NCBI GenBank assembly: GCA_002711995.1
Contig: PASN01000019.1
Location: 248,001 to 312,000 of the forward strand
Reading direction: 5' to 3'
DNA length: 64,000 nt
From: Halobacteriovoraceae bacterium
GTDB taxonomy: Bacteria > Bdellovibrionota > Bacteriovoracia > Bacteriovoracales > Bacteriovoracaceae
Shown: one piece after another, positions 1-64,000 of the stretch
How positions within the stretch are numbered: the first letter of the stretch is position 1
Layout of the letters: each line of letters starts with the position of its first letter
Made by a program: the position numbers and the translations under genes
Notes under the pieces: model-generated
Databases searched by the model: none
What the model saw: the letters and a program-made list of their open reading frames with translations, nothing else
What the model was told of the DNA's origin: nothing

Positions 1-1
1 A

Positions 2-394
2 TGGTCTAAGGATGATTGGGCACTAATCAGACTTGATAGAGCTGTGGAAGGTAGAAGATTTCTTGAATACAGAAAATCTGGTGAACCAGCGGTAGGGGAC
101 AACTTAGTTGTTATTGGACACCCAACTGGTCTTCCTACAAAAATTGCTGATGGAGCAAATGTAAGAGCCCTTAAAGACACATACTTCACTGCAAACCTTG
201 ATACATACGGTGGAAACTCCGGATCGGCAGTATTTAACGCTGACACAGGTGTGGTTGAAGGGATTCTTGTGCGTGGCGAAAGAGACTACGTTTATGACAG
301 TCAAAATGCGTGCCGCGTAACTAACGTAGTTGCCGATGACGAGGGCAGAGGCGAAGACGTAACTTACATCACAAATATACCTGAGTTAAGATGA
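2..394 (+). CDS. Trypsin-like serine protease, 3' end only
   Basis: The reading frame is open from the left edge of the window, so the 5' part of the gene is missing. The visible 130 residues start with D-W-A-L-I-R-L, which matches the segment around the catalytic Asp of chymotrypsin-fold proteases. They continue to G-N-S-G-S-A-V, the nucleophile Ser motif, so Asp and Ser are seen and the His must lie upstream. A V8/Glu-endopeptidase-like S1 peptidase is the best reading. It is probably exported, like the subtilase that follows 70 bp downstream on the same strand, but the signal peptide is outside the window. Confidence 0.8.
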   Translation, partial: WSKDDWALIRLDRAVEGRRFLEYRKSGEPAVGDNLVVIGHPTGLPTKIADGANVRALKDTYFTANLDTYGGNSGSAVFNADTGVVEGILVRGERDYVYDSQNACRVTNVVADDEGRGEDVTYITNIPELR

Positions 395-464
395 CAGACT
401 CTGTAAGTTGACACTTCTTGCTCAAAACCTGACAATCTTACACCACGATTGAAAGGGAGAGTTT

Positions 465-1823
465 ATGAAGTATTTATTAGCGGCCTTGACGAGTATGACT
501 TTAGGCGCACAGGCCGCCACCATAGCGATAATTGATTCTGGTGTAGACACAGAACATGTTGATTTGGTTAACAAGCTATGGATCAACCCGGGTGAGAAGG
601 CCGACAACGGCAGAGACGAAGATAGAAATGGTTACCAAGATGATGTATTTGGCTGGAACTTCGCTGAAAACAACAACTTGGTAATCGATAGAAAGTACAT
701 CGGCACTTTTTCTGAAGATCCATTCACATTTTTTGACATCCAAGGCCGTCAGTTTTTAGGAAACGAAACTCCTGAAGACATAGCTTGGCTTCAAGAGAAG
801 AGAAAAGACAAAAACTTTATTAAAGAGATGGGAATCTTCGGAAACTTTGTTCACGGTACACACGTTGCTGGTATCGCTGCCAAAGACAATGACAAGGCAA
901 AGCTACTTTCAGTTAAACTAATTCCTACTGAAGTTAAGCCATTTGCTAAAAATGAGAAGTCTAATCCTCAAATGCCAAACGTAGAGGCCATGCCAAAAAG
1001 CATCAGAATGAAGCTTTTAAAAGCTTCTCTAACGAAGCTTGCTGAGCAGCAAATGCTTCAACTAGAAGAGATTGCTTACTACGTTGGACAACATAAGAGT
1101 GATGTGGCCAACGGTTCTTTTGGAACAGGTTTTCCACAAGCACTTAAAATTGTGCCTACAATTTTTAAGATCTTTTTCTTGAGAGCTCCCACTAAAGAGG
1201 AAACTATCGAAGTTTCTAAGTTCTTCATCAATACACTTATCAAGCAAGGTAAGAAAATGGTGGAAGCTGCACCAAAAACACTATTTGTTTTTGCTGCGGG
1301 TAATGATGGCCTGAACAACGATATTTACCCTACAAGCCCAACTAACATTCAGGCAGACAATGTAATCTCGGTTGCTGCAACTTATAAGTACAACTTCATT
1401 GCGCCATTTTCGAACTACGGAACAAAAATGGTTGATGTTGCAGCTCCAGGAATGTTGATTAACTCTCAAATTCCTGGTGATGAATACCTTCCTGTTAGTG
1501 GAACTTCCCAAGCAGCTCCTTATGTTGCAAACGTTGCAGCTCAAATTAAGGATATGAATAAGAATCTTACTCCTAAGCAAATCAAAAAGATTCTTATGGG
1601 GACTGTTGATTCAAAAGACTGGCTTACTGCTAAAGTAAAAACTGGTGGGATTGTTAATATGAACAGAGCTGTTGAAGCTGCGAAACTAACTCACGCTATG
1701 AGCGTAGAAGAGGCAATCGCTGAGTCTCTTGTGAATGTTAAAGACGTTGTTGTTAAAAAGAACAAGTCTAGAAACTTTGCAAGAAGAGTTATGCCAATGC
1801 CAATGCCATCAATGTTTAGATAA
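465..1823 (+). CDS. Exported subtilisin-like serine protease (S8 family)
   Basis: The 452-aa protein carries the full S8 triad: Asp24 in I-I-D-S-G-V-D, His133 in H-G-T-H-V-A-G, and Ser348 in S-G-T-S-Q-A-A-P. The oxyanion Asn lies in A-A-G-N-D-G. A signal peptide of about 17 residues (ending ..GAQA) is followed almost at once by the catalytic Asp, so there is no room for the inhibitory propeptide usual in secreted subtilases. An insert rich in Lys and Met lies between the His and Ser regions, and the tail contains a Met-Pro repeat. The start is supported by an AAAGGGAG ribosome site. Role inferred: extracellular or periplasmic protein degradation. Confidence 0.92.
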   Translation: MKYLLAALTSMTLGAQAATIAIIDSGVDTEHVDLVNKLWINPGEKADNGRDEDRNGYQDDVFGWNFAENNNLVIDRKYIGTFSEDPFTFFDIQGRQFLGNETPEDIAWLQEKRKDKNFIKEMGIFGNFVHGTHVAGIAAKDNDKAKLLSVKLIPTEVKPFAKNEKSNPQMPNVEAMPKSIRMKLLKASLTKLAEQQMLQLEEIAYYVGQHKSDVANGSFGTGFPQALKIVPTIFKIFFLRAPTKEETIEVSKFFINTLIKQGKKMVEAAPKTLFVFAAGNDGLNNDIYPTSPTNIQADNVISVAATYKYNFIAPFSNYGTKMVDVAAPGMLINSQIPGDEYLPVSGTSQAAPYVANVAAQIKDMNKNLTPKQIKKILMGTVDSKDWLTAKVKTGGIVNMNRAVEAAKLTHAMSVEEAIAESLVNVKDVVVKKNKSRNFARRVMPMPMPSMFR

Positions 1824-1850
1824 TTATTTCAAGACAATTGAAAATAGAGA

Positions 1851-1882
1851 AAATCCCCGGCCTTGTTCCTGGGATTTTTTTT
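1851..1882. terminator. Hairpin terminator between convergent genes
   Basis: AAATCCC (1851-1857) pairs perfectly with GGGATTT (1871-1877), with further GG/CC pairing inside the loop, and a T-run follows on the plus strand. It sits just after the subtilase stop and abuts the 3' end of the convergent minus-strand gene. It fits a rho-independent terminator for the subtilase. Confidence 0.75.
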
Positions 1883-4800
1883 ATTCAATGCCGATCATTT
1901 CTGTGGCCCTTTCCGTAACGTATTTTGATAGGCCATTCTTAAGGTTTGACTGAAAGCTTCGACGTGAGTCAGGGTATACGTAGTGCTTTAAGTTTTGGGC
2001 GATAACATCATTTAATTTCTCTGAATTCATTTGTTCATCATTAAGCGAAGGCATTATTGCATTCTCGAATAGGGCATTGATTAACTTCTCGCGCTCATCT
2101 GTCTCCATTCTATGCCAGGAGAACAGCTCATCCAATTTTCTTGGCTTCCAGTGATAATCCAGACCTTCGATCGCAGCTTTTCTTACTTTGTGTTTGTCAA
2201 TTACAATGTCCAGACCTTCAACAGCGTCATCAATTGCTTCCGGGCTAATCTCTGCCTTAATAATCTCATACGCCCCAAGCCCAACTCCAGCATTTAGCTG
2301 TGTTTTACTGAACTTGTCTGCAAAAGAGCCGGAGCTTTTGTCATGAAAGAGTCTTCTTACAACTCTAATGTTTAGTTCTTTTTTCACATCCTCATTGTTT
2401 GCAATCACATCGGTGAAGTTTTCATGGATATAAGACAATAGAGAGAAAGAGCTGAAAAGCATTGATTCAATTGCCTTTGGGCTTTCCAGTTTTTCATTTA
2501 TTGTCTTATGCATTTGCGCATGTCTTTCTTTGATGAACAGTATCTCTCTTTTGGCCTCTGGGTTGTCTTTAAATAGATTTAATAGTTCATCGAAGCCGCT
2601 ATTAATTTGGTGCCCTGCTTCAGAGCTGCACACACTATCAATTAACTTATCCGCACTAGCGTTTCCTAATTTCTTAAGATCATCGATACATTGGCCTTGG
2701 GTAATTTCTTTAAAGCTTGCAACCGTTGAGTTTTGAATCTGCGCTTTAAGCATGAAGTCAAATGCACCGGATCTCGCTAGCGACATTGGTGTTTTATAAC
2801 TTTTAGGATCTCTACAGACATCCTTTATCTGGTTTATTTTATTGTAATAGGACTCCCTACCTAACTTGACTTGGTAGTCAAGGCCTTTGACGATTAAATC
2901 AATTAAAACGCCCTGTAGGGTAGAGTCATCGCTCTTTTTCTGGGAGCTGCCTTCCATCTTCTTCGTGAGCACAAGTATTTCATCACTGTACTGATCCAAG
3001 AGGGTATTTATACACTGAGGAGTTAGCGCTCTGAAGAAGCTTGTGTAGCCTCTTGTGGTGTTGGATTTTCCTAGTTCACGTCTTAGGTTTTGATAAATGC
3101 TGTCAATTGCATTTTCTTTGATTGCGTGGCCGAATTCCTCTATGAAAGAGTTTTGACTTCCTCCGTTGGCAATATGTGAGCTTAAAGCTTCTTTTATAAT
3201 TGCTTCCTGATTGGTCTGGTTAATTTTATATTTTTGTTTCAACTTCTGAACACCTTTGGACATTACGCGCTCAACTTGACCAGTAGTTCTCAATAAATCC
3301 TGTCCCTTTAAATCCGAGAGCTGAATTGTGGCCTCTCGCTTCAAGACTTTTGGCATTATAAACTCTGACACTTCCTGGCCGCACTGCTCTTTTAAAGCAT
3401 CCAGTCCTTTGTTGTCGTTAAACTTGTTGAAACCAGACCACGTGTCTATTTTAGAAAGTCTTCGCTTGAAACACTGGCCTACCATTTCAGAGACCTCAGG
3501 TTTGAAGGATAAAAAGTAGTCCATATCTTTTACTGAGTCTTTTGAGGAGTCTGCACTTTTTTGAAGTTCTGTGCCACCTATGATGGAAGAGGAGCTTACT
3601 ACGGCGTTCTTTACACAATTTAAAAACGCTGGGTTATTATCCAAATAAACCTCTGCATCACTTGAAGTTGCAAGGGCGCGCTTGCCAGTCATGTTTAATG
3701 TCTCTTTAAGAGACTCTTCTGCGCAGTTTTCAAACTCTTTTATCGCCAAGGTCGCAGTTGGATCCTTTGCGAGGCCTGCCTCCTTAAAAAGGTCTGAAAT
3801 TGTTTTTTCAATCACTTTTCCCGCCGCGGCCATCTCAACTGCTGGCCTACAGAGCACTGGGTTAGCTTTTACGCCTCCTGCTTGTTGTTTACGCATACAA
3901 GGGGAGTAGGATCTTGCCAGTATTTCATCCACGGCCTGTCCCACAGGGTCTCCGCCTTTTATCTTCTTTTTACTGTTTTTTAAACTTTGTTTCAAGGCCG
4001 GCTGAGAGCGTAAAGTTAGCCCATAAAGATCTTCAGCAATCACACTTTCTGATGCGGTTGAACAGTCAGTTACAATCTTGGTAAAGGCCTCTGCTGAAAC
4101 TTTTTGAAGGTGTTCTGGCCTTCTTGATACGCTTATCCCTTCTTCTTTTCCAAGGTGAAGTCCGACTTTTTCATCGATACAAGAATTGAGGGTTTGCCAT
4201 CCTTTCTCAGTGATTTCTTCTGTTAATTGATTGTCGAGATCAAAGAACTGCTTGAAGGTGTCCCTCTGATCCGCAATTGCTGCCTTGATTATTGGACGAA
4301 TATTTTCAAGCATGGCCTTCATGACACAGCCTTGGATAACCTGAGAGTTGGAAATGAAAGGTGAGTTGCTGATCAGGTTTACTTTCTCGTCGCAAGATTT
4401 CTTTAAGCACTGATCAGGATTGGCCGCGCAATAGTCTTGTTTAAGTTTTTTTCTGACTTTCAACCTTTCCTCAGCGGTGCCTTGAGCAAAACCAAGCCTA
4501 TTGGCATCTGCTGTTATACACTTGTTATATGTTTTATTTAAACCGGGTAGAAGCTTAGTGTTTAAAAAGGCTTCCTTTTTTGCATCACTCCAAGTGACGG
4601 GAAGCTTATCTTTAAAGGTTGCTCGTCCTAGAATGGGAATGACTTTTTCCGCTGCCTCAAAAGTTGCGTCTATGGCAAAAACTTCTGTGATGTAGTCTAT
4701 GTTTGAAGAACTAAGTTTTCTTGATTTCAGATCCTTGAAAGAGTCCAACTCATTCACAAAATCATTAGGGTCCACACCCAATGGCCCTACGAGATTGCCT

Positions 4801-5612
4801 ATTTCTTTTTTCGTTACAGATTCAGTTAAGGCCAATATAGCATCATGGGTGATTTCATCTTTTTTCCCATTAAGATCCGTAATGCCCATGTCTTTATATT
4901 TATTACCAACATAGCTTGCGACCTTTTTGGCCTCTTCAAATGACATAAGCCCGGGAGGAGATGGCATTAGACACGCTTTCTTTGACTCCAAAAGGATCAA
5001 GTTTTCAACGAACTTGTGACTGTTCTTTTGGCCTCCGCAGGTTGCAAACAAATTGACCATTTCATCTGTTTGATCATCTGTAAAAAGCTTAATTAAGTTA
5101 TGAAATACATCGCCCGGAGAATCTAGCTTTATTAAGTCTTTGCTTGAAAGATCGTCTATCTTTGTTTGAAGTTCAGTGTAGGAGAGAAGCTGATCGCAAC
5201 GATTTCCTTTATGTTGGAGAACTTCAACCATATCTGTCATAAGGGCAATATAAGGTGATGTGTACTTGTAGGGTCTTCTACACTCAGTTTGATAAGACTT
5301 ATTTTCTTGAACCTTAAAAACGATTGAGTCACGCTCAATAGCAAGCACTGTCTCGTCTTTGGCGCAAATAGCAATAGAGTGTTCTAAGAGAGTGTCTGTG
5401 ATAGAGGATAGGTCATTTATATCCGCTACCTCTTTCACCAAGCTACCATTCTCATTTGCCTTGGGGATCTTGAGCTTGTATGAGTCGTTGGCCGTTTGAG
5501 CAAATTTGATTTTAAAATCTGGACAATAATCGAGTGGGGAAATCTCTTTCCAGCTGTCCGCAATAGCAGATTGCATGCACAAGAATGTGATTAATAACAA
5601 ATGCCTTAACAT
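1881..5612 (-). CDS. Giant Cys-rich exported protein of unknown function
   Basis: This 1243-aa protein begins with a clear Sec signal peptide (M-L-R-H-L-L-L-I-T-F-L..A-I-A-D). It contains more than twenty cysteines spread along its length, often in short K/D-rich helical contexts such as C-I-x-E-K and C-V-K-N-A. I see no transmembrane segment after the signal and no recognised catalytic motif. Most of the sequence looks alpha-helical with repeated Leu/Lys/Glu heptad-like stretches. The Cys content suggests disulfide-stabilised helical modules in the periplasm or outside the cell. The gene is monocistronic, downstream of namZ and separated from it by a hairpin. I do not recognise the family; lineage-restricted proteins of this size are common in predatory bacteria. 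Confidence 0.8.
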   Translation of the reverse strand: MLRHLLLITFLCMQSAIADSWKEISPLDYCPDFKIKFAQTANDSYKLKIPKANENGSLVKEVADINDLSSITDTLLEHSIAICAKDETVLAIERDSIVFKVQENKSYQTECRRPYKYTSPYIALMTDMVEVLQHKGNRCDQLLSYTELQTKIDDLSSKDLIKLDSPGDVFHNLIKLFTDDQTDEMVNLFATCGGQKNSHKFVENLILLESKKACLMPSPPGLMSFEEAKKVASYVGNKYKDMGITDLNGKKDEITHDAILALTESVTKKEIGNLVGPLGVDPNDFVNELDSFKDLKSRKLSSSNIDYITEVFAIDATFEAAEKVIPILGRATFKDKLPVTWSDAKKEAFLNTKLLPGLNKTYNKCITADANRLGFAQGTAEERLKVRKKLKQDYCAANPDQCLKKSCDEKVNLISNSPFISNSQVIQGCVMKAMLENIRPIIKAAIADQRDTFKQFFDLDNQLTEEITEKGWQTLNSCIDEKVGLHLGKEEGISVSRRPEHLQKVSAEAFTKIVTDCSTASESVIAEDLYGLTLRSQPALKQSLKNSKKKIKGGDPVGQAVDEILARSYSPCMRKQQAGGVKANPVLCRPAVEMAAAGKVIEKTISDLFKEAGLAKDPTATLAIKEFENCAEESLKETLNMTGKRALATSSDAEVYLDNNPAFLNCVKNAVVSSSSIIGGTELQKSADSSKDSVKDMDYFLSFKPEVSEMVGQCFKRRLSKIDTWSGFNKFNDNKGLDALKEQCGQEVSEFIMPKVLKREATIQLSDLKGQDLLRTTGQVERVMSKGVQKLKQKYKINQTNQEAIIKEALSSHIANGGSQNSFIEEFGHAIKENAIDSIYQNLRRELGKSNTTRGYTSFFRALTPQCINTLLDQYSDEILVLTKKMEGSSQKKSDDSTLQGVLIDLIVKGLDYQVKLGRESYYNKINQIKDVCRDPKSYKTPMSLARSGAFDFMLKAQIQNSTVASFKEITQGQCIDDLKKLGNASADKLIDSVCSSEAGHQINSGFDELLNLFKDNPEAKREILFIKERHAQMHKTINEKLESPKAIESMLFSSFSLLSYIHENFTDVIANNEDVKKELNIRVVRRLFHDKSSGSFADKFSKTQLNAGVGLGAYEIIKAEISPEAIDDAVEGLDIVIDKHKVRKAAIEGLDYHWKPRKLDELFSWHRMETDEREKLINALFENAIMPSLNDEQMNSEKLNDVIAQNLKHYVYPDSRRSFQSNLKNGLSKYVTERATEMIGIE

Positions 5613-5651
5613 AATTCCCCCAGAGTCATATTCCTTATCGGAATTGTCGGG

Positions 5652-5682
5652 AAAAAGTTAAGCTAGAATTAAGTTCTTAACT
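5652..5682 (-). terminator. Terminator after namZ (minus strand)
   Basis: On the minus strand AGTTAAG (5682-5676) pairs with CTTAACT (5662-5656) and is followed by a run of T (5656-5652). It lies just downstream of the namZ stop. The stem is only 7 bp and AT-rich, so it is a modest candidate. Confidence 0.5.
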
Positions 5683-5694
5683 GTTTGAAATTAC

Positions 5695-6885
5695 TTAATA
5701 TAAAAGAATTGAGGCCCTCTGTTCCATATATGTTTCTCTTCCTTGCTCCTCAATTTCTTCAAGTTTTTCCAGGCCTTCACCACTTTCCATCCACATGCGG
5801 ACCTTGTCAGTTCCATTTATTAAATCGACTGGGTTCTTATCAAACTCGTACTCATAAGGATCTTCTTTATACTTAAAGTCACTTCCAAGAACTTGGTAAA
5901 ACTTTTGGCAGAGAAGTTGGCAAACCTTCCAAGGCCTAAATGCGGATCTGTCTAGAACATGAATTTGGTAGCCTCCACAAGCAGTTCCTGCGTGCTTTTG
6001 GAAAGTAGGCATAAAGTTAAGAGGGCGAAGCTTAAAACCTGTAAGGTTGTTTTCTGAAAAGAGCTCTTTTAGCTCACCTTCAAGCTCCCACGGCCTTATT
6101 TTTGGGTGGCCTACGATCTCAAGAGATCGAGTGCTTCCTCTTCCCTCACTAATGTTTGTGCCTTCAAAAAGAACTGTACCCACAAAAGTGAAACAGCCTT
6201 CAACTGTTGGAAGGTTTGGAGATGGCATTACCCAGGGAAGGCCTGTTTCTTCAAAGTTCATGCCACGACTATAGTTCTTCATTTTAATAACTCGCAAGTT
6301 AGCCTTTTCCTTTGCCCAGTATTTCTGGTGCATGCAAGCGACTTCTCCAATCGTGAGTCCATGCCTTACAGGTATTGGGTGACGTCCAACAAAACTGGCG
6401 AAGTTGGTGTCTAGGATATTGCCTTCAATGTCTTTTGCGTTAATTGGATTTGGTCTATCCAAAACAATAACTTCGATATCTTTACCCGCACATTTTTCTA
6501 GAAGAAGAGTGAGGGTGTAAATATATGTGTAGATTCTTGTGCCGACATCCTGAAGATCCACAAACAGATGGTCGATTCCTTCCAACATTTCATCAGTTGG
6601 AATTCTGGTCTCGGAATAAAGCGAATAAACAGGCAGTTTGAAGAATGGATGAAAAGTGTGATCCGTCTCGACCATATTGTCTTGCACATCTGTCACAAAG
6701 CCGTGCTGAGGCCCATACACTTTTTTTACCTGTCCTTTGAACATTTTAATCATGGACTGAAGGGTGTGATCCAAGCTTTTATTTACGCTTGCGCTATGGC
6801 AAAGAACTCCAATATTTCCAGAAAATTCTTTTTGTAATTCTTTGTCGCCCTCTAAAACATCGATACCACTTAAAACGCTAGACAT
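5695..6885 (-). CDS. namZ: DUF1343 / NamZ-type exo-beta-N-acetylmuramidase
   Basis: The 396-aa protein matches the DUF1343 family from end to end. Landmarks are G-I-D-V-L near the N-terminus, Y-G-P-Q-H-G-F, D-L-Q-D-V-G-T-R-I-Y-T-Y, L-D-R-P-N-P-I, R-H-P-I-P-V-R-H-G-L-T-I-G-E, and the C-terminal domain with Y-E-Y. The family is known from Bacillus NamZ (GH171) to remove terminal MurNAc from peptidoglycan fragments. Unlike secreted NamZ, this copy has no signal peptide, so it probably works in the cytoplasm on imported cell-wall fragments. It is divergent from thyA. Exact substrate specificity here is inferred. Confidence 0.87.
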   Translation of the reverse strand: MSSVLSGIDVLEGDKELQKEFSGNIGVLCHSASVNKSLDHTLQSMIKMFKGQVKKVYGPQHGFVTDVQDNMVETDHTFHPFFKLPVYSLYSETRIPTDEMLEGIDHLFVDLQDVGTRIYTYIYTLTLLLEKCAGKDIEVIVLDRPNPINAKDIEGNILDTNFASFVGRHPIPVRHGLTIGEVACMHQKYWAKEKANLRVIKMKNYSRGMNFEETGLPWVMPSPNLPTVEGCFTFVGTVLFEGTNISEGRGSTRSLEIVGHPKIRPWELEGELKELFSENNLTGFKLRPLNFMPTFQKHAGTACGGYQIHVLDRSAFRPWKVCQLLCQKFYQVLGSDFKYKEDPYEYEFDKNPVDLINGTDKVRMWMESGEGLEKLEEIEEQGRETYMEQRASILLY

Positions 6886-6981
6886 GTTGCGTAAACTCCA
6901 ATTGATAGATTAACATCCTATTTTTACTCTGCTACCATTTGATTATACACACAAGACCAGAGAGAAGGAAGGAGAACCATA

Positions 6982-7776
6982 ATGCAGCAATATTTAGATC
7001 TAATGAGAAAGGCCTACACTGAAGGTGATGATCGGGTTGATAGAACCGGGACAGGAACCCGCTCTATTTTTGGCCATCAAATGCGCTTTAATTTAAGCGA
7101 AGGTTTTCCTATGGTCACTACCAAGAAGTGTCACCTTAAAAGTATAATTTTAGAGCTATTGTGGTTTTTAAAAGGCTCTGGAAACGTAAAGTACCTTCAA
7201 GACAACGGTGTTAGAATCTGGAATGAGTGGGCTGATGAGAATGGCGACTTAGGTCCAGTCTATGGAGTTCAGTGGAGATCTTGGAAGGGAGCTGACGGCA
7301 AAACCCATGATCAAATAAAAGAAGTAATAGAATCAATTAAAAACAATCCTACCTCAAGAAGATTGTTGGTCAATGCCTGGAACGTGGGAGAGCTTGAAAA
7401 CATGGCGCTGCCTCCATGTCATATGATGTTTCAATTCTATGTAAGCAAGGGCAAGCTTAGCTGCCAATTGTATCAAAGAAGCGCTGACATATTCTTGGGT
7501 GTTCCCTTCAACATTGCAAGTTATGCGCTTCTAACGATGATGATGGCGCAAGTTACAGGGTTGGAGCCTGGTGAGTTTATTCACACTTTTGGGGACGCTC
7601 ATATTTATAAAAACCACTTTGAACAGGTAGAAACACAACTTTCTAGGGAACCAAAGTCTCTCCCAACTATGAAGATCAATCCAGACGTGAAAAATATTGA
7701 TGACTTTACCTTTGAAGACTTTGAACTTTTGAACTATGAAGCTCACCCGCATATTCCTGGAAAGGTAAGCGTATGA
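6982..7776 (+). CDS. thyA: Thymidylate synthase
   Basis: A 264-aa ThyA, the same length as the E. coli enzyme, which makes dTMP from dUMP using methylene-tetrahydrofolate. The start has a strong AAGGAGA ribosome site. The phosphate-binding Arg lies near the N-terminus (D-R-T-G-T-G-T). The nucleophile is Cys146 in L-P-P-C-H-M, followed by [17 protein letters not shown], and the C-terminus ends in K-V-S-V. It overlaps folA by four bases (ATGA), so the two genes that produce and recycle dihydrofolate are translationally coupled. Confidence 0.98.
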
Positions 7777-8270
7777 TTATCTCTTTGGTTGTGGCCATGG
7801 GCCGCAAGAGAGAGATAGGGGTCGACAACGAGCTGCCGTGGACCTTAAAGGATGATTTAAAAAACTTTAAAAAGTGCACAATGGGAAAACCCATAGCAAT
7901 GGGTAGAAACACTTTTGAGTCTATAGGACGTCCTCTTCCTGGCCGAGAAAATATTGTTTTAACAAGAAACGAAGGTTGGTCCCACGAGGGTGTTACTGTA
8001 ATGAACAGTATTGAAGCGCTTCTTGATTATGGAAAGGAACAGGAGTTTCCCGAACTGGCAATCATTGGTGGAGATAAGATTTATACTCAAATGATGAACA
8101 AAGCAGATGTTCTTTACCTGACAGAAGTTGATGGGGAGTTTCCCAAGGCGGACGCATTTTTTCCTGAATTCAATAAAGATGAGTGGCGACTTGAAAAAAG
8201 CTTTAACCATCCTAAGGATGATCGCAATGACCACCCTTGGACGTTCAAAGTCTATAAGAGAATAACCTAA
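7773..8270 (+). CDS. folA: Dihydrofolate reductase
   Basis: This 165-aa protein is a standard [13 protein letters not shown] at the N-terminus, L-P-W-T-L-K-D-D-L with the catalytic acid, [16 protein letters not shown] for NADPH binding, and I-I-G-G for the second cofactor loop. It reduces the dihydrofolate released by ThyA. The start codon overlaps the thyA stop. The 3' end overlaps by four bases with a convergent minus-strand gene, with no room for a terminator. Confidence 0.97.
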
Positions 8271-8881
8271 AGCATCTGTTGTGACTTTATATACTCAAAC
8301 GCGTTGTCGAAGCTCACATGCTTTGACTTCGCGTACTTTGAGACTTCCGTCCAAACATCGTGGATTCCCTCTGCAAAGTCCTTCACATTCTTATCTTCAA
8401 CGTTTTTCAGTGGGTACAATTGAAAAAATTTGTGAGGAATCACTTCTATGCCCCTTTCTTTAAGGGCGACTTTTGCTTTTTCAGTTATATTTTTACCCGT
8501 TTCGATTAGGATTTTTGATTTGAAACTTTTGGAGTCTTCCAGATCGATATAGTCATTAGATTCATCTAGAACCACTACATCCGAGTCCAGGAAGTAGGTG
8601 TCTCTTGGATCAATTTTTACTTGTCTGTCACCATTCGCTCCAAGGCCTTTTACATTCCATGTGCAGGTGCCTCCGTTGCAGACAGCGACAACTTTAAGAC
8701 CTACTTGTTTGAGCTCTTTGAGAAGTGATTCCGTGTGTTCTTTTGAAGTGTGGGCCACAACCTCAGTGTTCTCCACTTTGTTAGAACCCAAAAGATCCCG
8801 TATCGCCATAAGTGTTACGTATGCAACCAACTTGTGTCTTGCTAAAACATCCTGTGGCATATTTGGGTTGAACTCTTTCAT
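8267..8881 (-). CDS. Hypothetical cytoplasmic protein
   Basis: A 204-aa soluble protein without a signal peptide or membrane segment. The start is backed by AGAGG five to six bases upstream. The sequence alternates hydrophobic strands (K-V-V-A-V-C-N-G-G, D-V-V-V-L-D-E) and charged helices, as in an alpha/beta or Rossmann-like fold. C-N-G-G-T-C-T-W is a noticeable short Cys motif in the first half. I cannot assign a family. It is convergent with folA and divergent from the PLD gene, so it is probably transcribed alone. Confidence 0.7.
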   Translation of the reverse strand: MKEFNPNMPQDVLARHKLVAYVTLMAIRDLLGSNKVENTEVVAHTSKEHTESLLKELKQVGLKVVAVCNGGTCTWNVKGLGANGDRQVKIDPRDTYFLDSDVVVLDESNDYIDLEDSKSFKSKILIETGKNITEKAKVALKERGIEVIPHKFFQLYPLKNVEDKNVKDFAEGIHDVWTEVSKYAKSKHVSFDNAFEYIKSQQML

Positions 8882-9005
8882 GCAAACCTCTTGTTTTCAA
8901 AATTCCAATTACTTAGAACCTAGTTTTGGCCCAGGTATAACATTTGTAAAATTGAAATGAACTAGGGACTCTGATAGTTTTAAACTATGTTAACAAAGCA
9001 CGGCC

Positions 9006-11006
9006 ATGAATTTTAAGTCACTTCCTAAAGACACCTATTTTTACAGTCTTCAAGACGATGACCCTGAGCTGATAATTTGCGCCAACGCTTACTTTAAAAC
9101 AATTAGACAACACTTTGAGCAGGCGCAGGAATCAATACTTATTTGCGGATGGTCCTTTAATATGGACATTGTCATGGGGGAAGATGGCAAGACCTTGAAG
9201 GAGGTTTTGTTTTCCTTGCCTGAGACTGTGAAAGTTAAGATCTTAATCTGGGATTATCCCATTTTCTATGTTGCAGACAGAGATCCATTCATCGGACTAA
9301 GCATAGCTTTGCAAAATAAGAGCAATATCCATTTTGAGAGATTTGACTTTCACCCACTGTTGTCTTCTATGCATTCAAAAATGGTTGTAGTTGATAACAA
9401 GGACCTATTTGTTGGAGGCATTGATTTAGATTTAGAAAGAAGGGACGGAGAGTATAACAAGTCCGACGATCCAGTAAGGGTTGATAAGGATGGTGAAGTT
9501 TTCAAGCCTTTTAGGGACTATGCATTCCATTTTAAGTCACAGAATACTAAAAAGTTTTCAAGCTTTTTTGATCAATTATGGGAATCTCAAGCTGGTCAAA
9601 AAAGCTTTTTAGAGACAAATCATTCCGAGGGTGAGGGGAATGTCCTCTTTTCAAGAACAATTCCAAAATTTAAAGGCAATCCCCAAGATCGTTCATCTTT
9701 TAAAATGCATAAATGGCTAATTCAAAATGCCCAGGACTACATTTACATTGAAAACCAGTATTTAACATCAGAAAAAATCGTTGAGCTACTGGTGGAGGTT
9801 TTAAAAAAGGAAAACGGACCTGAGGTGGTCATCGTTGTGTCCTACGGTAAAATGCCTTTTATAGAAAAGATGTCTATGGGAGCTCTTCTCACTGATTATG
9901 TAAACACCCTTTTAAGCAATGACCCTCATAATCGTTTGAAAATATATACTCTCTTTACGGGGGATGACAATGAAAGAGAGTATGTGAAGATTCACTCAAA
10001 GTGCATTATTGCTGATGATAGGTATTTAAAAATTGGATCTTCCAATATTAATAACAGGAGCATGGAGTTTGACTATGAACTTGACGCCCTTTATGTGGGA
10101 GAGAAGGTTGTCGAATTTAAAAATAGAATTTTTAAAACACTGCTCGGTTATGGTGAACCAATTGATATACGGAAATCAATTATTAAAACCTTCGAGTTGG
10201 CCAAAGAAAAACATAATAAAATTGTTGAAGTGAAAGACATTCTTCATGATAAGTCAATCATGGTCGAGTATAAGGACTATTTGCCCTTGGACAAGAGGGA
10301 GATGACGTTCTTTGAACGGGCCGGACAAATGTTTATCACGAAAAAGCGCTTTGTGATGATGAACTACAAAATAGTAATTGGCGCTGCTATGCTCTGCCTT
10401 GCCGTTCTAGGAGCTTTGTATGTTAACCCTGGGCAGGTGGATTCTTTTGTTAAGGCATTTCTATCCACATTTAACGTCGAGAGCTCTTTGCTTTTGATGG
10501 GTGTGTTCTTTTTAAGCTACACCGCCTTAGGCCCAATCTTCTTTCCGTTAAATGCGTACATCTTTCTTTGTGGAGCATATTTAGACTTGGGACATGCGTT
10601 CATTACCGCAATCGCAGGTGCTTTGAGTGTGGCAAGCATATCCTACTGGTTTGGGGCCTTCTTTGGCGCGGAAATAAAAGCAGAGTCAAAAATAGAGAAG
10701 GTGAAACAACTAAAACGACTGTTGAAGAGAAACTCGTTGTTAACTTTAGTGTTTTTGAGAGTTGTGCCAGTTGCTCCTTATCCTCTTGTGAATATGGTCT
10801 GTGGGAAATTTAGAGTGGGCTTTGCCAAGTATATCACAGGCACATTTATTGGAGTTCTTCCTGGAACTACTGCTTTAATTTTCTTTGAAAAACAACTGAT
10901 CGAGCTTTTCCAATCCCCAAGTTTGGCAAACATCATAACCATTGCCATTGTTGTCATTTTGTTTTTGTTTGGAATGAGGTTTGTTAGGCGGAGGATGAGC
11001 GCGTGA
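9006..11006 (+). CDS. Phospholipase D-like protein fused to a VTT/DedA-type membrane domain
   Basis: The 666-aa protein has two HKD motifs, H-S-K-M-V-V-V-D (His123) and H-S-K-C-I-I-A-D (His330), each followed by the expected G-G/G-S and N residues, so the PLD active site is complete. Residues from about 455 to 660 are strongly hydrophobic with a VTT (SNARE-associated/DedA) pattern, including the F-L-R-V-V-P-V-A-P-Y-P-L-V-N segment. The arrangement suggests a membrane-anchored phosphodiesterase or transphosphatidylase acting on phospholipids with the active domain in the cytosol. The gene overlaps the next (EEP) gene by four bases. Substrate is not determinable from sequence. Confidence 0.92.
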   Translation: MNFKSLPKDTYFYSLQDDDPELIICANAYFKTIRQHFEQAQESILICGWSFNMDIVMGEDGKTLKEVLFSLPETVKVKILIWDYPIFYVADRDPFIGLSIALQNKSNIHFERFDFHPLLSSMHSKMVVVDNKDLFVGGIDLDLERRDGEYNKSDDPVRVDKDGEVFKPFRDYAFHFKSQNTKKFSSFFDQLWESQAGQKSFLETNHSEGEGNVLFSRTIPKFKGNPQDRSSFKMHKWLIQNAQDYIYIENQYLTSEKIVELLVEVLKKENGPEVVIVVSYGKMPFIEKMSMGALLTDYVNTLLSNDPHNRLKIYTLFTGDDNEREYVKIHSKCIIADDRYLKIGSSNINNRSMEFDYELDALYVGEKVVEFKNRIFKTLLGYGEPIDIRKSIIKTFELAKEKHNKIVEVKDILHDKSIMVEYKDYLPLDKREMTFFERAGQMFITKKRFVMMNYKIVIGAAMLCLAVLGALYVNPGQVDSFVKAFLSTFNVESSLLLMGVFFLSYTALGPIFFPLNAYIFLCGAYLDLGHAFITAIAGALSVASISYWFGAFFGAEIKAESKIEKVKQLKRLLKRNSLLTLVFLRVVPVAPYPLVNMVCGKFRVGFAKYITGTFIGVLPGTTALIFFEKQLIELFQSPSLANIITIAIVVILFLFGMRFVRRRMSA

Positions 11007-11686
11007 ATGTAAAGGTTGTGAGCTACAACATAAAATTTAGCTCCTTCATATTTGATACCGACATATTGAAGGTCGTCGAACACCTTGATGCCGATATTTT
11101 ATGCTTACAAGAGTTTCCATTGGCAAAATTTAGAAGATGGAGAATGTTGCTGGAGTCAGTAGGGTATAAAGACTCCCTTTACCAAAAAACTTGTGAAACT
11201 CTTTTAGGAATTTCGCAGTCCAACGTCATTTTTAGCAGGTTTCCGCTTGAGGATAAACACTCGGTGAATCTCACTTATAAAGAGCACGAACCTCGAAAGG
11301 CACAGTATTGCCTGGTTGATGTCGGTGATGAGCAGATCTTTCTTTTACACACTCACTTAGGACTTAGAAGACAAGAAAGACTATACCAGATGAACAAGAT
11401 TGTAAGAATTTTAGACAATCATAAAGAAGTGGATCGTATGATACTGCTTGGGGATTTTAACGATTGGAACAACGCTGGACAGTCGAAGCTTGGGGCCGTG
11501 TTTAAAGAGGCCCATCACACCTTGCATGGAAGAAGCGCCAAGACATTTCCCTCAAGAGTGCCGCTTGTGCGACTCGACAGAATATACTACAGAAATCTCA
11601 CCCCTGTGGCGTGCAGGGCGCTTAAAGGCAAATTTATTCGCCGAAAATCAGACCACCTACCGCTTAAAGCGGCATTCAACTTTTAA
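11003..11686 (+). CDS. Endonuclease/exonuclease/phosphatase (EEP) family protein
   Basis: A 227-aa EEP-fold phosphodiesterase. Motifs are S-Y-N-I-K at the N-terminus, L-Q-E-F (metal-binding Glu), H-T-H-L-G, L-G-D-F-N-D-W (catalytic D-x-N) and S-D-H-L-P (catalytic His). The start is GTG at 11003, overlapping the PLD stop as GTGA with GGCGGAGG upstream; the nearby ATG is out of frame. Family members act on nucleic acids, phosphoinositides or sphingomyelin. Coupling to the PLD-VTT gene makes a lipid-related role plausible, but that is inference. Confidence 0.9.
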   Translation: MNVKVVSYNIKFSSFIFDTDILKVVEHLDADILCLQEFPLAKFRRWRMLLESVGYKDSLYQKTCETLLGISQSNVIFSRFPLEDKHSVNLTYKEHEPRKAQYCLVDVGDEQIFLLHTHLGLRRQERLYQMNKIVRILDNHKEVDRMILLGDFNDWNNAGQSKLGAVFKEAHHTLHGRSAKTFPSRVPLVRLDRIYYRNLTPVACRALKGKFIRRKSDHLPLKAAFNF

Positions 11687-12576
11687 CAGTTGTCACCTGT
11701 AACAGGTTCTGGATTATATTCAAACACAAAGGGCATCGTTATGAGGCGCCCTTCATGCTTTATTTGGAACCAAACCTTTTGAACTCCAGGCAAAAGTGTC
11801 CCCTGGTCGTGGTATTTAAACACTAGTCTCTCATTTGCAGCACTTCCGCTAAAGATTGCATGATGTGAGGTATGTCCTGAGGCCAACGTTGAAGATAGCC
11901 ATACTGCTTGAGCGTCTTTGCCTAAGATTTGAATGGTGTCCTTGATTGGGAGGTATTTGTTTGTATCCTCGTCAAGAACAGAGATTTCGAGGGTAAACTC
12001 ATTGGCAATGGCCTTGCAAACTGAAGTCGTTTTATGGCTGAGCTTTGCCTTGTAATAAGGCAAAGAAGATTTTTCTTCTTTCCCAAAGTACTTCGTTATA
12101 GTCATGTCCGCATCTATAGGATCAAGGTCGATTGGAGTTTTTGTAGAGTCTCCAGAAGCATTTAGCGAAAAGTGGGAGCTGAAAAGACCACCCTCTGTCG
12201 AATGAACCTGGGCAATGAAAAAGTACCTTCCCGGGGAGTGAAGGGCCTTTGAGGCCTGAAGGTTGTCGGTGTCGGAGTGAGGTGTATTTAGAGTGATTCT
12301 AAAAATCCCACTGGCAGGGTCAAAATAAGGGTACACTTTCTTGAAAGTTGATAGATCATTTTTTACAAGCACTAGGTGCATAAGCTTTCCATCTGCCTGA
12401 TGAAATTCTTTGTAGACTTTCTGTGTTTGAGGATTTGAGAAAAAGATTTCAATAGCAATTGGAGCGCCGGGATCCACTGTGGTGTCTTTGACCCCATTGA
12501 TGGCAACATGGGCCTTGAAATTAACGCTGGCAAAACAGCTCAAGCTAAGCAAAAGTGTTATGAAAGCAATTCTCAT
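11683..12576 (-). CDS. Exported protein with a YtkA-like segment
   Basis: The longest frame starts at 12597. I place the start at 12576 because AAGGAGT ends five bases before that ATG and the protein then begins directly with a signal peptide (M-R-I-A-F-I-T-L-L-L-S-L-S-C-F-A). The segment M-H-L-V-L-V-K-N-D-L-S-T-F-K-K-V-Y-P resembles the metal-site region of YtkA-like periplasmic domains, but His residues in the usual F-x-H-x-H-P are replaced by K and Y. Later segments look like beta-sandwich repeats. Probably periplasmic; function unknown. It converges on the EEP gene with a four-base overlap. Confidence 0.72.
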   Translation of the reverse strand: MRIAFITLLLSLSCFASVNFKAHVAINGVKDTTVDPGAPIAIEIFFSNPQTQKVYKEFHQADGKLMHLVLVKNDLSTFKKVYPYFDPASGIFRITLNTPHSDTDNLQASKALHSPGRYFFIAQVHSTEGGLFSSHFSLNASGDSTKTPIDLDPIDADMTITKYFGKEEKSSLPYYKAKLSHKTTSVCKAIANEFTLEISVLDEDTNKYLPIKDTIQILGKDAQAVWLSSTLASGHTSHHAIFSGSAANERLVFKYHDQGTLLPGVQKVWFQIKHEGRLITMPFVFEYNPEPVTGDNC

Positions 12577-12753
12577 CATGACTCCTTGTGGTTTCAAACA
12601 AGGTATCCAAAATGATAAAATCTGACAAATTAAGTTTTGAATGAGTCCTTACAAAATCTTTCATCTGTAAGCTTAACCTTATTTTAGTTGTACATTATTT
12701 CTATAAAGCCGTTCTTAAGGTGAAATAACATCAAATTAAGGTATCAAGTCCTC

Positions 12754-13092
12754 ATGAAAATAATGACAGGCCTTAAGGGCGAGAAAAAACGGTGGCAGGA
12801 CGAACTTAAACATTTTAAAGTAGAGTCCATTTTTTTAAACAATCTTTGCTCACAAGCATTTAAAAAAGAGGTCGACAGCTTTATTGAAGATCTTGAAAAG
12901 CAAGAAGATGCTTTGGATGAGTATGAGATGTTTCTTGATAGAAACTTTGATTCTTTTTCGGCATTGGACTTTGAGTTATTTCTAGAGTCTCACGGAAACA
13001 ATGCCAAGAAAATGAGAGAGCTCAACGAGAGATTCAATAAGTTTAAACTTATATGCAAGAAAATGGCCTTTAAGAATTTAGCTGTTTATTAA
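12754..13092 (+). CDS. Small charged helical protein, unknown
   Basis: A 112-aa soluble protein rich in Lys, Glu, Phe and Leu, predicted to be almost wholly helical (F-I-E-D-L-E-K-Q-E-D-A-L-D-E-Y-E). No signal peptide and no recognised domain. The ribosome site is weak for the ATG at 12754; an in-frame ATG at 12763 is an alternative. It stands alone on the plus strand, followed by a hairpin shared with the convergent phosphoesterase gene. Confidence 0.6.
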   Translation: MKIMTGLKGEKKRWQDELKHFKVESIFLNNLCSQAFKKEVDSFIEDLEKQEDALDEYEMFLDRNFDSFSALDFELFLESHGNNAKKMRELNERFNKFKLICKKMAFKNLAVY

Positions 13093-13095
13093 TAG

Positions 13096-13117
13096 AGGAG
13101 GGACAGGGATCCCTCCT
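13096..13117. terminator. GC-rich hairpin between convergent genes
   Basis: AGGAGGGA (13096-13103) and TCCCTCCT (13110-13117) form a perfect 8-bp stem with a 6-base loop. There is no long T-run on either side, so it may act as a bidirectional stop or an mRNA end stabiliser rather than a classical intrinsic terminator. Confidence 0.5.
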
Positions 13118-13120
13118 TAC

Positions 13121-14017
13121 TTAGAAATCAGCTTTAAAGTGTATGTTCTCATAAAGCACGTTGTTTTCAACATCCAGAGCTTTTACTCTCACTTCTTCTT
13201 TTTCTACCTTCATATAGAAATATCCGAGTTTTGCCGCCTCAAACAAAGAGGGAGTGTCTCTTTCGATTTTAGTGACTTTGGCCGCCGCTCCGGAAACAAT
13301 CAGCTGAGTGTCACAGCCTGCAACATTTCCATCAAAGGCCTGCAGAAGGTGCTCATGGCCTGCAATAAAGAAGTGTGCTTTGCCACAAACGTGGTCTTCG
13401 ATAATGTCTTTAATCATCCAACCGAGACCTGGCACGCCTTCGTATCTTCCAGCGTTTCCATGCTTGCCATTTGAAAGGTAAGGATGGTGTCCCATGACCA
13501 TAAACCACTTGTCTTGTTGCTTCGCTAAAGAGTAGGCCATATCTATAAGATTTCTCATACGAGAAGTGTCTTTAAACCAAAAGAGTCTATTGGTGTCTAT
13601 TACAGCGATAACGGCATTGTCTGTCATATGTAAATAGTAATAGTGCGGAAGAACAAAGTAGCGGTTAAACACAGCGTGCTTCAATTGATAGGAGCCACGT
13701 TTCCAATCATTTGTGATCACACCATAGTCATGATTTCCAATGGAGATTAAAAATGGGACTTTAAGCTTGTTGTAATATTTATCAAACATGGTCTTAAGGA
13801 TTGGATCATCTGCAGAGGTGACACCTGTTGGATAAACAACGTCACCTGCAAGCATTCCAAGATTGCACAGCTCACTCTGACAGTAATTCACCATGGCATC
13901 AGCAACCTGAGCTTGTCCTTTGTTGTCTTTTCCTGTGTCTCCAATAATAAGAATTCCATCGTCTTTGGCGTTTGCGGAGAAGGCCAAACAAATAGCTAGA
14001 AGTAAGTATGTGCGCAT
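13121..14017 (-). CDS. Exported calcineurin-like metallophosphoesterase
   Basis: The 298-aa protein has a signal peptide (M-R-T-Y-L-L-L-A-I-C-L-A-F-S-A-N-A). The metallophosphoesterase signatures appear in order: G-D-T-G, L-A-G-D-V-V-Y, S-I-G-N-H-D-Y-G, V-M-G-H-H-P and A-G-H-E-H. These give the full set of two-metal ligands and resemble type-5 (tartrate-resistant) acid phosphatases. AAGGA lies seven bases before the ATG. It is a likely periplasmic acid phosphatase or phosphodiesterase; the exact substrate is unknown. Confidence 0.9.
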   Translation of the reverse strand: MRTYLLLAICLAFSANAKDDGILIIGDTGKDNKGQAQVADAMVNYCQSELCNLGMLAGDVVYPTGVTSADDPILKTMFDKYYNKLKVPFLISIGNHDYGVITNDWKRGSYQLKHAVFNRYFVLPHYYYLHMTDNAVIAVIDTNRLFWFKDTSRMRNLIDMAYSLAKQQDKWFMVMGHHPYLSNGKHGNAGRYEGVPGLGWMIKDIIEDHVCGKAHFFIAGHEHLLQAFDGNVAGCDTQLIVSGAAAKVTKIERDTPSLFEAAKLGYFYMKVEKEEVRVKALDVENNVLYENIHFKADF

Positions 14018-14092
14018 GAATTGATCCTTTTTTAAACTTTAACGGTAAAAAGCTATCTTCTTATGGACCAATTTTGCAAGGAATCTATGGTG

Positions 14093-14908
14093 TTATTTTT
14101 GACACTTAGGGCAATAATAAGTGCCGCGTTGGGCCAGAGTTATCTTCTTAACAGGCGTAACTGCACACATTTGGCAGATCTTTTGATAGAACACCACAAG
14201 ATGCTGGACGCCTTTACCGCGATCTCCATTAACATCAGCGTACCCACCTTGAAAGGTGGTTCCACCAGATTCTGTGGCACCAGATACCACAACATCGACG
14301 GCATGATATAGAGCAACTATCTCTGGCCCTTTCAAGCTCTTAATCTTTCTATCAGGACGAACATACGCACGAGCACAAATTTCATTAGCAATGTAGTTCC
14401 CTGTGCCGGCAAACAATGATTGATCTAGAAGCGAGACCTTAATAAATCTTTCGGGATATTTAACAAGAGCACTTTTAAAGTAATCAAAAGTGAACTCAGA
14501 ACTTTTAAGATCAGCTCCAAGTTCAGCTAACTTTTTTTGAGCATCTTCTTCACCGTAAAGATAAAGATGACCAAAGCGGCGCGGGTCAACATAGCTTAAA
14601 TAAAAAACTTCATCACCACACTTTCCTTTAATCTGGATATGATTATGTTTCTCTTTTAAAGGAGTAGAGCTAATTCTCCACGAACCTGTCATGCCCAAGT
14701 GACTTAAAATTTTGCGCCCATCGCTTATTTCAAAAACAAGCATTTTACCTTTGCGCCAAATCCGTTCAATCACTTGGCCTCGAAGCTTAACTAGAGGAGT
14801 GTGAACGATAGACTCAGCAACCTCAGAAAGCTTTAATGAGCTAATCTTCAAAGGCATGTAAGCACTCAACTGATCACGTATTGTTTGTACCTCGGGTAGT
14901 TCGGGCAT
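14093..14908 (-). CDS. mutM: Formamidopyrimidine-DNA glycosylase
   Basis: This 271-aa protein begins M-P-E-L-P-E-V-Q-T, giving the catalytic N-terminal Pro and Glu of Fpg/Nei enzymes. A lysine-containing R-K-G-K-M-L-V-F-E loop follows. The C-terminus has the zinc finger C-x2-C-x16-C-x2-C (C-Q-M-C ... Y-Y-C-P-K-C-Q), and R-G-T-Y-Y-C-P matches Fpg rather than Nei. It excises 8-oxoguanine and nicks the abasic site in base excision repair. It stands as a single gene. Confidence 0.96.
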   Translation of the reverse strand: MPELPEVQTIRDQLSAYMPLKISSLKLSEVAESIVHTPLVKLRGQVIERIWRKGKMLVFEISDGRKILSHLGMTGSWRISSTPLKEKHNHIQIKGKCGDEVFYLSYVDPRRFGHLYLYGEEDAQKKLAELGADLKSSEFTFDYFKSALVKYPERFIKVSLLDQSLFAGTGNYIANEICARAYVRPDRKIKSLKGPEIVALYHAVDVVVSGATESGGTTFQGGYADVNGDRGKGVQHLVVFYQKICQMCAVTPVKKITLAQRGTYYCPKCQK

Positions 14909-14966
14909 TTTTTTGTTTAACCTATTGTTATTGCTAAGTTTTGTGGGAGATTATCACAGAAAATAT

Positions 14967-14986
14967 GGGTCTAACAGGGTCTAATC
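14967..14986 (+). repeat. Left copy of inverted repeat (two GGGTCTAA units)
   Basis: This 20-base element consists of two GGGTCTAA units separated by CA. Its near-perfect reverse complement occurs at 16045-16063, on the other side of the lipoprotein gene 15105-16034. The only difference between the copies is in the spacer (CA versus T). Confidence 0.6.
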
Positions 14987-15104
14987 CCAAATTTTAACCG
15001 TAGTTTTAGTAGGATAGTAGCTTCCTTTAATTCTGGCACTATTTAGTAAGGGATATAATTATTTAACTTAGACCAATTGATTCATTTTTAGTTATTATTT
15101 TATT

Positions 15105-16034
15105 ATGAAAAGATTAATTTATATTTTAATTTTTATATCACTTTTGTCTTGTACTGTGGCAAAAAGAGATAAAAACAGACTCGTTTCGAGTCATGAAAAC
15201 CTTTTGAAGTTTAATATGTCTCTTATTCATACTTTATCATCAAACCCAACTTCTGAGGACATACATCCAAGTAAGTTGCCTTATTGTGTAAAATATAAAT
15301 TGGGAACAAAAGAGCTAATCTATTTATCCACTAATCATACTTCCGATGTACAAAGCAAAACTCACAAGGCAATTGACTTTATTCTAAAAGAATTCAAACC
15401 TAGTGAGGTGATTGTCGAGATACCACCATTTCAAGAGAATCCTAGTGATTCGATGCTGAAGAGATGTGACTTAGAGGAGAAGTGTGTTGAAGGTTTATAT
15501 GCTTACAAAAAATCTAAGATTTTAGGAATTGATGTCACCGGTGGTGAGCCACAGCATATAGAAGTTCTTAAGAACTCTTTAGAGCTTGGAATAAGCGAAA
15601 GAGAGATGATGTTTTTCTATACTTATAGAGGGGTAGCCTCATGGAGGCAAGGAGATGCTGATAGAGCATATGATCCAGATAATCCCAGAAAAGAGATTGA
15701 GAGCTATATAAAAAATAACAAGAAAAGACTTGGATTACTTAACATTAAATTTGATTACAACGACTTTGTCTCTATTTACGAAAACAATATGAATGCAGTA
15801 TTTAATTATAAGAATTCTCGCTATTATGACATTGCTCCTTACAAAGATGGGCACTATATTCAGAAGTTATCAGTCATTGTTGATAAAACTAGAGAAGAGA
15901 CAATTTTAGAGAAAACTGAAGAGTTAATTAATAGAAGTTCAAAGGTATTTATAATTTATGGCTCTGGTCATTTCTTAAAGCACCGTCCAGTTTTGAAAGA
16001 GGCTTTTAAATATGAAAACGTTATTTCTTTGTAG
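15105..16034 (+). CDS. TraB/GumN-like lipoprotein
   Basis: The 309-aa protein starts with a lipoprotein signal (L-I-F-I-S-L-L-S-C, Cys16 as the lipidated residue). The segment Y-L-S-T-N-H-T-S-D followed by E-V-I-V-E-I-P, and the C-terminal I-Y-G-S-G-H-F-L-K, are arranged as in TraB/PrgY/GumN family proteins, a putative metalloprotease-like fold. The match is partial, so the family name is tentative. Its AT-rich codon use differs from mutM upstream. The ATG is preceded only by an AT-rich stretch with no ribosome site. The gene lies between two inverted repeats, which suggests a mobile or horizontally gained cassette. Confidence 0.65.
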   Translation: MKRLIYILIFISLLSCTVAKRDKNRLVSSHENLLKFNMSLIHTLSSNPTSEDIHPSKLPYCVKYKLGTKELIYLSTNHTSDVQSKTHKAIDFILKEFKPSEVIVEIPPFQENPSDSMLKRCDLEEKCVEGLYAYKKSKILGIDVTGGEPQHIEVLKNSLELGISEREMMFFYTYRGVASWRQGDADRAYDPDNPRKEIESYIKNNKKRLGLLNIKFDYNDFVSIYENNMNAVFNYKNSRYYDIAPYKDGHYIQKLSVIVDKTREETILEKTEELINRSSKVFIIYGSGHFLKHRPVLKEAFKYENVISL

Positions 16035-16044
16035 CATTTTATCC

Positions 16045-16063
16045 GATTAGACCCATTAGACCC
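16045..16063 (-). repeat. Right copy of inverted repeat (two GGGTCTAA units, reverse)
   Basis: The reverse complement reads GGGTCTAA, T, GGGTCTAATC, matching the element at 14967-14986 in opposite orientation. It starts 11 bases after the lipoprotein stop codon. Confidence 0.6.
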
Positions 16064-16183
16064 GACTTTAGTAAACGCACAGGTTTTCAAGTAAATAGAA
16101 GTAAAATGAAAGCGTATAGGAAAGTTTCTTTATTCAATAACCTTTTAAAATCATTGATGTTGTTGTTAAGCCTGAACTCACTC

Positions 16184-16288
16184 TGGTAGCTCCGGCATGT
16201 ATCTTCTAACCTTATAATATTGTTACGTTTTTTCGAGGAAAAAGTGTCCTCGGTGTCCCTCGGTGGCTTTGGTGACTCAGGCATGTAT
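16184..16288 (+). repeat. Imperfect 19-base direct repeat in an intergenic region
   Basis: Two 19-base copies at 16184-16202 and 16270-16288 share the pattern TGGTnnCTCnGGCATGTAT, with three differences. They lie upstream of the small protein-Xre-MccF operon and could be binding sites for the operon's own Xre regulator. The rest of the 16064-16316 gap shows no convincing gene. Confidence 0.4.
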
Positions 16289-16316
16289 GTAATAAAGGTG
16301 CCTTATAAAGCTCACA

Positions 16317-16637
16317 TTGAATAGTGTTATCATTTATGGTGAGTTGTCAGGTGTGATAACTAGAGTTGTGATAAATAAAAGTATTGAGACAAAGTTTAAC
16401 AAAGATCGAAAGCAGGGATTGTTTAATGCAGAAGTTCGCGATCTGATTGAGTATTGGATTACGGAGATTGAAGAGCTTGGCTATGATGAATATACTAAGT
16501 CCGAGTTATTTATAATGTTACATGATCACGGTTTGAAGAGTGATAGACAGGGACAGCGTTCAATTACTTTAGATCAAACAGGTGGCAGATTAATATATTC
16601 CGTTATTAAGAATGCAATTGTAATTAAAGTGATCTAA
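16317..16637 (+). CDS. Small protein before an Xre regulator, possibly toxin-like
   Basis: A frame of up to 106 aa starting at TTG 16317; GTG at 16353 is an alternative and neither has a good ribosome site. The C-terminal half (R-S-I-T-L-D, then G-G-R-L-I-Y-S-V, then A-I-V-I-K-V-I) alternates short beta strands, as in RelE/HigB-fold toxins, but no catalytic residues can be confirmed. It lies 36 bases before an Xre-family gene, the toxin-first order of HigBA systems. The toxin reading is a hypothesis. Confidence 0.55.
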   Translation: MNSVIIYGELSGVITRVVINKSIETKFNKDRKQGLFNAEVRDLIEYWITEIEELGYDEYTKSELFIMLHDHGLKSDRQGQRSITLDQTGGRLIYSVIKNAIVIKVI

Positions 16638-16673
16638 ATTACTTTTGATCACGACTATTCACAGGAGGTCAAT

Positions 16674-16958
16674 ATGAGTTTTAAAACTCGGAAATTGACT
16701 ACAGGTAAGATTCTAAAGGCCTTTCGTAATAGATTTGGGCTTACTCAAAAAGAAGTCGTAAGTGCTGTCGGAGTTTCAGTATCCAACTTATCTGCACTAG
16801 AGAATGATAAGAGAAATATTGGGGCTAAACTGGCTGGAAGGTTTTCCGTGATTTACGGTGTAAGAGTTGAAAGGCTTTTGTTTCCAAATGGCCTAAAGGA
16901 TCTCAAGGGTTACAAAAAACTAGAAAAATTAAAAAACAAGCTTCAGGGGGTTGCTTAA
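16674..16958 (+). CDS. Xre-family helix-turn-helix regulator
   Basis: A 94-aa DNA-binding protein with a Cro/C1-type helix-turn-helix (F-G-L-T-Q-K-E-V-V ... V-S-V-S-N-L-S-A-L-E-N-D) at residues 15-60. It is preceded by a strong AGGAGGTC ribosome site. The stop overlaps the start of the MccF-like gene by one base, so the two are translationally coupled. It probably represses its own operon, perhaps through the 19-base repeats upstream, and could serve as antitoxin to the preceding small protein. Confidence 0.85.
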   Translation: MSFKTRKLTTGKILKAFRNRFGLTQKEVVSAVGVSVSNLSALENDKRNIGAKLAGRFSVIYGVRVERLLFPNGLKDLKGYKKLEKLKNKLQGVA

Positions 16959-17989
16959 TGGAACTTATTTCTCCACCTGCTTTAAGTAAAGGTGACACTG
17001 TCGGTATTTTTACCCCATCCCATCCAGCATATGATTTTTCAGAAGAAAAATTCCTTCTCGGAATTAAAGTTATTGAAGAATTGGGCTTTAAAGTCAAGCT
17101 TGGGAACCTAACCGAAAAGAGGTCATCTGAGGGATATCGCTCTGGCACTGGAAAAGCTCGTGCAGAAGAATTCATGTCGCTATATAAAGACCCTGAGGTC
17201 AAATGCTTGATCTCTACTTTAGGTGGCATGAACTCAAATAGCATGATCCCTTATTTGGATTTTAAATATATCCGAGAAAATCCAAAAATTATTTGTGGGT
17301 ATAGTGATGTTACCTCGCTACATTTGAGTATCCTTCATTATTCAGGACTTAGAACATTCTATGGACCAGCCTTAATGAGTTGGTTTAGTGAATGGCCTAA
17401 TGGTGAACAACAAACGATTAAGAGCTTTTTAAATGCAGTCTCTGGTGAAGTCCAATATCCTAGGGAACTTAAACCATTTCCAAGATGGTCTAATCACTTT
17501 AGAGATTGGAGTGACGGAAGTTGGAAAACCGTAGACAGAGAATGGGTTGAAAATGAAGGATGGAAAGTGTTAAATCCGGGTGAAGCCACTGGAGAGATAC
17601 TAGTTTGTAATTTAAATACCCTTATGTCTGCGGCAGGGACTGAATATTTCCCGAATGTAGAAGATAAAATTTTGCTTATAGAAGAAATGGCGGCTCCATA
17701 CTCTCGAGAGGAAAGAAGTTTAACTCAATTAAAATTAATGGGAGTCTTTGATAAAATTTCCGGTCTGATAATTGGTAAGGCAGAAATGCCCAATGCTGAA
17801 AATGCTCCATTTGATATGAATGATCTTATTGTGGAAGTCGTTGGAAAGAGAAGTTATCCGATAATTTCTGAATTTGATATATCACATACTTGTCCTATGC
17901 ATACGCTTGGAGAGCTTGCTATAATTAAATTAATTGCTAAGTCAGGATTTGATGTTTCATTTGAAGTTTTAGAACCGATGATTAAGTAG
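16958..17989 (+). CDS. S66 peptidase, MccF-like (LD-carboxypeptidase family)
   Basis: A 343-aa S66 serine peptidase. The nucleophile Ser is in C-G-Y-S-D-V-T-S-L-H, the Glu in L-L-I-E-E-M and the His in D-I-S-H-T. The mid-protein Trp-rich insert (W-S-N-H-F-R-D-W-S-D) and the S-R-E-E-R-S-L segment favour the MccF branch over LdcA. MccF cleaves aminoacyl-adenylate antibiotics such as microcin C and confers immunity; LdcA cleaves murein tetrapeptides. Coupling to an Xre regulator fits an inducible resistance gene. The exact substrate is inferred. Confidence 0.88.
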   Translation: MELISPPALSKGDTVGIFTPSHPAYDFSEEKFLLGIKVIEELGFKVKLGNLTEKRSSEGYRSGTGKARAEEFMSLYKDPEVKCLISTLGGMNSNSMIPYLDFKYIRENPKIICGYSDVTSLHLSILHYSGLRTFYGPALMSWFSEWPNGEQQTIKSFLNAVSGEVQYPRELKPFPRWSNHFRDWSDGSWKTVDREWVENEGWKVLNPGEATGEILVCNLNTLMSAAGTEYFPNVEDKILLIEEMAAPYSREERSLTQLKLMGVFDKISGLIIGKAEMPNAENAPFDMNDLIVEVVGKRSYPIISEFDISHTCPMHTLGELAIIKLIAKSGFDVSFEVLEPMIK

Positions 17990-18072
17990 CTCGGTCCACT
18001 GAACCGGATTTCTGATATATCCTGAAAAACAATGAGTCAAAATAGCAAACATTACGCTGTTTGGGAGTTTTT

Positions 18073-18909
18073 GTGACTAATAAAATCAATATCCTTTTTG
18101 TAATGGCAGTAATTGTTTCTGGCCTTTCGTGTTCATCCATTTCTAGTGAAGGTCGAAAGACTTCCAGTGTGGGTGATGGAAAGCAGTTGTTTCTTTCGCA
18201 CCCATTAGATGGCAAGAAGGTTGAATTCTTTATTAATAAGCCAATCTCACAAAAGCCATTGAAGACTATTATTTTTGTTCATGGCCATCAGAGCACTAAC
18301 CCAAATGGTGGTTATGATTTTGTGAAATGGAAAGTCTTAAATAAATGGAGGCAGCGAGGATTCCTAGCGGTGGCGATATCTCAGCCAGGTTATGGAGGCA
18401 GTGAGGGCATGCCTGATTTTTGCGGGATGTATACTCAGGATGCGATAATAGCGGTTAAAAAACATTTGGTTCAACAACAACTTGCAGATTCAGATAACAT
18501 TACCCTCTTAGGGATTAGTAGAGGTGCGATGATTAGTGGAATGGTCGCAGCGAGAGACAGGGATATAAAAAACCTCGTTCTCATTGGAGGTGCATACGAT
18601 CTTGAAGCTCTCTACAAAGAACTCCCGGATGGACCTTTAAAAAGAAATATTAAAAGGGAAGGGGGAGCTGAGAGCTATCAGTTTCGCGAAAGATCTGTTC
18701 TGGCACACGGTGAGAAAATTAAAGCGAGGACTTTGATACTCCATGGGAAAACGGATAGAAGGCCAACTTTCAAAAATGCCAAAGAACTATATGAGATGTT
18801 GAAAATTAGTAATGTCGAGGTTGAATTTCATCCTTTTGAGTCAGGGCATAGAATTCCCGTTAAAGAGAGGAATGTCTTTATTGATAAGTTTTTATTAGGT
18901 GTCCCTTAA
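18073..18909 (+). CDS. Alpha/beta-hydrolase lipoprotein
   Basis: The longest frame begins at TTG 18061. I choose GTG 18073 because GGGAG lies five bases upstream. The 278-aa product starts with a lipoprotein signal (V-I-V-S-G-L-S-C). Hydrolase motifs are F-V-H-G-H-Q-S (oxyanion region), L-G-I-S-R-G-A (nucleophile Ser), H-G-K-T-D-R-R (Asp) and E-S-G-H-R-I-P (His). It resembles S9/dienelactone-hydrolase-type esterases. A membrane-anchored periplasmic esterase or peptidase is the likely product. Confidence 0.87.
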   Translation: MTNKINILFVMAVIVSGLSCSSISSEGRKTSSVGDGKQLFLSHPLDGKKVEFFINKPISQKPLKTIIFVHGHQSTNPNGGYDFVKWKVLNKWRQRGFLAVAISQPGYGGSEGMPDFCGMYTQDAIIAVKKHLVQQQLADSDNITLLGISRGAMISGMVAARDRDIKNLVLIGGAYDLEALYKELPDGPLKRNIKREGGAESYQFRERSVLAHGEKIKARTLILHGKTDRRPTFKNAKELYEMLKISNVEVEFHPFESGHRIPVKERNVFIDKFLLGVP

Positions 18910-19030
18910 ACTTTAGTTCCCTATTATAAGAGGTTCCAGCTGCTTTTATCGCAGGCGATATAGTTAGTTCTTTTGTGAAGTCCCATTAATTCAACCTTGA
19001 TGAGTTTTTGAAGTGTTCAAAAATTACTAA

Positions 19031-19204
19031 ATCTTTAAAGATGATGATTTTTCTAGAAAACAGTACATGGAGCTCTTTAAAAATATTTCATCAGCTACTG
19101 CTAGTCGTGATTTAAAAGATGGGGTTGAATCTAATGTCTTAGCCAAAATAGGCAAGGCAAATCAAACTAGATATATTTTAAAAAATGGGGGCTTGTCCAC
19201 TTGA
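19031..19204 (+). pseudogene. Remnant of a Fic-family protein C-terminal winged helix
   Basis: The 18910-19351 gap holds no intact gene, but this frame encodes F-S-R-K-Q-Y-M-E-L-F-K-N-I-S-S-A-T-A-S-R and continues R-D-L-K-D-G-V-E ... G-K-A-N-Q-T-R-Y-I-L. That is the typical winged-helix tail of Fic/DOC AMP-transferases. The frame is closed by a stop at 19028 and no Fic core (HPFxxGNGR) is found upstream. It is best read as a decayed 3' fragment. The remainder of the gap shows nothing recognisable. Confidence 0.6.
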
Positions 19205-19351
19205 ATTGATGAAATTGCATGAAATTTGAAGTTTGAGACATCTCTTGTACTCACCTCTGGAGCAATCGACCTCTAAATACATACAGGCCAGTCTAAAGGA
19301 AGTTCTAGCTCTTTAAAGGCCAAAACATTGTGAAAGTGAAATAAAAAAACG

Positions 19352-20656
19352 ATGAAAATAATACTTTGCTATGTGATTTTCAGCGTTTTATCTACTTTTG
19401 GTGTCGCCCAGGAACCCATGCTAGACGCTAAACCTACTACTCATGTAAATGATGATAAAATCGAGTCCCGGCTGTTCGAAGTCCTTCAAAGTTCTAAGCG
19501 TTTTGAAAATCTAGACATTCAAAGTAATGAAGGAGTTATAACTCTTAATGGGGTGGCCAAGAGTTCTGAGGACCGTGAATTTGCTGAAGAGGTTGCTAAA
19601 AAACTTGAGGGTGTGATTCATGTTCAAAGTGAGCTTTCTATTAAAAATCCAGACAAGGTCGTTGATTTTAATCTTTTAAAAGAATCATTACGCGACATTC
19701 AACAAGAATTTATCGGCAATCTTCCTAAGTTTGTATTGGGTGCGATCATTCTTTTAGCTGGCGTAATTTTCTTAAAAATGGGCACAAGGTTCGTAGGGCC
19801 AGTGCTCGAGAGAAAATACAAGAACCATTTTTTAACTAGCTTAATGACAAAGGTTTATCTAAGTCCCATCTTTATCATAATTACTTATTTAGCTCTACAG
19901 GTAACAGGTCTCACAAAACTAGCAGTGACTGTTCTAACCGGTACTGGTCTGGCGGGTCTCGCTGTGGGGATTGCATTTAGAAATATTGCTGAAAATTTTT
20001 TTGCTAGTGTGCTCTTAAGCTTCCAGAGGCCTTATGAGATAGGGGATTTAATAAAAATAGGAGAACACACTGGTTATGTTAGACAGCTTTCAAGTCGTGG
20101 TACAACTCTTATGACACTTGATGGCAATCATGTACAAATCCCGAATGCTCAGGCCTATACCCAAACTCTTACTAATTATTCTGCCAACAAGAACCTTAGA
20201 AGGTTTTTTCAAGTTGGCATTGGCTACGATGACGACATAGCTAACGCCCAAAAAATTGCTTTGGAAGTTGCGAGAAATCATCCTCAGGTTTTAAATAAAC
20301 CTCAGCCCATCGTACATGTGGAGTCACTAGGTGCTTCCACTGTCAATCTGGGAGTCTACTTTTGGTTAGATTCAAGTAAATACAGTCAATTCAAGGTAAG
20401 TTCTTCAATGATTAGACTCGTTAAGGAATCCTTTGATCGTGCTGGAATAAGCATGCCAGATGAGGCCAGAGAGATCATTTTTCCACAAGGTGTACCAGTA
20501 GTGGGAGAAGAAGGGAGTAAAGCAGAAGGAAATGAAGTACAAAGATTTACACCTGCATTTCATAATCTCGGAGATGATTTTGAATCTGAGTATTCTGAGA
20601 TCGCTGAACAGGCCCTACAAAGCCGGCCTCTTGAAGGGGGAGAAAACCTTCTCTAG
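19352..20656 (+). CDS. MscS-type mechanosensitive channel with N-terminal BON domain
   Basis: The 434-aa protein has a signal peptide and then a BON domain (about residues 30-100, with V-I-T-L-N-G-V-A). Membrane segments follow from about 125, including the glycine-rich pore helix (T-G-T-G-L-A-G-L-A-V-G-I-A-F). Next comes the MscS beta domain (F-Q-R-P-Y-E-I-G-D-L-I-K-I ... V-Q-I-P-N-A) and a cytoplasmic C-terminal domain with an acidic tail. MscS channels open under membrane tension during osmotic downshock. The periplasmic BON domain may bind lipid or the envelope. It appears monocistronic. Confidence 0.93.
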   Translation: MKIILCYVIFSVLSTFGVAQEPMLDAKPTTHVNDDKIESRLFEVLQSSKRFENLDIQSNEGVITLNGVAKSSEDREFAEEVAKKLEGVIHVQSELSIKNPDKVVDFNLLKESLRDIQQEFIGNLPKFVLGAIILLAGVIFLKMGTRFVGPVLERKYKNHFLTSLMTKVYLSPIFIIITYLALQVTGLTKLAVTVLTGTGLAGLAVGIAFRNIAENFFASVLLSFQRPYEIGDLIKIGEHTGYVRQLSSRGTTLMTLDGNHVQIPNAQAYTQTLTNYSANKNLRRFFQVGIGYDDDIANAQKIALEVARNHPQVLNKPQPIVHVESLGASTVNLGVYFWLDSSKYSQFKVSSSMIRLVKESFDRAGISMPDEAREIIFPQGVPVVGEEGSKAEGNEVQRFTPAFHNLGDDFESEYSEIAEQALQSRPLEGGENLL

Positions 20657-20840
20657 AAACACTTAGAGCATACTTAACGTTTTCATAAAACCTTGTGTTT
20701 AAAAGCTTAGTTTCAATGTGGTGTGTTGTCGAGGCGCATTGGCTTTTTACGTTGTAAGTTTCTATTCATATCTATTGACTTTGATCATGTTTATTGAAAC
20801 TCTTTTGTCGGGTAATTTCTGATAAACAAAAAGGGGTAGT

Positions 20841-21194
20841 ATGAAAATTTTAACTTTATTTATTATGTTATTCAGTGGGTTTGCATTTGCAGAAATTGAT
20901 GAATCCAACTGCCGAACCGAGATGAGAGAGTACGCTAAAGCGCGTAGAACTGTAGAAAAAAGTATGAATGAGACATTTAGATGGTATGAAAGGGCCGTTG
21001 AAGGTTACGAAGATATTGCAGTTAGCTTGAGAGCTGGAGTTAGAATTGGTTATAACTTCGCAGTTACTGCGAAAAATAATGCAAACACGTTTCGACGCAA
21101 TTACAACCTTGAACTTAACGGTCATGAAAAGACTATGGACCTTGAATTCAAAGCTTTTCTAAAGTTGGAAGACTGCCTTCTGGGTCATAATTAA
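20841..21194 (+). CDS. Small exported protein, unknown
   Basis: A 117-aa protein with a clear signal peptide (M-K-I-L-T-L-F-I-M-L-F-S-G-F-A-F-A) and an AAAGGGG ribosome site. The mature part of about 100 residues is helical and charged with two cysteines (S-N-C-R and D-C-L-L), which could form a disulfide joining the ends of the molecule. No family recognised. A good terminator follows. Confidence 0.75.
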   Translation: MKILTLFIMLFSGFAFAEIDESNCRTEMREYAKARRTVEKSMNETFRWYERAVEGYEDIAVSLRAGVRIGYNFAVTAKNNANTFRRNYNLELNGHEKTMDLEFKAFLKLEDCLLGHN

Positions 21195-21231
21195 TTTGAA
21201 AGGTATTTAATTACTAAAAATTAATAACTAA

Positions 21232-21263
21232 GAAAGGGCCAACTTTTGGTCCTTTTTTAATTT
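21232..21263 (+). terminator. Rho-independent terminator
   Basis: AAAGGGCCAA (21233-21242) pairs with TTGGTCCTTT (21246-21255) with one G-U pair, and a T-rich tract follows. It lies about 40 bases after the small exported protein. Confidence 0.85.
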
Positions 21264-21490
21264 TTACACCCAACCTATGAGGGTGCACCAGAAGTAAATG
21301 AAAGTTTTCAAAGTCTATGGTTCGTTAGGAAGGCTCCACTTACGATTATTATAAAATTATTTTTTGGAACATAACTAGCAATTTAAATATGGAAAATGAG
21401 GCTACAATATTAAGCAATTCTATCGTATCTTAAAATGAAATTACATGTCACAATTTGTCTGAGCTTGGATATTTTAGAATTGGAGATTAT

Positions 21491-21898
21491 ATGACGGAAG
21501 CTAAAACTGGGTCCTGTTTGTGCAATCAAGTTAAGTATGAGATCCAAGGAGAATTTCAAAACTTCTATCTTTGTCATTGCAAGTTTTGTCAAAAGGATAC
21601 AGGTTCTTCTCATGCTGCAAATCTTTTCTCTACCAATTCAGATTTTAAATGGCTGGCGGGGGAAGACCTTGTAAGCACTTTTAATCTTCCTTCAACTAGG
21701 CATGTTAAAAGTTTTTGTTCCATATGCGGTTCAGCTTTACCTAGTATCCAAGATAATGGGAATCTTTTAGTAATTCCTGCCGGCAGTCTTAATTCTAGGT
21801 TTTCTAAAAGGCCGGATGCTCATCTTTTTTCGGACAGTAAAGCTTGTTGGGATGTGAATTTGGATAAAGTAACAACCTTTAAAGCCTTGCCTGAATAG
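21491..21898 (+). CDS. GFA / CENP-V family zinc protein
   Basis: The frame can start at TTG 21455, but ATG 21491 has GGAG five bases upstream and gives the usual compact size of 135 aa. Zinc-ligand cysteines follow the GFA pattern: S-C-L-C-N, then C-H-C-K-F-C-Q and F-C-S-I-C-G-S. Family members were first described as glutathione-dependent formaldehyde-activating enzymes, but many have unknown substrates. It sits 290 bp upstream of an aldehyde/alcohol dehydrogenase operon, so a link to aldehyde detoxification is possible but not shown. Confidence 0.87.
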   Translation: MTEAKTGSCLCNQVKYEIQGEFQNFYLCHCKFCQKDTGSSHAANLFSTNSDFKWLAGEDLVSTFNLPSTRHVKSFCSICGSALPSIQDNGNLLVIPAGSLNSRFSKRPDAHLFSDSKACWDVNLDKVTTFKALPE

Positions 21899-22083
21899 CA
21901 TAATACTTGAGCCCTCTGTAGCCATCCCTATTTCTTTTAAAGGAGCTCCTAACGAGCTGATTTAGTAGAAGCCTACAACTATTTCTTTCTCATTGGTCAG
22001 TTCAGAGCTTGAATTGTTGATTCCAGGTTTCTTAAACTTCTAGCTTTCAGGTTTATTTGGTGATTAGAATGAATATGTGTGGA

Positions 22084-22113
22084 TTGACTGATCAGTCAGT
22101 GGGGAGGTATAAT
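22084..22113 (+). promoter_or_regulatory. Sigma-70 type promoter of the aldehyde/alcohol dehydrogenase operon
   Basis: TTGACT (22084-22089) and a consensus TATAAT (22108-22113) are separated by 18 bases. Transcription would start near 22120, leaving a leader of about 65 bases before the dehydrogenase ATG at 22186. Confidence 0.75.
22085..22098. promoter_or_regulatory. Likely TetR-family operator
   Basis: TGACTGATCAGTCA is a perfect 14-base palindrome that overlaps the -35 box of the promoter for an operon encoding its own TetR-type regulator. This is the classical layout for autoregulated repression relieved by a ligand, perhaps an aldehyde. Confidence 0.75.
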
Positions 22114-22185
22114 GCCTATAACTAAAGAAAACTTTCAGTGGGGCAGACTTCTAAATTGCCTGTAGTTAGACCCAGGAGCCTTGAA

Positions 22186-23583
22186 ATGAACGCAACTAAA
22201 CTCGACCTAGACAATGAACTTAAAGAGTTACAGGACCTCTATGCTCAAAATGTGTACCCATCTAGTTCAGAAAGAAAGGATCTTCTTAAAGAAATTAAAA
22301 AGATAATTATTGATAATGAAAAGGAGTTTGTAGGTGCTCTAAACAAAGACTATGGCTATCGTAGTGAGTTTGACTCTTACATGCTAGATATTCTACCTAC
22401 AATAAACTACATCAACTACGTTTCTAAAAAAGTTAATCGTTGGATGAAGAAAGAGAAGAGGCACTCAGGACTTCTTCTTAGTCCGTCTAAAGTTGAAGTT
22501 TATTTTCAACCACTAGGGGTTGTTGGGGTTGTTGTTCCTTGGAATTTTCCTATCAACCTTGCTTTAGGTCCGGCAGTTAGCGCAATTGGGGCTGGAAATA
22601 AGGTTATGGTTAAACTTAGTGAGTTTACACCGAATATTAACAAGGCCTTCATTGAACATTTTGCCCCTCTTAAAGATTATATTCGCTTTTATGAGGGAGA
22701 AGTCGAAGTTTCCTCAAAGTTCACATCCTTGGCATTTAATCATCTACTTTTCACCGGATCCACCAATGTAGGACGCATAGTTGCTAAGGCCGCCGCTCAA
22801 AACCTAACTCCTGTTACCCTAGAGTTAGGTGGGAAATCCCCAACTATAGTCACTGAAAATGCAAATCTGGACAATGCTGTAGACAGTATCATCATCGGGA
22901 AAACATTTAACTCTGGCCAAATATGCGTGGCTCCAGACTACCTTTTTATTCATGAGTCGTTAAAAGATAAGTTTATTGAGAAGTTTATATCCAAAGTGAG
23001 GGAGTTATACTCCGGGAATAACTCAAATGATCTGACTCACATCATTAGTGAACAGCATTTTAATAGAATTAATGGTTATCTAGATGACGCTCAAACAAAA
23101 GGCGCAAAAATCATTAAATCACTAGAGGCCAAAAATAAGGCTGCAAATCAAATCTTTCCCACCTTAGTAACTGATGTAACGGAAGACATGCAAATTATGA
23201 AAGATGAGATCTTTGGTTCCCTGCTTCCCATCATGACTTATAAGTCACTGGATGAAGTTTTTAAGTATATAAAGTCAAGGCCTAGACCACTCGCGCTTTA
23301 TGTCATGTCTAAGGATAAAAAGGAAGTCCAAAACATTATCACCAATACCCATAGTGGTGGAATATCAGTAAACGATACTGTCTTGCATGTTGGGGCCGAC
23401 GATGCACCATTTGGTGGAATCGGTGACTCTGGGATGGGGCAATACCATGGGCGTGAAGGGTTTTTAACATTTTCAAAATCCAAGACAGTTTTAAGCTCGA
23501 AAAGCTTTGTTCCCAGAAGCTGGTTTTTATTAAAATATAGAGACCACTTAATTGGATTTTTTAAAGGGGTGTTTCTAAGATGA
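22186..23583 (+). CDS. Aldehyde dehydrogenase, coniferyl-aldehyde dehydrogenase type
   Basis: I start the gene at ATG 22186 (AGGAG seven bases upstream) rather than GTG 22138, giving 465 aa. Motifs are P-W-N-F-P (cofactor pocket), F-T-G-S-T-N-V-G, L-E-L-G-G-K-S-P (general base Glu), and F-N-S-G-Q-I-C-V-A-P with the nucleophile Cys. The C-V-A-P-D-Y pattern and length point to the class-3/CALDH branch that oxidises aromatic or fatty aldehydes. It is first in an operon with tetR and an iron-type alcohol dehydrogenase, and starts downstream of the operator. Confidence 0.94.
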   Translation: MNATKLDLDNELKELQDLYAQNVYPSSSERKDLLKEIKKIIIDNEKEFVGALNKDYGYRSEFDSYMLDILPTINYINYVSKKVNRWMKKEKRHSGLLLSPSKVEVYFQPLGVVGVVVPWNFPINLALGPAVSAIGAGNKVMVKLSEFTPNINKAFIEHFAPLKDYIRFYEGEVEVSSKFTSLAFNHLLFTGSTNVGRIVAKAAAQNLTPVTLELGGKSPTIVTENANLDNAVDSIIIGKTFNSGQICVAPDYLFIHESLKDKFIEKFISKVRELYSGNNSNDLTHIISEQHFNRINGYLDDAQTKGAKIIKSLEAKNKAANQIFPTLVTDVTEDMQIMKDEIFGSLLPIMTYKSLDEVFKYIKSRPRPLALYVMSKDKKEVQNIITNTHSGGISVNDTVLHVGADDAPFGGIGDSGMGQYHGREGFLTFSKSKTVLSSKSFVPRSWFLLKYRDHLIGFFKGVFLR

Positions 23584-24140
23584 GTGAAAAGAGAGAAAAA
23601 ATAATTCAAGCTTCTCTAAAGTTATTTACCCAAAAAGGAATTGATTCCACCTCAACAGCATCTATTGCAAAAGAAGCTGGAGTTGGAACAGGAACAGTTT
23701 TTCATCATTATTCAAATAAAGATGAGCTCATTAATGAATGTTTTAAGTATGTAAAAGAGAAGCTTCGGGAAGCTCTTCAAGAGATTGATTCTGATGATTT
23801 TGTCGATAAAGCTCATGCTTATTGGAAGTCCGCAGTGGAGTGGTACTTGGATAATAAAGCTGAAGCTCAATTTCTAAGCATCTACCAGCACGACCCCAAA
23901 CTGAATAATGGTAAAAGCTTTACAATTACAACTGAGATTTCTGACTTAGTAATGAAGGTCATCATTGAGGCCAAAGAAAAAGGCATTATAAGAGATTTTC
24001 CTATTGATTACTTTTGCATGTTAGCAATCGAGTCCACGATGTTGACAGCTCAATATCTGTTAGAGAACCCCGATGCTGATAGAGAAAAAACCATTCGTTC
24101 AACTTGTGACTTCTTTTTGAACGGAGTTCTCAACAAGTAA
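23580..24140 (+). CDS. TetR-family transcriptional regulator
   Basis: The 186-aa protein overlaps the aldehyde dehydrogenase stop as ATGA. The N-terminal helix-turn-helix is typical (I-I-Q-A-S-L-K-L-F, then A-S-I-A-K-E-A-G-V-G-T-G-T-V-F-H-H-Y). The C-terminal ligand domain is helical. It probably binds the 14-base palindrome at the operon promoter and responds to an aldehyde, alcohol or fatty compound handled by the flanking enzymes; the ligand is inferred. Confidence 0.93.
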   Translation: MSEKREKIIQASLKLFTQKGIDSTSTASIAKEAGVGTGTVFHHYSNKDELINECFKYVKEKLREALQEIDSDDFVDKAHAYWKSAVEWYLDNKAEAQFLSIYQHDPKLNNGKSFTITTEISDLVMKVIIEAKEKGIIRDFPIDYFCMLAIESTMLTAQYLLENPDADREKTIRSTCDFFLNGVLNK

Positions 24141-24164
24141 TTATAATCAGGTAAGGAGAGTAAA

Positions 24165-25382
24165 ATGTTCGATCATATAGTAAACGCAATCTATCGCAAT
24201 GGATTTAAAATCCTAATGACAATAAAACCACCTTTTGAACCAAAGTATTTTGAAGGTCGTGGCTCATCTAAGAAACTCTTCGAGTATTTAGCCAGTAGTG
24301 GTTGTAAGAAAGCTTTAATTGTCACGACTGAAGATCTAGTTAGGTTGAACTTGTTGGACTCTACCTATAAGGCCTTGGATGACTTAGGCATTGAATATGT
24401 GACATTTGATAAGGTCATGCCAAATCCAACTCTTTCATCAGTAAACGAGGCAATTACCCTTTATAATCAAAGTGGGTGCGATGCTGTTATTGCTTTTGGC
24501 GGAGGCTCAGTTATTGATGCCTCTAAGGCGATATCGCTCCAAATTGGAAATAATGTGCCTACAGAAAAATTGGTCGGACTTTTTAAGGCCAAGAGAAATG
24601 CTGTGCCACTATACACTGTTCCTACTACAGCTGGCACCGGCTCTGAAGTGACAAGTGTTGCTGTAATCTCTGATGACAAGACTCATAAGAAACTTTTTAT
24701 TGTTGACCACAAAACAATCTCCCTTGCAACGGCCCTTGACCCTGATCCAATGCTTGGCCTTCCTGCCTTTATTACCGCTGATACTGGAATGGATGCTTTA
24801 ACTCATGCTATTGAAGCATATATATCAAGGGTGAACACTCCTGAGGCAATGGAGTTGGCCGTTGATGCTGTTAAGCTTGTCTTTGAAAACCTTCCTGAAG
24901 CTTATACAAATGGGAAAAACTCCAAAGCTCGGGAGAATATGGCCTTAGCTTCCTATAAGGCGGGAATTGCTTTTAATCGCATGGGACTTGGTTTTGTTCA
25001 TGCTATCTCTCACCAATTAACCGCTCTTTATGGGACTGCGCATGGTAGGGCCAACGCGATAGTTCTACCTTATGTTCTTGAAGAATCATTTGAACAAATT
25101 ATTCCACAACTTGCAGCGCTGGGTAAAAGCTCTGGCGTTGTTACGACAGGAAGTCGCGATAGAGAAATTGCCACTAAGTTTTTAGATGAGATTTTTAAAC
25201 TAGGGGAGTTTTTAAAGATTCCAAAGACACTTGATGAGATTAAAGAGGGTGATTACCAAAAAATCATTCATGACGCGAGAAAAGAAGCTATTAAAAATTA
25301 TCCTACCCCACACCTGCCTTCTAAAGAGGAATGCAAGCTTGTATTAGATAAAATAAAATACGGATCAAAAGATAAATACTGA
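24165..25382 (+). CDS. Iron-containing alcohol dehydrogenase
   Basis: A 405-aa group III alcohol dehydrogenase. The NAD(P) loop is G-G-G-S-V-I-D-A-S-K, followed by T-T-A-G-T-G-S-E-V-T. Metal ligands lie in D-T-G-M-D-A-L-T-H-A-I-E, H-A-I-S-H-Q and H-G-R-A-N-A. It starts 24 bases after tetR with an AAGGAGAG ribosome site and completes the operon. The pair with aldehyde dehydrogenase could interconvert an alcohol and its acid by way of the aldehyde. Confidence 0.95.
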   Translation: MFDHIVNAIYRNGFKILMTIKPPFEPKYFEGRGSSKKLFEYLASSGCKKALIVTTEDLVRLNLLDSTYKALDDLGIEYVTFDKVMPNPTLSSVNEAITLYNQSGCDAVIAFGGGSVIDASKAISLQIGNNVPTEKLVGLFKAKRNAVPLYTVPTTAGTGSEVTSVAVISDDKTHKKLFIVDHKTISLATALDPDPMLGLPAFITADTGMDALTHAIEAYISRVNTPEAMELAVDAVKLVFENLPEAYTNGKNSKARENMALASYKAGIAFNRMGLGFVHAISHQLTALYGTAHGRANAIVLPYVLEESFEQIIPQLAALGKSSGVVTTGSRDREIATKFLDEIFKLGEFLKIPKTLDEIKEGDYQKIIHDARKEAIKNYPTPHLPSKEECKLVLDKIKYGSKDKY

Positions 25383-25574
25383 GGAGGAAGTTACTTTCCA
25401 TCTATTAAGTTGAATAGTTCACGAAGATGGTAGTGAAGAGGCTTTCTGTTAAGAAGTCCGCTCTTGTTTTGGAGAGATCAAAGACAAGAAAAATTCCATT
25501 TAAACTATTGCTTGTCAGAGTTTTGGTTCTGAAGGATGATACTCGGGTAATGTTAAACTTGGGGAGATCAAAAA

Positions 25575-27134
25575 ATGAAAAAAATTCTTTTGACACTTGG
25601 CGTTATGGTTTGTATGAAGGTTTATGCAAACCCAATTATTATAGATGTCCGTGAAAAATGGGGGGATCATAAAGAAGTCCAAATCCTTCTAAATAACGAC
25701 CTAGTTGTATATGGTTACAATAATGTTAAGATTGTGAATCGAAATGATCTAAGCACAGAAGTTGAAATAGATGGCTATAGTTTTCTAGGAAACTATCCTG
25801 AAAACGAAAGACTTATAGTTTTATCTAAGATTAGTACTGCTCCAAATAACGAATACCTTACAGAGCTTTTTATTTATGACCTTGTGGAAAGGAAGAAATT
25901 TTTAGTTCATAGTGAAATCGATAAATCAGCGCCTTTTAATAGAATGGCCAGCATGTATAGCAGCCTTGTAAATAGTTCCCTGCTTGTTCAAAACAAACTT
26001 GTTGTTTCTGGTTTAATGAGTGAAAACGTTCATGTGATCGACTTTTCATCGACACCTGTGCAAAACACTTTTAAAAAACCAAATGGTGACGTGCAGCTAG
26101 TTGCTTCAAGTGCAACTGGAAGTAACGTTCTTTTGTGCGAATATAAAGGATGTTAAAATTTAGGGACTGACTCCCTTAAATTTATTCATACGGACCCCCT
26201 CGTGTACCATGGATGGCAAAGCAAACAAATCCATTGGAAAAATACGAATATCAATGGCGATAATGTTTTCTTTGGTTTTAATAAAAATGTTTACTCTTAT
26301 AACTTAAAAACCAACCAACTTAGAACTCTTAAAGAACTAGAAGGGCAGAATAAGGTTCTTCATTCCACAGAGAAGTCAATCTTTGTAAAACAGACTCACT
26401 TTTCTTCAACCTTTGGAAACATCTCCTATTGTTATTACAAGGTTTTATCGAAAGATACAGGTAAGGTAAAAACTCTAGATGGGTTTGATGGTGATTCTTG
26501 TCCAAGAAAAGTTGGAAGAATTTTAAATAGTAATGATCAATTCGGATTCATGATTTATCAAAAAGCGAAAGGCGGTAGGTATGACAATACTGATGTTTCA
26601 TACTACTTCTACTCTGAGAAAAATGGGGAATCAAAAATCTTCCTATCACTAGGTAAGCATATATCTTACGATCCAGTATCCAGTGGACAACCAGAACTTA
26701 AGATTATTGATGAAAGGTTTTATGTATATCCAAGAGAGACCTCAAGCGTTCAGGAGGTCGTTGTCTATGATGCTAAACGTGATAGGGTCATCTTTCGTCA
26801 CCCTATAAACGTCTACGGCCTGTTTTTTGTTTACAAGGATAAGGTATTCTTCGAAAGAGACAATGGCGATCAATCTGAACTGATTCAATATGATCCTCAA
26901 AGTAATTTATTTGAAAGCTTATTTTCAGTAGATAGCATCTGGAAACCTCAATTTAGTGGAAATTTAATTTCGGGTGTTTCAGAAGATCAAAACTACATCT
27001 TCAACATGGAGACTGGCAAACTCTTTACTCCAGCTATCAAAAATGCACAAACTTCTCTGTCACCAGATGGTAAACAAGCAATCACTGTTTCAGGCTGGAT
27101 ATCTGCAAAGACTTTGTATATTTATAATTTCTAA
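25575..27134 (+). pseudogene. Exported beta-propeller-like protein broken by one in-frame stop
   Basis: One reading frame runs from a signal peptide (M-K-K-I-L-L-T-L-G-V) to 27134 with a single TAA at 26154-26156 (codon 194). The frame before and after the stop is the same, and both halves have the same character: short strands with Y-D/N-T patterns such as L-F-I-Y-D-L and V-V-V-Y-D-A-K, as in WD/YncE-type propellers. The second half could be read from GTG 26202 as a separate 310-aa product but would lack a signal peptide. A recent nonsense mutation, readthrough or sequencing error are all possible. Function unknown. Confidence 0.75.
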
Positions 27135-27143
27135 ATACCTTCA

Positions 27144-27175
27144 GAGCACGTTTCATTATTAAATGTAGCGTGCTC
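27144..27175. terminator. Candidate hairpin between convergent genes
   Basis: GAGCACG (27144-27150) and CGTGCTC (27169-27175) form a perfect 7-bp stem with an 18-base AT-rich loop. It lies between the propeller-like gene and the convergent CBS gene. There is no strong T-run. Confidence 0.45.
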
Positions 27176-27207
27176 AGTATTTCAGGAATCTAGATAGGCC
27201 ATTTATT

Positions 27208-27897
27208 TTAAATATAACCGTTTAGGTGTTGACTTTGCGCCAGATATCTCAGGATGTCGGTTTTTGTGACAATTCCCACTAGCTCGTTCAAATCATTAAG
27301 TATAGGCAAACAGCTGATTCTTTCATGAAGCATTACCAGTGCCATCTCTTTTAAAGGTGCTGTGTCTCTTGCACTTAGCACTTCCTTGACCATAATTTTG
27401 CTTAGCGGAGAGTTTGATTTTTCACCTGCTTTAAGCAAGTCCCTGTCTGAGACGATTCCAGTTATAAGGCCATTATCGTTAACTACTGGCAGATGGCGTG
27501 ATTCGTTTTTCTGCATTTTTCTCCAAGCGCTTTCCACAGGGTCTGACGCCTTTGCAGTGTGAACCGAACATGTCATCACATCTCTAGCACATGCAAGTGA
27601 GCTAGGAGGGGATTGAAGTTCCCTGGACCTCTTATAGGCGGTTATAGCGGCACTTCCCTTTGGTGTTTGTCTAGGGGGTTGATTTGAGCCTTTTTCCTTT
27701 GATTCACTGAGCGCATTTTGAAACTCTTCCTCTTCTGTCCTGGCATGAGTTGGTTCAGTAGGGCTGGCAGCTTGTGTTTTTAAGAGGGGCGCGGAAGGTG
27801 GTAGATTGTAAGGCCTAAACTGGCCTTGAAATGATACGATTAAACTCATACCACCAATCCTAGGCCAAATACCTCCTTGTGTCAGTATTTTAGCCAT
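27208..27897 (-). CDS. Protein with tandem CBS domains and a disordered N-terminus
   Basis: A 229-aa soluble protein. Residues 105-225 form two CBS motifs (A-R-D-V-M-T ... V-S-D-R-D-L-L and K-E-V-L ... I-S-C-L-P-I-L-N ... V-T-K-T-D-I-L), a Bateman module that binds adenine nucleotides. The first 100 residues are rich in Pro, Ser, Glu and Gln and look disordered. The ATG at 27897 has no ribosome site; the Met at residue 17 (27849, M-S-L-I-V-S-F) is a possible true start. It probably senses nucleotide status and acts through an unknown partner. Confidence 0.88.
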   Translation of the reverse strand: MAKILTQGGIWPRIGGMSLIVSFQGQFRPYNLPPSAPLLKTQAASPTEPTHARTEEEEFQNALSESKEKGSNQPPRQTPKGSAAITAYKRSRELQSPPSSLACARDVMTCSVHTAKASDPVESAWRKMQKNESRHLPVVNDNGLITGIVSDRDLLKAGEKSNSPLSKIMVKEVLSARDTAPLKEMALVMLHERISCLPILNDLNELVGIVTKTDILRYLAQSQHLNGYI

Positions 27898-27934
27898 TTT
27901 AAGGCCGAAAGCTGATTATGCCGATAAATAAGCT

Positions 27935-28495
27935 ATGATTAGAATGGCAACATTTCTTGTCTGGGTGATTTTTTTTAATGCTTCTGCCAATTGCGAATGG
28001 GCATTCCTGCGAAACACCACACCGCGACAGTACTTAGAAAACCATGACCTGCAAGTCATAGGTGAGTTTAGGTCATTGAAGGATGAAACAACTGATGGCT
28101 TTTACTTCTATGATGGTTTCTCAAGAGTGTTGGACACAGGTGAGGAAGTAGGGCGAGTTCTCTACCAATACAACCCTGAGAAAAACTCCCTTTTTATTTC
28201 TCATATGAACGTTAAGCTTAAAAAGCAAAAAATAGGTTCTGCTCTGCTTGCAAAAGTTCTAGCAGAATATCCGCATGTTACAAAAATTAGAACAAACTTA
28301 GGTCTCGACAACTTTAGGGCCTTTAGTGGGGCAAAGTCCCTTGGGAAAAGTGATTTGGAAGCGCTCAAAGAAACTGCTGCTTATAAAATGAGGAGAAAAC
28401 TTGGATTTCCTCACATCAATAAGAAATCCATAGATGTGGAAATGGAGGATGAAAGCGTTATATTTGAAGTCTCTCGTTTCCCAGATGGTGAGTAG
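27935..28495 (+). CDS. Exported protein with a GNAT-like core
   Basis: The 186-aa protein starts with a hydrophobic signal-like segment (F-L-V-W-V-I-F-F-N-A-S-A). The middle carries F-I-S-H-M-N-V followed by K-K-Q-K-I-G-S-A-L-L, which matches strand 4 and the acetyl-CoA pyrophosphate loop (Q/R-x-x-G-x-A/G) of GNAT acetyltransferases, and A-A-Y-K-M-R-R-K-L-G-F matches the usual C-terminal Y-x-x-x-G-F. An exported GNAT fold is odd, because acetyl-CoA is cytosolic; it may use another ligand or be membrane-anchored facing inward. Start may also be ATG 27944. Confidence 0.65.
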   Translation: MIRMATFLVWVIFFNASANCEWAFLRNTTPRQYLENHDLQVIGEFRSLKDETTDGFYFYDGFSRVLDTGEEVGRVLYQYNPEKNSLFISHMNVKLKKQKIGSALLAKVLAEYPHVTKIRTNLGLDNFRAFSGAKSLGKSDLEALKETAAYKMRRKLGFPHINKKSIDVEMEDESVIFEVSRFPDGE

Positions 28496-28499
28496 CTTC

Positions 28500-29363
28500 T
28501 TATTGCTTACACACCATTCTTCTTAGGCGCGGGCTTCTAATCTTTAAAGGGTCCACTTGACCAGTGGGAATACTGTCTTCAAGAGTCTTAGCATAAAGTC
28601 CACCATCAATAACACCCATAAAAAACTTAACACTTGCATGTGGAGCAATTAATGTGCCCTGGATGCCTGTTCCATAAGTTCGTTTCACAGGCCCAACCAT
28701 GCCAAGAAGAAGCTTTTTTGAGTTGTAAAAATTGTAGATGATATTTTCAGCTCGCACACCCTCTAGTTCTAGGGACATTCGGTAGAATTCGGCCCTCTCT
28801 AGGCCTTCATTGTCAACATTGATTATCAGAATGGAGTTTGTAGATCCTTTTAGAACGAGCTTGTGAGCACGTTTTAAATCATAAGCAGAGATGGAAACAA
28901 TATTTAAATCATCCTTGGCCACAATCTCAATTTTGCCTGATAAGATCTCAGCAGATGAAGTGTTGGGAAGAGACTTCAGTCTATCGGAGAATTCGACTAA
29001 CTGCTCATGATACAAAGAATTTTGGTGATAAAAGTTTTCACCGGTTTTTACTCTTCTAGGTTTGCTAATTCTACTTGTTTTGGCGGAGCCTGCTTCTGCA
29101 TCCTCTGTGATGGTTCCGTCACTGGCCAATAAATGACCCCCAACGCTAATTCTTCCGTTAATGGTGAAATGTTTTAAAAATGCATCACCACCGACAAAGG
29201 TGTCACCTTGAATGTCCGAGTGAGCTATGTGCATGTTGCCTGAAAAGTAGGCCTGAAGATCAAGAAGACAGAGCTCTCTTGGTTCAGTGCTGCCACCGCT
29301 ACCTGCGAGCGCTAAAAATGGGTAAAACATTAGGGCCGAAAGAAGAATTAAAATATGTTTCAT
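28500..29363 (-). CDS. Exported choice-of-anchor A domain protein
   Basis: The 287-aa protein has a signal peptide (ending F-L-A-L-A-G) and the choice-of-anchor A pattern: an N-terminal D-I-Q-G-D-T-F-V-G-G-D-A motif, a central L-I-I-N-V strand, and a C-terminal G-T-L-I-A-P-H-A-S-V ... G-V-I-D-G-G-L-Y-A segment. Such domains are beta-solenoid or adhesin-like surface modules usually followed by a sorting anchor; here none is seen, so the protein may be periplasmic or secreted. It is convergent with the GNAT-like gene, with a four-base gap. Confidence 0.82.
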   Translation of the reverse strand: MKHILILLSALMFYPFLALAGSGGSTEPRELCLLDLQAYFSGNMHIAHSDIQGDTFVGGDAFLKHFTINGRISVGGHLLASDGTITEDAEAGSAKTSRISKPRRVKTGENFYHQNSLYHEQLVEFSDRLKSLPNTSSAEILSGKIEIVAKDDLNIVSISAYDLKRAHKLVLKGSTNSILIINVDNEGLERAEFYRMSLELEGVRAENIIYNFYNSKKLLLGMVGPVKRTYGTGIQGTLIAPHASVKFFMGVIDGGLYAKTLEDSIPTGQVDPLKIRSPRLRRMVCKQ

Positions 29364-29529
29364 ATCTGGTGATTATAATGGCAAATAGGACGTTGTTTTA
29401 GCCGATTTGTAATAGTTTCAAGGTTTGTGCTCCTCACACTGCATATTTATGAGGAAAGGGAGGTAAAATCCTAGTATTTCGGCCGATTACCTTCATCTAG
29501 GTATTCTTTCCCCTAAGAACGATTGCTGT

Positions 29530-29535
29530 TATAAT
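29530..29535 (+). promoter_or_regulatory. Consensus -10 box directly before a start codon
   Basis: TATAAT ends six bases before the ATG at 29542. Used as a -10 element, it would start transcription at or very near the ATG, giving a leaderless mRNA, and no ribosome site is seen. No good -35 box is present, so this is tentative. Confidence 0.35.
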
Positions 29536-29541
29536 TTCACC

Positions 29542-30903
29542 ATGTTGAGGATTGTTTATTTTATTAGTGCGGCGGTGCTAGGGCTAAGTCCTATTCAAGC
29601 TCATTCCACTAAATGTCCCAATTCTCTTAGGTCATGGGTCCAAAGCTTGGACCGACTGGCCGATTCAGTAACTCCACCCTTGGGAAATCCTGAGGCCTAT
29701 GAAGTTACTAGAGGCCCCCGCATACTTCCGGTAGAAAAGTATCAAGAGATACTTTCTTTTTGGCAAGATTGTGGAAAAAAAGCGGATGCAATTATCGCTG
29801 CTCGATTTAAGAATTTAATTGAACACTCTAGGTATATGGCAAAGATCTTGGAAAAAGGGCACTCTGGTCTCTATATAAGCGACTTAGAATATATGAACCT
29901 CTTCAAAAAGGAAGCCAAGGTTTCCAAGCTTCCAAGTGAGTTTTTCGAAGAAGGGTATTTGCCCGACAATTGGAAGGATATCTTAAGTGAATGCGATAAA
30001 ATTAAACCCCTGAAAAAGTACTCCAAGACATGCAAATCCATTAAGGATTGGCTTATCATTCCATTTTATTCAACAATAAACGATGGCGGGGGAAACTTCG
30101 AACGTTTGATTATTTTTGTACCAGGTGAATTCTATCAGCGCTTCTACCTTTTCTCCCAAGAAGACGGTTTTCAAAAAGAAAAAAAAATTGTTAGCTCAAT
30201 TATTGTCCAGACAAAGGACAAGTCATCTGGAAAGGCCTTGTCCTCATTACGGCCAGTCTTTTTTGATAAACATGCCAGGGGCCACTCTTTCAGCCAAGGA
30301 AGGTGCTTAATGTGTCACCCTAATGGGCTTAGAGAAATACATCCTTTGAAGGGGAGCTATCTATCAGTGAAGAGTGCGAAAAATATAAAAAAGTTTAATA
30401 AGCTGGTCCAATCTTATGCAGGAAAAGTGAATTGGGGCAAGGAAGTTGACTTAAAGGCACTTGGTCCTAGCTTAGGGGACACTTGTGTAAGTTGCCATTC
30501 CAAAGAAGAGGGGAGAAACCCTCTTGGAGTCCTATCTTACCCTCCGATGATCATGTCCAAGATTCACGAACGTGAAATGCCATACAGTCAGCTTTATTCT
30601 ACATATAATCAAATTATTGATAGACTAAATTTAAGTGACAACAAAGAGTTAAAATTAAAGGTGCACAAGTTAGCTGTGGCAGGAAATTTTAAACAAGGAC
30701 AGTACTATCGCAATGAAGAGCAGGTTCAAATGGCGCGAATTAAGGTTTTAGATGTGCTTAAGGAGGAAGGGTTTGTGTCGACGTATGAGTACTATAAGGC
30801 TATTGCTATCGATAACCTGCTAGGCATTGTCAAATCTCGTAAGTCTGAAAGTCTGTTTAAAGAGTATAAAAGAGACTTTAATCAGTGGTTAAAGGGCCTG
30901 TAA
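29542..30903 (+). CDS. Exported di-heme c-type cytochrome-like protein
   Basis: The 453-aa protein has a signal peptide and two heme c binding motifs, C-L-M-C-H (residues 255-259) and C-V-S-C-H (315-319), with H-P-N-G and a conserved L-G nearby. The 250 residues before the first motif are not recognised. It is probably a periplasmic electron carrier or peroxidase-like enzyme. The next gene (DoxX-like membrane protein) starts directly after its stop, so the two are co-transcribed and lie at the upstream edge of the RiPP locus. Whether it serves that locus is unknown. Confidence 0.82.
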   Translation: MLRIVYFISAAVLGLSPIQAHSTKCPNSLRSWVQSLDRLADSVTPPLGNPEAYEVTRGPRILPVEKYQEILSFWQDCGKKADAIIAARFKNLIEHSRYMAKILEKGHSGLYISDLEYMNLFKKEAKVSKLPSEFFEEGYLPDNWKDILSECDKIKPLKKYSKTCKSIKDWLIIPFYSTINDGGGNFERLIIFVPGEFYQRFYLFSQEDGFQKEKKIVSSIIVQTKDKSSGKALSSLRPVFFDKHARGHSFSQGRCLMCHPNGLREIHPLKGSYLSVKSAKNIKKFNKLVQSYAGKVNWGKEVDLKALGPSLGDTCVSCHSKEEGRNPLGVLSYPPMIMSKIHEREMPYSQLYSTYNQIIDRLNLSDNKELKLKVHKLAVAGNFKQGQYYRNEEQVQMARIKVLDVLKEEGFVSTYEYYKAIAIDNLLGIVKSRKSESLFKEYKRDFNQWLKGL

Positions 30904-32103
30904 ATGAACAATAATGGTTCCAAACAAGCTAGTAAGCATGGAAGAAAGTCTCTCTCGACTTTTTTAGTTTTCGCTGATCGACTTCTTTTAGGCTTTCTAT
31001 TTTTGATTTGTTTGGAAACATCATTTCTTTATTTAGATATTCCTCCTTTTAAATATTTATTTGAAGGCTACTATCAAGGGCTTATATGGTTTGCAGACGC
31101 TATATTAAACTCCGCTTTAAATCTTGAAATAAAATTTGTTAGAGAGTTCAACGGAAGCACCGATCGCATAATCGATATCTTCAAATACTGTTTTTTCTTT
31201 TCTCTCTCATCATTATGGGCCTTGTTTGGAAAGGAAGTAAAGTACCGCAGGCCTGTTTTGGCAGTTATTGTCTTTGGACTGGCCATCGTGCAAATAAGTT
31301 ATGGCCTTGGAAAGTTAATGGGCATGCAGTTTGGTCCTCCGTCAGCTTTTCGTTGGACGGAAGAGGTGGGGAATATGACTCCTATGAGATTGATGTGGAC
31401 CTTTATAGGTGTTTCTCCCTTATTCAAGTCTTTTGTTGGACTCTCACAGGCTTTTGCGGGGGCCTTAATTGTTGTGCCTAAGACTAGGCTCATAGGGGCC
31501 TGTCTAAGTTTCGCACTTTTTATAAATATCTTTGTATTGAATGTTGCCTTTGATGCGCCTTTGAAGATATTCACACTGTGCATGGTCTTGGCCTCCATTA
31601 TTGTCTTAGTGAGTTGCGACAATTTTAAAGCGTTCAAAGAAAGCGTAATCCCTAAAGGAGTTAAATGGGGCAGATTTGAAGTTGGCGTTGTATGTTGCCT
31701 TGTTTTTCTTACCGTACTGAGTGCTCCCGAGAACATGACCAATGAAAAGGAATCTCGCTTCTACGGGGAATATAGGATTCTTAGAGACATAGAACCTGAA
31801 AATATTGATCGTGTGGTATTCGGAGGTGGTAACACTTTAAAAGTTCTTGCTGATGGAAAAGGGTATTACTTTTCTTACCAAAAGGGTGAACAAGGCCATT
31901 CAATAGTTGGCTTTGAAAAAGTTTTTAAAAGTCACGGCAGTTTCTTTTTTGAAGGAAACAACTTAGTACTCGTCTGGGAGAATAGAAAGGTGGCTTTTGC
32001 ACGCAAAAATGAAGAACAAAAACTAATTAGATTGCCAGCGAAGCTTATTCACGAATTCCCTCTAAATGAATCTGAGAGTTTTAAAAGAAGAAGGTTTAAC
32101 TAG
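30904..32103 (+). CDS. DoxX-like multi-pass membrane protein
   Basis: A 399-aa protein with about seven hydrophobic segments in the first 260 residues. The pattern Y-G-L-G-K-L-M-G-M-Q-F, M-W-T-F-I-G-V-S, G-L-S-Q-A-F-A-G-A-L-I-V-V-P-K-T-R and F-I-N-I-F-V-L-N-V-A-F-D-A-P-L-K is that of DoxX-type proteins. The last 120 residues form a soluble domain rich in strands. The start codon follows the cytochrome stop without a gap. It stands 48 bases before the JmjC-type gene, so it may be part of the RiPP operon. Role unknown; DoxX proteins are linked to quinones and thiol oxidation. Confidence 0.72.
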   Translation: MNNNGSKQASKHGRKSLSTFLVFADRLLLGFLFLICLETSFLYLDIPPFKYLFEGYYQGLIWFADAILNSALNLEIKFVREFNGSTDRIIDIFKYCFFFSLSSLWALFGKEVKYRRPVLAVIVFGLAIVQISYGLGKLMGMQFGPPSAFRWTEEVGNMTPMRLMWTFIGVSPLFKSFVGLSQAFAGALIVVPKTRLIGACLSFALFINIFVLNVAFDAPLKIFTLCMVLASIIVLVSCDNFKAFKESVIPKGVKWGRFEVGVVCCLVFLTVLSAPENMTNEKESRFYGEYRILRDIEPENIDRVVFGGGNTLKVLADGKGYYFSYQKGEQGHSIVGFEKVFKSHGSFFFEGNNLVLVWENRKVAFARKNEEQKLIRLPAKLIHEFPLNESESFKRRRFN

Positions 32104-32151
32104 GAAACTCCCTAGAGTTTTGATTTGGCATGCAAAGGCTAATGCCGTAAA

Positions 32152-33288
32152 ATGTGTTTTATGAAACAAAAAATGTTTTTTGATATTGAGTCTCTTTGTG
32201 ACCAGGAGTTTTTTAAAAAGCACTGGAAGAAGGAGATAAAAGTCTGGAAAGGAGCGCTCAAAGAGCAGCTGTTTGACTATGAAAAACTGAATGATATCTT
32301 AAATACATTTGAATTTTCCACCGAAGATCTGCGACTTGTGCGTGGGGATCAGTTCTATAATATGCAGAAGTTGGTGGAGAAAAACGCCCATGACAGCAAA
32401 CATCGCCTAAATCGTTACTCTAAAATTGACTCGTTAAAACTCAATGAAGTTTTACGTCGAGACACCTATTCTGTGCGTTTTTTCTCTCTTTCTAAATATG
32501 ACGTCGAGTTCAAGAGATTTGCGCGACATGTGGAGCAATTAACACACAGAAGATGTGACTCCATAGGTATTTATACACCTGAAGGTCAGAGTGCTTTTAG
32601 CTGGCACGCTGACGACTTTAATGGGTTTGCAGTGCAGACAGAAGGTAAAAAGACATGGAGAATCGCGCCTCCTGGAAAAGACGGAAGCGATGGAGACTAT
32701 CGTGAAGTCACGCTTGAGAAAGGGGATATTCTTTATTTTCCCGAAGGATTGTTTCACCAAGTTTTTACTGAAGATACCCCTTCCTTACACGTGACGTTCG
32801 CTTTAAGAGAACTTGAATTAAAAGAGTTAATGAATGTATTTTTGCACCAATTGGACAACCCTCTTTTCAAAAAAAGATTCGCATATGAAGAGAATGGTTT
32901 TGGGGTGAATGAAGCTGCCACCAAGAAACTTCTTAGGGAGGGAGTGTTCGGTCTCAATAAAGTATTCAACGATCCTCATTTTGTTTATGCGGCCGAGGGT
33001 TTGCTTTTAGGCGGGATCGAGAAGCAGAAGCCTTTCATTAATCTTCCTTATGGAGGGCAAGATACAAGCTTTCGCCTCGCCAACACTGAAGAGGCCTTGG
33101 TTTTAAAAAGAGGAGAGGGGGGAGCTAGTATTTTATTTAGAGGCCGAAAATATCCCATTGGTGTCTCAAAGGAAGAGTTTGAGCAATTAATAACAAAAGG
33201 CGTTTTTAATGAAAAAAAGCTCAGTGCACTTTTCCCCCAAGTAGATATTGTGGAACTTTTAACTATAGGACTTGTAGAAGAAATATGA
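32152..33288 (+). CDS. JmjC/cupin-type Fe(II)-2-oxoglutarate oxygenase of the RiPP locus
   Basis: The 378-aa protein has a JmjC-like core. His152 and Asp154 in S-W-H-A-D-D-F and His202 in E-G-L-F-H-Q-V-F supply the H-x-D...H iron triad, and K-K-T-W-R-I (about 163-168) fits the 2-oxoglutarate-binding strand. The layout (cupin core plus helical C-terminal part) resembles ribosomal-protein hydroxylases of the ROXA type. Its stop overlaps the PqqD-like gene, and a precursor peptide lies 0.4 kb downstream, so hydroxylation of the peptide is a reasonable guess. The start is ATG 32152 or 32161; the ribosome site is weak. Confidence 0.82.
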   Translation: MCFMKQKMFFDIESLCDQEFFKKHWKKEIKVWKGALKEQLFDYEKLNDILNTFEFSTEDLRLVRGDQFYNMQKLVEKNAHDSKHRLNRYSKIDSLKLNEVLRRDTYSVRFFSLSKYDVEFKRFARHVEQLTHRRCDSIGIYTPEGQSAFSWHADDFNGFAVQTEGKKTWRIAPPGKDGSDGDYREVTLEKGDILYFPEGLFHQVFTEDTPSLHVTFALRELELKELMNVFLHQLDNPLFKKRFAYEENGFGVNEAATKKLLREGVFGLNKVFNDPHFVYAAEGLLLGGIEKQKPFINLPYGGQDTSFRLANTEEALVLKRGEGGASILFRGRKYPIGVSKEEFEQLITKGVFNEKKLSALFPQVDIVELLTIGLVEEI

Positions 33289-33536
33289 ACTATCAAATTA
33301 ACCCCGAATTTATTTATGCTGAAGAGGACAATGGTGAACTAGCTATTGTTGGGCTTTCAGACGAAAATAATGAGGTTATTAGACTCCAGGGAAAGCTTGG
33401 GGAAATTTTTATCCTCATAGTTGAAGAAGGCCTTTCACTTGAAGAAATAGTGGCACGGGATGATCAGATCGAATTAGCTGACTTAGAAAAGTTTGCCAAA
33501 AAGCTTTCTGAATTAGGGGTGCTAAGCCCGACTTAA
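33285..33536 (+). CDS. PqqD-like RiPP recognition element (first copy)
   Basis: An 83-aa stand-alone protein starting inside the JmjC gene stop (ATGA). The order of short strands followed by helices (A-I-V-G-L-S-D-E-N-N-E-V-I-R-L, G-K-L-G-E-I-F-I-L-I, G-L-S-L-E-E-I, D-L-E-K-F-A-K-K-L) is the PqqD winged-helix pattern. Such proteins bind leader peptides and hand them to modifying enzymes. It lies 136 bases upstream of the precursor gene. The intervening 33537-33672 carries no other gene and may hold a separate promoter for the precursor. Confidence 0.75.
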   Translation: MNYQINPEFIYAEEDNGELAIVGLSDENNEVIRLQGKLGEIFILIVEEGLSLEEIVARDDQIELADLEKFAKKLSELGVLSPT

Positions 33537-33672
33537 TTGTGACTTGCCCACCTAAGTAGGCAAAAGTTCTTCGGCTGGGGAAGCTAAGTAGCCTAAATTA
33601 CAAATACCTTTAAATACAATAGCGTTCATGTTACGATTGTCTTAATAATTTCTAACCCCAGTTGGATGCATC

Positions 33673-33885
33673 ATGGCAAAAAGTAAGAAAACAGAAAGCG
33701 CAGGCAAGACTTTTGAATTTGGAAGTCTAGGTAGAATTCTGATTGAAAACTTAGAGGAAGTTGAATCAAGCAACTTCGAATACTTAAATCCAAAAACTGT
33801 GGAAGATTTGACCGATCTTAATGCTTACGCTATTCAATCTGGATGTTCTGCCTGTTCTGCTAGTGGATTGGCATTTTGCTGTTAA
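33673..33885 (+). CDS. Lanthipeptide-type precursor peptide
   Basis: A 70-aa peptide with a charged, hydrophobic-patterned leader (residues 1 to about 53, with F-E-F-G-S-L-G-R-I-L-I-E-N-L and F-E-Y-L-N-P). The C-terminal tail is rich in Ser and Cys: Ser at 56, 59, 62 and 64, Cys at 58, 61, 69 and 70, with no Thr. Equal numbers of Ser and Cys would allow up to four lanthionine rings, the last ending in a Cys-Cys terminus. The gene lies 4 bases before LanC and is followed directly by LanB. There is no double-Gly cleavage site. Exact leader boundary is inferred. Confidence 0.85.
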   Translation: MAKSKKTESAGKTFEFGSLGRILIENLEEVESSNFEYLNPKTVEDLTDLNAYAIQSGCSACSASGLAFCC

Positions 33886-33889
33886 GTAA

Positions 33890-34981
33890 GTGATTTCAAA
33901 AAAAATAGATGCGTTTGAAAAATCCTTTTCCTCGCGCTCAATAAAGAGAGCTGGCCTAGTCGATGGCTTTGCTGGAGTCTCTCTTCTTTATCTTGAAGCT
34001 TACCATAAAACCAAAAATGAGGGGTATTACTCCAAAGCACTTGGTTATTTAAAGCTCTCATTGGCGAAAGAGTCTGCCTCCAAAGTTCGCACTCCCTTTC
34101 TTTTTGGTGGGTCACTAGGAATTACATGGGTCCTGAAGCGAGCTTTAGAAGTTCACAATTCCCCAGCATTAGAGTCACAATTCAATAAGAGGTTCTCCTT
34201 ACATAGCGGTTTGGCACAATACCTCGACCAGGAGGGAAGGTATGAATTGATGTCTGGAGCTGTTGGAGTAGGAGTGTTGGCAAAGTCTTTAGGCGATGAA
34301 GAACTTTTGGGCGAGGTGTTGAACTATCTTGAAAGATTTTTAGTTAAAGATGAACTGTACGATGGGCACTCTTTTTATAGATCACTTGAAGATACATCTG
34401 AAATCTGGAATCCTGATGCTCAGACAACTAATAGAATTAACACCGGCCTATCACATGGAATCTCTGGCGTTTTGCTTTTCCTAAACGGGTTGGAAGATCC
34501 CCGCGCCATAAGTATCCAGGACGCTCTGGCACAAACGCTTATTTATATAAACCAAAACAAAGAAACGAAGTCGCTTCCATCATATTTTCCGGCCAGTGAA
34601 GGGCCTAAACAGAACTCTTGGTGTTACGGTGACATGGGCGTAGGTTTGGCCTTGGCCGCATACGGTGTTAAGAGGGAAAACTCTCTAGCTCTTGAAACTG
34701 GAAAGGAAATCTTTTTAAGAGGCCGAACACTCTTTCAGAAGCAAAAACAAAAATCGCTTTGCCTTTGTCACGGCGTTTCAGTAGTGAAGCTTATGCTTAT
34801 TAACTTTAATAGGCTCACAAACTCTGATCTCACACTGAGTGCTGAAGAAGAGGCCTTGCTTAATACAGAGTTTAATGATTTCGCCTTCATTAACGGAGAT
34901 GCAGGACGACTTCTCGCCCAGTGCAGTTCTCTTGACTCGGTTACTGGTTGGGAAGGCCTGCTTTTGTTGAGGGGGTTTTAA
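33890..34981 (+). CDS. lanC: LanC-like lanthionine synthetase
   Basis: The 363-aa protein starts at GTG 33890, four bases after the precursor stop. LanC landmarks are G-L-V-D-G-F-A-G-V-S-L-L-Y, G-L-S-H-G-I-S-G-V, and the zinc ligands Cys245 in W-C-Y-G, Cys293 and His294 in L-C-H-G. All three ligands are present, so the enzyme should be able to activate Cys thiols and add them to dehydroalanine. It is immediately followed by LanB with no gap, and together with the precursor forms the catalytic core of a class I lanthipeptide system. Confidence 0.92.
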   Translation: MISKKIDAFEKSFSSRSIKRAGLVDGFAGVSLLYLEAYHKTKNEGYYSKALGYLKLSLAKESASKVRTPFLFGGSLGITWVLKRALEVHNSPALESQFNKRFSLHSGLAQYLDQEGRYELMSGAVGVGVLAKSLGDEELLGEVLNYLERFLVKDELYDGHSFYRSLEDTSEIWNPDAQTTNRINTGLSHGISGVLLFLNGLEDPRAISIQDALAQTLIYINQNKETKSLPSYFPASEGPKQNSWCYGDMGVGLALAAYGVKRENSLALETGKEIFLRGRTLFQKQKQKSLCLCHGVSVVKLMLINFNRLTNSDLTLSAEEEALLNTEFNDFAFINGDAGRLLAQCSSLDSVTGWEGLLLLRGF

Positions 34982-37606
34982 GTGAGAGGCAGGCCTAAGA
35001 TTTGTTTTTTTAAAAGCCCAGCTCTTGATGTTGATCTAGCAAGAAAACTTCTTTCACTCTCGCAAATTGAGCTAAAGGAAGAGCTTGATTACTTATTTGA
35101 ATTGCCACATGTTAACTTTGCAATTCGGGCCTCTTCCCCTTCATTTTATGAGAGTTTCAAAAACAAAGCTTTTGACACAGCAGACCTTTATTTTACACTT
35201 ATGAATTACATTGTCCGAATGTGTCTTAGACCGACTGCATTTGGCATAATGGCGAGCACGGCAGTAGGAGAGCTATCCTCTTCAACAGATCTTACAGAAG
35301 GACAGGTTAAAGTTTTAAAAACCTTGCCTGAAAATGGCGAGGATATGTTGGCGCTCAATCCAACAATCTTTAAATCCGCAGGAAAGCTCTATTTCTATCG
35401 TTGGGTAGACGAGGGGCCAATAAGACGTTTTAAGTATCAAAGCCTAGAGCTCGATAAAAAACTAGAAAAACATTTAAATTTCCTTAAAAAGCCGCTTCCA
35501 GCAGAAAAAGTATATAAACTATTTGGTTCCAAGCAAGAGAGTAAACTAGTGGCGTCTTTAAAAGATGCTGGCGTCTTAGTTGATGCTTTTGGAAAAACGG
35601 CCATTGGAAACTATCATATGAATGAAGTCGGGCAGGGGACTTCTGTAAAGAGTTCTTTGGAAATCTACAATCATGTGTCTTATGATTCCTCACCTAAAAC
35701 ACTTTCAATAAAATTTGAACACAAAGCACGAAAAGCACTTTCAGTTTTAAACAGCATTTATCATGCTCGCAATCGCAAGGCCTCTTATCATCAGTTGTTA
35801 GATGAATTTAAAAAAGACTTCCTTGCCTTTTACGAGGATCATCAGGTGCCTCTTTTGGAATGCATCGATTCTTTTAGGGGAGTTGGTTTCTCTAAAGGAG
35901 AAACAGTTCGCTACGTTGAATTTCCAGAGAAAACAGTGCAATACATGGCCGAAAAAATTTACTCAAAACAAGTACAAGAGACTGGATCATGGGAGCTTAC
36001 AAACGAGGATGCAACGAAACTTTCCTCTATGGGGAAGTCCGATCAAGGTTATACAACTTTGAGTAGAAAATTTTCTGTAAGTGCCAAGTTAGGTCTTTTA
36101 GATCATGAGGATGGTGCCGTTCTTAAAGCTTCTGTTTGTGGGAGTTACTATGCTCCTCACTACAGGTGGAGTATCCTTTCAAATGAGTTGGCCTCGTGCT
36201 TAACTGATCAATTGCCAAAAAGCGACAGTAATTTTGTCTATGCAGATATCGAGTTTTATCCAGGAGAGCGAAGTGCCTCCTATATTAGACGAGGCCCATT
36301 GGCAGAATATTACATTCCTATTACTGGTTTTACCAAGGATGCCAATGCTATTTTAATGTCCGATATATTGGTTAGTGTGAATCAAGGATTTATCAGTTTA
36401 TGGAGTAAGAAATTAAAAAGGTATGTGATTCCTCTTCCGATGCATAATTACAACTTCATGTATGATCCTCTTCCCGCAGTGCGGTTTTTAAATTCAGTTG
36501 CCCGTCAAGACTGCCCGGATTTTCTAAAATGGGTTTGGCCGCAAGAATTAGAGGCCAGATTCCTTCCCAGGGTAAGCATAGATGGGATAATCCTCAGCCC
36601 GAAGACTTGGAGGTTTTCTAAAACAGAGTTTTTAACAAACTATGAAAAAACAGAGTTTCGTTCACTTTATAGGCTTGATAAATTCGTGAACTTAAGAGAT
36701 GGGGACTCTTTCGTAACTCTAGACTTAGATGATCATAAAAGAGTTGAAAAGGAAGTCAAAAGAGCAAAGTCTGCAATATTAAACTTTGAAGAGTGCTGGC
36801 AACTTTCGACAAAAACAGAAAAAGTTTTTGAGGTTGGAGTTCCCATTGAACTAGAACACGAAAACGATGTCAATGTAGTTAGCTTTGAATCCTTAAATGC
36901 TGGACGACGAGAATTCAACGAATACTCAGAGAACTTTTCCAATTTCACCGCTTTTGAAGTGCTGTGTTCGGGACTTGACGCATACGAAGTACTAGAAGAG
37001 GTCGGGAATGCTATTGGGCAGAACTTCTTTTATATTTTCTATCCCTCCCGCTTTAAAAATAAGACTGAAATTAGATTTAGATTCGTTAATGGTAATTTTA
37101 TAGACTATGCAGCTCTCAACAAAAGCTTGACGGATATGCGCTCCAATGGACTTATTTTTGATTTTTCATTTAAGTCTTATGAGACGGACTTTGTTTTTTT
37201 CGGGGACGACATAGAGGCCCTTAAATTGCTCTACATCCATGCCAGTGACTACTTTAGACAAAGAATAGCAAGCGGGAAAACGGAAGAGCAACTTTTCTTG
37301 GATTACGCAGTCTATACATTAAATCTTGCTGATACACTTGGGCTAAGGCCCATTGACTTTAATAAAATTGAACCATCTATAAGAAATAAAACAACAAAAG
37401 CGATGGTTAAGTCCTTCTTTGTAAGCAGCGTGGCAGATAAAAAATCTCGGCCCAAAGTGGATTTTCCTGAGTTAAGTATCAATGCAAAAGAAAAGGTCTT
37501 TTTCAGAATGCTTCACATGAATGGACTAAGATGCTCACCACTGAATGCAGTAAGCTTTGAATCCGCAATGGCACAGTGTCTACGTGTTATGGGGAAAAAT
37601 GTTTGA
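34982..37606 (+). CDS. lanB: LanB-type lantibiotic dehydratase, single chain
   Basis: An 874-aa protein starting at GTG directly after the LanC stop. The N-terminal region has F-A-I-R-A-S-S-P-S-F-Y and Y-I-V-R-M-C-L-R-P-T-A-F-G-I, typical of the tRNA-Glu-dependent glutamylation domain. From about residue 650 there is a SpaB_C-like elimination domain with F-F-Y-I-F-Y ... E-I-R-F-R-F and a C-terminal M-L-H-M-N-G-L-R, corresponding to R-Y, H-L-R-L-R and H-M-x-x-N-R in relatives. The R of R-Y is missing. At 874 aa it is shorter than NisB-type proteins (about 1000). It should dehydrate Ser in the precursor. The 3' end overlaps the convergent glycosyltransferase. Confidence 0.88.
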   Translation: MRGRPKICFFKSPALDVDLARKLLSLSQIELKEELDYLFELPHVNFAIRASSPSFYESFKNKAFDTADLYFTLMNYIVRMCLRPTAFGIMASTAVGELSSSTDLTEGQVKVLKTLPENGEDMLALNPTIFKSAGKLYFYRWVDEGPIRRFKYQSLELDKKLEKHLNFLKKPLPAEKVYKLFGSKQESKLVASLKDAGVLVDAFGKTAIGNYHMNEVGQGTSVKSSLEIYNHVSYDSSPKTLSIKFEHKARKALSVLNSIYHARNRKASYHQLLDEFKKDFLAFYEDHQVPLLECIDSFRGVGFSKGETVRYVEFPEKTVQYMAEKIYSKQVQETGSWELTNEDATKLSSMGKSDQGYTTLSRKFSVSAKLGLLDHEDGAVLKASVCGSYYAPHYRWSILSNELASCLTDQLPKSDSNFVYADIEFYPGERSASYIRRGPLAEYYIPITGFTKDANAILMSDILVSVNQGFISLWSKKLKRYVIPLPMHNYNFMYDPLPAVRFLNSVARQDCPDFLKWVWPQELEARFLPRVSIDGIILSPKTWRFSKTEFLTNYEKTEFRSLYRLDKFVNLRDGDSFVTLDLDDHKRVEKEVKRAKSAILNFEECWQLSTKTEKVFEVGVPIELEHENDVNVVSFESLNAGRREFNEYSENFSNFTAFEVLCSGLDAYEVLEEVGNAIGQNFFYIFYPSRFKNKTEIRFRFVNGNFIDYAALNKSLTDMRSNGLIFDFSFKSYETDFVFFGDDIEALKLLYIHASDYFRQRIASGKTEEQLFLDYAVYTLNLADTLGLRPIDFNKIEPSIRNKTTKAMVKSFFVSSVADKKSRPKVDFPELSINAKEKVFFRMLHMNGLRCSPLNAVSFESAMAQCLRVMGKNV

Positions 37607-38633
37607 GAATGTTTTGTGCTATATGGTTTTGTGGGTCGTAAATACTAGCTCTAAATAAATCCCGGACCTTTTCCATGTCTTGGGATTCAAATTTTGAAGT
37701 ATAATTTAAGATCTGCTCGATGTTTAAAGCTTTTGGTTTGAGGTGCTCACAAAGCTTTGGAAAAGTAGAAGGAGGCTCGTTTAAGGCCTTCTCTATAAAG
37801 TCCACCGTTCTAGTTATGCGCGACTGCATATTCTCTTTAGTTATGTGATGGCCAAACACACTTGGTGGTACCTTTAAAATGTTTTCCCCTGCCAGATCTT
37901 TATGTGCTCCCCAATCACTTACAATTAGTGGAAATCCTACTTCTTGGGCCTGTGCCGCACTGACGCCGAAATCCTCGAACAAGTTAGTGCTGAAATTGAT
38001 CATCACAGAATCTTTGGGGAGGGTCTCTTGCCAATTGAGTCCTAGGTCTCCTTTAATTTCTGGAGTAAACTTCCATTTCAATTTTTTTATGGCATTCCGG
38101 GCGAGATACTCCTCAGGTTTAGGAGAGCAAATAGTTAGTTTGACTTCACCTTGAGAGCGTTTTTGAATCTCGTTAACCACGCCAATGGTGAGTTCTATGT
38201 TTTTACTTAACGCATAGCTACTGCTCATAACAAAGTGGAAGTTTTCCTTTGTTGAAGGAAGCGGATATGGAGACTGCGGCATGGGAAAAATTTCGTAGCG
38301 AGGGATGACACCGATGCTAGACAACGATATGCCCACGAGGTCATTTATAATCCTTTTCATGTCGTGACACAGGACCCATAGGCGATATTTAGGTTTTCTA
38401 GGCCAATTTTTTGCCCATACAATGGTTTGTAAAGCGTCACCAAATAGAACGACGTCAATGATTTCCTGGCCTGGCCAGATTAAGTCGCAGGCGTGGTTTG
38501 GAAAAGCGGAAGTGTAGGTTCCATGAATTCGATGAAAATAGTCAGAGACCTTGTCTTGCAGGATCATCAGGCTAGGGTAGGCCAACTCCTTTTCCAGCAG
38601 GTATTGGTAATATTTTTGTTTTGAGGGCAGCAT
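37587..38633 (-). CDS. GT4-like glycosyltransferase in the RiPP locus
   Basis: A 348-aa soluble protein. The C-terminal half has F-E-D-F-G-V-S-A-A-Q-A-Q-E-V-G-F-P-L-I-V-S-D-W, typical of the E-x-F-G ... E-A-x-A-x-G-x-P-V nucleotide-sugar site of GT-B (GT4) enzymes. It is the only gene in the locus on the minus strand. Its start region overlaps the upstream region of the second PqqD-like gene, and its end overlaps lanB by 20 bases. It could glycosylate the peptide, but glycan or lipid acceptors cannot be excluded. Confidence 0.75.
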   Translation of the reverse strand: MLPSKQKYYQYLLEKELAYPSLMILQDKVSDYFHRIHGTYTSAFPNHACDLIWPGQEIIDVVLFGDALQTIVWAKNWPRKPKYRLWVLCHDMKRIINDLVGISLSSIGVIPRYEIFPMPQSPYPLPSTKENFHFVMSSSYALSKNIELTIGVVNEIQKRSQGEVKLTICSPKPEEYLARNAIKKLKWKFTPEIKGDLGLNWQETLPKDSVMINFSTNLFEDFGVSAAQAQEVGFPLIVSDWGAHKDLAGENILKVPPSVFGHHITKENMQSRITRTVDFIEKALNEPPSTFPKLCEHLKPKALNIEQILNYTSKFESQDMEKVRDLFRASIYDPQNHIAQNILKHFSP

Positions 38634-38650
38634 CTACAAATGATATAAAT

Positions 38651-38929
38651 ATGTATATGAAAAATCCAATAATATTTAGGCCCCCAGAGTCTGTCAGCCG
38701 GGTTAACACCAATGGCAGTGTCTCGGTCGTTCTCTTCGGCCAGGATGCCCCCCGCCACTATGTTTTGGAAGGTGAGGATAGCACTTTATATTCACTTGTG
38801 AATGGTGAGCGTGCAACTAGTCAGATCATGGAAGAGTTCTTTTTGATCCATCATGAGAATTCACAGGTAATATTTTTTAGAAGACTAAAAAAACTCCTCA
38901 ACTCGGGGGTCGTGGTTGTCGACGTCTAA
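38651..38929 (+). CDS. PqqD-like RiPP recognition element (second copy)
   Basis: The frame is open from TTG 38621, but ATG 38651 or 38657 is more likely, giving about 92 aa. The segment Y-V-L-E-G-E-D-S-T-L-Y-S-L-V-N-G followed by helices (I-M-E-E-F-F, R-R-L-K-K-L-L-N-S-G-V-V) fits the PqqD-like winged helix. The gene overlaps the next by 14 bases. Two separate PqqD-like proteins in one locus suggest two different modification steps, each with its own recognition element. Confidence 0.65.
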   Translation: MYMKNPIIFRPPESVSRVNTNGSVSVVLFGQDAPRHYVLEGEDSTLYSLVNGERATSQIMEEFFLIHHENSQVIFFRRLKKLLNSGVVVVDV

Positions 38930-39410
38930 AAAGGATAAATGGCTTTTTCGTTTTTTTATTTTTAATTCTTTGCTGTTTCTAACAGCACCTCTAGCGCTTC
39001 ACTTGCCAGGTGACTGGGGTGCCTTCTCCAAAGCAAGGCTGTACTACAGGGCCATAACAGGTGTGGGCTATCGCTACAATATGTTTGCTCCAGAAATTTC
39101 TCCCACGAAGTATCATGTTCAATTTATTGTTTTTAATGAGGAAGGGTCAAAGACCATCGATTTTAAAAGAATTGTTCCCCAAATGCACAGGGCCAACTTC
39201 GAGTATGAACTTGGAATCGGTGGTGGAACATTTCGCGGTATTTCTGAGCACCTACCAATGCTTGAGAAGCTCATTGAGACAAAGTACCTATCTAAGGGGG
39301 TCGATAGATTGCGAGTTCAGGTAGTCGAGTATGAATTTGAATCTTTATACTCTAACAAAAAACCATTAAGAGTGGAAAGAGTGTTGTGGAGCAAAGATTA
39401 CGATGGATAA
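38916..39410 (+). CDS. SdpA/DUF5819-like membrane-anchored protein
   Basis: The only available start is TTG 38916, with GGGGG upstream, inside the end of the PqqD-like gene. The 164-aa protein has one N-terminal membrane segment (F-F-I-F-N-S-L-L-F-L-T) and then a soluble domain with G-Y-R-Y-N-M-F-A-P-E, close to the W-x-M/F-F-A-P motif of DUF5819/SdpA-like proteins. These normally pair with HTTM membrane proteins, as seen here with the next gene (8-base overlap). In Bacillus, SdpA and SdpB together mature the SdpC toxin. The homology is inferred from pattern and context. Confidence 0.62.
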   Translation: MSTSKKDKWLFRFFIFNSLLFLTAPLALHLPGDWGAFSKARLYYRAITGVGYRYNMFAPEISPTKYHVQFIVFNEEGSKTIDFKRIVPQMHRANFEYELGIGGGTFRGISEHLPMLEKLIETKYLSKGVDRLRVQVVEYEFESLYSNKKPLRVERVLWSKDYDG

Positions 39411-40176
39411 GTTTCTAAAGGCTCTTTACGTTCCTAAAAATCTTTTTGAATCTAGCTTCCTTCTTGGACTGCTAATCTGTTTTTTCTTCAATTTTTTAGT
39501 GACACTTGCTTCTACGATTACAGGGGTCGAGATAGGAATTCCAATTCAACTGGATGTTTTTTTGATTCTTGGTTTTGATTTGGCAACCCTTGCGTCCTAC
39601 AGATTTAGCAAAAAGATGTTTCTGTTTATGGCGTTTGTTAGCACTTCGTGCAAAATGACCTTCGACCTATTTTACGGAGATGCTGGGCACATTTTCTTTC
39701 AGAAATTTCTGTTTTTAGGTTTGCTGATCTCCTTCATGAGCTCAGAAGAAAAGAAGCGAACTCTTCGCGTGGGTGCGGTTTTGTTATTGCTGCTTTCCTA
39801 TTTCTTTACCGGTTTTCAGAAACTCTTTTCAGACGACTTCGTGACAGGCAATGCTGTCCTTAAAGTCTTTGGCTCTCCTGTGTGGAGTTTTGTTGGTCAC
39901 AATACAGTGGTCAAAGTCGCCGAAGCGGCACCCGCCATTCTTACTCTCGCCGGAGTAGCTGTGCTTCTTATAGAGCTCATCCTTCCTTGGCTCTTTATAA
40001 TGCTACCTAGGACGAGGAAGCTTTCTCTGTTTACGTTTTTGATATTTCACGCCGTCACTTTTATATTTTTAGAGCTTACGACTTTCCCTATATTTATGAT
40101 CATTCTAGACCTTTGCGTTTTAGGTCCCGTAGTCTACTATAACGGTGAAAGAAATTTAAAAAAGGAACTGATGTGA
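39403..40176 (+). CDS. HTTM (SdpB-like) multi-pass membrane protein
   Basis: A 257-aa integral membrane protein with about six hydrophobic helices. S-Y-F-F-T-G-F-Q-K-L-F-S-D-D-F and the paired H-N-T-V ... F-H-A-V-T-F-I-F-L-E-L-T-T-F-P-I-F-M are typical of HTTM proteins, the superfamily of vitamin-K-dependent carboxylase and SdpB. It overlaps the SdpA-like gene and the following DUF3050 gene, so three proteins are translationally coupled. A role in processing or export of the modified peptide is the working hypothesis. Confidence 0.78.
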   Translation: MDKFLKALYVPKNLFESSFLLGLLICFFFNFLVTLASTITGVEIGIPIQLDVFLILGFDLATLASYRFSKKMFLFMAFVSTSCKMTFDLFYGDAGHIFFQKFLFLGLLISFMSSEEKKRTLRVGAVLLLLLSYFFTGFQKLFSDDFVTGNAVLKVFGSPVWSFVGHNTVVKVAEAAPAILTLAGVAVLLIELILPWLFIMLPRTRKLSLFTFLIFHAVTFIFLELTTFPIFMIILDLCVLGPVVYYNGERNLKKELM

Positions 40177-40928
40177 TTATAGAATTCGAAAATGAGGTTA
40201 TGCAAAAAATGATTCCATTGGAAAGGCACAAGCTTTTCTCCAAAATTCAATCAGGTGGAGACCTCAGAAGCTTTATGGAAAGGCATGTTTATGCGGTGTT
40301 TGACTTCATGAGCTTGGCCAAAGCATTGCAAAATGAATTCGCACCCTGTTCTGGTGTTTGGACTATGCCAAAGTCTAATAAGATGGCCCGGTTTATAAAT
40401 GAAATTATTCTATGCGAAGAATCAGATGAATTGCCATCTGGTGAATATATGAGCCATTTTGAAATGTATTGTATGGCAATGGATGAGGTTCATGCTGACA
40501 AGACTAGCGCCATGAGTTTTATGAAAGCTGTTAACGCTTCTGGCGTGAGTACAGCGTTAAGAGAAGCTACAATGCCCAACTCATCTAGAAATTTTTTGAA
40601 ATCAACATTTGAAGTTTTAGAAAGAGGGAAAATTCATGAAATCGCAGCTTTCTTTTGTTTTGGCCGTGAAAAGTGCATCCCCCTGATGTTCCAATCTCTT
40701 CTAGATGATATGAAAATATCAGAATCCGACGCTCCCATATTTTATCACTACCTCAAAAGGCATATTGAAGTGGATGGTGACTCCCATGGACCGCTAGCTC
40801 TTGAAATGATGGAGTTCATTTGTGGGACAGATGATCAGATGTGGGAAGAGTCCAAATCTGCAGCGATTAGCGCGATTGATTGTAGAATTGCATTTTGGGA
40901 CGAAGTCGCAGAAGAAATTAAAAAGTAA
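40173..40928 (+). CDS. DUF3050 heme-oxygenase-fold protein
   Basis: The start is GTG 40173 (GTGA overlap with the HTTM stop; AAAGGA upstream). The 251-aa protein shows the DUF3050 pattern: F-M-E-R-H-V-Y-A-V-F-D-F-M-S-L, E-E-S-D-E ... Y-M-S-H-F-E-M-Y, and Y-L-K-R-H-I-E-V-D-G-D-S-H-G-P. The spaced Glu/His residues are those of heme-oxygenase-like di-iron oxidases. It could oxidise the peptide or an amino-acid side chain; no activity is established for the family. It is the last gene of the RiPP operon and a palindromic hairpin follows. Confidence 0.8.
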   Translation: MIIEFENEVMQKMIPLERHKLFSKIQSGGDLRSFMERHVYAVFDFMSLAKALQNEFAPCSGVWTMPKSNKMARFINEIILCEESDELPSGEYMSHFEMYCMAMDEVHADKTSAMSFMKAVNASGVSTALREATMPNSSRNFLKSTFEVLERGKIHEIAAFFCFGREKCIPLMFQSLLDDMKISESDAPIFYHYLKRHIEVDGDSHGPLALEMMEFICGTDDQMWEESKSAAISAIDCRIAFWDEVAEEIKK

Positions 40929-40976
40929 GTGATCATATAGGCAAGTATCTTAGCCTCCTAGCTACGCCTATTTTGG

Positions 40977-41009
40977 CCTTTGCCAAATTTGGCATAAAGG
41001 ACCACTTTT
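40977..41009 (+). terminator. Palindromic terminator after the RiPP locus
   Basis: A perfect 14-base palindrome TGCCAAATTTGGCA (40981-40994) extends to a longer stem with CCTT/AAGG flanks and a two-base bulge, and a TTTTT run follows at 41005-41009. It marks the 3' border of the RiPP operon. The rest of 41010-41227 shows no convincing gene. Confidence 0.65.
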
Positions 41010-41227
41010 TAAAGAGAGTGCCCTGTTCTATGGTCAAAACTCAATCAATTCAGAATATCACAATAGTCATACTAACCTTTGTTTATCCTAAGTCACTAAT
41101 AGTTGGCGATACAAACTTGGCCTAGGCCTGTATTAAGCAGAACCTCAAATCTAATGTAACATAAAATTGTTAAGGAATTTTTTATCAATACAGATAAAGA
41201 GTATGAGGTTTAATAAAAAGGTTGTTT

Positions 41228-42178
41228 TTGAATAAATTGAAATTGAGTACAATATTTCTTATAGCAGTATTGGTTAACACTCAAGCTAACACGACAATTA
41301 CTCATATTGTTCGCAGAGGAGAAACTCTCTCTGAAATACTTTACCGGTACAATTTAAAGCCTCTTTATGGGAAGAACGGTAGTGTTCTAAGAACGATCAA
41401 TAGCAATCCACAACTCAAGTCTTCCAAGGGAAATTCACTTGAACCTGGTCAAGGCCTTAAACTATATAGTGGTAAACAATCAATAAAGGCAGAGAAACTA
41501 AACTCTATCTCTAGAACTTTCAAAAGTTCGGATCGTCTCACAACTTCATTTTACTCAGGATACTTGGGAGTCAAAGGGAAAGATCATAACGGCAGCTCTG
41601 GTGAGATCCTTTCCAAACTTTACCATGGGGTCGGTCTTGAGTGGAGCAGCTTACTTACTAAGAATTATAAAATAGAATTCTCGGCTGCGTATTGGGATGT
41701 TGAAATTCAAGACTCTCAATAGGCAAGCCTTGTTAACAAGGATCAAAATATAAAGAAGGTTGGCTCAAGTCTTGAAAGAAAAATTGGTAACTACAATATT
41801 GAGTTGGGGTATAGTCTTAGAGATCAAATCTTTTATAGAGCTATAAGCACCAATAACTATAAAGTTCACACCGTAACGAATCATCAAGTTTATATAACGG
41901 CGGAGAGTCGTATTTATCAACTTAGGCAATCCTCTTTCAATTTGGGGTTGGGGTTAAACTACAATAATTACAACTCACCTGAAGATTTAATTATTAAACC
42001 GGGTACAGGTTATCTCGCTTTTATACAGTATGAAAAAACACAGGCCAAAAAGTCTTTGGGCGCAAGTCTTTATTTTGAAACAAATGGTTTTGAATCATCG
42101 GGTTCGAGCATGGAGTACAGCTCATTGTTTTTTAAGTTGGATTATGGAATTGAGTTATTTGAAGGAGAGAGCTTATGA
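41228..42178 (+). pseudogene. LysM plus outer-membrane beta-barrel-like protein with one in-frame stop
   Basis: The frame starts best at TTG 41228 (AAAAGG upstream) with a signal peptide. It then encodes a LysM-like segment (I-V-R-R-G-E-T-L-S-E-I-L-Y-R-Y-N) and a beta-barrel-like remainder with alternating strands (Y-K-I-E-F-S-A-A-Y-W-D-V). A TAG at 41720-41722 (codon 165) interrupts it. The same frame continues to 42178, and its stop overlaps the next start as ATGA, indicating that the full-length gene was functional and coupled. Likely a peptidoglycan-binding outer-membrane protein. Whether it is now dead, read through or misread is open. Confidence 0.72.
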
Positions 42179-44028
42179 AAAAGTTTTTAATTGTCGTTAA
42201 TTCACTATTTATTCTAAGCTCCTGTGAAAATCCTCTAGGTGAGAAAGGAATTGATCTCTCCAGTTTCGATGACGGCCATACACCGTTCCCTATAGAAACA
42301 GTCCCAAAAGCTTTTAGCGTGACCTCTGTCAGTGCTGGAGATGAACAGGTAACATTGGAATGGGAGAGTGCCACTAATGCGACATCATATAAAGTTCTCT
42401 ATGGAACAACCTCCAATTCCATAAACAATATCGCCACAATGTGTAGCTCATTTTCTTTGAGCTGCACCGTTACCGGACTCACGAACTCTCAAATTTATCA
42501 CTTCTCAGTTGAGGCCTCTAATAATGCGGGAGATACGAATTCTGATAATACTTTAGCCGCTACACCTATAAAAATAGAAACCGCACCTGTGGTGAATGAT
42601 TTTAATCCATCGAATGGAACTGAAGATGTAGAGAGCTTAGTTTCTTTGAATTATACTGATGCCGAGTCTGATGAAGCAACTAGTTGCGTTGTTAGTAATC
42701 TTTCCAATTTAACAGAGACTACATCTTGTGCTTGTTCGTCTGGAACATGTAGTGTTGGTGTGACGGGCGTCTCGAATTATAGCGGGGCAGTTGCATTTGA
42801 CTACTCTGTTGTTGCAAATGGTGCGAGCTCCAACACTGCAACGGCGACCTTTTCCTTGGGAAGTGTTAATGACTCGCCACTCATCTCTGATGTTACAGAT
42901 AAGAATGGATTTGAAAACACCCCCACATCTTCAATAACCATCAATATATCTGATGTCGACGATACCTTAACTTGCGGTGGTAGCATCTCAATGAACTCAA
43001 CAAATACAACTTTAATAGACTCATCTGGTGTGAGCTATTCAGGGACGGCACCCAATTGTTCAGCAATCCTAACACCTAAACCAAATCAGTATGGGAGCGC
43101 CAACATAACTTTTACTGTTAGTGATGGTACTCTAACAGCGCAGGATTCATTTACTTTGAGCGTCGCTGAGACGAGTTTGACATTAAATTCCGGAGCCTAC
43201 CAATATAACAGTGGTGCCTATGCTATGAGCTGTAAGGACTATCTAAACGGTGATGGGTATAATAATGAGGGCGATGGGAGTTATTGGATAGATCCCGATG
43301 GATCAGGGAGTGGCGCTCCTTTTAAGGCCTATTGTGATATGACGACACAAGGTGGAGGATGGACATTGGCAATAAGGTACGATAGTGACCAGGTGACGCC
43401 CACTGACTACACTCTTCCAAATAACTCTGGCAGAGAGGCCATTAATATTGATGATATGTCTCACATTTCCGCTTCGGCAACCAACAACTTAGCAGGTTCA
43501 ATAAACATGATCCCTTTAGTTGAGAATGGAGCCACGCACTTGATGCATGTAGGAACATCTGTCGGCTCCACTTCTTATAATCACGTTTACTTCAGCGAGA
43601 TCTACCAATCTGTCCTGGATAATCCTTCCAACCTTTTTAATAGCGATCTAGACACTAACGATGGGGAGGGAGTTGCTGGATCCTTAACTGGCTGGTCGGC
43701 GGCACTTAAAAATAGGTGGTATGAAAGTGACTTTTCTCTTATGAGCAATACCGAAACTAGGTTCTCATCTCTTCCCAACAGTATTGTTGGCGGAGAAGGA
43801 AACGCCATGTTTAATAACGGGGATAGAAACGGATCGACCTTTGCTTGTGGGGTTCAAGACACCATGGCCGGGCACAGGGACCCCAAAGTTAATTGGGGCT
43901 TTAGAGGTAAAGATGGGTCCCAACAAATGTACGGCGGAACAATCAATGTAGGCACGTACTGTAACTCGGCCCTGGACCCTAACGACTGCGAGCCTGCATC
44001 TAGAATGAATTTGATGTTTATTCGTTAA
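42175..44028 (+). CDS. Lipoprotein with Fn3, cadherin-like and fibrinogen-related domains
   Basis: The 617-aa protein has a lipobox (F-I-L-S-S-C). Residues 40-135 form a fibronectin type III domain (V-T-L-E-W ... S-Y-K-V-L-Y-G ... Y-H-F-S-V-E-A). Two Ig/cadherin-like repeats follow (each with D-x-D-D/E and F-T-V-S-D motifs). From about residue 340 there is a fibrinogen-related domain (S-C-K-D-Y-L, Y-W-I-D-P-D-G, Y-C-D-M-T-T-Q-G-G-G-W-T-L-A). FReDs bind glycans or acetylated groups in animals and in some bacteria. Likely a surface adhesin or prey-recognition lipoprotein, coupled to the LysM/barrel gene. Confidence 0.88.
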   Translation: MKKFLIVVNSLFILSSCENPLGEKGIDLSSFDDGHTPFPIETVPKAFSVTSVSAGDEQVTLEWESATNATSYKVLYGTTSNSINNIATMCSSFSLSCTVTGLTNSQIYHFSVEASNNAGDTNSDNTLAATPIKIETAPVVNDFNPSNGTEDVESLVSLNYTDAESDEATSCVVSNLSNLTETTSCACSSGTCSVGVTGVSNYSGAVAFDYSVVANGASSNTATATFSLGSVNDSPLISDVTDKNGFENTPTSSITINISDVDDTLTCGGSISMNSTNTTLIDSSGVSYSGTAPNCSAILTPKPNQYGSANITFTVSDGTLTAQDSFTLSVAETSLTLNSGAYQYNSGAYAMSCKDYLNGDGYNNEGDGSYWIDPDGSGSGAPFKAYCDMTTQGGGWTLAIRYDSDQVTPTDYTLPNNSGREAINIDDMSHISASATNNLAGSINMIPLVENGATHLMHVGTSVGSTSYNHVYFSEIYQSVLDNPSNLFNSDLDTNDGEGVAGSLTGWSAALKNRWYESDFSLMSNTETRFSSLPNSIVGGEGNAMFNNGDRNGSTFACGVQDTMAGHRDPKVNWGFRGKDGSQQMYGGTINVGTYCNSALDPNDCEPASRMNLMFIR

Positions 44029-44083
44029 AATTAGGTGAACACCAACTAACTTAATGTTTAGGGGTGATTGATAATTTAAAAAG

Positions 44084-44119
44084 GTTTTCTCCACATTACT
44101 GGTGGGGAAAACTTGTTTT
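44084..44119 (+). terminator. Rho-independent terminator after the fibrinogen-domain lipoprotein
   Basis: GTTTTCTCCAC (44084-44094) pairs with GTGGGGAAAAC (44102-44112) over 11 bp with one G-U pair and a 7-base loop, followed by TTGTTTT. The rest of the gap to 44320 has no evident gene. Confidence 0.8.
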
Positions 44120-44320
44120 GATTAAACTTATCGTTGAATTCATGAGATCAGGCAACAAATGTTAAATCTAGCTTGAACTTTATGAAACTACACCTTTACC
44201 CGTGTTAAATAGGCCGGTACAAAATGCCTTATTTGGAACATTCAATTGGTTTTTCAACATTCTCTGTAGAATTTTTAACTTTATTCCGAGTAGAAGTTAT
44301 TAAATGGAGGATTAAGAAGA

Positions 44321-45094
44321 ATGGAATCAGAAAAGAAAATTAGAATTGACGTGAATGCGACCACCTCAGAAAGAGGCGGACTTAGTGGATTGATAGAAGG
44401 AACCCTTAGAAAGTTTAGAAATGTCGGCTTTGTCTTGGTTCTTTTCCCAATTACACTTCTTTATATTATTTGTATTGGAGTTTCCTTAACTCCAGGCATT
44501 TCCCTAGTTCAGGCAACTCTTGAATGGACTAACGAAAGCCACTTCATGCTTAAAAGCTTAGGCCTTGGACTTTCATTGGCCACTGCATATCTTAGCTATG
44601 GGCTAAGTTTGATTTTTGTTGTTCCTCTTGTGAATAAACTGCTGCCTTTGAAAGTAAAACCTATGAGAGAGTCGTGGTTTTCTTTAAGCGTTATTCCCTG
44701 GTACTACCACAACGCTCTTGTCTATTTAGTAAGATACTCGTTTTTAGATTTCATAACTCCCTCTCCACTAAATAAGCTTTTCTATCAAATGATGGGCATG
44801 AAGATTGGAAAAGGCAGCATGATCAATACTAGCAATATTTCAGATCCATGTATGATTGAAATAGGGGATTATGTTACCGTCGGCGGCTCGGCAACTTTGA
44901 TGGCGCATTATGGCCAGAAAGGGATGTTGATAATCGACAAACTCGTAATTAAAGACAAGGCCACAATTGGTCTTAAGGCCAGCTTGTTCGGTGACGTCGT
45001 GGTTGGAAAAGGTGTCCTTGTAAAGGCACACGAAGCTGGGATGCCAAAGACTAGAATTCCGGATGCGGAACCAAAGCCTAAAAAAGTTGCTTAA
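44321..45094 (+). CDS. Membrane protein with left-handed beta-helix (hexapeptide) domain
   Basis: A 257-aa protein. Two to three hydrophobic segments occupy residues 35-120. The C-terminal half has hexapeptide-repeat character (G-K-G-S-M-I-N, I-G-D-Y-V-T-V-G-G, I-K-D-K-A-T-I-G, V-V-G-K-G-V-L-V), the fold of O-acyltransferases. It resembles the C-terminal module of large NRPS-like membrane proteins rather than a complete cytosolic acetyltransferase. The start has GGAGG ten bases upstream. A strong terminator follows, so it is monocistronic. Substrate unknown. Confidence 0.75.
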   Translation: MESEKKIRIDVNATTSERGGLSGLIEGTLRKFRNVGFVLVLFPITLLYIICIGVSLTPGISLVQATLEWTNESHFMLKSLGLGLSLATAYLSYGLSLIFVVPLVNKLLPLKVKPMRESWFSLSVIPWYYHNALVYLVRYSFLDFITPSPLNKLFYQMMGMKIGKGSMINTSNISDPCMIEIGDYVTVGGSATLMAHYGQKGMLIIDKLVIKDKATIGLKASLFGDVVVGKGVLVKAHEAGMPKTRIPDAEPKPKKVA

Positions 45095-45100
45095 AACTTA

Positions 45101-45124
45101 TGCCTAGCTAGCTCTAGGCATTTT
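45101..45124 (+). terminator. Rho-independent terminator
   Basis: TGCCTAG (45101-45107) and CTAGGCA (45114-45120) form a perfect stem with a six-base loop, followed by TTTT. It is 7 bases after the hexapeptide-protein stop. Confidence 0.85.
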
Positions 45125-45125
45125 A

Positions 45126-45168
45126 CACACTCTATTGTCCTCAATTATTGAATTCGCTATAGAGTGTG
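45126..45168 (+). repeat. Inverted repeat sequestering a translation start
   Basis: CACACTCTAT (45126-45135) and ATAGAGTGTG (45159-45168) are perfect 10-base inverted repeats separated by 23 bases. The right arm covers the region just before the ATG at 45170, where the ribosome would bind. It may be an RNA switch-like hairpin or a DNA operator. Confidence 0.5.
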
Positions 45169-45169
45169 G

Positions 45170-45904
45170 ATGCTTTTTCTAAGATGCCTCTTTTTATTCA
45201 CACTATGTTCCTATGCTCAAGCTGGTGTGAGCTATAATAAATTTCTCCAAGTCAAAAAGGCCATTCATCTAACTTTTGAGGAACTCAGACCACACCCCAG
45301 TCAAAAGCTTTATATTAATCGAATAACCCAAGGCCTCTCTGAATCATACTGGTGGGATGTAAGTATGGTGCATGCTTCATATGTTCGTAGTGAATCAAAT
45401 GAATTCATAGAGCACAATATCTACTTAATGGGAGGGCTTGCAAGAATGGAAGGCATTAGTCCAGAGGGCCTTCTTCTGATTGGATGCCATGAGCTTGGAC
45501 ATGGGCTAGGTGGGGAGCCTCGAAAAAAGGGGTCATTAAGCTCAACTGAGGGACAAGCAGATTACTTTGCAACTCAGATCTGCCTTCCTATTGCCCTCAA
45601 ACACCTAAACAGTAAAACACCTTTCAAAACCAAAAGTAGTTATTCATCAATTTGTCTAAGACAAACTGATTATGAGATGAGCCTTTGTCAGCGTATGGTT
45701 TTTGCTTTGGAGAGTGAAATCGCTATCTTTAAGTCTACAGGTGAAACTGCTGACCTTACAAAGTCTTCCCAGGAGGTCGTGGATGAGTTAAACCTCTCTT
45801 CAAACTTCTACCCTAAAGCACAGTGCCGTCTAGACACAATGATCAATGGAATTTTAGGCCTAAGAAGACCACAGTGCTGGTATCCAGGTGGTGAGCTGCT
45901 TTGA
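45170..45904 (+). CDS. Exported HExxH zinc metalloprotease-like protein
   Basis: I choose ATG 45170 over GTG 45164. The 244-aa protein has a signal peptide (L-F-L-R-C-L-F-L-F-T-L-C-S-Y-A-Q-A). The zinc motif is G-C-H-E-L-G-H-G-L-G-G, with a downstream E-G-Q-A-D-Y-F-A-T supplying the third ligand Glu, as in gluzincin/M48-like peptidases. Several cysteines in the second half suggest disulfides. A secreted or periplasmic metalloprotease is likely; the family is not a close match to any I can name. Confidence 0.8.
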   Translation: MLFLRCLFLFTLCSYAQAGVSYNKFLQVKKAIHLTFEELRPHPSQKLYINRITQGLSESYWWDVSMVHASYVRSESNEFIEHNIYLMGGLARMEGISPEGLLLIGCHELGHGLGGEPRKKGSLSSTEGQADYFATQICLPIALKHLNSKTPFKTKSSYSSICLRQTDYEMSLCQRMVFALESEIAIFKSTGETADLTKSSQEVVDELNLSSNFYPKAQCRLDTMINGILGLRRPQCWYPGGELL

Positions 45905-46091
45905 TGCCAATAATGGCATGTATTGCAAAGGCCTTTTCTAGATTCCAAGTAGTTAGATCCTTTTTCATGAGCAAATGATTATAAATTCTTCAAGGTTGAT
46001 GAATGAATCCATTGTATGTGATATCAAACGATTAATTTTTATTAAGAACTAACTTATTCACAAGACAATACGTCTAGGCTGGTTATCTTAG

Positions 46092-47603
46092 ATGGGCTTT
46101 TTGAGACTTACCTTCGTTTTTGCTGTTTTTTTCATTTCGGCGGTTGGCTATCTCCAATTAATGCCTGGGAAGCTTCCTAGAAGGATATCCTTCGAAAAAA
46201 TTAGTACCAAAGACTACATTTTAGTTCCTAAGGGCTTCTCTTCCTATGCCCTCGACATGGGTCAAGTACTGGGTGGAAAGTGGTGGGAAGGCTCTCTCAA
46301 TTTTGAAGGTGGACGCGGCGGTGTTAAGGCAATGCCATTTAATTTCAAACGAAAGAAGCTGGACGAACTAGTTAGGCCACTTGCCCCTTTTACTTTGCGA
46401 CTAGGTGGATCTGAAGCGGACTCGGTTCTTTACGAAATTGACACTAACCGATCAGTGCTAACCCAAGAGGAGCTGAAACAGGGCTTTCAAACAATATTGA
46501 ATCGTGAACGCCTAAATTCAATCAAGAGGTTTATTTCTGAAAATGATATTGAACTTATGTTCACCTTAAATGTAGGGCCAGGATACAGAGAGGATGGAAA
46601 ACTTAATTACCAGGCGCTAGAAGAATTTCTTTCTAAACTATCCAAAGAGATTCCAAATATTAAGGTCTTTGAACTTGGAAATGAGATAAACGCATTTTTT
46701 CTTAATTATGGTTTAAGCGGCCAAATCTTTCTGAAGCAATACGCTGATGATTATCTTGCAGTTAAATCCATTCTTCGAAAGTATTACCCCAATGCAAAAC
46801 TTGCAGGTCCTGCAAATGCATTTTGGCCGTACATCGGAGAGGTCTTTAAAACATTCACATTAAATTCAAAGCGTCTAATTGAACATTTGGGAAGTGAACT
46901 GGATCTTCTTACTTGGCATTACTATCCTACACAGTCCGTAAGATGTCCTGTTCAAATAGAGAAGGCCGACAAGGAGAGCATGCTGGAATCCATCTTCTAC
47001 GATGATTATATAAATCAAGCAATTGTGCTAACTAGAAAAGCGCACCAAGAGGGCGTAAGTTCTGTTTGGCTAGGGGAGACAGGCCCGGCCCAGTGTGGTG
47101 GTCAGCCGCTAGTTAGTCAAAGTTTCGAGTCCGCTATGTGGTACTTTGATCACCTTTTTAAGACTTTAAAGAGCGGGCAGGAAAAACTTATACGACAGAC
47201 TCTTGTAGGCTCCGATTATGGCCTAATTAACAACAAAGATCTTTCGGTGAACTTTGACTATTATGTCGCAAGGATCTTTGCAAGTCTTTCCCCTAAAGTG
47301 ATGCTTACAAACGGGCATTCTCTTCTTCATAGTTTTTGTGATGATGAAGGGTATCTTTTTCATGCATTTGTTTTGGAGAATGAGCGCGAGCTTAAGCTTC
47401 CAAAAGGGGATCACTGGTTGGCCAGTCTTAGTGAAAGATCCTTTTCCCAATTTTCTGTGGAAAGCTTTAACAAAGAACTGACAAGAAACTTTGTAAAAGT
47501 TAAAGGCAAAATAAATCCTTCTGGCAAAACCATTAATATAATTAGGACGGATGGGCATGATCAAAGATGTGAAAACATTTTAAAAGGTCAGGCTGGGAAG
47601 TAG
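46092..47603 (+). CDS. GH79 heparanase-like glycoside hydrolase
   Basis: The 503-aa protein starts with a membrane anchor or signal (L-T-F-V-F-A-V-F-F-I-S-A-V-G). The TIM barrel has L-R-L-G-G-S-E-A-D, the acid/base Glu198 in F-E-L-G-N-E-I-N, T-W-H-Y-Y-P, and the nucleophile Glu329 in V-W-L-G-E-T-G-P-A. This combination, with a C-terminal beta domain, is that of GH79 (heparanase/beta-glucuronidase) enzymes. It likely cleaves uronic-acid-containing polysaccharides outside the cytoplasm. The gene converges on and overlaps the receiver gene on the other strand. Confidence 0.88.
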   Translation: MGFLRLTFVFAVFFISAVGYLQLMPGKLPRRISFEKISTKDYILVPKGFSSYALDMGQVLGGKWWEGSLNFEGGRGGVKAMPFNFKRKKLDELVRPLAPFTLRLGGSEADSVLYEIDTNRSVLTQEELKQGFQTILNRERLNSIKRFISENDIELMFTLNVGPGYREDGKLNYQALEEFLSKLSKEIPNIKVFELGNEINAFFLNYGLSGQIFLKQYADDYLAVKSILRKYYPNAKLAGPANAFWPYIGEVFKTFTLNSKRLIEHLGSELDLLTWHYYPTQSVRCPVQIEKADKESMLESIFYDDYINQAIVLTRKAHQEGVSSVWLGETGPAQCGGQPLVSQSFESAMWYFDHLFKTLKSGQEKLIRQTLVGSDYGLINNKDLSVNFDYYVARIFASLSPKVMLTNGHSLLHSFCDDEGYLFHAFVLENERELKLPKGDHWLASLSERSFSQFSVESFNKELTRNFVKVKGKINPSGKTINIIRTDGHDQRCENILKGQAGK

Positions 47604-47953
47604 CTCCTAAGATTTTTTACCAAGGCCTGCATATTTATGGGCTTTTCTAAAATGCCTAATCCACCCATTTTCAAAACTTGTGTCTCAGTTACTTCAGCAA
47701 AACCTGTCATTAACATAACTAGTGGGATATCTGGATATTTGGCCTTTATTCGTTTGAGTAGCTCAACTCCATCGCCCCCTGGCATTCTTATATCTGAGAT
47801 CACAAAAGAAATACTTTCCTTTTCAATGATATTAAAGGCCTCCACACCATTTGATGCGGTAAAACACTCAAAGTCTTCGAGTTCCAAGTAACCGGCGATG
47901 GCCTCTCTTAGTTCCGCTTCATCGTCGACAATGAGTACTTTAATGCTATTCAT
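47588..47953 (-). CDS. Single-domain response regulator (receiver), last gene of the 4VR operon
   Basis: A 121-aa stand-alone receiver: acidic pair Asp10/Asp11, phosphoacceptor Asp54 in V-I-S-D-I-R-M-P, T/K switch with M-T-G and Lys104 in E-K-P. There is no output domain. It overlaps the histidine kinase gene by four bases. It is closely similar to the receiver at 50825-51208, including the L-M-T-G-F-A-E-V-T segment, so the two arose by duplication. Confidence 0.95.
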   Translation of the reverse strand: MNSIKVLIVDDEAELREAIAGYLELEDFECFTASNGVEAFNIIEKESISFVISDIRMPGGDGVELLKRIKAKYPDIPLVMLMTGFAEVTETQVLKMGGLGILEKPINMQALVKNLRSYFPA

Positions 47954-49335
47954 GCTTCTTCTCCTAAAAGAGGTAGGTTAAAGGTAAAAATTGTGCTTCC
48001 ATCGGTTTGTATCAACTCTAATTTTTGGCCATGTTCTTGTATGATTTTGGCCGAAATAGAAAGTCCAAGCCCTGTTCCCTTTCCAACTTCTTTGGTGGTG
48101 TAAAAAGGCTGGAAGATTTTCGCTATTTTTTCTTCAGGTATGCCTGGGCCATTGTCTTCTATCGATAGTGTTAGACAACTCTTTTTTATTTCAGATTTGA
48201 ACTTTATGATGCGTTCTTCTTGGTCTTCTATTGCATCCATAGAGTTGTTAAGCAAATTTAGAAGAACTTGTGAGATCTGAACTCGTCTACATTTTACTTT
48301 GTGATCGTTATGTCTGTCGATTTCAACTCTTAAATCAATTCCTTTGCTTTTGCACTTCTCTTTGGACAGGCCTAGCACGTCATCCACTATTTCTTTTAGA
48401 CTGCATGTATTCAACTTTTCAGAGCTAGCGTCTCTTGAAATCACCCTCATCCCTTGAATGATCTTGGCCATTCTAGTCGTTGTTGCTTTCATGTGTGTTA
48501 AGTCGTCGTTAAGAATTTCGTCTGTAAGTTTTCCTTTTTGAAGCCGTGATTGAGTGATGTCAATTCGTCCGCTTAATATCGCTAGAGGGTTGTTGATTTC
48601 GTGTGCGATGCCCCCCGCCATCTCTCCGAGTGCGGCCAGTTTTGATGCGTTAAAAAGCTTGGCCTGCTGTAGCTCAATTATTTCTCTGTCGTGCAACTCT
48701 TTTTCTATGTCAGTGAAATAGAGGCAATGACCCACTACTGAGGTTCCGTTGAAAACTGGTCCATAAGACACCCTAAGTTTATTAGCGTCAGAGATGTAGT
48801 CAAAGGTTAGCGTCTCCATTGCCGCGACAGCTTTTTCCAAGTTTGAGCATATTGTTTTGTAGAAGTTGTCACTGTCTGGAAATAGATTGGAAAGTGATCT
48901 TCCCAATACGGCTCTTTTTGAGAGAAGTATGTCGTTTCTATTCTTTATTTCCAACATTTTAAGCAAACTATTGGTAATTTCGACCACCTTTAGCTCTCTA
49001 TTAAGAAATAGAAAACCTCCTGGGAAGGTGCTTGCGAATGCATCCCACAAGACTTTTGATACATACCTTCGTTCATTTTCTTCAAGGGGTTGGATAGAGT
49101 AATGGTCACCCAGACTCATGAACTTGAAAAGACGCTCTTCTTCTTTTTCAGGACCTTCTCTTAACTTTAATTTGCATTTGATATCTACTTTCTCACCTGC
49201 AAATACCGTTCTAACCAAGGAAGTAAATGGCCTTGTGTTGTTAAAAATATCGATCAAGCTCAAATTGATAAGGTCTTTATCTGAAGACCAAAGAATCTTT
49301 AAATCGTGATCAAAGACTAGTGACAGTTTAGACAA
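47950..49335 (-). CDS. Sensor histidine kinase, soluble, with PAS-like input
   Basis: A 461-aa kinase without transmembrane segments. The first 215 residues look like two PAS-like modules (W-S-S-D-K-D-L near the start and G-G-F-L-F-L-N-R-E-L-K-V-V). HisKA has the phospho-His245 in G-G-I-A-H-E-I-N-N-P. HATPase_c shows N-S-M-D-A-I, D-N-G-P-G-I and G-T-G-L-G-L-S-I. It is the fourth gene in a five-gene minus-strand operon and should phosphorylate one or both receivers encoded there. Its input signal may come from the 4VR protein. Confidence 0.95.
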   Translation of the reverse strand: MSKLSLVFDHDLKILWSSDKDLINLSLIDIFNNTRPFTSLVRTVFAGEKVDIKCKLKLREGPEKEEERLFKFMSLGDHYSIQPLEENERRYVSKVLWDAFASTFPGGFLFLNRELKVVEITNSLLKMLEIKNRNDILLSKRAVLGRSLSNLFPDSDNFYKTICSNLEKAVAAMETLTFDYISDANKLRVSYGPVFNGTSVVGHCLYFTDIEKELHDREIIELQQAKLFNASKLAALGEMAGGIAHEINNPLAILSGRIDITQSRLQKGKLTDEILNDDLTHMKATTTRMAKIIQGMRVISRDASSEKLNTCSLKEIVDDVLGLSKEKCKSKGIDLRVEIDRHNDHKVKCRRVQISQVLLNLLNNSMDAIEDQEERIIKFKSEIKKSCLTLSIEDNGPGIPEEKIAKIFQPFYTTKEVGKGTGLGLSISAKIIQEHGQKLELIQTDGSTIFTFNLPLLGEEA

Positions 49336-49609
49336 TTTTTACTCCTGTCGCTCTTGCAATGAACTCCTCATCTTCGCGTTTAAATTGACTTTTCTTTATC
49401 AAGGTGAACTTTGCTTCTGAAAGACCCTTTTTAATTATGGCCCTTTCGTCTTCAATGATCTCCAAGGAAAAATCATCTAAAATTCGTGGAGTTCCAAAAT
49501 AAGATACTATTTCTTTCCAAATATCTTGGATTGTGCTTTCTTGAACGTAATACTGATATGTATCCTTTCTAATGCAGTTTCTTAATTTTCTTTTAAATGG
49601 TAGCTTCAA
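49328..49609 (-). CDS. Small protein in the 4VR-kinase operon, unknown
   Basis: A 93-aa soluble, basic protein of mixed alpha/beta character (I-W-K-E-I-V-S-Y-F-G-T-P, F-S-L-E-I-I-E-D-E, F-T-L-I-K-K). It begins directly after the 4VR gene and overlaps the kinase start by eight bases. No family recognised; its place between sensor and kinase suggests an adaptor. Confidence 0.7.
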   Translation of the reverse strand: MKLPFKRKLRNCIRKDTYQYYVQESTIQDIWKEIVSYFGTPRILDDFSLEIIEDERAIIKKGLSEAKFTLIKKSQFKREDEEFIARATGVKIV

Positions 49610-50791
49610 TTAGACCTCTCTCTTAATTGAGAATTCACATACAGGATCCTTTGAAACTAAACAGCAGGTTTCCTCACTAGTAAATTTCCCGGCCCTTTCC
49701 TCAAAGTCTCCTTTTTCATAAACCAGCGCCATTAGTCCCGCAGATATACCCCGCAACATAAAGCACTGTGGAGATTCATGGTGTCCCTGGGCCTCGATAT
49801 ACCCATAGGCCTCGTAGCCATTTGTTGAGCACAGCTTTAAGGCCTCGTAGGGATGGTGTTCAGCAATGTGGCATCGCCCCCATCCAAGACCGTTTGCAAC
49901 CGCTACCAATCCAAACAACTTATCGCTTTGCACTTTTACCATTGGTCTTACTAGCCCTTCCCACTCCTCGGATTCCAAAATCCCTCCAAAAGTGTTGAGT
50001 GCGCAGTGTTCTGCATCTTCAACAAGCATTTCTTTTGCCAGATCTCCAAAGCCAACTTTCTCCATTTCTTTTATAAATCTAATTGTGAGAAGGTTGTAAA
50101 ACTCCTGAGGGGTATGTGCCAAGTAAACATTGAATGAAGGAATAAGGCCTTCATTATTTCCCTCGAGGGGCATTCTTATGACCGCGTTTATAACTTTACC
50201 TTTGTCTATGTTTGAAGTTGCTTCGTTGTGTTTTTGGTTTGTGATGAAATTAACATCATTTTTTGTTCGTTTTTCAAACTTATTTTTCGGCATGTCTAAA
50301 GGCGTGACTTTAAATTCGCAAACGCTGCTGTTTGCTTGATTGGCGCAGCAGAGCTCTTCCACGGAAACGTCTTTATTAAAAACGGCCTTAATTGCGCCTT
50401 CAAGAAAACCTTCGGTAACTCTACAGACAGTTCCCTCTGTTTTTATAGCTCCGCAGTTCCAACCTTCAACATAATGGCTAAATGGTGAGGTTATTTTGCC
50501 TTCTTTAAGTCTCGACAAGTCTAAAATACCAAAACCCAGGAAACGATATAGGTCCTCTATGATAGTATCACTCTGTTCCTTAGCTTCCAGGATATTGCTA
50601 AAAAGCTCCCAGTAGATTGTTGCCGCAGTTTCACGGATAATTTTTTTTCCATCAACCTTTTTGTTTTGTTCAAGGGTTCTTTGCAGGCGGGCATTATAGT
50701 GGTGACAATGCAACACCATGTTCATGCCCCCTAGGAGTTTCAAACCAAGCTGTGGGTCTAGAGTGTAGTCCTCTTGTGATAAGTGATGCAT
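49610..50791 (-). CDS. Protein with two 4VR (V4R) small-molecule-binding domains
   Basis: A 393-aa soluble protein. Residues 95-165 and 290-390 each show the V4R pattern: a hydrophobic G-x-x-x-G region, a helix, then V-E-E-L-C-C-A-N-Q ... V-C-E-F and T-C-C-L-V-S-K-D-P-V-C-E-F respectively. The paired Cys in each suggest a metal or thiol site. V4R domains occur in XylR/DmpR-type sensors and in BchJ, where they bind hydrocarbons or tetrapyrroles. GGAG lies six bases upstream of the ATG. Its operon partners are a histidine kinase and two receivers, so it is probably the sensor. Confidence 0.8.
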   Translation of the reverse strand: MHHLSQEDYTLDPQLGLKLLGGMNMVLHCHHYNARLQRTLEQNKKVDGKKIIRETAATIYWELFSNILEAKEQSDTIIEDLYRFLGFGILDLSRLKEGKITSPFSHYVEGWNCGAIKTEGTVCRVTEGFLEGAIKAVFNKDVSVEELCCANQANSSVCEFKVTPLDMPKNKFEKRTKNDVNFITNQKHNEATSNIDKGKVINAVIRMPLEGNNEGLIPSFNVYLAHTPQEFYNLLTIRFIKEMEKVGFGDLAKEMLVEDAEHCALNTFGGILESEEWEGLVRPMVKVQSDKLFGLVAVANGLGWGRCHIAEHHPYEALKLCSTNGYEAYGYIEAQGHHESPQCFMLRGISAGLMALVYEKGDFEERAGKFTSEETCCLVSKDPVCEFSIKREV

Positions 50792-50824
50792 TCAGCGCTC
50801 CATGCTTTGTATTCAATAATTGAT

Positions 50825-51208
50825 CTAAGGGGCAACACCAAGCTTAGGCGCATAGGTATTGCTAATTCTTCCTATTAAATCTCTCATGTCCAAGGGTTTT
50901 AAAAGTAGTTCGCTAGCGCCAAGACCTAATGCCTCTTCTTTGGTAACTTCCGCAAAGCCTGTCATAAGAATTACCTCGGGTAAAAACTTGTCTTTTTCTT
51001 TTATTCTTTTTAACAGGTCAATTCCAGTGCACTTTGGCATCCTTATGTCTGAAAGGACTAAGTGGACATCTTCATTTTCAAGAAGCGATAGGGCATCTTC
51101 TCCATTTTTAGCGGTTAAGCATGTGAAGTCTTCAATTTCAAAGAATGTTTTTATGCCTTCTCGTAGTTCTTTTTCATCATCTACAATAAGGATTTTAAAG
51201 TTCTTCAT
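50825..51208 (-). CDS. Single-domain response regulator (receiver), first gene of the 4VR operon
   Basis: A 127-aa receiver with the acidic pair Asp10/Asp11, phosphoacceptor Asp54 in V-L-S-D-I-R-M-P and Lys104 in L-L-K-P. No DNA-binding domain. It is 33 bases upstream of the 4VR gene and paralogous to the receiver at the other end of the operon. One of the two may act as a phosphate sink or intermediate in a relay. Confidence 0.95.
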   Translation of the reverse strand: MKNFKILIVDDEKELREGIKTFFEIEDFTCLTAKNGEDALSLLENEDVHLVLSDIRMPKCTGIDLLKRIKEKDKFLPEVILMTGFAEVTKEEALGLGASELLLKPLDMRDLIGRISNTYAPKLGVAP

Positions 51209-51357
51209 GGATTAACGCCTTCATTAGGAAAACTTAAATTGAGTTATGCTTTTGTTACAACCTAATGTTCGGAATGCATTGGTATAAAATTTATGCTAGA
51301 GGCGCTAAAGTTTGCTTAAGATTTGATAGGGAAGGACTATACCCTCCCAGTAGAATA

Positions 51358-51792
51358 TTACTCTGCGGCCCTTTGAACCTTTGTAAGGTCTCCTGTTGCG
51401 GCAGATTTAATATTTTTCATATTCTTAGGGTTTCCATCAGGATGAAGGACTACCTTTAGAACTTGCCACTTAGCTAGTTCGCCTTTATTGATTGTTGCCG
51501 TGTAGGTGCCATTACCCTCTGAGTCTGTCTGAAAAGAATAGTTTCCTGAGCCTAATCCGGTCATGCTCATTTCAGGTTTTTCATTGACCAGCCAAACGGT
51601 ATAAAGTGAATTGGGCTTCAAGTTATCCAGGTTAATTGTCACTTTATTTTGTCCATCTTTTACTTGTTCAATTTTAGCTGATCCATCAACATTATCAAAA
51701 ACTCCTCCGTCAAGCTTTAGGGTGTCAGCTCCAAGCACGGCAGATGTAAATGTGAAACAAAAAGCGAATATAATAGTTTTTAAATTGTGCAT
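51358..51792 (-). CDS. Small exported beta-rich protein
   Basis: A 144-aa protein with a signal peptide (ending S-A-V-L-G-A). The mature part is strand-rich with regular patterns (K-V-T-I-N-L, L-Y-T-V-W-L-V, Y-S-F-Q-T-D, V-L-K-V-V-L-H-P-D-G) as in a compact Ig-like beta-sandwich. No cysteines in the mature domain. Family not recognised; probably periplasmic. Monocistronic between the 4VR operon and the OsmC-YcaO gene. Confidence 0.75.
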   Translation of the reverse strand: MHNLKTIIFAFCFTFTSAVLGADTLKLDGGVFDNVDGSAKIEQVKDGQNKVTINLDNLKPNSLYTVWLVNEKPEMSMTGLGSGNYSFQTDSEGNGTYTATINKGELAKWQVLKVVLHPDGNPKNMKNIKSAATGDLTKVQRAAE

Positions 51793-51852
51793 ATCGGTCT
51801 CCTTCGTTTTGCGATGAAGACCTAATTATGCAATTTGAAGACCATTGTGAAT

Positions 51853-54027
51853 TTATTTTGATCTTGCTGTTTGAAGTTTTTCGTAACTTTCAATAAGTCT
51901 CTTATGTTTATCTAGACCTTTGAGGTTTGAATCCGTCTTGGCCAGTCCGTGAAATTTTAAATTCCCTTTAACTGTGTTTAATGCGCAGTTAAAGAGTTCT
52001 TTGCCGTACATTGTTTCAAGAGCTTTTTGATAGTTAGGCAGATCGAGATCTTCACGTATTTCTATATCTAAAACAATGTCTACGACTTGATAAAACCTTT
52101 TTCTTTCAGGCAAATTGTCGTTAAAAGCTAGGAACATTTCCACCAGCTCTTTTGCTTCATAAAGGTTTCCTATTGCGAGATGAATCAGTGTTTTCAATTC
52201 TCCAATAGTGAGTTGTCCCCAGGTTGAGTTTTCATCAAAAGCAATCCCTATCAATTCCGAAATAGGCATGTAGTTGTCAAGTTCGCTTCCTTCTAGATTT
52301 TCGACTAAAGATGAAAGCTTTTCATTCTCAAGGTTGTGTAAGTTGAGGATGTCCTCTCGAAACTGTAGGGCCTTGTTGTGATTGTCCCAAATAAGATCTT
52401 CAGGCTCATAGATTTCAGAGTAGCCTGGAACAAGTATTCTGCAGGCCTTTGCGCCTAATCCCTCATAGTCGGCAATGTAGACTTCTTTTTCCAATTGCTT
52501 GAAAATGCTCATGAGATGGTCGAACTCCTCTTCAGTCGTTCCAGAAAAATTCCATTCCACAAAATCAAAATCAGGCCTCTCTGCGAAAAACTTCCAGGAA
52601 ACAACACCTGTGGAGTCTATGAAGTGGTCAATTATATTGTTGTGTTCCGTTACGGCGTGAGTGTTAAAAGTTGGTGGGAATAGATCGTTAAGACCTTCAA
52701 AGCTTCTACCTTGAAGAAGCTCTGTAAGGCTTCTTTCCAGTGCAACCTCAAAGTTTGGATGTGCACCGAACGATGCAAACACACCACCGTTTTTAGGGTT
52801 CATTAAAGTTACACACATAACTGGAAACTTTCCACCCATTGAGGCGTCCTTAACTAAAATAGGGAAGCCCTTTTCTTCAAGGGACTTAATGCCCTCTTTA
52901 ATTTTTGGGTATTTTTCTAGCACACTTTCTGGAACATTTGGCAGTGTCAGCTCTTCTTTAATAATTTGATTTTTTACGGCCCTTTCAAATATTTCGGACA
53001 AGGACTGCACTCTTGCTTCCGATCTAGTATTTCCAGCACTCATACCGTTGCTTACGAATAAATTGCCAATTAAATTAACGGGAACATAAACCATCTCTTT
53101 GTCTGATTGACGCTCAAATGGAATGGCACATATTCCGCGTGCTTTGTTGCCTGAGTTTGTGTCTATTAAATGAGAGGCCTTTAGTTCTTCATCCATTGAG
53201 TAGTGGGATAGAAAAACTTCATCCATTAGTCCCTCGGGAATGCTGTCCTCGCTTCCAGGAGGAAACCATTTCTCATCGGGATAGTGAACGAATTCGGCGT
53301 TGGCCCTTTCAGGTCCAAGATAGTAGTCATTATAAAAGTAGTTGTTGGTAATTCTTTCAAGGTATTCGCCAAGTGCTGAGGCAAGCGCAGCATCCTTAGT
53401 GGCGCCTTTTCCGTTTGTGTAACAAATAGGGGAGTCTGCATCTCTAACATGCACTGACCACACATGTGGCACAGGATTTCTCCAAGATGCAATTTCTATT
53501 TTTATGCCAAGGTTTTCCAATAAAGAGCTCATGTTTGCAATGGTGTCCTCTAAAGAAGAGTCCTTACCTAAAATCATAGTCTTTTTATCTTTATCGGATG
53601 TGTGCTCGTAGACTAGGCCTGAGTCCTTTCCCAAAACATTCTTGGTTTCAATCTTGAAACCAGGTTCGTTTTGAATAACCCTTTTAACTGTGCACCTTTC
53701 CATTGCGGCGAGAATTCCCTTTCGGTCTTTCTCGGAAATGCTTTCTGGAAGTTCAATTTTGATGTTAAAAATCTGATTATATCTGTTCTCAGGGTCGACT
53801 ATGTTATCTTGGCTTAACTTAATATCTTCAGTAGGTATGTTTCTGGCCTTGCAATAAACCTTAACGAAGTAGGCCGCGCATAGGGCAGAAGAGGCCAGAA
53901 AGTAGTCAAATGGGCCAGGCGCTGTGCCATCCCCCTTGTACCTGACCGGCTGGTCAGTGATTATTCTAAAGTCGTCAAAAGATGCTTCTAGTCGAAGGTT
54001 TTCTAAAAATTTTACGTTTACTTGCAT
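51853..54027 (-). CDS. OsmC-YcaO fusion protein
   Basis: The 724-aa protein starts with an OsmC/Ohr-like domain (about residues 1-145; S-S-A-L-C-A-A-Y-F contains the conserved Cys of the family). A YcaO domain follows from about 170 to 560, with the ATP-binding E-Y-L-E-R-I, E-A-R-V-Q-S-L-S-E-I-F-E-R-A and Q-G-R-S-F-E-G-L patterns. A helical C-terminal tail completes it. YcaO enzymes activate amide backbones with ATP, and some assist ribosomal protein S12 methylthiolation by RimO. This fusion architecture is a known conserved family found in proteobacteria. It is not next to the RiPP locus and its cyclodehydratase-type role is unproven. Confidence 0.9.
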   Translation of the reverse strand: MQVNVKFLENLRLEASFDDFRIITDQPVRYKGDGTAPGPFDYFLASSALCAAYFVKVYCKARNIPTEDIKLSQDNIVDPENRYNQIFNIKIELPESISEKDRKGILAAMERCTVKRVIQNEPGFKIETKNVLGKDSGLVYEHTSDKDKKTMILGKDSSLEDTIANMSSLLENLGIKIEIASWRNPVPHVWSVHVRDADSPICYTNGKGATKDAALASALGEYLERITNNYFYNDYYLGPERANAEFVHYPDEKWFPPGSEDSIPEGLMDEVFLSHYSMDEELKASHLIDTNSGNKARGICAIPFERQSDKEMVYVPVNLIGNLFVSNGMSAGNTRSEARVQSLSEIFERAVKNQIIKEELTLPNVPESVLEKYPKIKEGIKSLEEKGFPILVKDASMGGKFPVMCVTLMNPKNGGVFASFGAHPNFEVALERSLTELLQGRSFEGLNDLFPPTFNTHAVTEHNNIIDHFIDSTGVVSWKFFAERPDFDFVEWNFSGTTEEEFDHLMSIFKQLEKEVYIADYEGLGAKACRILVPGYSEIYEPEDLIWDNHNKALQFREDILNLHNLENEKLSSLVENLEGSELDNYMPISELIGIAFDENSTWGQLTIGELKTLIHLAIGNLYEAKELVEMFLAFNDNLPERKRFYQVVDIVLDIEIREDLDLPNYQKALETMYGKELFNCALNTVKGNLKFHGLAKTDSNLKGLDKHKRLIESYEKLQTARSK

Positions 54028-54102
54028 GCTGCATTAATAACTGTTTTAAGTATGAGTTTACAGCTAAAAGAGCAGTGATAAGTAAGAATTACAAAGGTAA
54101 GG

Positions 54103-54306
54103 CTAGAGTCTTGCTTTATATACAAGATACTCCAGTCCATTTAGCTTGATTTCATACAAGAGGCCTAATAAGCGCCCAATTTCACCACTTGGAAAACCTT
54201 TGGAGTGATACCAAACGACATAATTCTCAGGAAGTTCAATTAGAATGGTGCCCTTGTATTTGCCATAGGGCATTTTAACTGAAGAAAGTTTATGAAGATC
54301 ATTCAT
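54103..54306 (-). CDS. DUF3820 family protein
   Basis: I place the start at 54306 (AAGGG five bases upstream) inside the GNAT gene, giving 67 aa. M-P-Y-G-K-Y-K-G-T, I-E-L-P-E-N-Y and G-F-P-S-G-E-I-G-R-L-L-G-L-L-Y-E-I-K-L-N-G-L match DUF3820 (putative quorum-sensing-regulated virulence factor family). Biochemical role unknown. It is translationally coupled to the upstream GNAT gene. Confidence 0.85.
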   Translation of the reverse strand: MNDLHKLSSVKMPYGKYKGTILIELPENYVVWYHSKGFPSGEIGRLLGLLYEIKLNGLEYLVYKARL

Positions 54307-54859
54307 ATAGGCCCTTAAATTCCCCATGGGTTATTCTGTAGTAGACGCACTTTTTATCCCTTCCTGGATAGGGAGGATACTCTTTTTCATACTGGTATGT
54401 AAGGCCACATTTCTTCATAATATTCGTGGAGCCAAGGTTTGATTTGTGAGCAATGGCCCAAACCTCCTTGGCGGCTAAGACTTCAAACGCCTTTTTAACT
54501 AAAGCCTTTGAAACTTCAGTTCCAATTCCCTTGCCCCAAAACTTTCTTTTAAGTCGGTATCCCAGTTCCAGTACTTCATTATTTTCAGGATCCTCCTTTA
54601 GAGGACGTAGCTGAAACCAGCCAATGAATTCTCCTGATTCACAATCCACTGCCGCCCAATAACCCAGCCTGCCATTTGTTTTCTCTTTTAGCTCTAAAAA
54701 GGTTTTAATGGTTTTCTTTACTAGTGCATCATCACTGGGAACTCCATCAGTTAAAAACCTCATGACTTCTGGGTCGCTGTCTAAGTCCTGAATTAGCGCT
54801 TCGTCTTCAAGATTGAATTGCCTGAGACGAACTCTGTCTGTTTTAAGATAATTACACAT
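54299..54859 (-). CDS. GNAT acetyltransferase, RimJ/RimL type
   Basis: The 186-aa protein has the typical N-terminal pattern T-D-R-V-R-L-R-Q-F-N-L-E-D, E-L-G-Y-R-L-K ... W-G-K-G-I-G-T-E (acetyl-CoA loop) and N-x-G-S-T-N-I-M-K-K-C-G. RimJ/L-like enzymes acetylate protein N-termini or small molecules. Cytosolic, no signal. It shares an operon with the DUF3820 gene. Substrate unknown. Confidence 0.9.
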   Translation of the reverse strand: MCNYLKTDRVRLRQFNLEDEALIQDLDSDPEVMRFLTDGVPSDDALVKKTIKTFLELKEKTNGRLGYWAAVDCESGEFIGWFQLRPLKEDPENNEVLELGYRLKRKFWGKGIGTEVSKALVKKAFEVLAAKEVWAIAHKSNLGSTNIMKKCGLTYQYEKEYPPYPGRDKKCVYYRITHGEFKGLYE

Positions 54860-55035
54860 TTTTATCCTAGTTATTTAGTTTGGTATAGGTTTCTAATTTG
54901 CAGTGATCTACTTATAGACTGGATATTATAAACAAAAAACCACATTTCTAAATATTTTTTCATGTTAAGTTTTTTGCATGGTGACAGTTTATAGTCCAAA
55001 ATAAGAAAAATAAAACTAGCAACAAATGGCCAGGA

Positions 55036-57435
55036 ATGAAATTGAAGAAACCTCCTAGACCACAGAACGATGTTCAAAGACTGGAAGAGCTAAATTCATT
55101 TAAGATCATAGACACTCCCCAAGAAAGGGAGTTTGATGATCTTGCCAATCTAGCAGCTGCCGTAACAGGTTGCGAATGCGCCATTATATCGTTTGTTGAT
55201 AAAGATAAAGTGTGGTTTAAGGCGATGGTTGGCTTTGAGGGGAAGTTTGCTGACCGAGATGAATCAATATGCTCGCACGCTATTATGAGTGATGAGATTT
55301 TTGAGGTTAACGACTTGTCGCTCGACGAACGATTTAAGGATTATACCATCGTTTCTGGAGAGCCGTTTTATAAGTTTTACGCTGGCGTGCCTTTGGTCAC
55401 AGGTACTGGGTACTCAATTGGAACACTATGTGTGTTGGAACGAAAAAAGCGAAAACTTTCATCTAGCGCCAAAGCTGCCCTTAAAGCAATTGCTAGACAA
55501 ATAGTATTTACCCTTCAAGCAAAAAAACAACGGGTAGAGTTCGAAGAGTCACAAAAAGTGGCAAAAATTGGAAATTGGCATTATGAGATCAACGAAAAAA
55601 AGATTAGTTGGTCCAAGCAGCTATTCGTAATTTTTGGATTAGACCCAAAAGGTGTGGAGCCCCAATTCGAAGAGCATATAAAGTCAATACACCCAGAAGA
55701 TAGGGAACTATGGAAAACTACTGTTGAAAAATGTTCTCAGGACGGCGAACCTTATGAAATCGTTTTTAGAGGAATGAGGCCAAATGGCGAGACTGTATGG
55801 TTGAAAGCATTTGGCGAAGGTATCAAGAACTCTAAAGGGAAGATTGTTTCTATGGGGGGGACGTGCCAAGATATTACAAAATCAAAACTGTTAGAGCTTA
55901 AGAATGAGGAAATTAGGGAGGTGGCCAGAAAGCAGCTTGAGGAGCAAAAGAGGTTTTTGAGCAACACCCTGGATAATATGCCGGCAGTTGTTTACGCCAA
56001 AGATGTGGAAGGAAAATTCATCGCAATTAATGAGGTTTTTAGAAAACTGTTTAAGTTAACAGATGAAGAGGTCATTGGAAAAACAAATCATGAAGTCTTT
56101 CCCCATGAAATAGCTGAGGCATTTAGAAAAAATGATTTGGAAATTATTAAATCTAAAGCGGTTCAAGAGTCTGAAGAACTGGCCATCGGTAGTGATGGTA
56201 AAAGGCGTGCCTATTATTCACTAAAGTTTCCCTATTTTGATGATGAAGGAAACGTTATCGCCACTGGCGGAGTATCTTTGGACATAACAGAAAAGAAGGA
56301 GTTTGAGAGGCAGGCCTTCCATAATGCCAAATTAGCTTCCATAGGAGAGCTTGCAGCGGGTGTGGGCCATGAAATCAACAACCCGCTCACTATAGTTAAG
56401 GGTTATGCAGCCTCGATCCTCAGCCGTGCCGAAGCTGGTGTACTAAATAATGAAATCCTTAAAAAATATCTTGAACAAATCGACAAAGCTTCAGATCGCA
56501 TCGCTAAGATAGTTCAAGGGCTTAGGAACTTTTCAAGGTTTGACGATGAAGGGCTTGCCCCTATAAATCTGAATGAGCCTTTGACGGAATCGGTCGAAAT
56601 GATTAGGGATATTTATGGTCGAAGTGGGGTTCAGCTTGAACTTTCCTTGCCTGATGAACCTTTAATAATCCACGGAAATTCTGGAAAGTTGCAGCAGGTC
56701 TTTATTAACCTGTTGGCAAATGCGAAGGATGCAACTAAGAACCAAGAGGAAAGGTCAATCTTGGTTAATGCTGAAAAGACTAGAGATAGCATCATTTTGA
56801 CGTTTAAAGACAATGGCGAGGGAATCTCTCCTGAGATCCAGGAAAGAATATTTGATCCATTTTTTACAACTAAGGAAGTCAATGAGGGGACAGGTATTGG
56901 TCTTTCAATATCACATACAATAATTCAAGAACATGGCGGACAAATTAGATGTGAAAGCATTGTGGGTAAGGGCACATCATTTATAATTGAATTACCATTC
57001 TTGGAAAAAATGCACAAACCTGAAGGTGAAGAGGATGTCAGACCACAGTTGAGGAAGTACAAGGATCTAAAAGCGTTGGTGGTGGACGACGAGGAAGGAA
57101 TACGTTTCGTTTTGTCTGAAATGCTCGTTGAAATGGGGGTTATAGTCAAATGTGCGGCAAACGGACAAGAAGGTATGGAGATCATTGAGCAGAATCCGAA
57201 ATTTGATCTAATTATTTCCGATATGAAGATGCCAATTATGGATGGGCCCACCTTTGTTAAAGAGGTGCGCAAAAGTAAGAGCATCCAAAATCAACCTAAA
57301 ATCGTCTTTATCACAGGCGGTGTAAATGTGGACATTGAGGATGAGAATAACGAACTGCGGGACCTTGTTGATGGATTGCTACTCAAACCCTTTGATAAGG
57401 AAAAAGTCGCCCAAGTTCTAAATTTAGCAGTATGA
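55036..57435 (+). CDS. Hybrid histidine kinase GAF-PAS-PAS-HisKA-HATPase-REC
   Basis: A 799-aa soluble kinase. GAF at 15-160 (C-E-C-A-I-I-S-F-V-D, S-I-C-S-H-A-I), first PAS at 172-285 (with PAC W-L-K-A-F-G-E-G), second PAS at 305-425 (N-M-P-A-V-V-Y-A-K-D-V-E-G-K). HisKA His445 lies in G-V-G-H-E-I-N-N-P, the ATPase has D-N-G-E-G-I and G-T-G-I-G-L-S-I. The C-terminal receiver holds V-V-D-D-E-E, S-D-M-K-M-P and L-K-P. Redox, light or small-molecule input through GAF/PAS is possible. It is followed by a stand-alone receiver gene. Confidence 0.95.
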   Translation: MKLKKPPRPQNDVQRLEELNSFKIIDTPQEREFDDLANLAAAVTGCECAIISFVDKDKVWFKAMVGFEGKFADRDESICSHAIMSDEIFEVNDLSLDERFKDYTIVSGEPFYKFYAGVPLVTGTGYSIGTLCVLERKKRKLSSSAKAALKAIARQIVFTLQAKKQRVEFEESQKVAKIGNWHYEINEKKISWSKQLFVIFGLDPKGVEPQFEEHIKSIHPEDRELWKTTVEKCSQDGEPYEIVFRGMRPNGETVWLKAFGEGIKNSKGKIVSMGGTCQDITKSKLLELKNEEIREVARKQLEEQKRFLSNTLDNMPAVVYAKDVEGKFIAINEVFRKLFKLTDEEVIGKTNHEVFPHEIAEAFRKNDLEIIKSKAVQESEELAIGSDGKRRAYYSLKFPYFDDEGNVIATGGVSLDITEKKEFERQAFHNAKLASIGELAAGVGHEINNPLTIVKGYAASILSRAEAGVLNNEILKKYLEQIDKASDRIAKIVQGLRNFSRFDDEGLAPINLNEPLTESVEMIRDIYGRSGVQLELSLPDEPLIIHGNSGKLQQVFINLLANAKDATKNQEERSILVNAEKTRDSIILTFKDNGEGISPEIQERIFDPFFTTKEVNEGTGIGLSISHTIIQEHGGQIRCESIVGKGTSFIIELPFLEKMHKPEGEEDVRPQLRKYKDLKALVVDDEEGIRFVLSEMLVEMGVIVKCAANGQEGMEIIEQNPKFDLIISDMKMPIMDGPTFVKEVRKSKSIQNQPKIVFITGGVNVDIEDENNELRDLVDGLLLKPFDKEKVAQVLNLAV

Positions 57436-57523
57436 AATAATTCAAAATTCTTAGGATTTTCACAATTCATAGAGACTCTCATCAAACAAGGCCTTTATAA
57501 ATATAAATATGGGGAGGCCACCA

Positions 57524-57958
57524 ATGATAAAAAACAACGACAATATTCTTTTGTTTGAATCTCTTGCTTTGCGAGATGTTCGCGAAGCTGTGGGGGGGAA
57601 GGTCATTGTAGTAGATGACTGCAAAGATTCTCTTGAATTGATTAGCAACTGGTTAACGAAGTATCATAAGGCCAGAGTTGAAGTTTATACAAATCCTTTT
57701 GATGCCTTAAGAAGCATCATCAAAGAAGAACCCGACTTTTTGATCCTTGATGTAGAGATGCCACGTTTGGATGGTTTGGAACTCAAACGTCTAGTGCGGG
57801 CAATGTCTTTATTTGAAATTCCCACCTTGTTTGTTTCGGTTAACCCAAAGCATCGGAAAAGGTTGACTAAGAAGTCCTTTGAATACTTTGAACACAAGCC
57901 TCTAAGTAAGTCTAGAGTCCTTAAGTACTTTGAAGGGAAAGATGCCATCGCTTCTTAA
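57524..57958 (+). CDS. Receiver-domain protein
   Basis: The start is ATG 57524, with GGGGAGG six bases upstream, rather than 57509. The 144-aa protein has an N-terminal stretch of about 30 residues, then a receiver: V-V-D-D-C-K, L-I-L-D-V-E-M-P-R-L-D-G with the phosphoacceptor Asp, and E-H-K-P. No output domain. It is about 90 bases after the hybrid kinase and probably a relay partner. Its end overlaps the convergent methyltransferase by four bases. Confidence 0.9.
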   Translation: MIKNNDNILLFESLALRDVREAVGGKVIVVDDCKDSLELISNWLTKYHKARVEVYTNPFDALRSIIKEEPDFLILDVEMPRLDGLELKRLVRAMSLFEIPTLFVSVNPKHRKRLTKKSFEYFEHKPLSKSRVLKYFEGKDAIAS

Positions 57959-58698
57959 AGTTTCTTTGCGACGCCGATGTAACCAAGAGTCAAAGAATCG
58001 TTTATTTTAAATCGGAACTCTTTTGAAACTTCCCTTTTAAATAAACAACGGAAAAACTCTGCATCAAAGCATGGCCGTATACCCTTTATCTCTATCAGCT
58101 CAAGGCCAGTTTCTTTCATCATCATGACAAGCTCTTCTGGCTTTATAAAATATTCAAGTCTGTGAAGGTCTTTTGGTGTGTTCGGTACGAACCATTCCAT
58201 AAACTTGATTATAACAAGCCACGAAAGCGGATTGCGATTAAAAGTGTGAAAAAAGAATAGGCCATTTTTCTTTAGAACATTGGCGGCCTGAAACACCACT
58301 TCTTTGGGGCCTTGAACATGCTCAAGAAAGTCCATCGCAAATACTGAGTCAAAGGTCTCAGGCTCAAAAGGAAGGTTCATTGCATTCCCAAGGATATATT
58401 TCACCTTTTTTGTTTTATCAAATTCTTTTGCGATCTCCAAGGAGGAAGCCGATGCGTCCAAACCTGCAATGTGTTTATACTTTTTAGAGAGTTCGTTTGT
58501 TAGAAAGCCAGCACCACACCCAATGTCCAGCATGGACAAATCCACTGACTCATTAAAATGTCTTTTTAAATGTTCAAGAATCAAGGGGGTTTTTGTTCGC
58601 TGTTCCTGGCGAAGAATTGCTATTGGGTTATTATTAGATTCATACCAGTCTGTTCCCAATGTATTATAGTATTCGTTATTAACTGCCTTTAGCTTCAT
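57955..58698 (-). CDS. UbiG-like SAM methyltransferase of the type III PKS operon
   Basis: A 247-aa class I methyltransferase with motif I L-D-I-G-C-G-A-G-F-L, motif II A-G-L-D-A-S, post-motif D-F-L-E-H-V, and the C-terminal UbiG-like F-N-R-N-P-L-S-W-L ... P-K-D-L-H-R-L-E-Y-F-I. UbiG-type enzymes O-methylate hydroxyls on aromatic rings. AAGGA lies six bases before the ATG. The gene overlaps the membrane protein gene by 20 bases. In this operon it likely O-methylates an alkyl-resorcinol or -pyrone made by the PKS. Confidence 0.9.
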   Translation of the reverse strand: MKLKAVNNEYYNTLGTDWYESNNNPIAILRQEQRTKTPLILEHLKRHFNESVDLSMLDIGCGAGFLTNELSKKYKHIAGLDASASSLEIAKEFDKTKKVKYILGNAMNLPFEPETFDSVFAMDFLEHVQGPKEVVFQAANVLKKNGLFFFHTFNRNPLSWLVIIKFMEWFVPNTPKDLHRLEYFIKPEELVMMMKETGLELIEIKGIRPCFDAEFFRCLFKREVSKEFRFKINDSLTLGYIGVAKKL

Positions 58699-59131
58699 GT
58701 GGTGTCCTTTTGATATTCCAGTAGTATATTTGATGAAGTAGGAATAAAGTAATCAGTATTGATTGAATAAAAATTTCATAAAAACCGTCTTCTTTCCAAA
58801 CGAATAATAGTCCTATTAAAGAAATGGGATGGATCAAGAAAAGTCCACAATGTAACCAATGTTCAAAAACATCGCATTCTTTGATGTGAACCCATTCATC
58901 TTTAAGAATTACCAAGCAAGACAGAACTGCCAAAATTAAAAAAATAACGGAGTTGCTTTCACTAAAAGGGGACACGAGAGTGTAAATAAAGCAACCCAGA
59001 AAGATAAATGTGTCTATAGGGTGTCCGATTCTCTCCCATTTTTTTAGCCCTCTTCTTTTGTGAAAATAGAACTCATCAAATAAAATTAAGACCCCCTGAA
59101 TTGGCCAAGCTAAGAGGAATATTTTTTCCAT
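58679..59131 (-). CDS. Polytopic membrane protein of the type III PKS operon
   Basis: The frame is open further upstream, but Met at 59131 is the better start, because it gives only a short overlap with the PKS end and a protein that begins at its first membrane segment (F-L-L-A-W-P-I-Q-G-V-L-I-L-F-D). The 150-aa product has about four to five helices and conserved-looking polar motifs (F-D-E-F-Y-F-H, W-E-R-I-G-H-P-I-D, E-H-W-L-H-C-G). It may be a membrane-bound hydroxylase or methylase of the lipid product. Family not recognised. Confidence 0.75.
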   Translation of the reverse strand: MEKIFLLAWPIQGVLILFDEFYFHKRRGLKKWERIGHPIDTFIFLGCFIYTLVSPFSESNSVIFLILAVLSCLVILKDEWVHIKECDVFEHWLHCGLFLIHPISLIGLLFVWKEDGFYEIFIQSILITLFLLHQIYYWNIKRTPHEAKGS

Positions 59132-60225
59132 ACCTTGAATATCCCTCCTGTAACTGTGAGTCCCGGGCCAAAGGCCATAGTCGCGATGTATTTGTAATTT
59201 GATTTTGTAACCTTTGCCCATATGTGAGGCAATGTGGCAGAGGACATATTTCCATATTGTTTTAGTATTAATTGGGAATTTTCTACTTGCACGTCCTCTA
59301 AGCTCAACGTCTTTTGTATTGAGCTTATAATTTGTGGGCCTCCAGGATGTATTGCAAACTCAGTTTCATTTTTAGCATCGTGGTAGTTGAGGCCTGCCTT
59401 GCTAAATAGGTCCACACAATAGGCCTCAAGAATGTTCTCCAAGATCTTAGGAAGTTTTTTGGAAAGAGTCATATTAAACCTATGCTGACCAAGCTTCCAG
59501 GTCATTTCATTCGCTGTGTCTGGTATTATAATTTCTTTCAAGGCCAGCACCTCAAGCCCATCGGAATGACTTCTATTGAAGGTCTCTTCATTTAAACAAC
59601 TGTATTTAATAGCACCGTCGCTAAAAAGTGATTGAACCACAATCTGTTCGGGGGTGAACTTTTCCGGGTTTAAATGGATACTGCAAATTTCAGAGTTTAC
59701 GATATCCACATGTCCTGCACCTGATTGAACTTGCGCGCTCGCACAGCGCACTGCCGGAAGTGCCGCATAGCACCCCATGTGGTATAGATGAGTAACCATG
59801 GTAGGGCACCTTTTTTCCTGAACTAGAAGTTGTGGCGCTGAGGGAGAGTTGTAATGGGTGCAAGTTGCATGAAAGATATGCTCTGGCATATTCGAATCTT
59901 CGTGATAGAAGTCGTTAAATATCTCTTCAAATACTTGTTGAGACTTTTCTGACCTCCTATCCAATGTGGGGTTTAGGTCCTCTTCATTAAAAAAGTAGTC
60001 GGTCCAATTAAATGAGTTAACATTTTGAACGTAGCTCTGTCTTCGATTTATATGATGGTTACCAACACCGAATTTTTCTATGTATTTAGAAACTCTTTCG
60101 TATCCATCTAGGAATTTGGCACGTTGATACTTTTCATGAAACTGCTTCAGCCATTCTAATGAATCATTTTGATCCAAGCTAAATCTGGGGCAATGACTTA
60201 CAAAGTCGCATAAGAAGGCCTTCAT
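59110..60225 (-). CDS. Type III polyketide synthase (chalcone/alkylresorcinol synthase family)
   Basis: A 371-aa protein with the full type III PKS triad: Cys152 in Y-H-M-G-C-Y-A-A-L-P-A, His293 in A-I-H-P-G-G-P-Q, Asn326 in Y-G-N-M-S-S-A-T. The N-terminal third has the usual R-R-Q-S-Y and T-L-D-R-R-S-E substrate-tunnel region. Such enzymes extend an acyl starter with malonyl-CoA to make alkyl-pyrones or alkyl-resorcinols. It is the first gene of a three-gene overlapping operon with a membrane protein and a methyltransferase, which suggests a methylated phenolic lipid destined for the envelope. Ribosome site is modest (GGA). Confidence 0.95.
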   Translation of the reverse strand: MKAFLCDFVSHCPRFSLDQNDSLEWLKQFHEKYQRAKFLDGYERVSKYIEKFGVGNHHINRRQSYVQNVNSFNWTDYFFNEEDLNPTLDRRSEKSQQVFEEIFNDFYHEDSNMPEHIFHATCTHYNSPSAPQLLVQEKRCPTMVTHLYHMGCYAALPAVRCASAQVQSGAGHVDIVNSEICSIHLNPEKFTPEQIVVQSLFSDGAIKYSCLNEETFNRSHSDGLEVLALKEIIIPDTANEMTWKLGQHRFNMTLSKKLPKILENILEAYCVDLFSKAGLNYHDAKNETEFAIHPGGPQIISSIQKTLSLEDVQVENSQLILKQYGNMSSATLPHIWAKVTKSNYKYIATMAFGPGLTVTGGIFKVWKKYSS

Positions 60226-60439
60226 TCATCCATAATGCAGTATCATGGTCCCTTTCTAAAGTTTCTAGCTTTGATTTACTCTGAACTTCAGCTGATATTT
60301 CTTATGGCATTAAAAAAAAATAATTTTGCGTGCAAGGTGTCGAAAACACTGATTTGTGATGGAAGATTAACAATCAATAGATAGCTCGCTCACATTGTGT
60401 TGTTAACCTTTCAATAACTCAAATACTTGGGGAGGGGAA

Positions 60440-60859
60440 ATGAGCTTTGACTTCAGAAACCATAAAACTTCAATGGGTCGATCGCATAATCTTGAGGACC
60501 AAAAAAGAGTCCTTGTTCTAAGTGAATCAAAAGGGTTTGTAAATACCGTTCAAAACAGTGTTGTGAATATGGAAGATGTTGAAGCATTGGTGTTTAAGGA
60601 TGTGTTTTCGGCCATAAGAAGCTTGATTAGGGAAGGAGCTGATCTGCTTCTCATTGATAAAAACAATGCTCAAGTTTACGGACTTAAATTGGATGTCATT
60701 ATGGAAGAGCTCGCCTTGACACAGGTACCTGTTGTTTGCGCTTCATGGTCAAAGGAGCATAGTACTCTGTCATTTAATAAAAAGTGTGGTCCCAAAGATA
60801 GCAATGAAACTAGTTGGAAGCTTATATTGCGTTTGGAAGACGCATTGTCTGTTGCCTAG
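60440..60859 (+). CDS. Degenerate receiver-like protein
   Basis: A 139-aa protein with a strong GGGGAGGGG ribosome site. Residues 22-110 follow the receiver fold: R-V-L-V-L-S-E-S, where the usual acidic pair is replaced by Ser-Glu-Ser, then A-D-L-L-L-I-D-K-N-N with the phosphoacceptor-position Asp kept, and P-V-V-C-A-S at the T/S position. The typical K-P is not evident. It may bind partners without normal Mg-dependent phosphorylation. It is 20 bases upstream of an HPt-like gene, forming an apparent pseudo-phosphorelay pair. Confidence 0.7.
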   Translation: MSFDFRNHKTSMGRSHNLEDQKRVLVLSESKGFVNTVQNSVVNMEDVEALVFKDVFSAIRSLIREGADLLLIDKNNAQVYGLKLDVIMEELALTQVPVVCASWSKEHSTLSFNKKCGPKDSNETSWKLILRLEDALSVA

Positions 60860-60879
60860 TTATATAAAAGGAAATTGAT

Positions 60880-61200
60880 ATGAAAACTAAAAACAATTCA
60901 ATTCAAACACAAGATAATTTGCCATTATTTTTACAACTCTTTTTCAAGGACTACTTTAAAGTAAAAGTAAACTTTGAATTGCAAGAGTTTGAAAAGCTCA
61001 GAGAGTCTATTGAGACGCTTGTAGGCACTGCTTCTGCATATGGTTTTAGAAGACTGAATATCCTTTGCGGAGAGCTTCTGGAAGGTTGCAATGATCTTTT
61101 GGATTGGAACAGTTTGAAGCCTGCAATGATAAGATTGGACAGTTACTTTTATAGCCTAGAAACAAATTACAAACAAACAACGGCCTACAAGGTTTGTTAA
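60880..61200 (+). CDS. HPt-like protein lacking the phospho-histidine
   Basis: A 106-aa helical protein with AAGGA upstream. The segment I-E-T-L-V-G-T-A-S-A-Y-G-F-R-R-L aligns with the HPt signature (A-H-x-L-K-G-x-A-x-x-x-G), but the His position holds Glu. The following helix (L-C-G-E-L-L-E-G-C) fits the rest of the four-helix bundle. It probably cannot accept phosphate and may act as an inhibitor or scaffold. A strong terminator follows directly. Confidence 0.6.
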   Translation: MKTKNNSIQTQDNLPLFLQLFFKDYFKVKVNFELQEFEKLRESIETLVGTASAYGFRRLNILCGELLEGCNDLLDWNSLKPAMIRLDSYFYSLETNYKQTTAYKVC

Positions 61201-61213
61201 TTTCATCACATCC

Positions 61214-61253
61214 GCGGGAAAGACCAACTTAGAGAGTTGCTCTTTCCCGCTTT
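61214..61253 (+). terminator. Strong rho-independent terminator
   Basis: GCGGGAAAGA (61214-61223) pairs with TCTTTCCCGC (61241-61250); CAACT/AGTTG extends the stem inward. TTT follows. It closes the pseudo-receiver/HPt operon and stands just before the next gene. Confidence 0.92.
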
Positions 61254-61289
61254 AAAATGAACTGGCATGCGGCCCGCATGAAAAAATGT

Positions 61290-62279
61290 ATGAAAGTTGG
61301 AATGTTCAGTGTTCACCGTTTTGACCAAGACGCTTTTGAACCAATCTCTAAAGATTTTAAGTTAGACATTGATTACTATGAGGCCAGGCTTTCCATAGAG
61401 ACTGTTAAACTGGCGCAAGATTATGAAGTGATTTGTTGCTTTGTAAATGATGACCTTAATGAAAGTGTAGTTGAAGAGTTGGCGCAAGGAAATGTTAAAC
61501 TTATTGCCCTCAGGTGTGCGGGTTATAATAATGTTGATGTAGAAAAGACCAAAACGCTGGGGATGAGTGTTGTAAGAGTTCCTAAGTACTCGCCATACTC
61601 TGTTGCCGAGCACGCAGTTGGACTTACCCTTTGTCTAAGTCGAAAATTACATCGGGCCTATAATAGGGTAAGGGAACATAACTTTTCACTTGATGGCCTT
61701 GTTGGAAATGAATTGCATAATAAAACTGTAGGAGTCGTTGGAACTGGTAAAATAGGCAGGGCCTTCACAAAAATAATGAGTGGGTTTGGCTGCAAGGTTG
61801 TAGCCTTCGATAAAAAGAGAAATCAAGAAATTCAAGATCTTTATGGCCTCAAGTATGTTGAATTAAATGAGCTATTGAAGACGTCAGATATCATATCCCT
61901 TCATTTACCCTTAAATAGCTCAACTCATTACATTATTGGCCCAAATGAGTTTAAGGATATGAAGAAGAATTCGATTATTGTAAACACTGGAAGAGGAGGG
62001 CTAATCAATAGTTGTGCTCTTTTAAACGCCCTTGAAAGTGGAGAGATTGGGGCTGCAGGACTTGATGTGTATGAAGATGAAGCTAGTTACTTTTTTGAAG
62101 ATCTTTCTGATTCAATTATCCATGATGCGTGTCTATCGCGGTTGCTCACATTTCCAAATGTAATCATGACTTCTCACCAGGCCTTTCTGACTCACGAGGC
62201 TCTGGGCAACATTGCCCGCACAACCCTTGAAAGCATAAATGATTATAAACTTGGAAACAAACTAAAGAACTTAGTTTAA
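61290..62279 (+). CDS. ldhA: D-2-hydroxyacid dehydrogenase (D-lactate dehydrogenase type)
   Basis: The frame begins at ATG 61257, but Met at 61290 fits the LdhA N-terminus (M-K-V-G-M-F-S-V-H-R) best; no ribosome site clearly decides. The 329-aa protein has the NAD-binding G-V-V-G-T-G-K-I-G, the substrate Arg in L-I-A-L-R-C-A-G-Y-N-N-V-D, I-V-N-T-G-R-G-G, L-D-V-Y-E-D-E, and the catalytic His in T-S-H-Q-A-F-L-T. The close agreement with LdhA/DdlH proteins suggests pyruvate to D-lactate reduction. It overlaps the convergent P-type ATPase by nine bases. Confidence 0.92.
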   Translation: MKVGMFSVHRFDQDAFEPISKDFKLDIDYYEARLSIETVKLAQDYEVICCFVNDDLNESVVEELAQGNVKLIALRCAGYNNVDVEKTKTLGMSVVRVPKYSPYSVAEHAVGLTLCLSRKLHRAYNRVREHNFSLDGLVGNELHNKTVGVVGTGKIGRAFTKIMSGFGCKVVAFDKKRNQEIQDLYGLKYVELNELLKTSDIISLHLPLNSSTHYIIGPNEFKDMKKNSIIVNTGRGGLINSCALLNALESGEIGAAGLDVYEDEASYFFEDLSDSIIHDACLSRLLTFPNVIMTSHQAFLTHEALGNIARTTLESINDYKLGNKLKNLV

Positions 62280-64000
62280 CTTTCTTTTTTTCTCTATCAT
62301 CTTTTGAAGCTCAATCACGATAAATACTGAGCTCGCTAAAAACAAATACTTAAACCAAGTTTCAAAATCAACAGGGCTTACTTGCAAAAAATCGCCCATT
62401 GGCCTCCAATGCATGGCAAGTATATGTACCGCTTGCGCAAGTATGGTACCGTATATCAGTAGGGGATTTCTTAGTATGTTTTTAAGGCCAGAGCTTCTTT
62501 CTGATCTTGCATTCCCAACCATTATGTTTTCAAAAAGCACCAACAATAATAAAATGTTATTTTGGGCATCTATTAAACTCATGCCACTTTTTAAAAGATT
62601 GATAAAAAGAAGAAAGGCAACTGTCGCCACTACCACTGAGGAGAGTGCAACTCGTTTAATCATGAGACAATTAAAGATTCTTTCCTTTGGCCTTCTGGGT
62701 GGAACAGTGAGCTCATCCCCCTCTTTAGGCTCAAATGCAAGTGCCACATCTTGGATACCATTTGTCACAAGATTTAACCAAAGAATTTGTACTGCGGTTA
62801 ATGGCATTGGTGTTTTAAAGAAAACACATAAGGTAAAAAGTATTATCTCAGCTGCACCTGTAGACATTAAGAGATAAATCACCTTCCTAATATTTGAATA
62901 TGCGACCCGCCCTTCTTCAATGCCTGCGATAATGGACGAGAACTTGTCATCCGTAATAATTAATTGAGAAGTCTCTTTGGCAAGGTCTGTTCCAGACTTT
63001 CCCATGGCAACTCCAACATGTGCGACCTTTAGAGCGGGAGCATCGTTCGCGCCATCACCTGTTATTGCCAAAAAGTGACCTTGAGAAATTAGACTTTTAG
63101 CAATTAAATACTTCTGTCCTGGCTCAACCCTTGCAAAGACTGTATGGTGGCCGACCACTTCATCAAACTCACTAGGTCCTAGGGTCTTTAATTCAGGACC
63201 AGTGCAAACTTGGTTGAAACTTTCAGCGATTTCAAGTTTTGAAGCAATTGCAAAAGAAGTTCTAGGATGGTCTCCTGTTATCATGGCAATCTTTATGCCT
63301 GCTATCTTTGCCTTTTTCACTGCTTCTTTAGCGTCCCCTCTAGGTGGATCAATGAGTCCAACTAAACCAACAACTTCAACATCTAGAACGTTTTCAACAT
63401 TTAAATCTACATGCTCATTTGATACTGATAGCGCCAAAGCAATCACTTTGTTGCCAGAAGAGGTCATGCTTTTTAAATTTTTCTGAAGTATGTGGTTTGA
63501 TTTAAGAGAAGTAAATTTTTCTGGAGCTCCTTTTACACAAATATAGTATTTACCGTTTAAAGAGTGAAGGGAAGCACTGTAACCTGCATGGGATTCATAT
63601 GGTATTTTGGCTATCTCTTTTGCTTTTGAAAAAAGGTCGTTAAGGCCTTGGTTGTCATCTATGGCGTGCATTAGGGCCACATCTACTGTGTCACCCTTGA
63701 TGCCCTCCGAAGTCTTGATGGCCTCATTTGCAAGACCTGCAACAATATAAAGATTAAGGATGTTTTTATCCTCTGTTTGAGTCCCTACAACAATGTGTTG
63801 TCCATCTTTGGTTACCCAATTTTCCGCACTTAATTTATTTTTGGTAAGGGTACCCGTCTTGTCTGTTCCTATATATGTGCATGAACCCAATGCCTCCACC
63901 GAAGAAAGCTGCCTCACAATGACATTTCTTTTGGCCATCCTCCTTGCTGCCAAGGATAGGGCAACTGTCATTGCTACCGGCAATCCTTCAGGTATCGCAC
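62271..64000 (-). CDS. P-type cation ATPase (Ca2+-type), 5' end outside the window
   Basis: The frame is open through the right edge, so the N-terminal part is missing. From the edge it reads I-P-E-G-L-P-V-A-M (ion-binding TM4), then D-K-T-G-T-L-T-K with the phosphorylated Asp, K-G-A-P-E-K in the nucleotide domain, T-G-D-H-P, G-D-G-A-N-D-A-P-A-L and the C-terminal six-helix cation ATPase domain. The P-E-G-L-P motif and C-terminal domain place it with PMR1/SERCA-like Ca2+ (or Mn2+) pumps (P2A). It should export divalent cations. Confidence 0.93.
   Translation of the reverse strand, partial: AIPEGLPVAMTVALSLAARRMAKRNVIVRQLSSVEALGSCTYIGTDKTGTLTKNKLSAENWVTKDGQHIVVGTQTEDKNILNLYIVAGLANEAIKTSEGIKGDTVDVALMHAIDDNQGLNDLFSKAKEIAKIPYESHAGYSASLHSLNGKYYICVKGAPEKFTSLKSNHILQKNLKSMTSSGNKVIALALSVSNEHVDLNVENVLDVEVVGLVGLIDPPRGDAKEAVKKAKIAGIKIAMITGDHPRTSFAIASKLEIAESFNQVCTGPELKTLGPSEFDEVVGHHTVFARVEPGQKYLIAKSLISQGHFLAITGDGANDAPALKVAHVGVAMGKSGTDLAKETSQLIITDDKFSSIIAGIEEGRVAYSNIRKVIYLLMSTGAAEIILFTLCVFFKTPMPLTAVQILWLNLVTNGIQDVALAFEPKEGDELTVPPRRPKERIFNCLMIKRVALSSVVVATVAFLLFINLLKSGMSLIDAQNNILLLLVLFENIMVGNARSERSSGLKNILRNPLLIYGTILAQAVHILAMHWRPMGDFLQVSPVDFETWFKYLFLASSVFIVIELQKMIEKKRKLN

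Follow-up and report, generated by a model that had tools for sequence, protein, structure and literature searches.

A 70-aa open reading frame (ORF) in a 64,000-nt stretch of DNA from a Halobacteriovoraceae bacterium (the window) most probably encodes the LanA precursor of a class I lanthipeptide that would be modified by the adjacent LanB and LanC enzymes, a reading to which we assign a probability of about 0.86. On sequence comparison the ORF is a real and conserved gene and of a known class, because it lies directly before the ring-building enzymes and homologues occur in two further genera. The features of the locus, in window coordinates, are as follows:

32152–33288, + strand: JmjC_2 (PF08007) 2-oxoglutarate/Fe(II) oxygenase, candidate precursor hydroxylase (Pfam E 8e-17; aligned with NO66 over the HxD...H region)
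33285–33536, + strand: 83-aa stand-alone RiPP recognition element (RRE) with a predicted PqqD-like fold (AlphaFold2 and Foldseek)
33537–33672, + strand: intergenic region before lanA, likely promoter (Rfam and fold tests)
33673–33885, + strand: lanA, predicted 70-aa precursor (translation; homologues with a Cys-Cys end in G317/L041 and G057/L034)
33890–34981, + strand: lanC, 363-aa lanthionine cyclase (PF05147, LANC_like, E 7e-35; motifs; related to NisC and LanCL chains in the PDB)
34982–37606, + strand: lanB, 874-aa full-length class I dehydratase with glutamylation and elimination domains (PF04738, Lant_dehydr_N, E 3e-50)
37587–38633, − strand: GT4-type glycosyltransferase, tail-to-tail with lanB (20-bp overlap; Pfam)

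The precursor gene

Translation of positions 33673–33885 on the forward strand gives the 70-aa product MAKSKKTESAGKTFEFGSLGRILIENLEEVESSNFEYLNPKTVEDLTDLNAYAIQSGCSACSASGLAFCC, in which a leader of approximately residues 1–53 is followed by a Cys/Ser core of approximately residues 54–70 (IQSGCSACSASGLAFCC). The residues listed in the initial annotation (Ser 56, 59, 62 and 64; Cys 58, 61, 69 and 70) were confirmed by translation, as was the absence of Thr from the final 17 residues, and all four Cys of the product fall within the final 13. Of the 225 window ORFs of 40–120 aa, lanA alone combines at least four Cys and at least four Ser or Thr in the final 17 residues with an absence of Cys before them; the confinement of all four Cys to the final 13 residues together with a terminal pair has a probability of ~6e-5 given the composition. 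Small ORFs are evidently frequent in the window, and a chance reading frame might be suspected on that count, but length-matched homologues stand in a like gene context in two genera and only 4 bp separate lanA from lanC (lanB then follows with 0 bp), which makes this explanation practically negligible.

A riboswitch or structured leader upstream of lanA was considered and rejected, since the intergenic region (33537–33672) matched no Rfam family and its predicted fold was no better than those of shuffled sequences (z = 0.15). An inverted repeat (GGCTGGGG / CCCCAGTT) spans window positions 33569–33665, just 5' of lanA.

Related precursors and distribution

A search for related precursors near lanBC in relatives, as proposed in the initial annotation, found them in two other Bacteriovoracaceae genera. 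In a Bacteriovoracaceae MAG (G317, locus L041; CANETG010000310.1), a 71-aa ORF with a DCC end lies 3 bp upstream of a lanC whose product is 30% identical to the window LanC, and a lanB frame then follows (tblastn E 7e-11), so that the gene order is lanA-lanC-lanB, as in the window. In a member of another genus of the same family (G057), a 77-aa ORF ending in SGCSDSCGSSTNCC lies near lanB and lanC. Against the window lanA, the L041 precursor was equalled in score by none of 3,000 shuffles and the G057 precursor by 2 of 3,000; for L041, the comparison was significant for the leader alone (p = 0.004) as well as for the core alone (p = 0.008). The terminal Cys-Cys is invariant in the alignment of the three precursors, and lanB and lanC adjoin the precursor in all three genomes that carry it.

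When 129 genomes of the order were searched with a profile built from the three precursors, whose own E-values are hence not independent, no further member was convincing. LanB was found in 5 of the 291 genomes sampled from the phylum (~2%) and had no match among viral contigs, the LanC scan of genome contigs gave a match in L041 only, and P0001 was without a match among plasmids. PF14028 gave no match in the genome of the window, a result of no weight because the control of that search was equally without a match. Class I lanthipeptide clusters are thus rare in the lineage of the window. No report of a lanthipeptide from Bacteriovoracaceae was found in a literature search; the family is known to include predatory bacteria, and in a lineage with such members these lanthipeptides could serve as weapons or signals.

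Two further ORFs were noted beside lan genes of relatives. In G151, a 95-aa ORF ending in CADCSAHCDGSSGCPGTAC (L035:1192–1479, − strand) adjoins lanB and lanC; it was rejected as a lanA homologue because its similarity was not significant by shuffles, and it is probably an unrelated lanthipeptide precursor. In G057, a 369-aa ORF directly 5' of the full lanB (L034:5152–6261) resembles a LanB fragment by eye and has no Pfam match.

Modifying enzymes and the elimination site

LanC is a separate protein in which the motifs GLSHG (186), WCYG (244) and CHG (293) are present, with Cys-Cys-His zinc ligands supplied through the latter two. The LanB profile, built with relatives, aligns along residues 30–980 of NisB (4wd9; E 5e-60). 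In a divergent multiple alignment (15–21% identity) anchored on a Tyr that is invariant and lies three positions ahead of the elimination-site Glu, the NisB glutamylation residues Y80, R83, R87 and T89 are kept in LanB as Y76, R79, R83 and T85, the residues W616, R784, R786 and H961 as W543, R698, R700 and H845, and R966 is kept as well, while the elimination site is altered (NisB E823 to D736, R826 to F739 and Y827 to F740) and the His of the HLRLR motif is Glu. The Arg equivalent to NisB R826 is missing from the LanBs of G057, G151 and G173 as well (I, V and I, respectively), in which the Glu is retained.

In NisB, residues Y80, R83, R87, W616 and H961 matter for function, and the H961A and Y80F substitutions abolish dehydration (PMC4341554); the R786A, R826A and H961A mutants accumulate glutamylated NisA with no elimination (PMC4979651). 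The window LanB might accordingly glutamylate Ser and eliminate poorly or not at all, which would leave few lanthionines, glutamyl esters or Cys disulfides in the product. Such an outcome is suggested by the four substitutions read against those mutants and by the absence of the Arg from two other Bacteriovoracaceae LanBs (G057 and G151), and the C-x-x-C spacing plus the C-C end would fit disulfides. We nevertheless consider it unlikely, as H845, R698, R700 and the entire elimination domain are retained, the Glu persists in the relatives that lack the Arg, and both LanC and Cys-rich precursors are still present in G057 and G151, the retention of LanC implying that dehydroalanine is made. Because the Arg is absent from the G057 and G151 enzymes too, its loss may be a lineage trait, and to judge from these alignments elimination in these LanBs may be done differently or be weaker. 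The enzyme offers a natural case for testing which residues elimination really requires.

Leader recognition, cleavage and ring formation

Leader recognition, dehydration, ring formation, hydroxylation, the cleavage site, export and activity are aspects of the pathway that we infer. As a class I system, LanB would bind the leader, probably via an N-L-[ED]-E-[VI] box, glutamylate the core Ser from Glu-tRNA and then eliminate glutamate to yield dehydroalanine, to which LanC would add Cys thiols to form lanthionines, with the Cys-Cys end closing two C-terminal rings; the leader would be cut near the conserved A/V-Y/F-A (residues 51–53) by an enzyme encoded elsewhere.

The leader had been described as having neither a standard FNLD box nor a double-Gly site. 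The latter is indeed absent, and the former statement is literally correct, yet E-N-L-E-E-V (residues 25–30; core N-L-E-E-V, 26–30) aligns with I-N-L-D-E-I of L041, the closest homologue, and is a candidate degenerate FxLD-type box; a change from FxLD to LxLD is one variation on record (PMC12710340). In all three precursors the core is preceded by a conserved tripeptide (AYA at residues 51–53 of the window product, VFA in L041, AYA in G057), which could mark the leader cleavage region. The Pfam scan of neighbouring genes identified no LanT, LanP, ABC transporter, leader protease or immunity gene; the lack of LanT, LanP and an immunity gene in this set weighs against the class I reading, as do the altered elimination site of LanB and the absence of a JmjC-RRE pair from the relatives' clusters. 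That the leader protease gene lies far from the cluster is conceivable, though speculative.

The equal numbers of Ser and Cys had been taken to allow four rings with no thiol left over. This count does not fix the number of rings, as the 4:4 ratio is not kept in relatives and LanB is without an Arg on which glutamate elimination by NisB depends: five Cys and more Ser are present in L041, the Ser-only make-up gives way to one with Thr in G057, and complete dehydration cannot be assumed because the window enzyme has Phe in place of NisB Arg826 and Asp in place of E823. Across the aligned precursors, the conserved trait is the Cys-Cys end rather than the Ser/Cys count.

The topology put forward in the initial annotation, two very small rings followed by two larger ones, is the sole arrangement when every one of the four Ser reacts and pairs with a Cys C-terminal to it: C58 is then limited to S56 and C61 to S59, and S62 and S64 are left for C69 and C70 in nested or crossed rings. 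Four standard-direction rings would therefore force two S-x-C rings, and rings of this type are very small and unusual. Instead, the product could be a class I lanthipeptide with reverse rings (Cys N-terminal to dehydroalanine) or with fewer than four rings, free of the two S-x-C rings. NMR has demonstrated a reverse ring (Cys8 to residue 14) in one member of the DUF6229 family, a class II lanthipeptide (PMC9576775), so that the proposed topology does not hold irrespective of ring direction, and the numbers of both Ser and Cys vary among the relatives; on the other hand, S-G-C-S is common to the window and G057 precursors, as expected if the small unit matters. We regard reverse or fewer rings as a realistic possibility, somewhat on the improbable side; it is compatible with the class I explanation and is a rival only to the earlier ring count.

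Upstream and downstream neighbours

The JmjC_2 and RRE genes overlap by 4 bp, both upstream of lanA. The 83-aa protein had been called PqqD-like, and its AlphaFold2 model (pLDDT 88) bears this out: the predicted fold has strands followed by three helices, as in a leader-binding type of RRE, and the top Foldseek matches were known RRE structures, namely TbiB1 (with leader peptide), LynD/TruD-type heterocyclases and the PbtF RRE. A second protein described in the same way (38621–38929) gave a poor model (pLDDT 44). The RRE fold together with the gene overlap suggests hydroxylation as an extra step, in which the separate RRE protein would bring the JmjC oxygenase to the leader and the oxygenase may hydroxylate the peptide; this role is a proposal because no JmjC-RRE pair turned up in the relatives' lan clusters. 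Tailoring by such a pair would be uncommon among lanthipeptides. That Bacteriovoracaceae have a branch of class I systems combining elimination at an altered site (without NisB R826) with JmjC hydroxylation guided by a free-standing RRE is a tentative and rather doubtful proposition.

The genome has a second, paralogous JmjC gene (G000 contig C8, ~229000–232000; L077/L078), likewise followed, with a 4-bp overlap, by an 85-aa ORF. Ahead of it stand a glycosyltransferase-like gene and a 63-aa peptide that contains LNLDDV and DLYAYA, and the locus may be a RiPP cluster of a non-lanthipeptide type. The peptide (L077) was rejected as a shared-leader precursor because its similarity was not significant (shuffle p 0.05–0.08; BLASTP E 0.8).

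Downstream, homologues of the glycosyltransferase lie directly 3' of lanB in G057 and G231, with 30% identity to L034:8793–9773 (E 2e-38) and a tblastn match at L037:5200–5763. It was rejected as a cluster marker, the family being present in 39 of the 129 genomes of the order, and its role in the pathway is uncertain. Window positions 38621–40928 hold, in a row, genes for a small protein, an SdpA-like protein, an SdpB/HTTM-like protein (NCBIfam TIGR04033, E 1e-5, below the cut-off) and a DUF3050 protein. SdpA/SdpB-like genes also occur near the G057 lan cluster with weak similarity, and such pairs were rejected as a conserved feature because the similarity was too weak. At 465–1823, 32 kb from the cluster, the window has a gene whose product carries IIDSGVD, a motif of S8 subtilases, and which is a speculative candidate for a remote leader protease.

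Comparison with known systems

The locus shares with nisin-type class I systems a full-length LanB with glutamylation and elimination domains, a separate zinc LanC, an adjacent Cys/Ser-rich precursor and, possibly, an FxLD-like leader box. It differs from them in the degenerate form of this putative box (ENLEEV), the Ser-only core with its Cys-Cys end, a LanB without the equivalents of NisB R826 and E823, and the setting, with an RRE and a JmjC oxygenase adjacent and no LanT or LanP identified nearby. Class I clusters of Bacteroidota (the pinensin group and others; PMC7268733) are likewise Gram-negative and have non-FNLD leaders (LxLxKx5L in Bacteroidota), whereas in the window no double-Gly leader or C39 transporter was seen and LanB is only ~20% identical.

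Members of the DUF6229 family are class II lanthipeptide precursors (PMC9576775, PMC11451712), and the lanA product could belong to this rhodanocin-type family and have been captured by class I enzymes. Residues 43–70 weakly match the C-terminal half of PF19740 (E 0.005), a similarity that includes the final residues. However, the score of 17.2 bits stays below the Pfam cut-off of 25, the two homologous precursors have no PF19740 match, the known members go with class II (LanM) enzymes (PMC9576775), and PF19740 was without a match in the 291 phylum genomes, in a search whose control was also without a match; we judge this origin very unlikely. For the class I cluster described here, the JmjC oxygenases of RiPP clusters offer a further parallel, in which PF08007/JmjC stands beside the precursor and the RRE is encoded adjacent: BipG is a JmjC ornithine hydroxylase in another RiPP pathway (PMC12707348), and PF08007 domains fused to RREs are known, with bacterial homologues in RiPP-like contexts (PMC12710340). 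In contrast to these, the RRE of the window is a separate protein and the setting is a LanB/LanC cluster.
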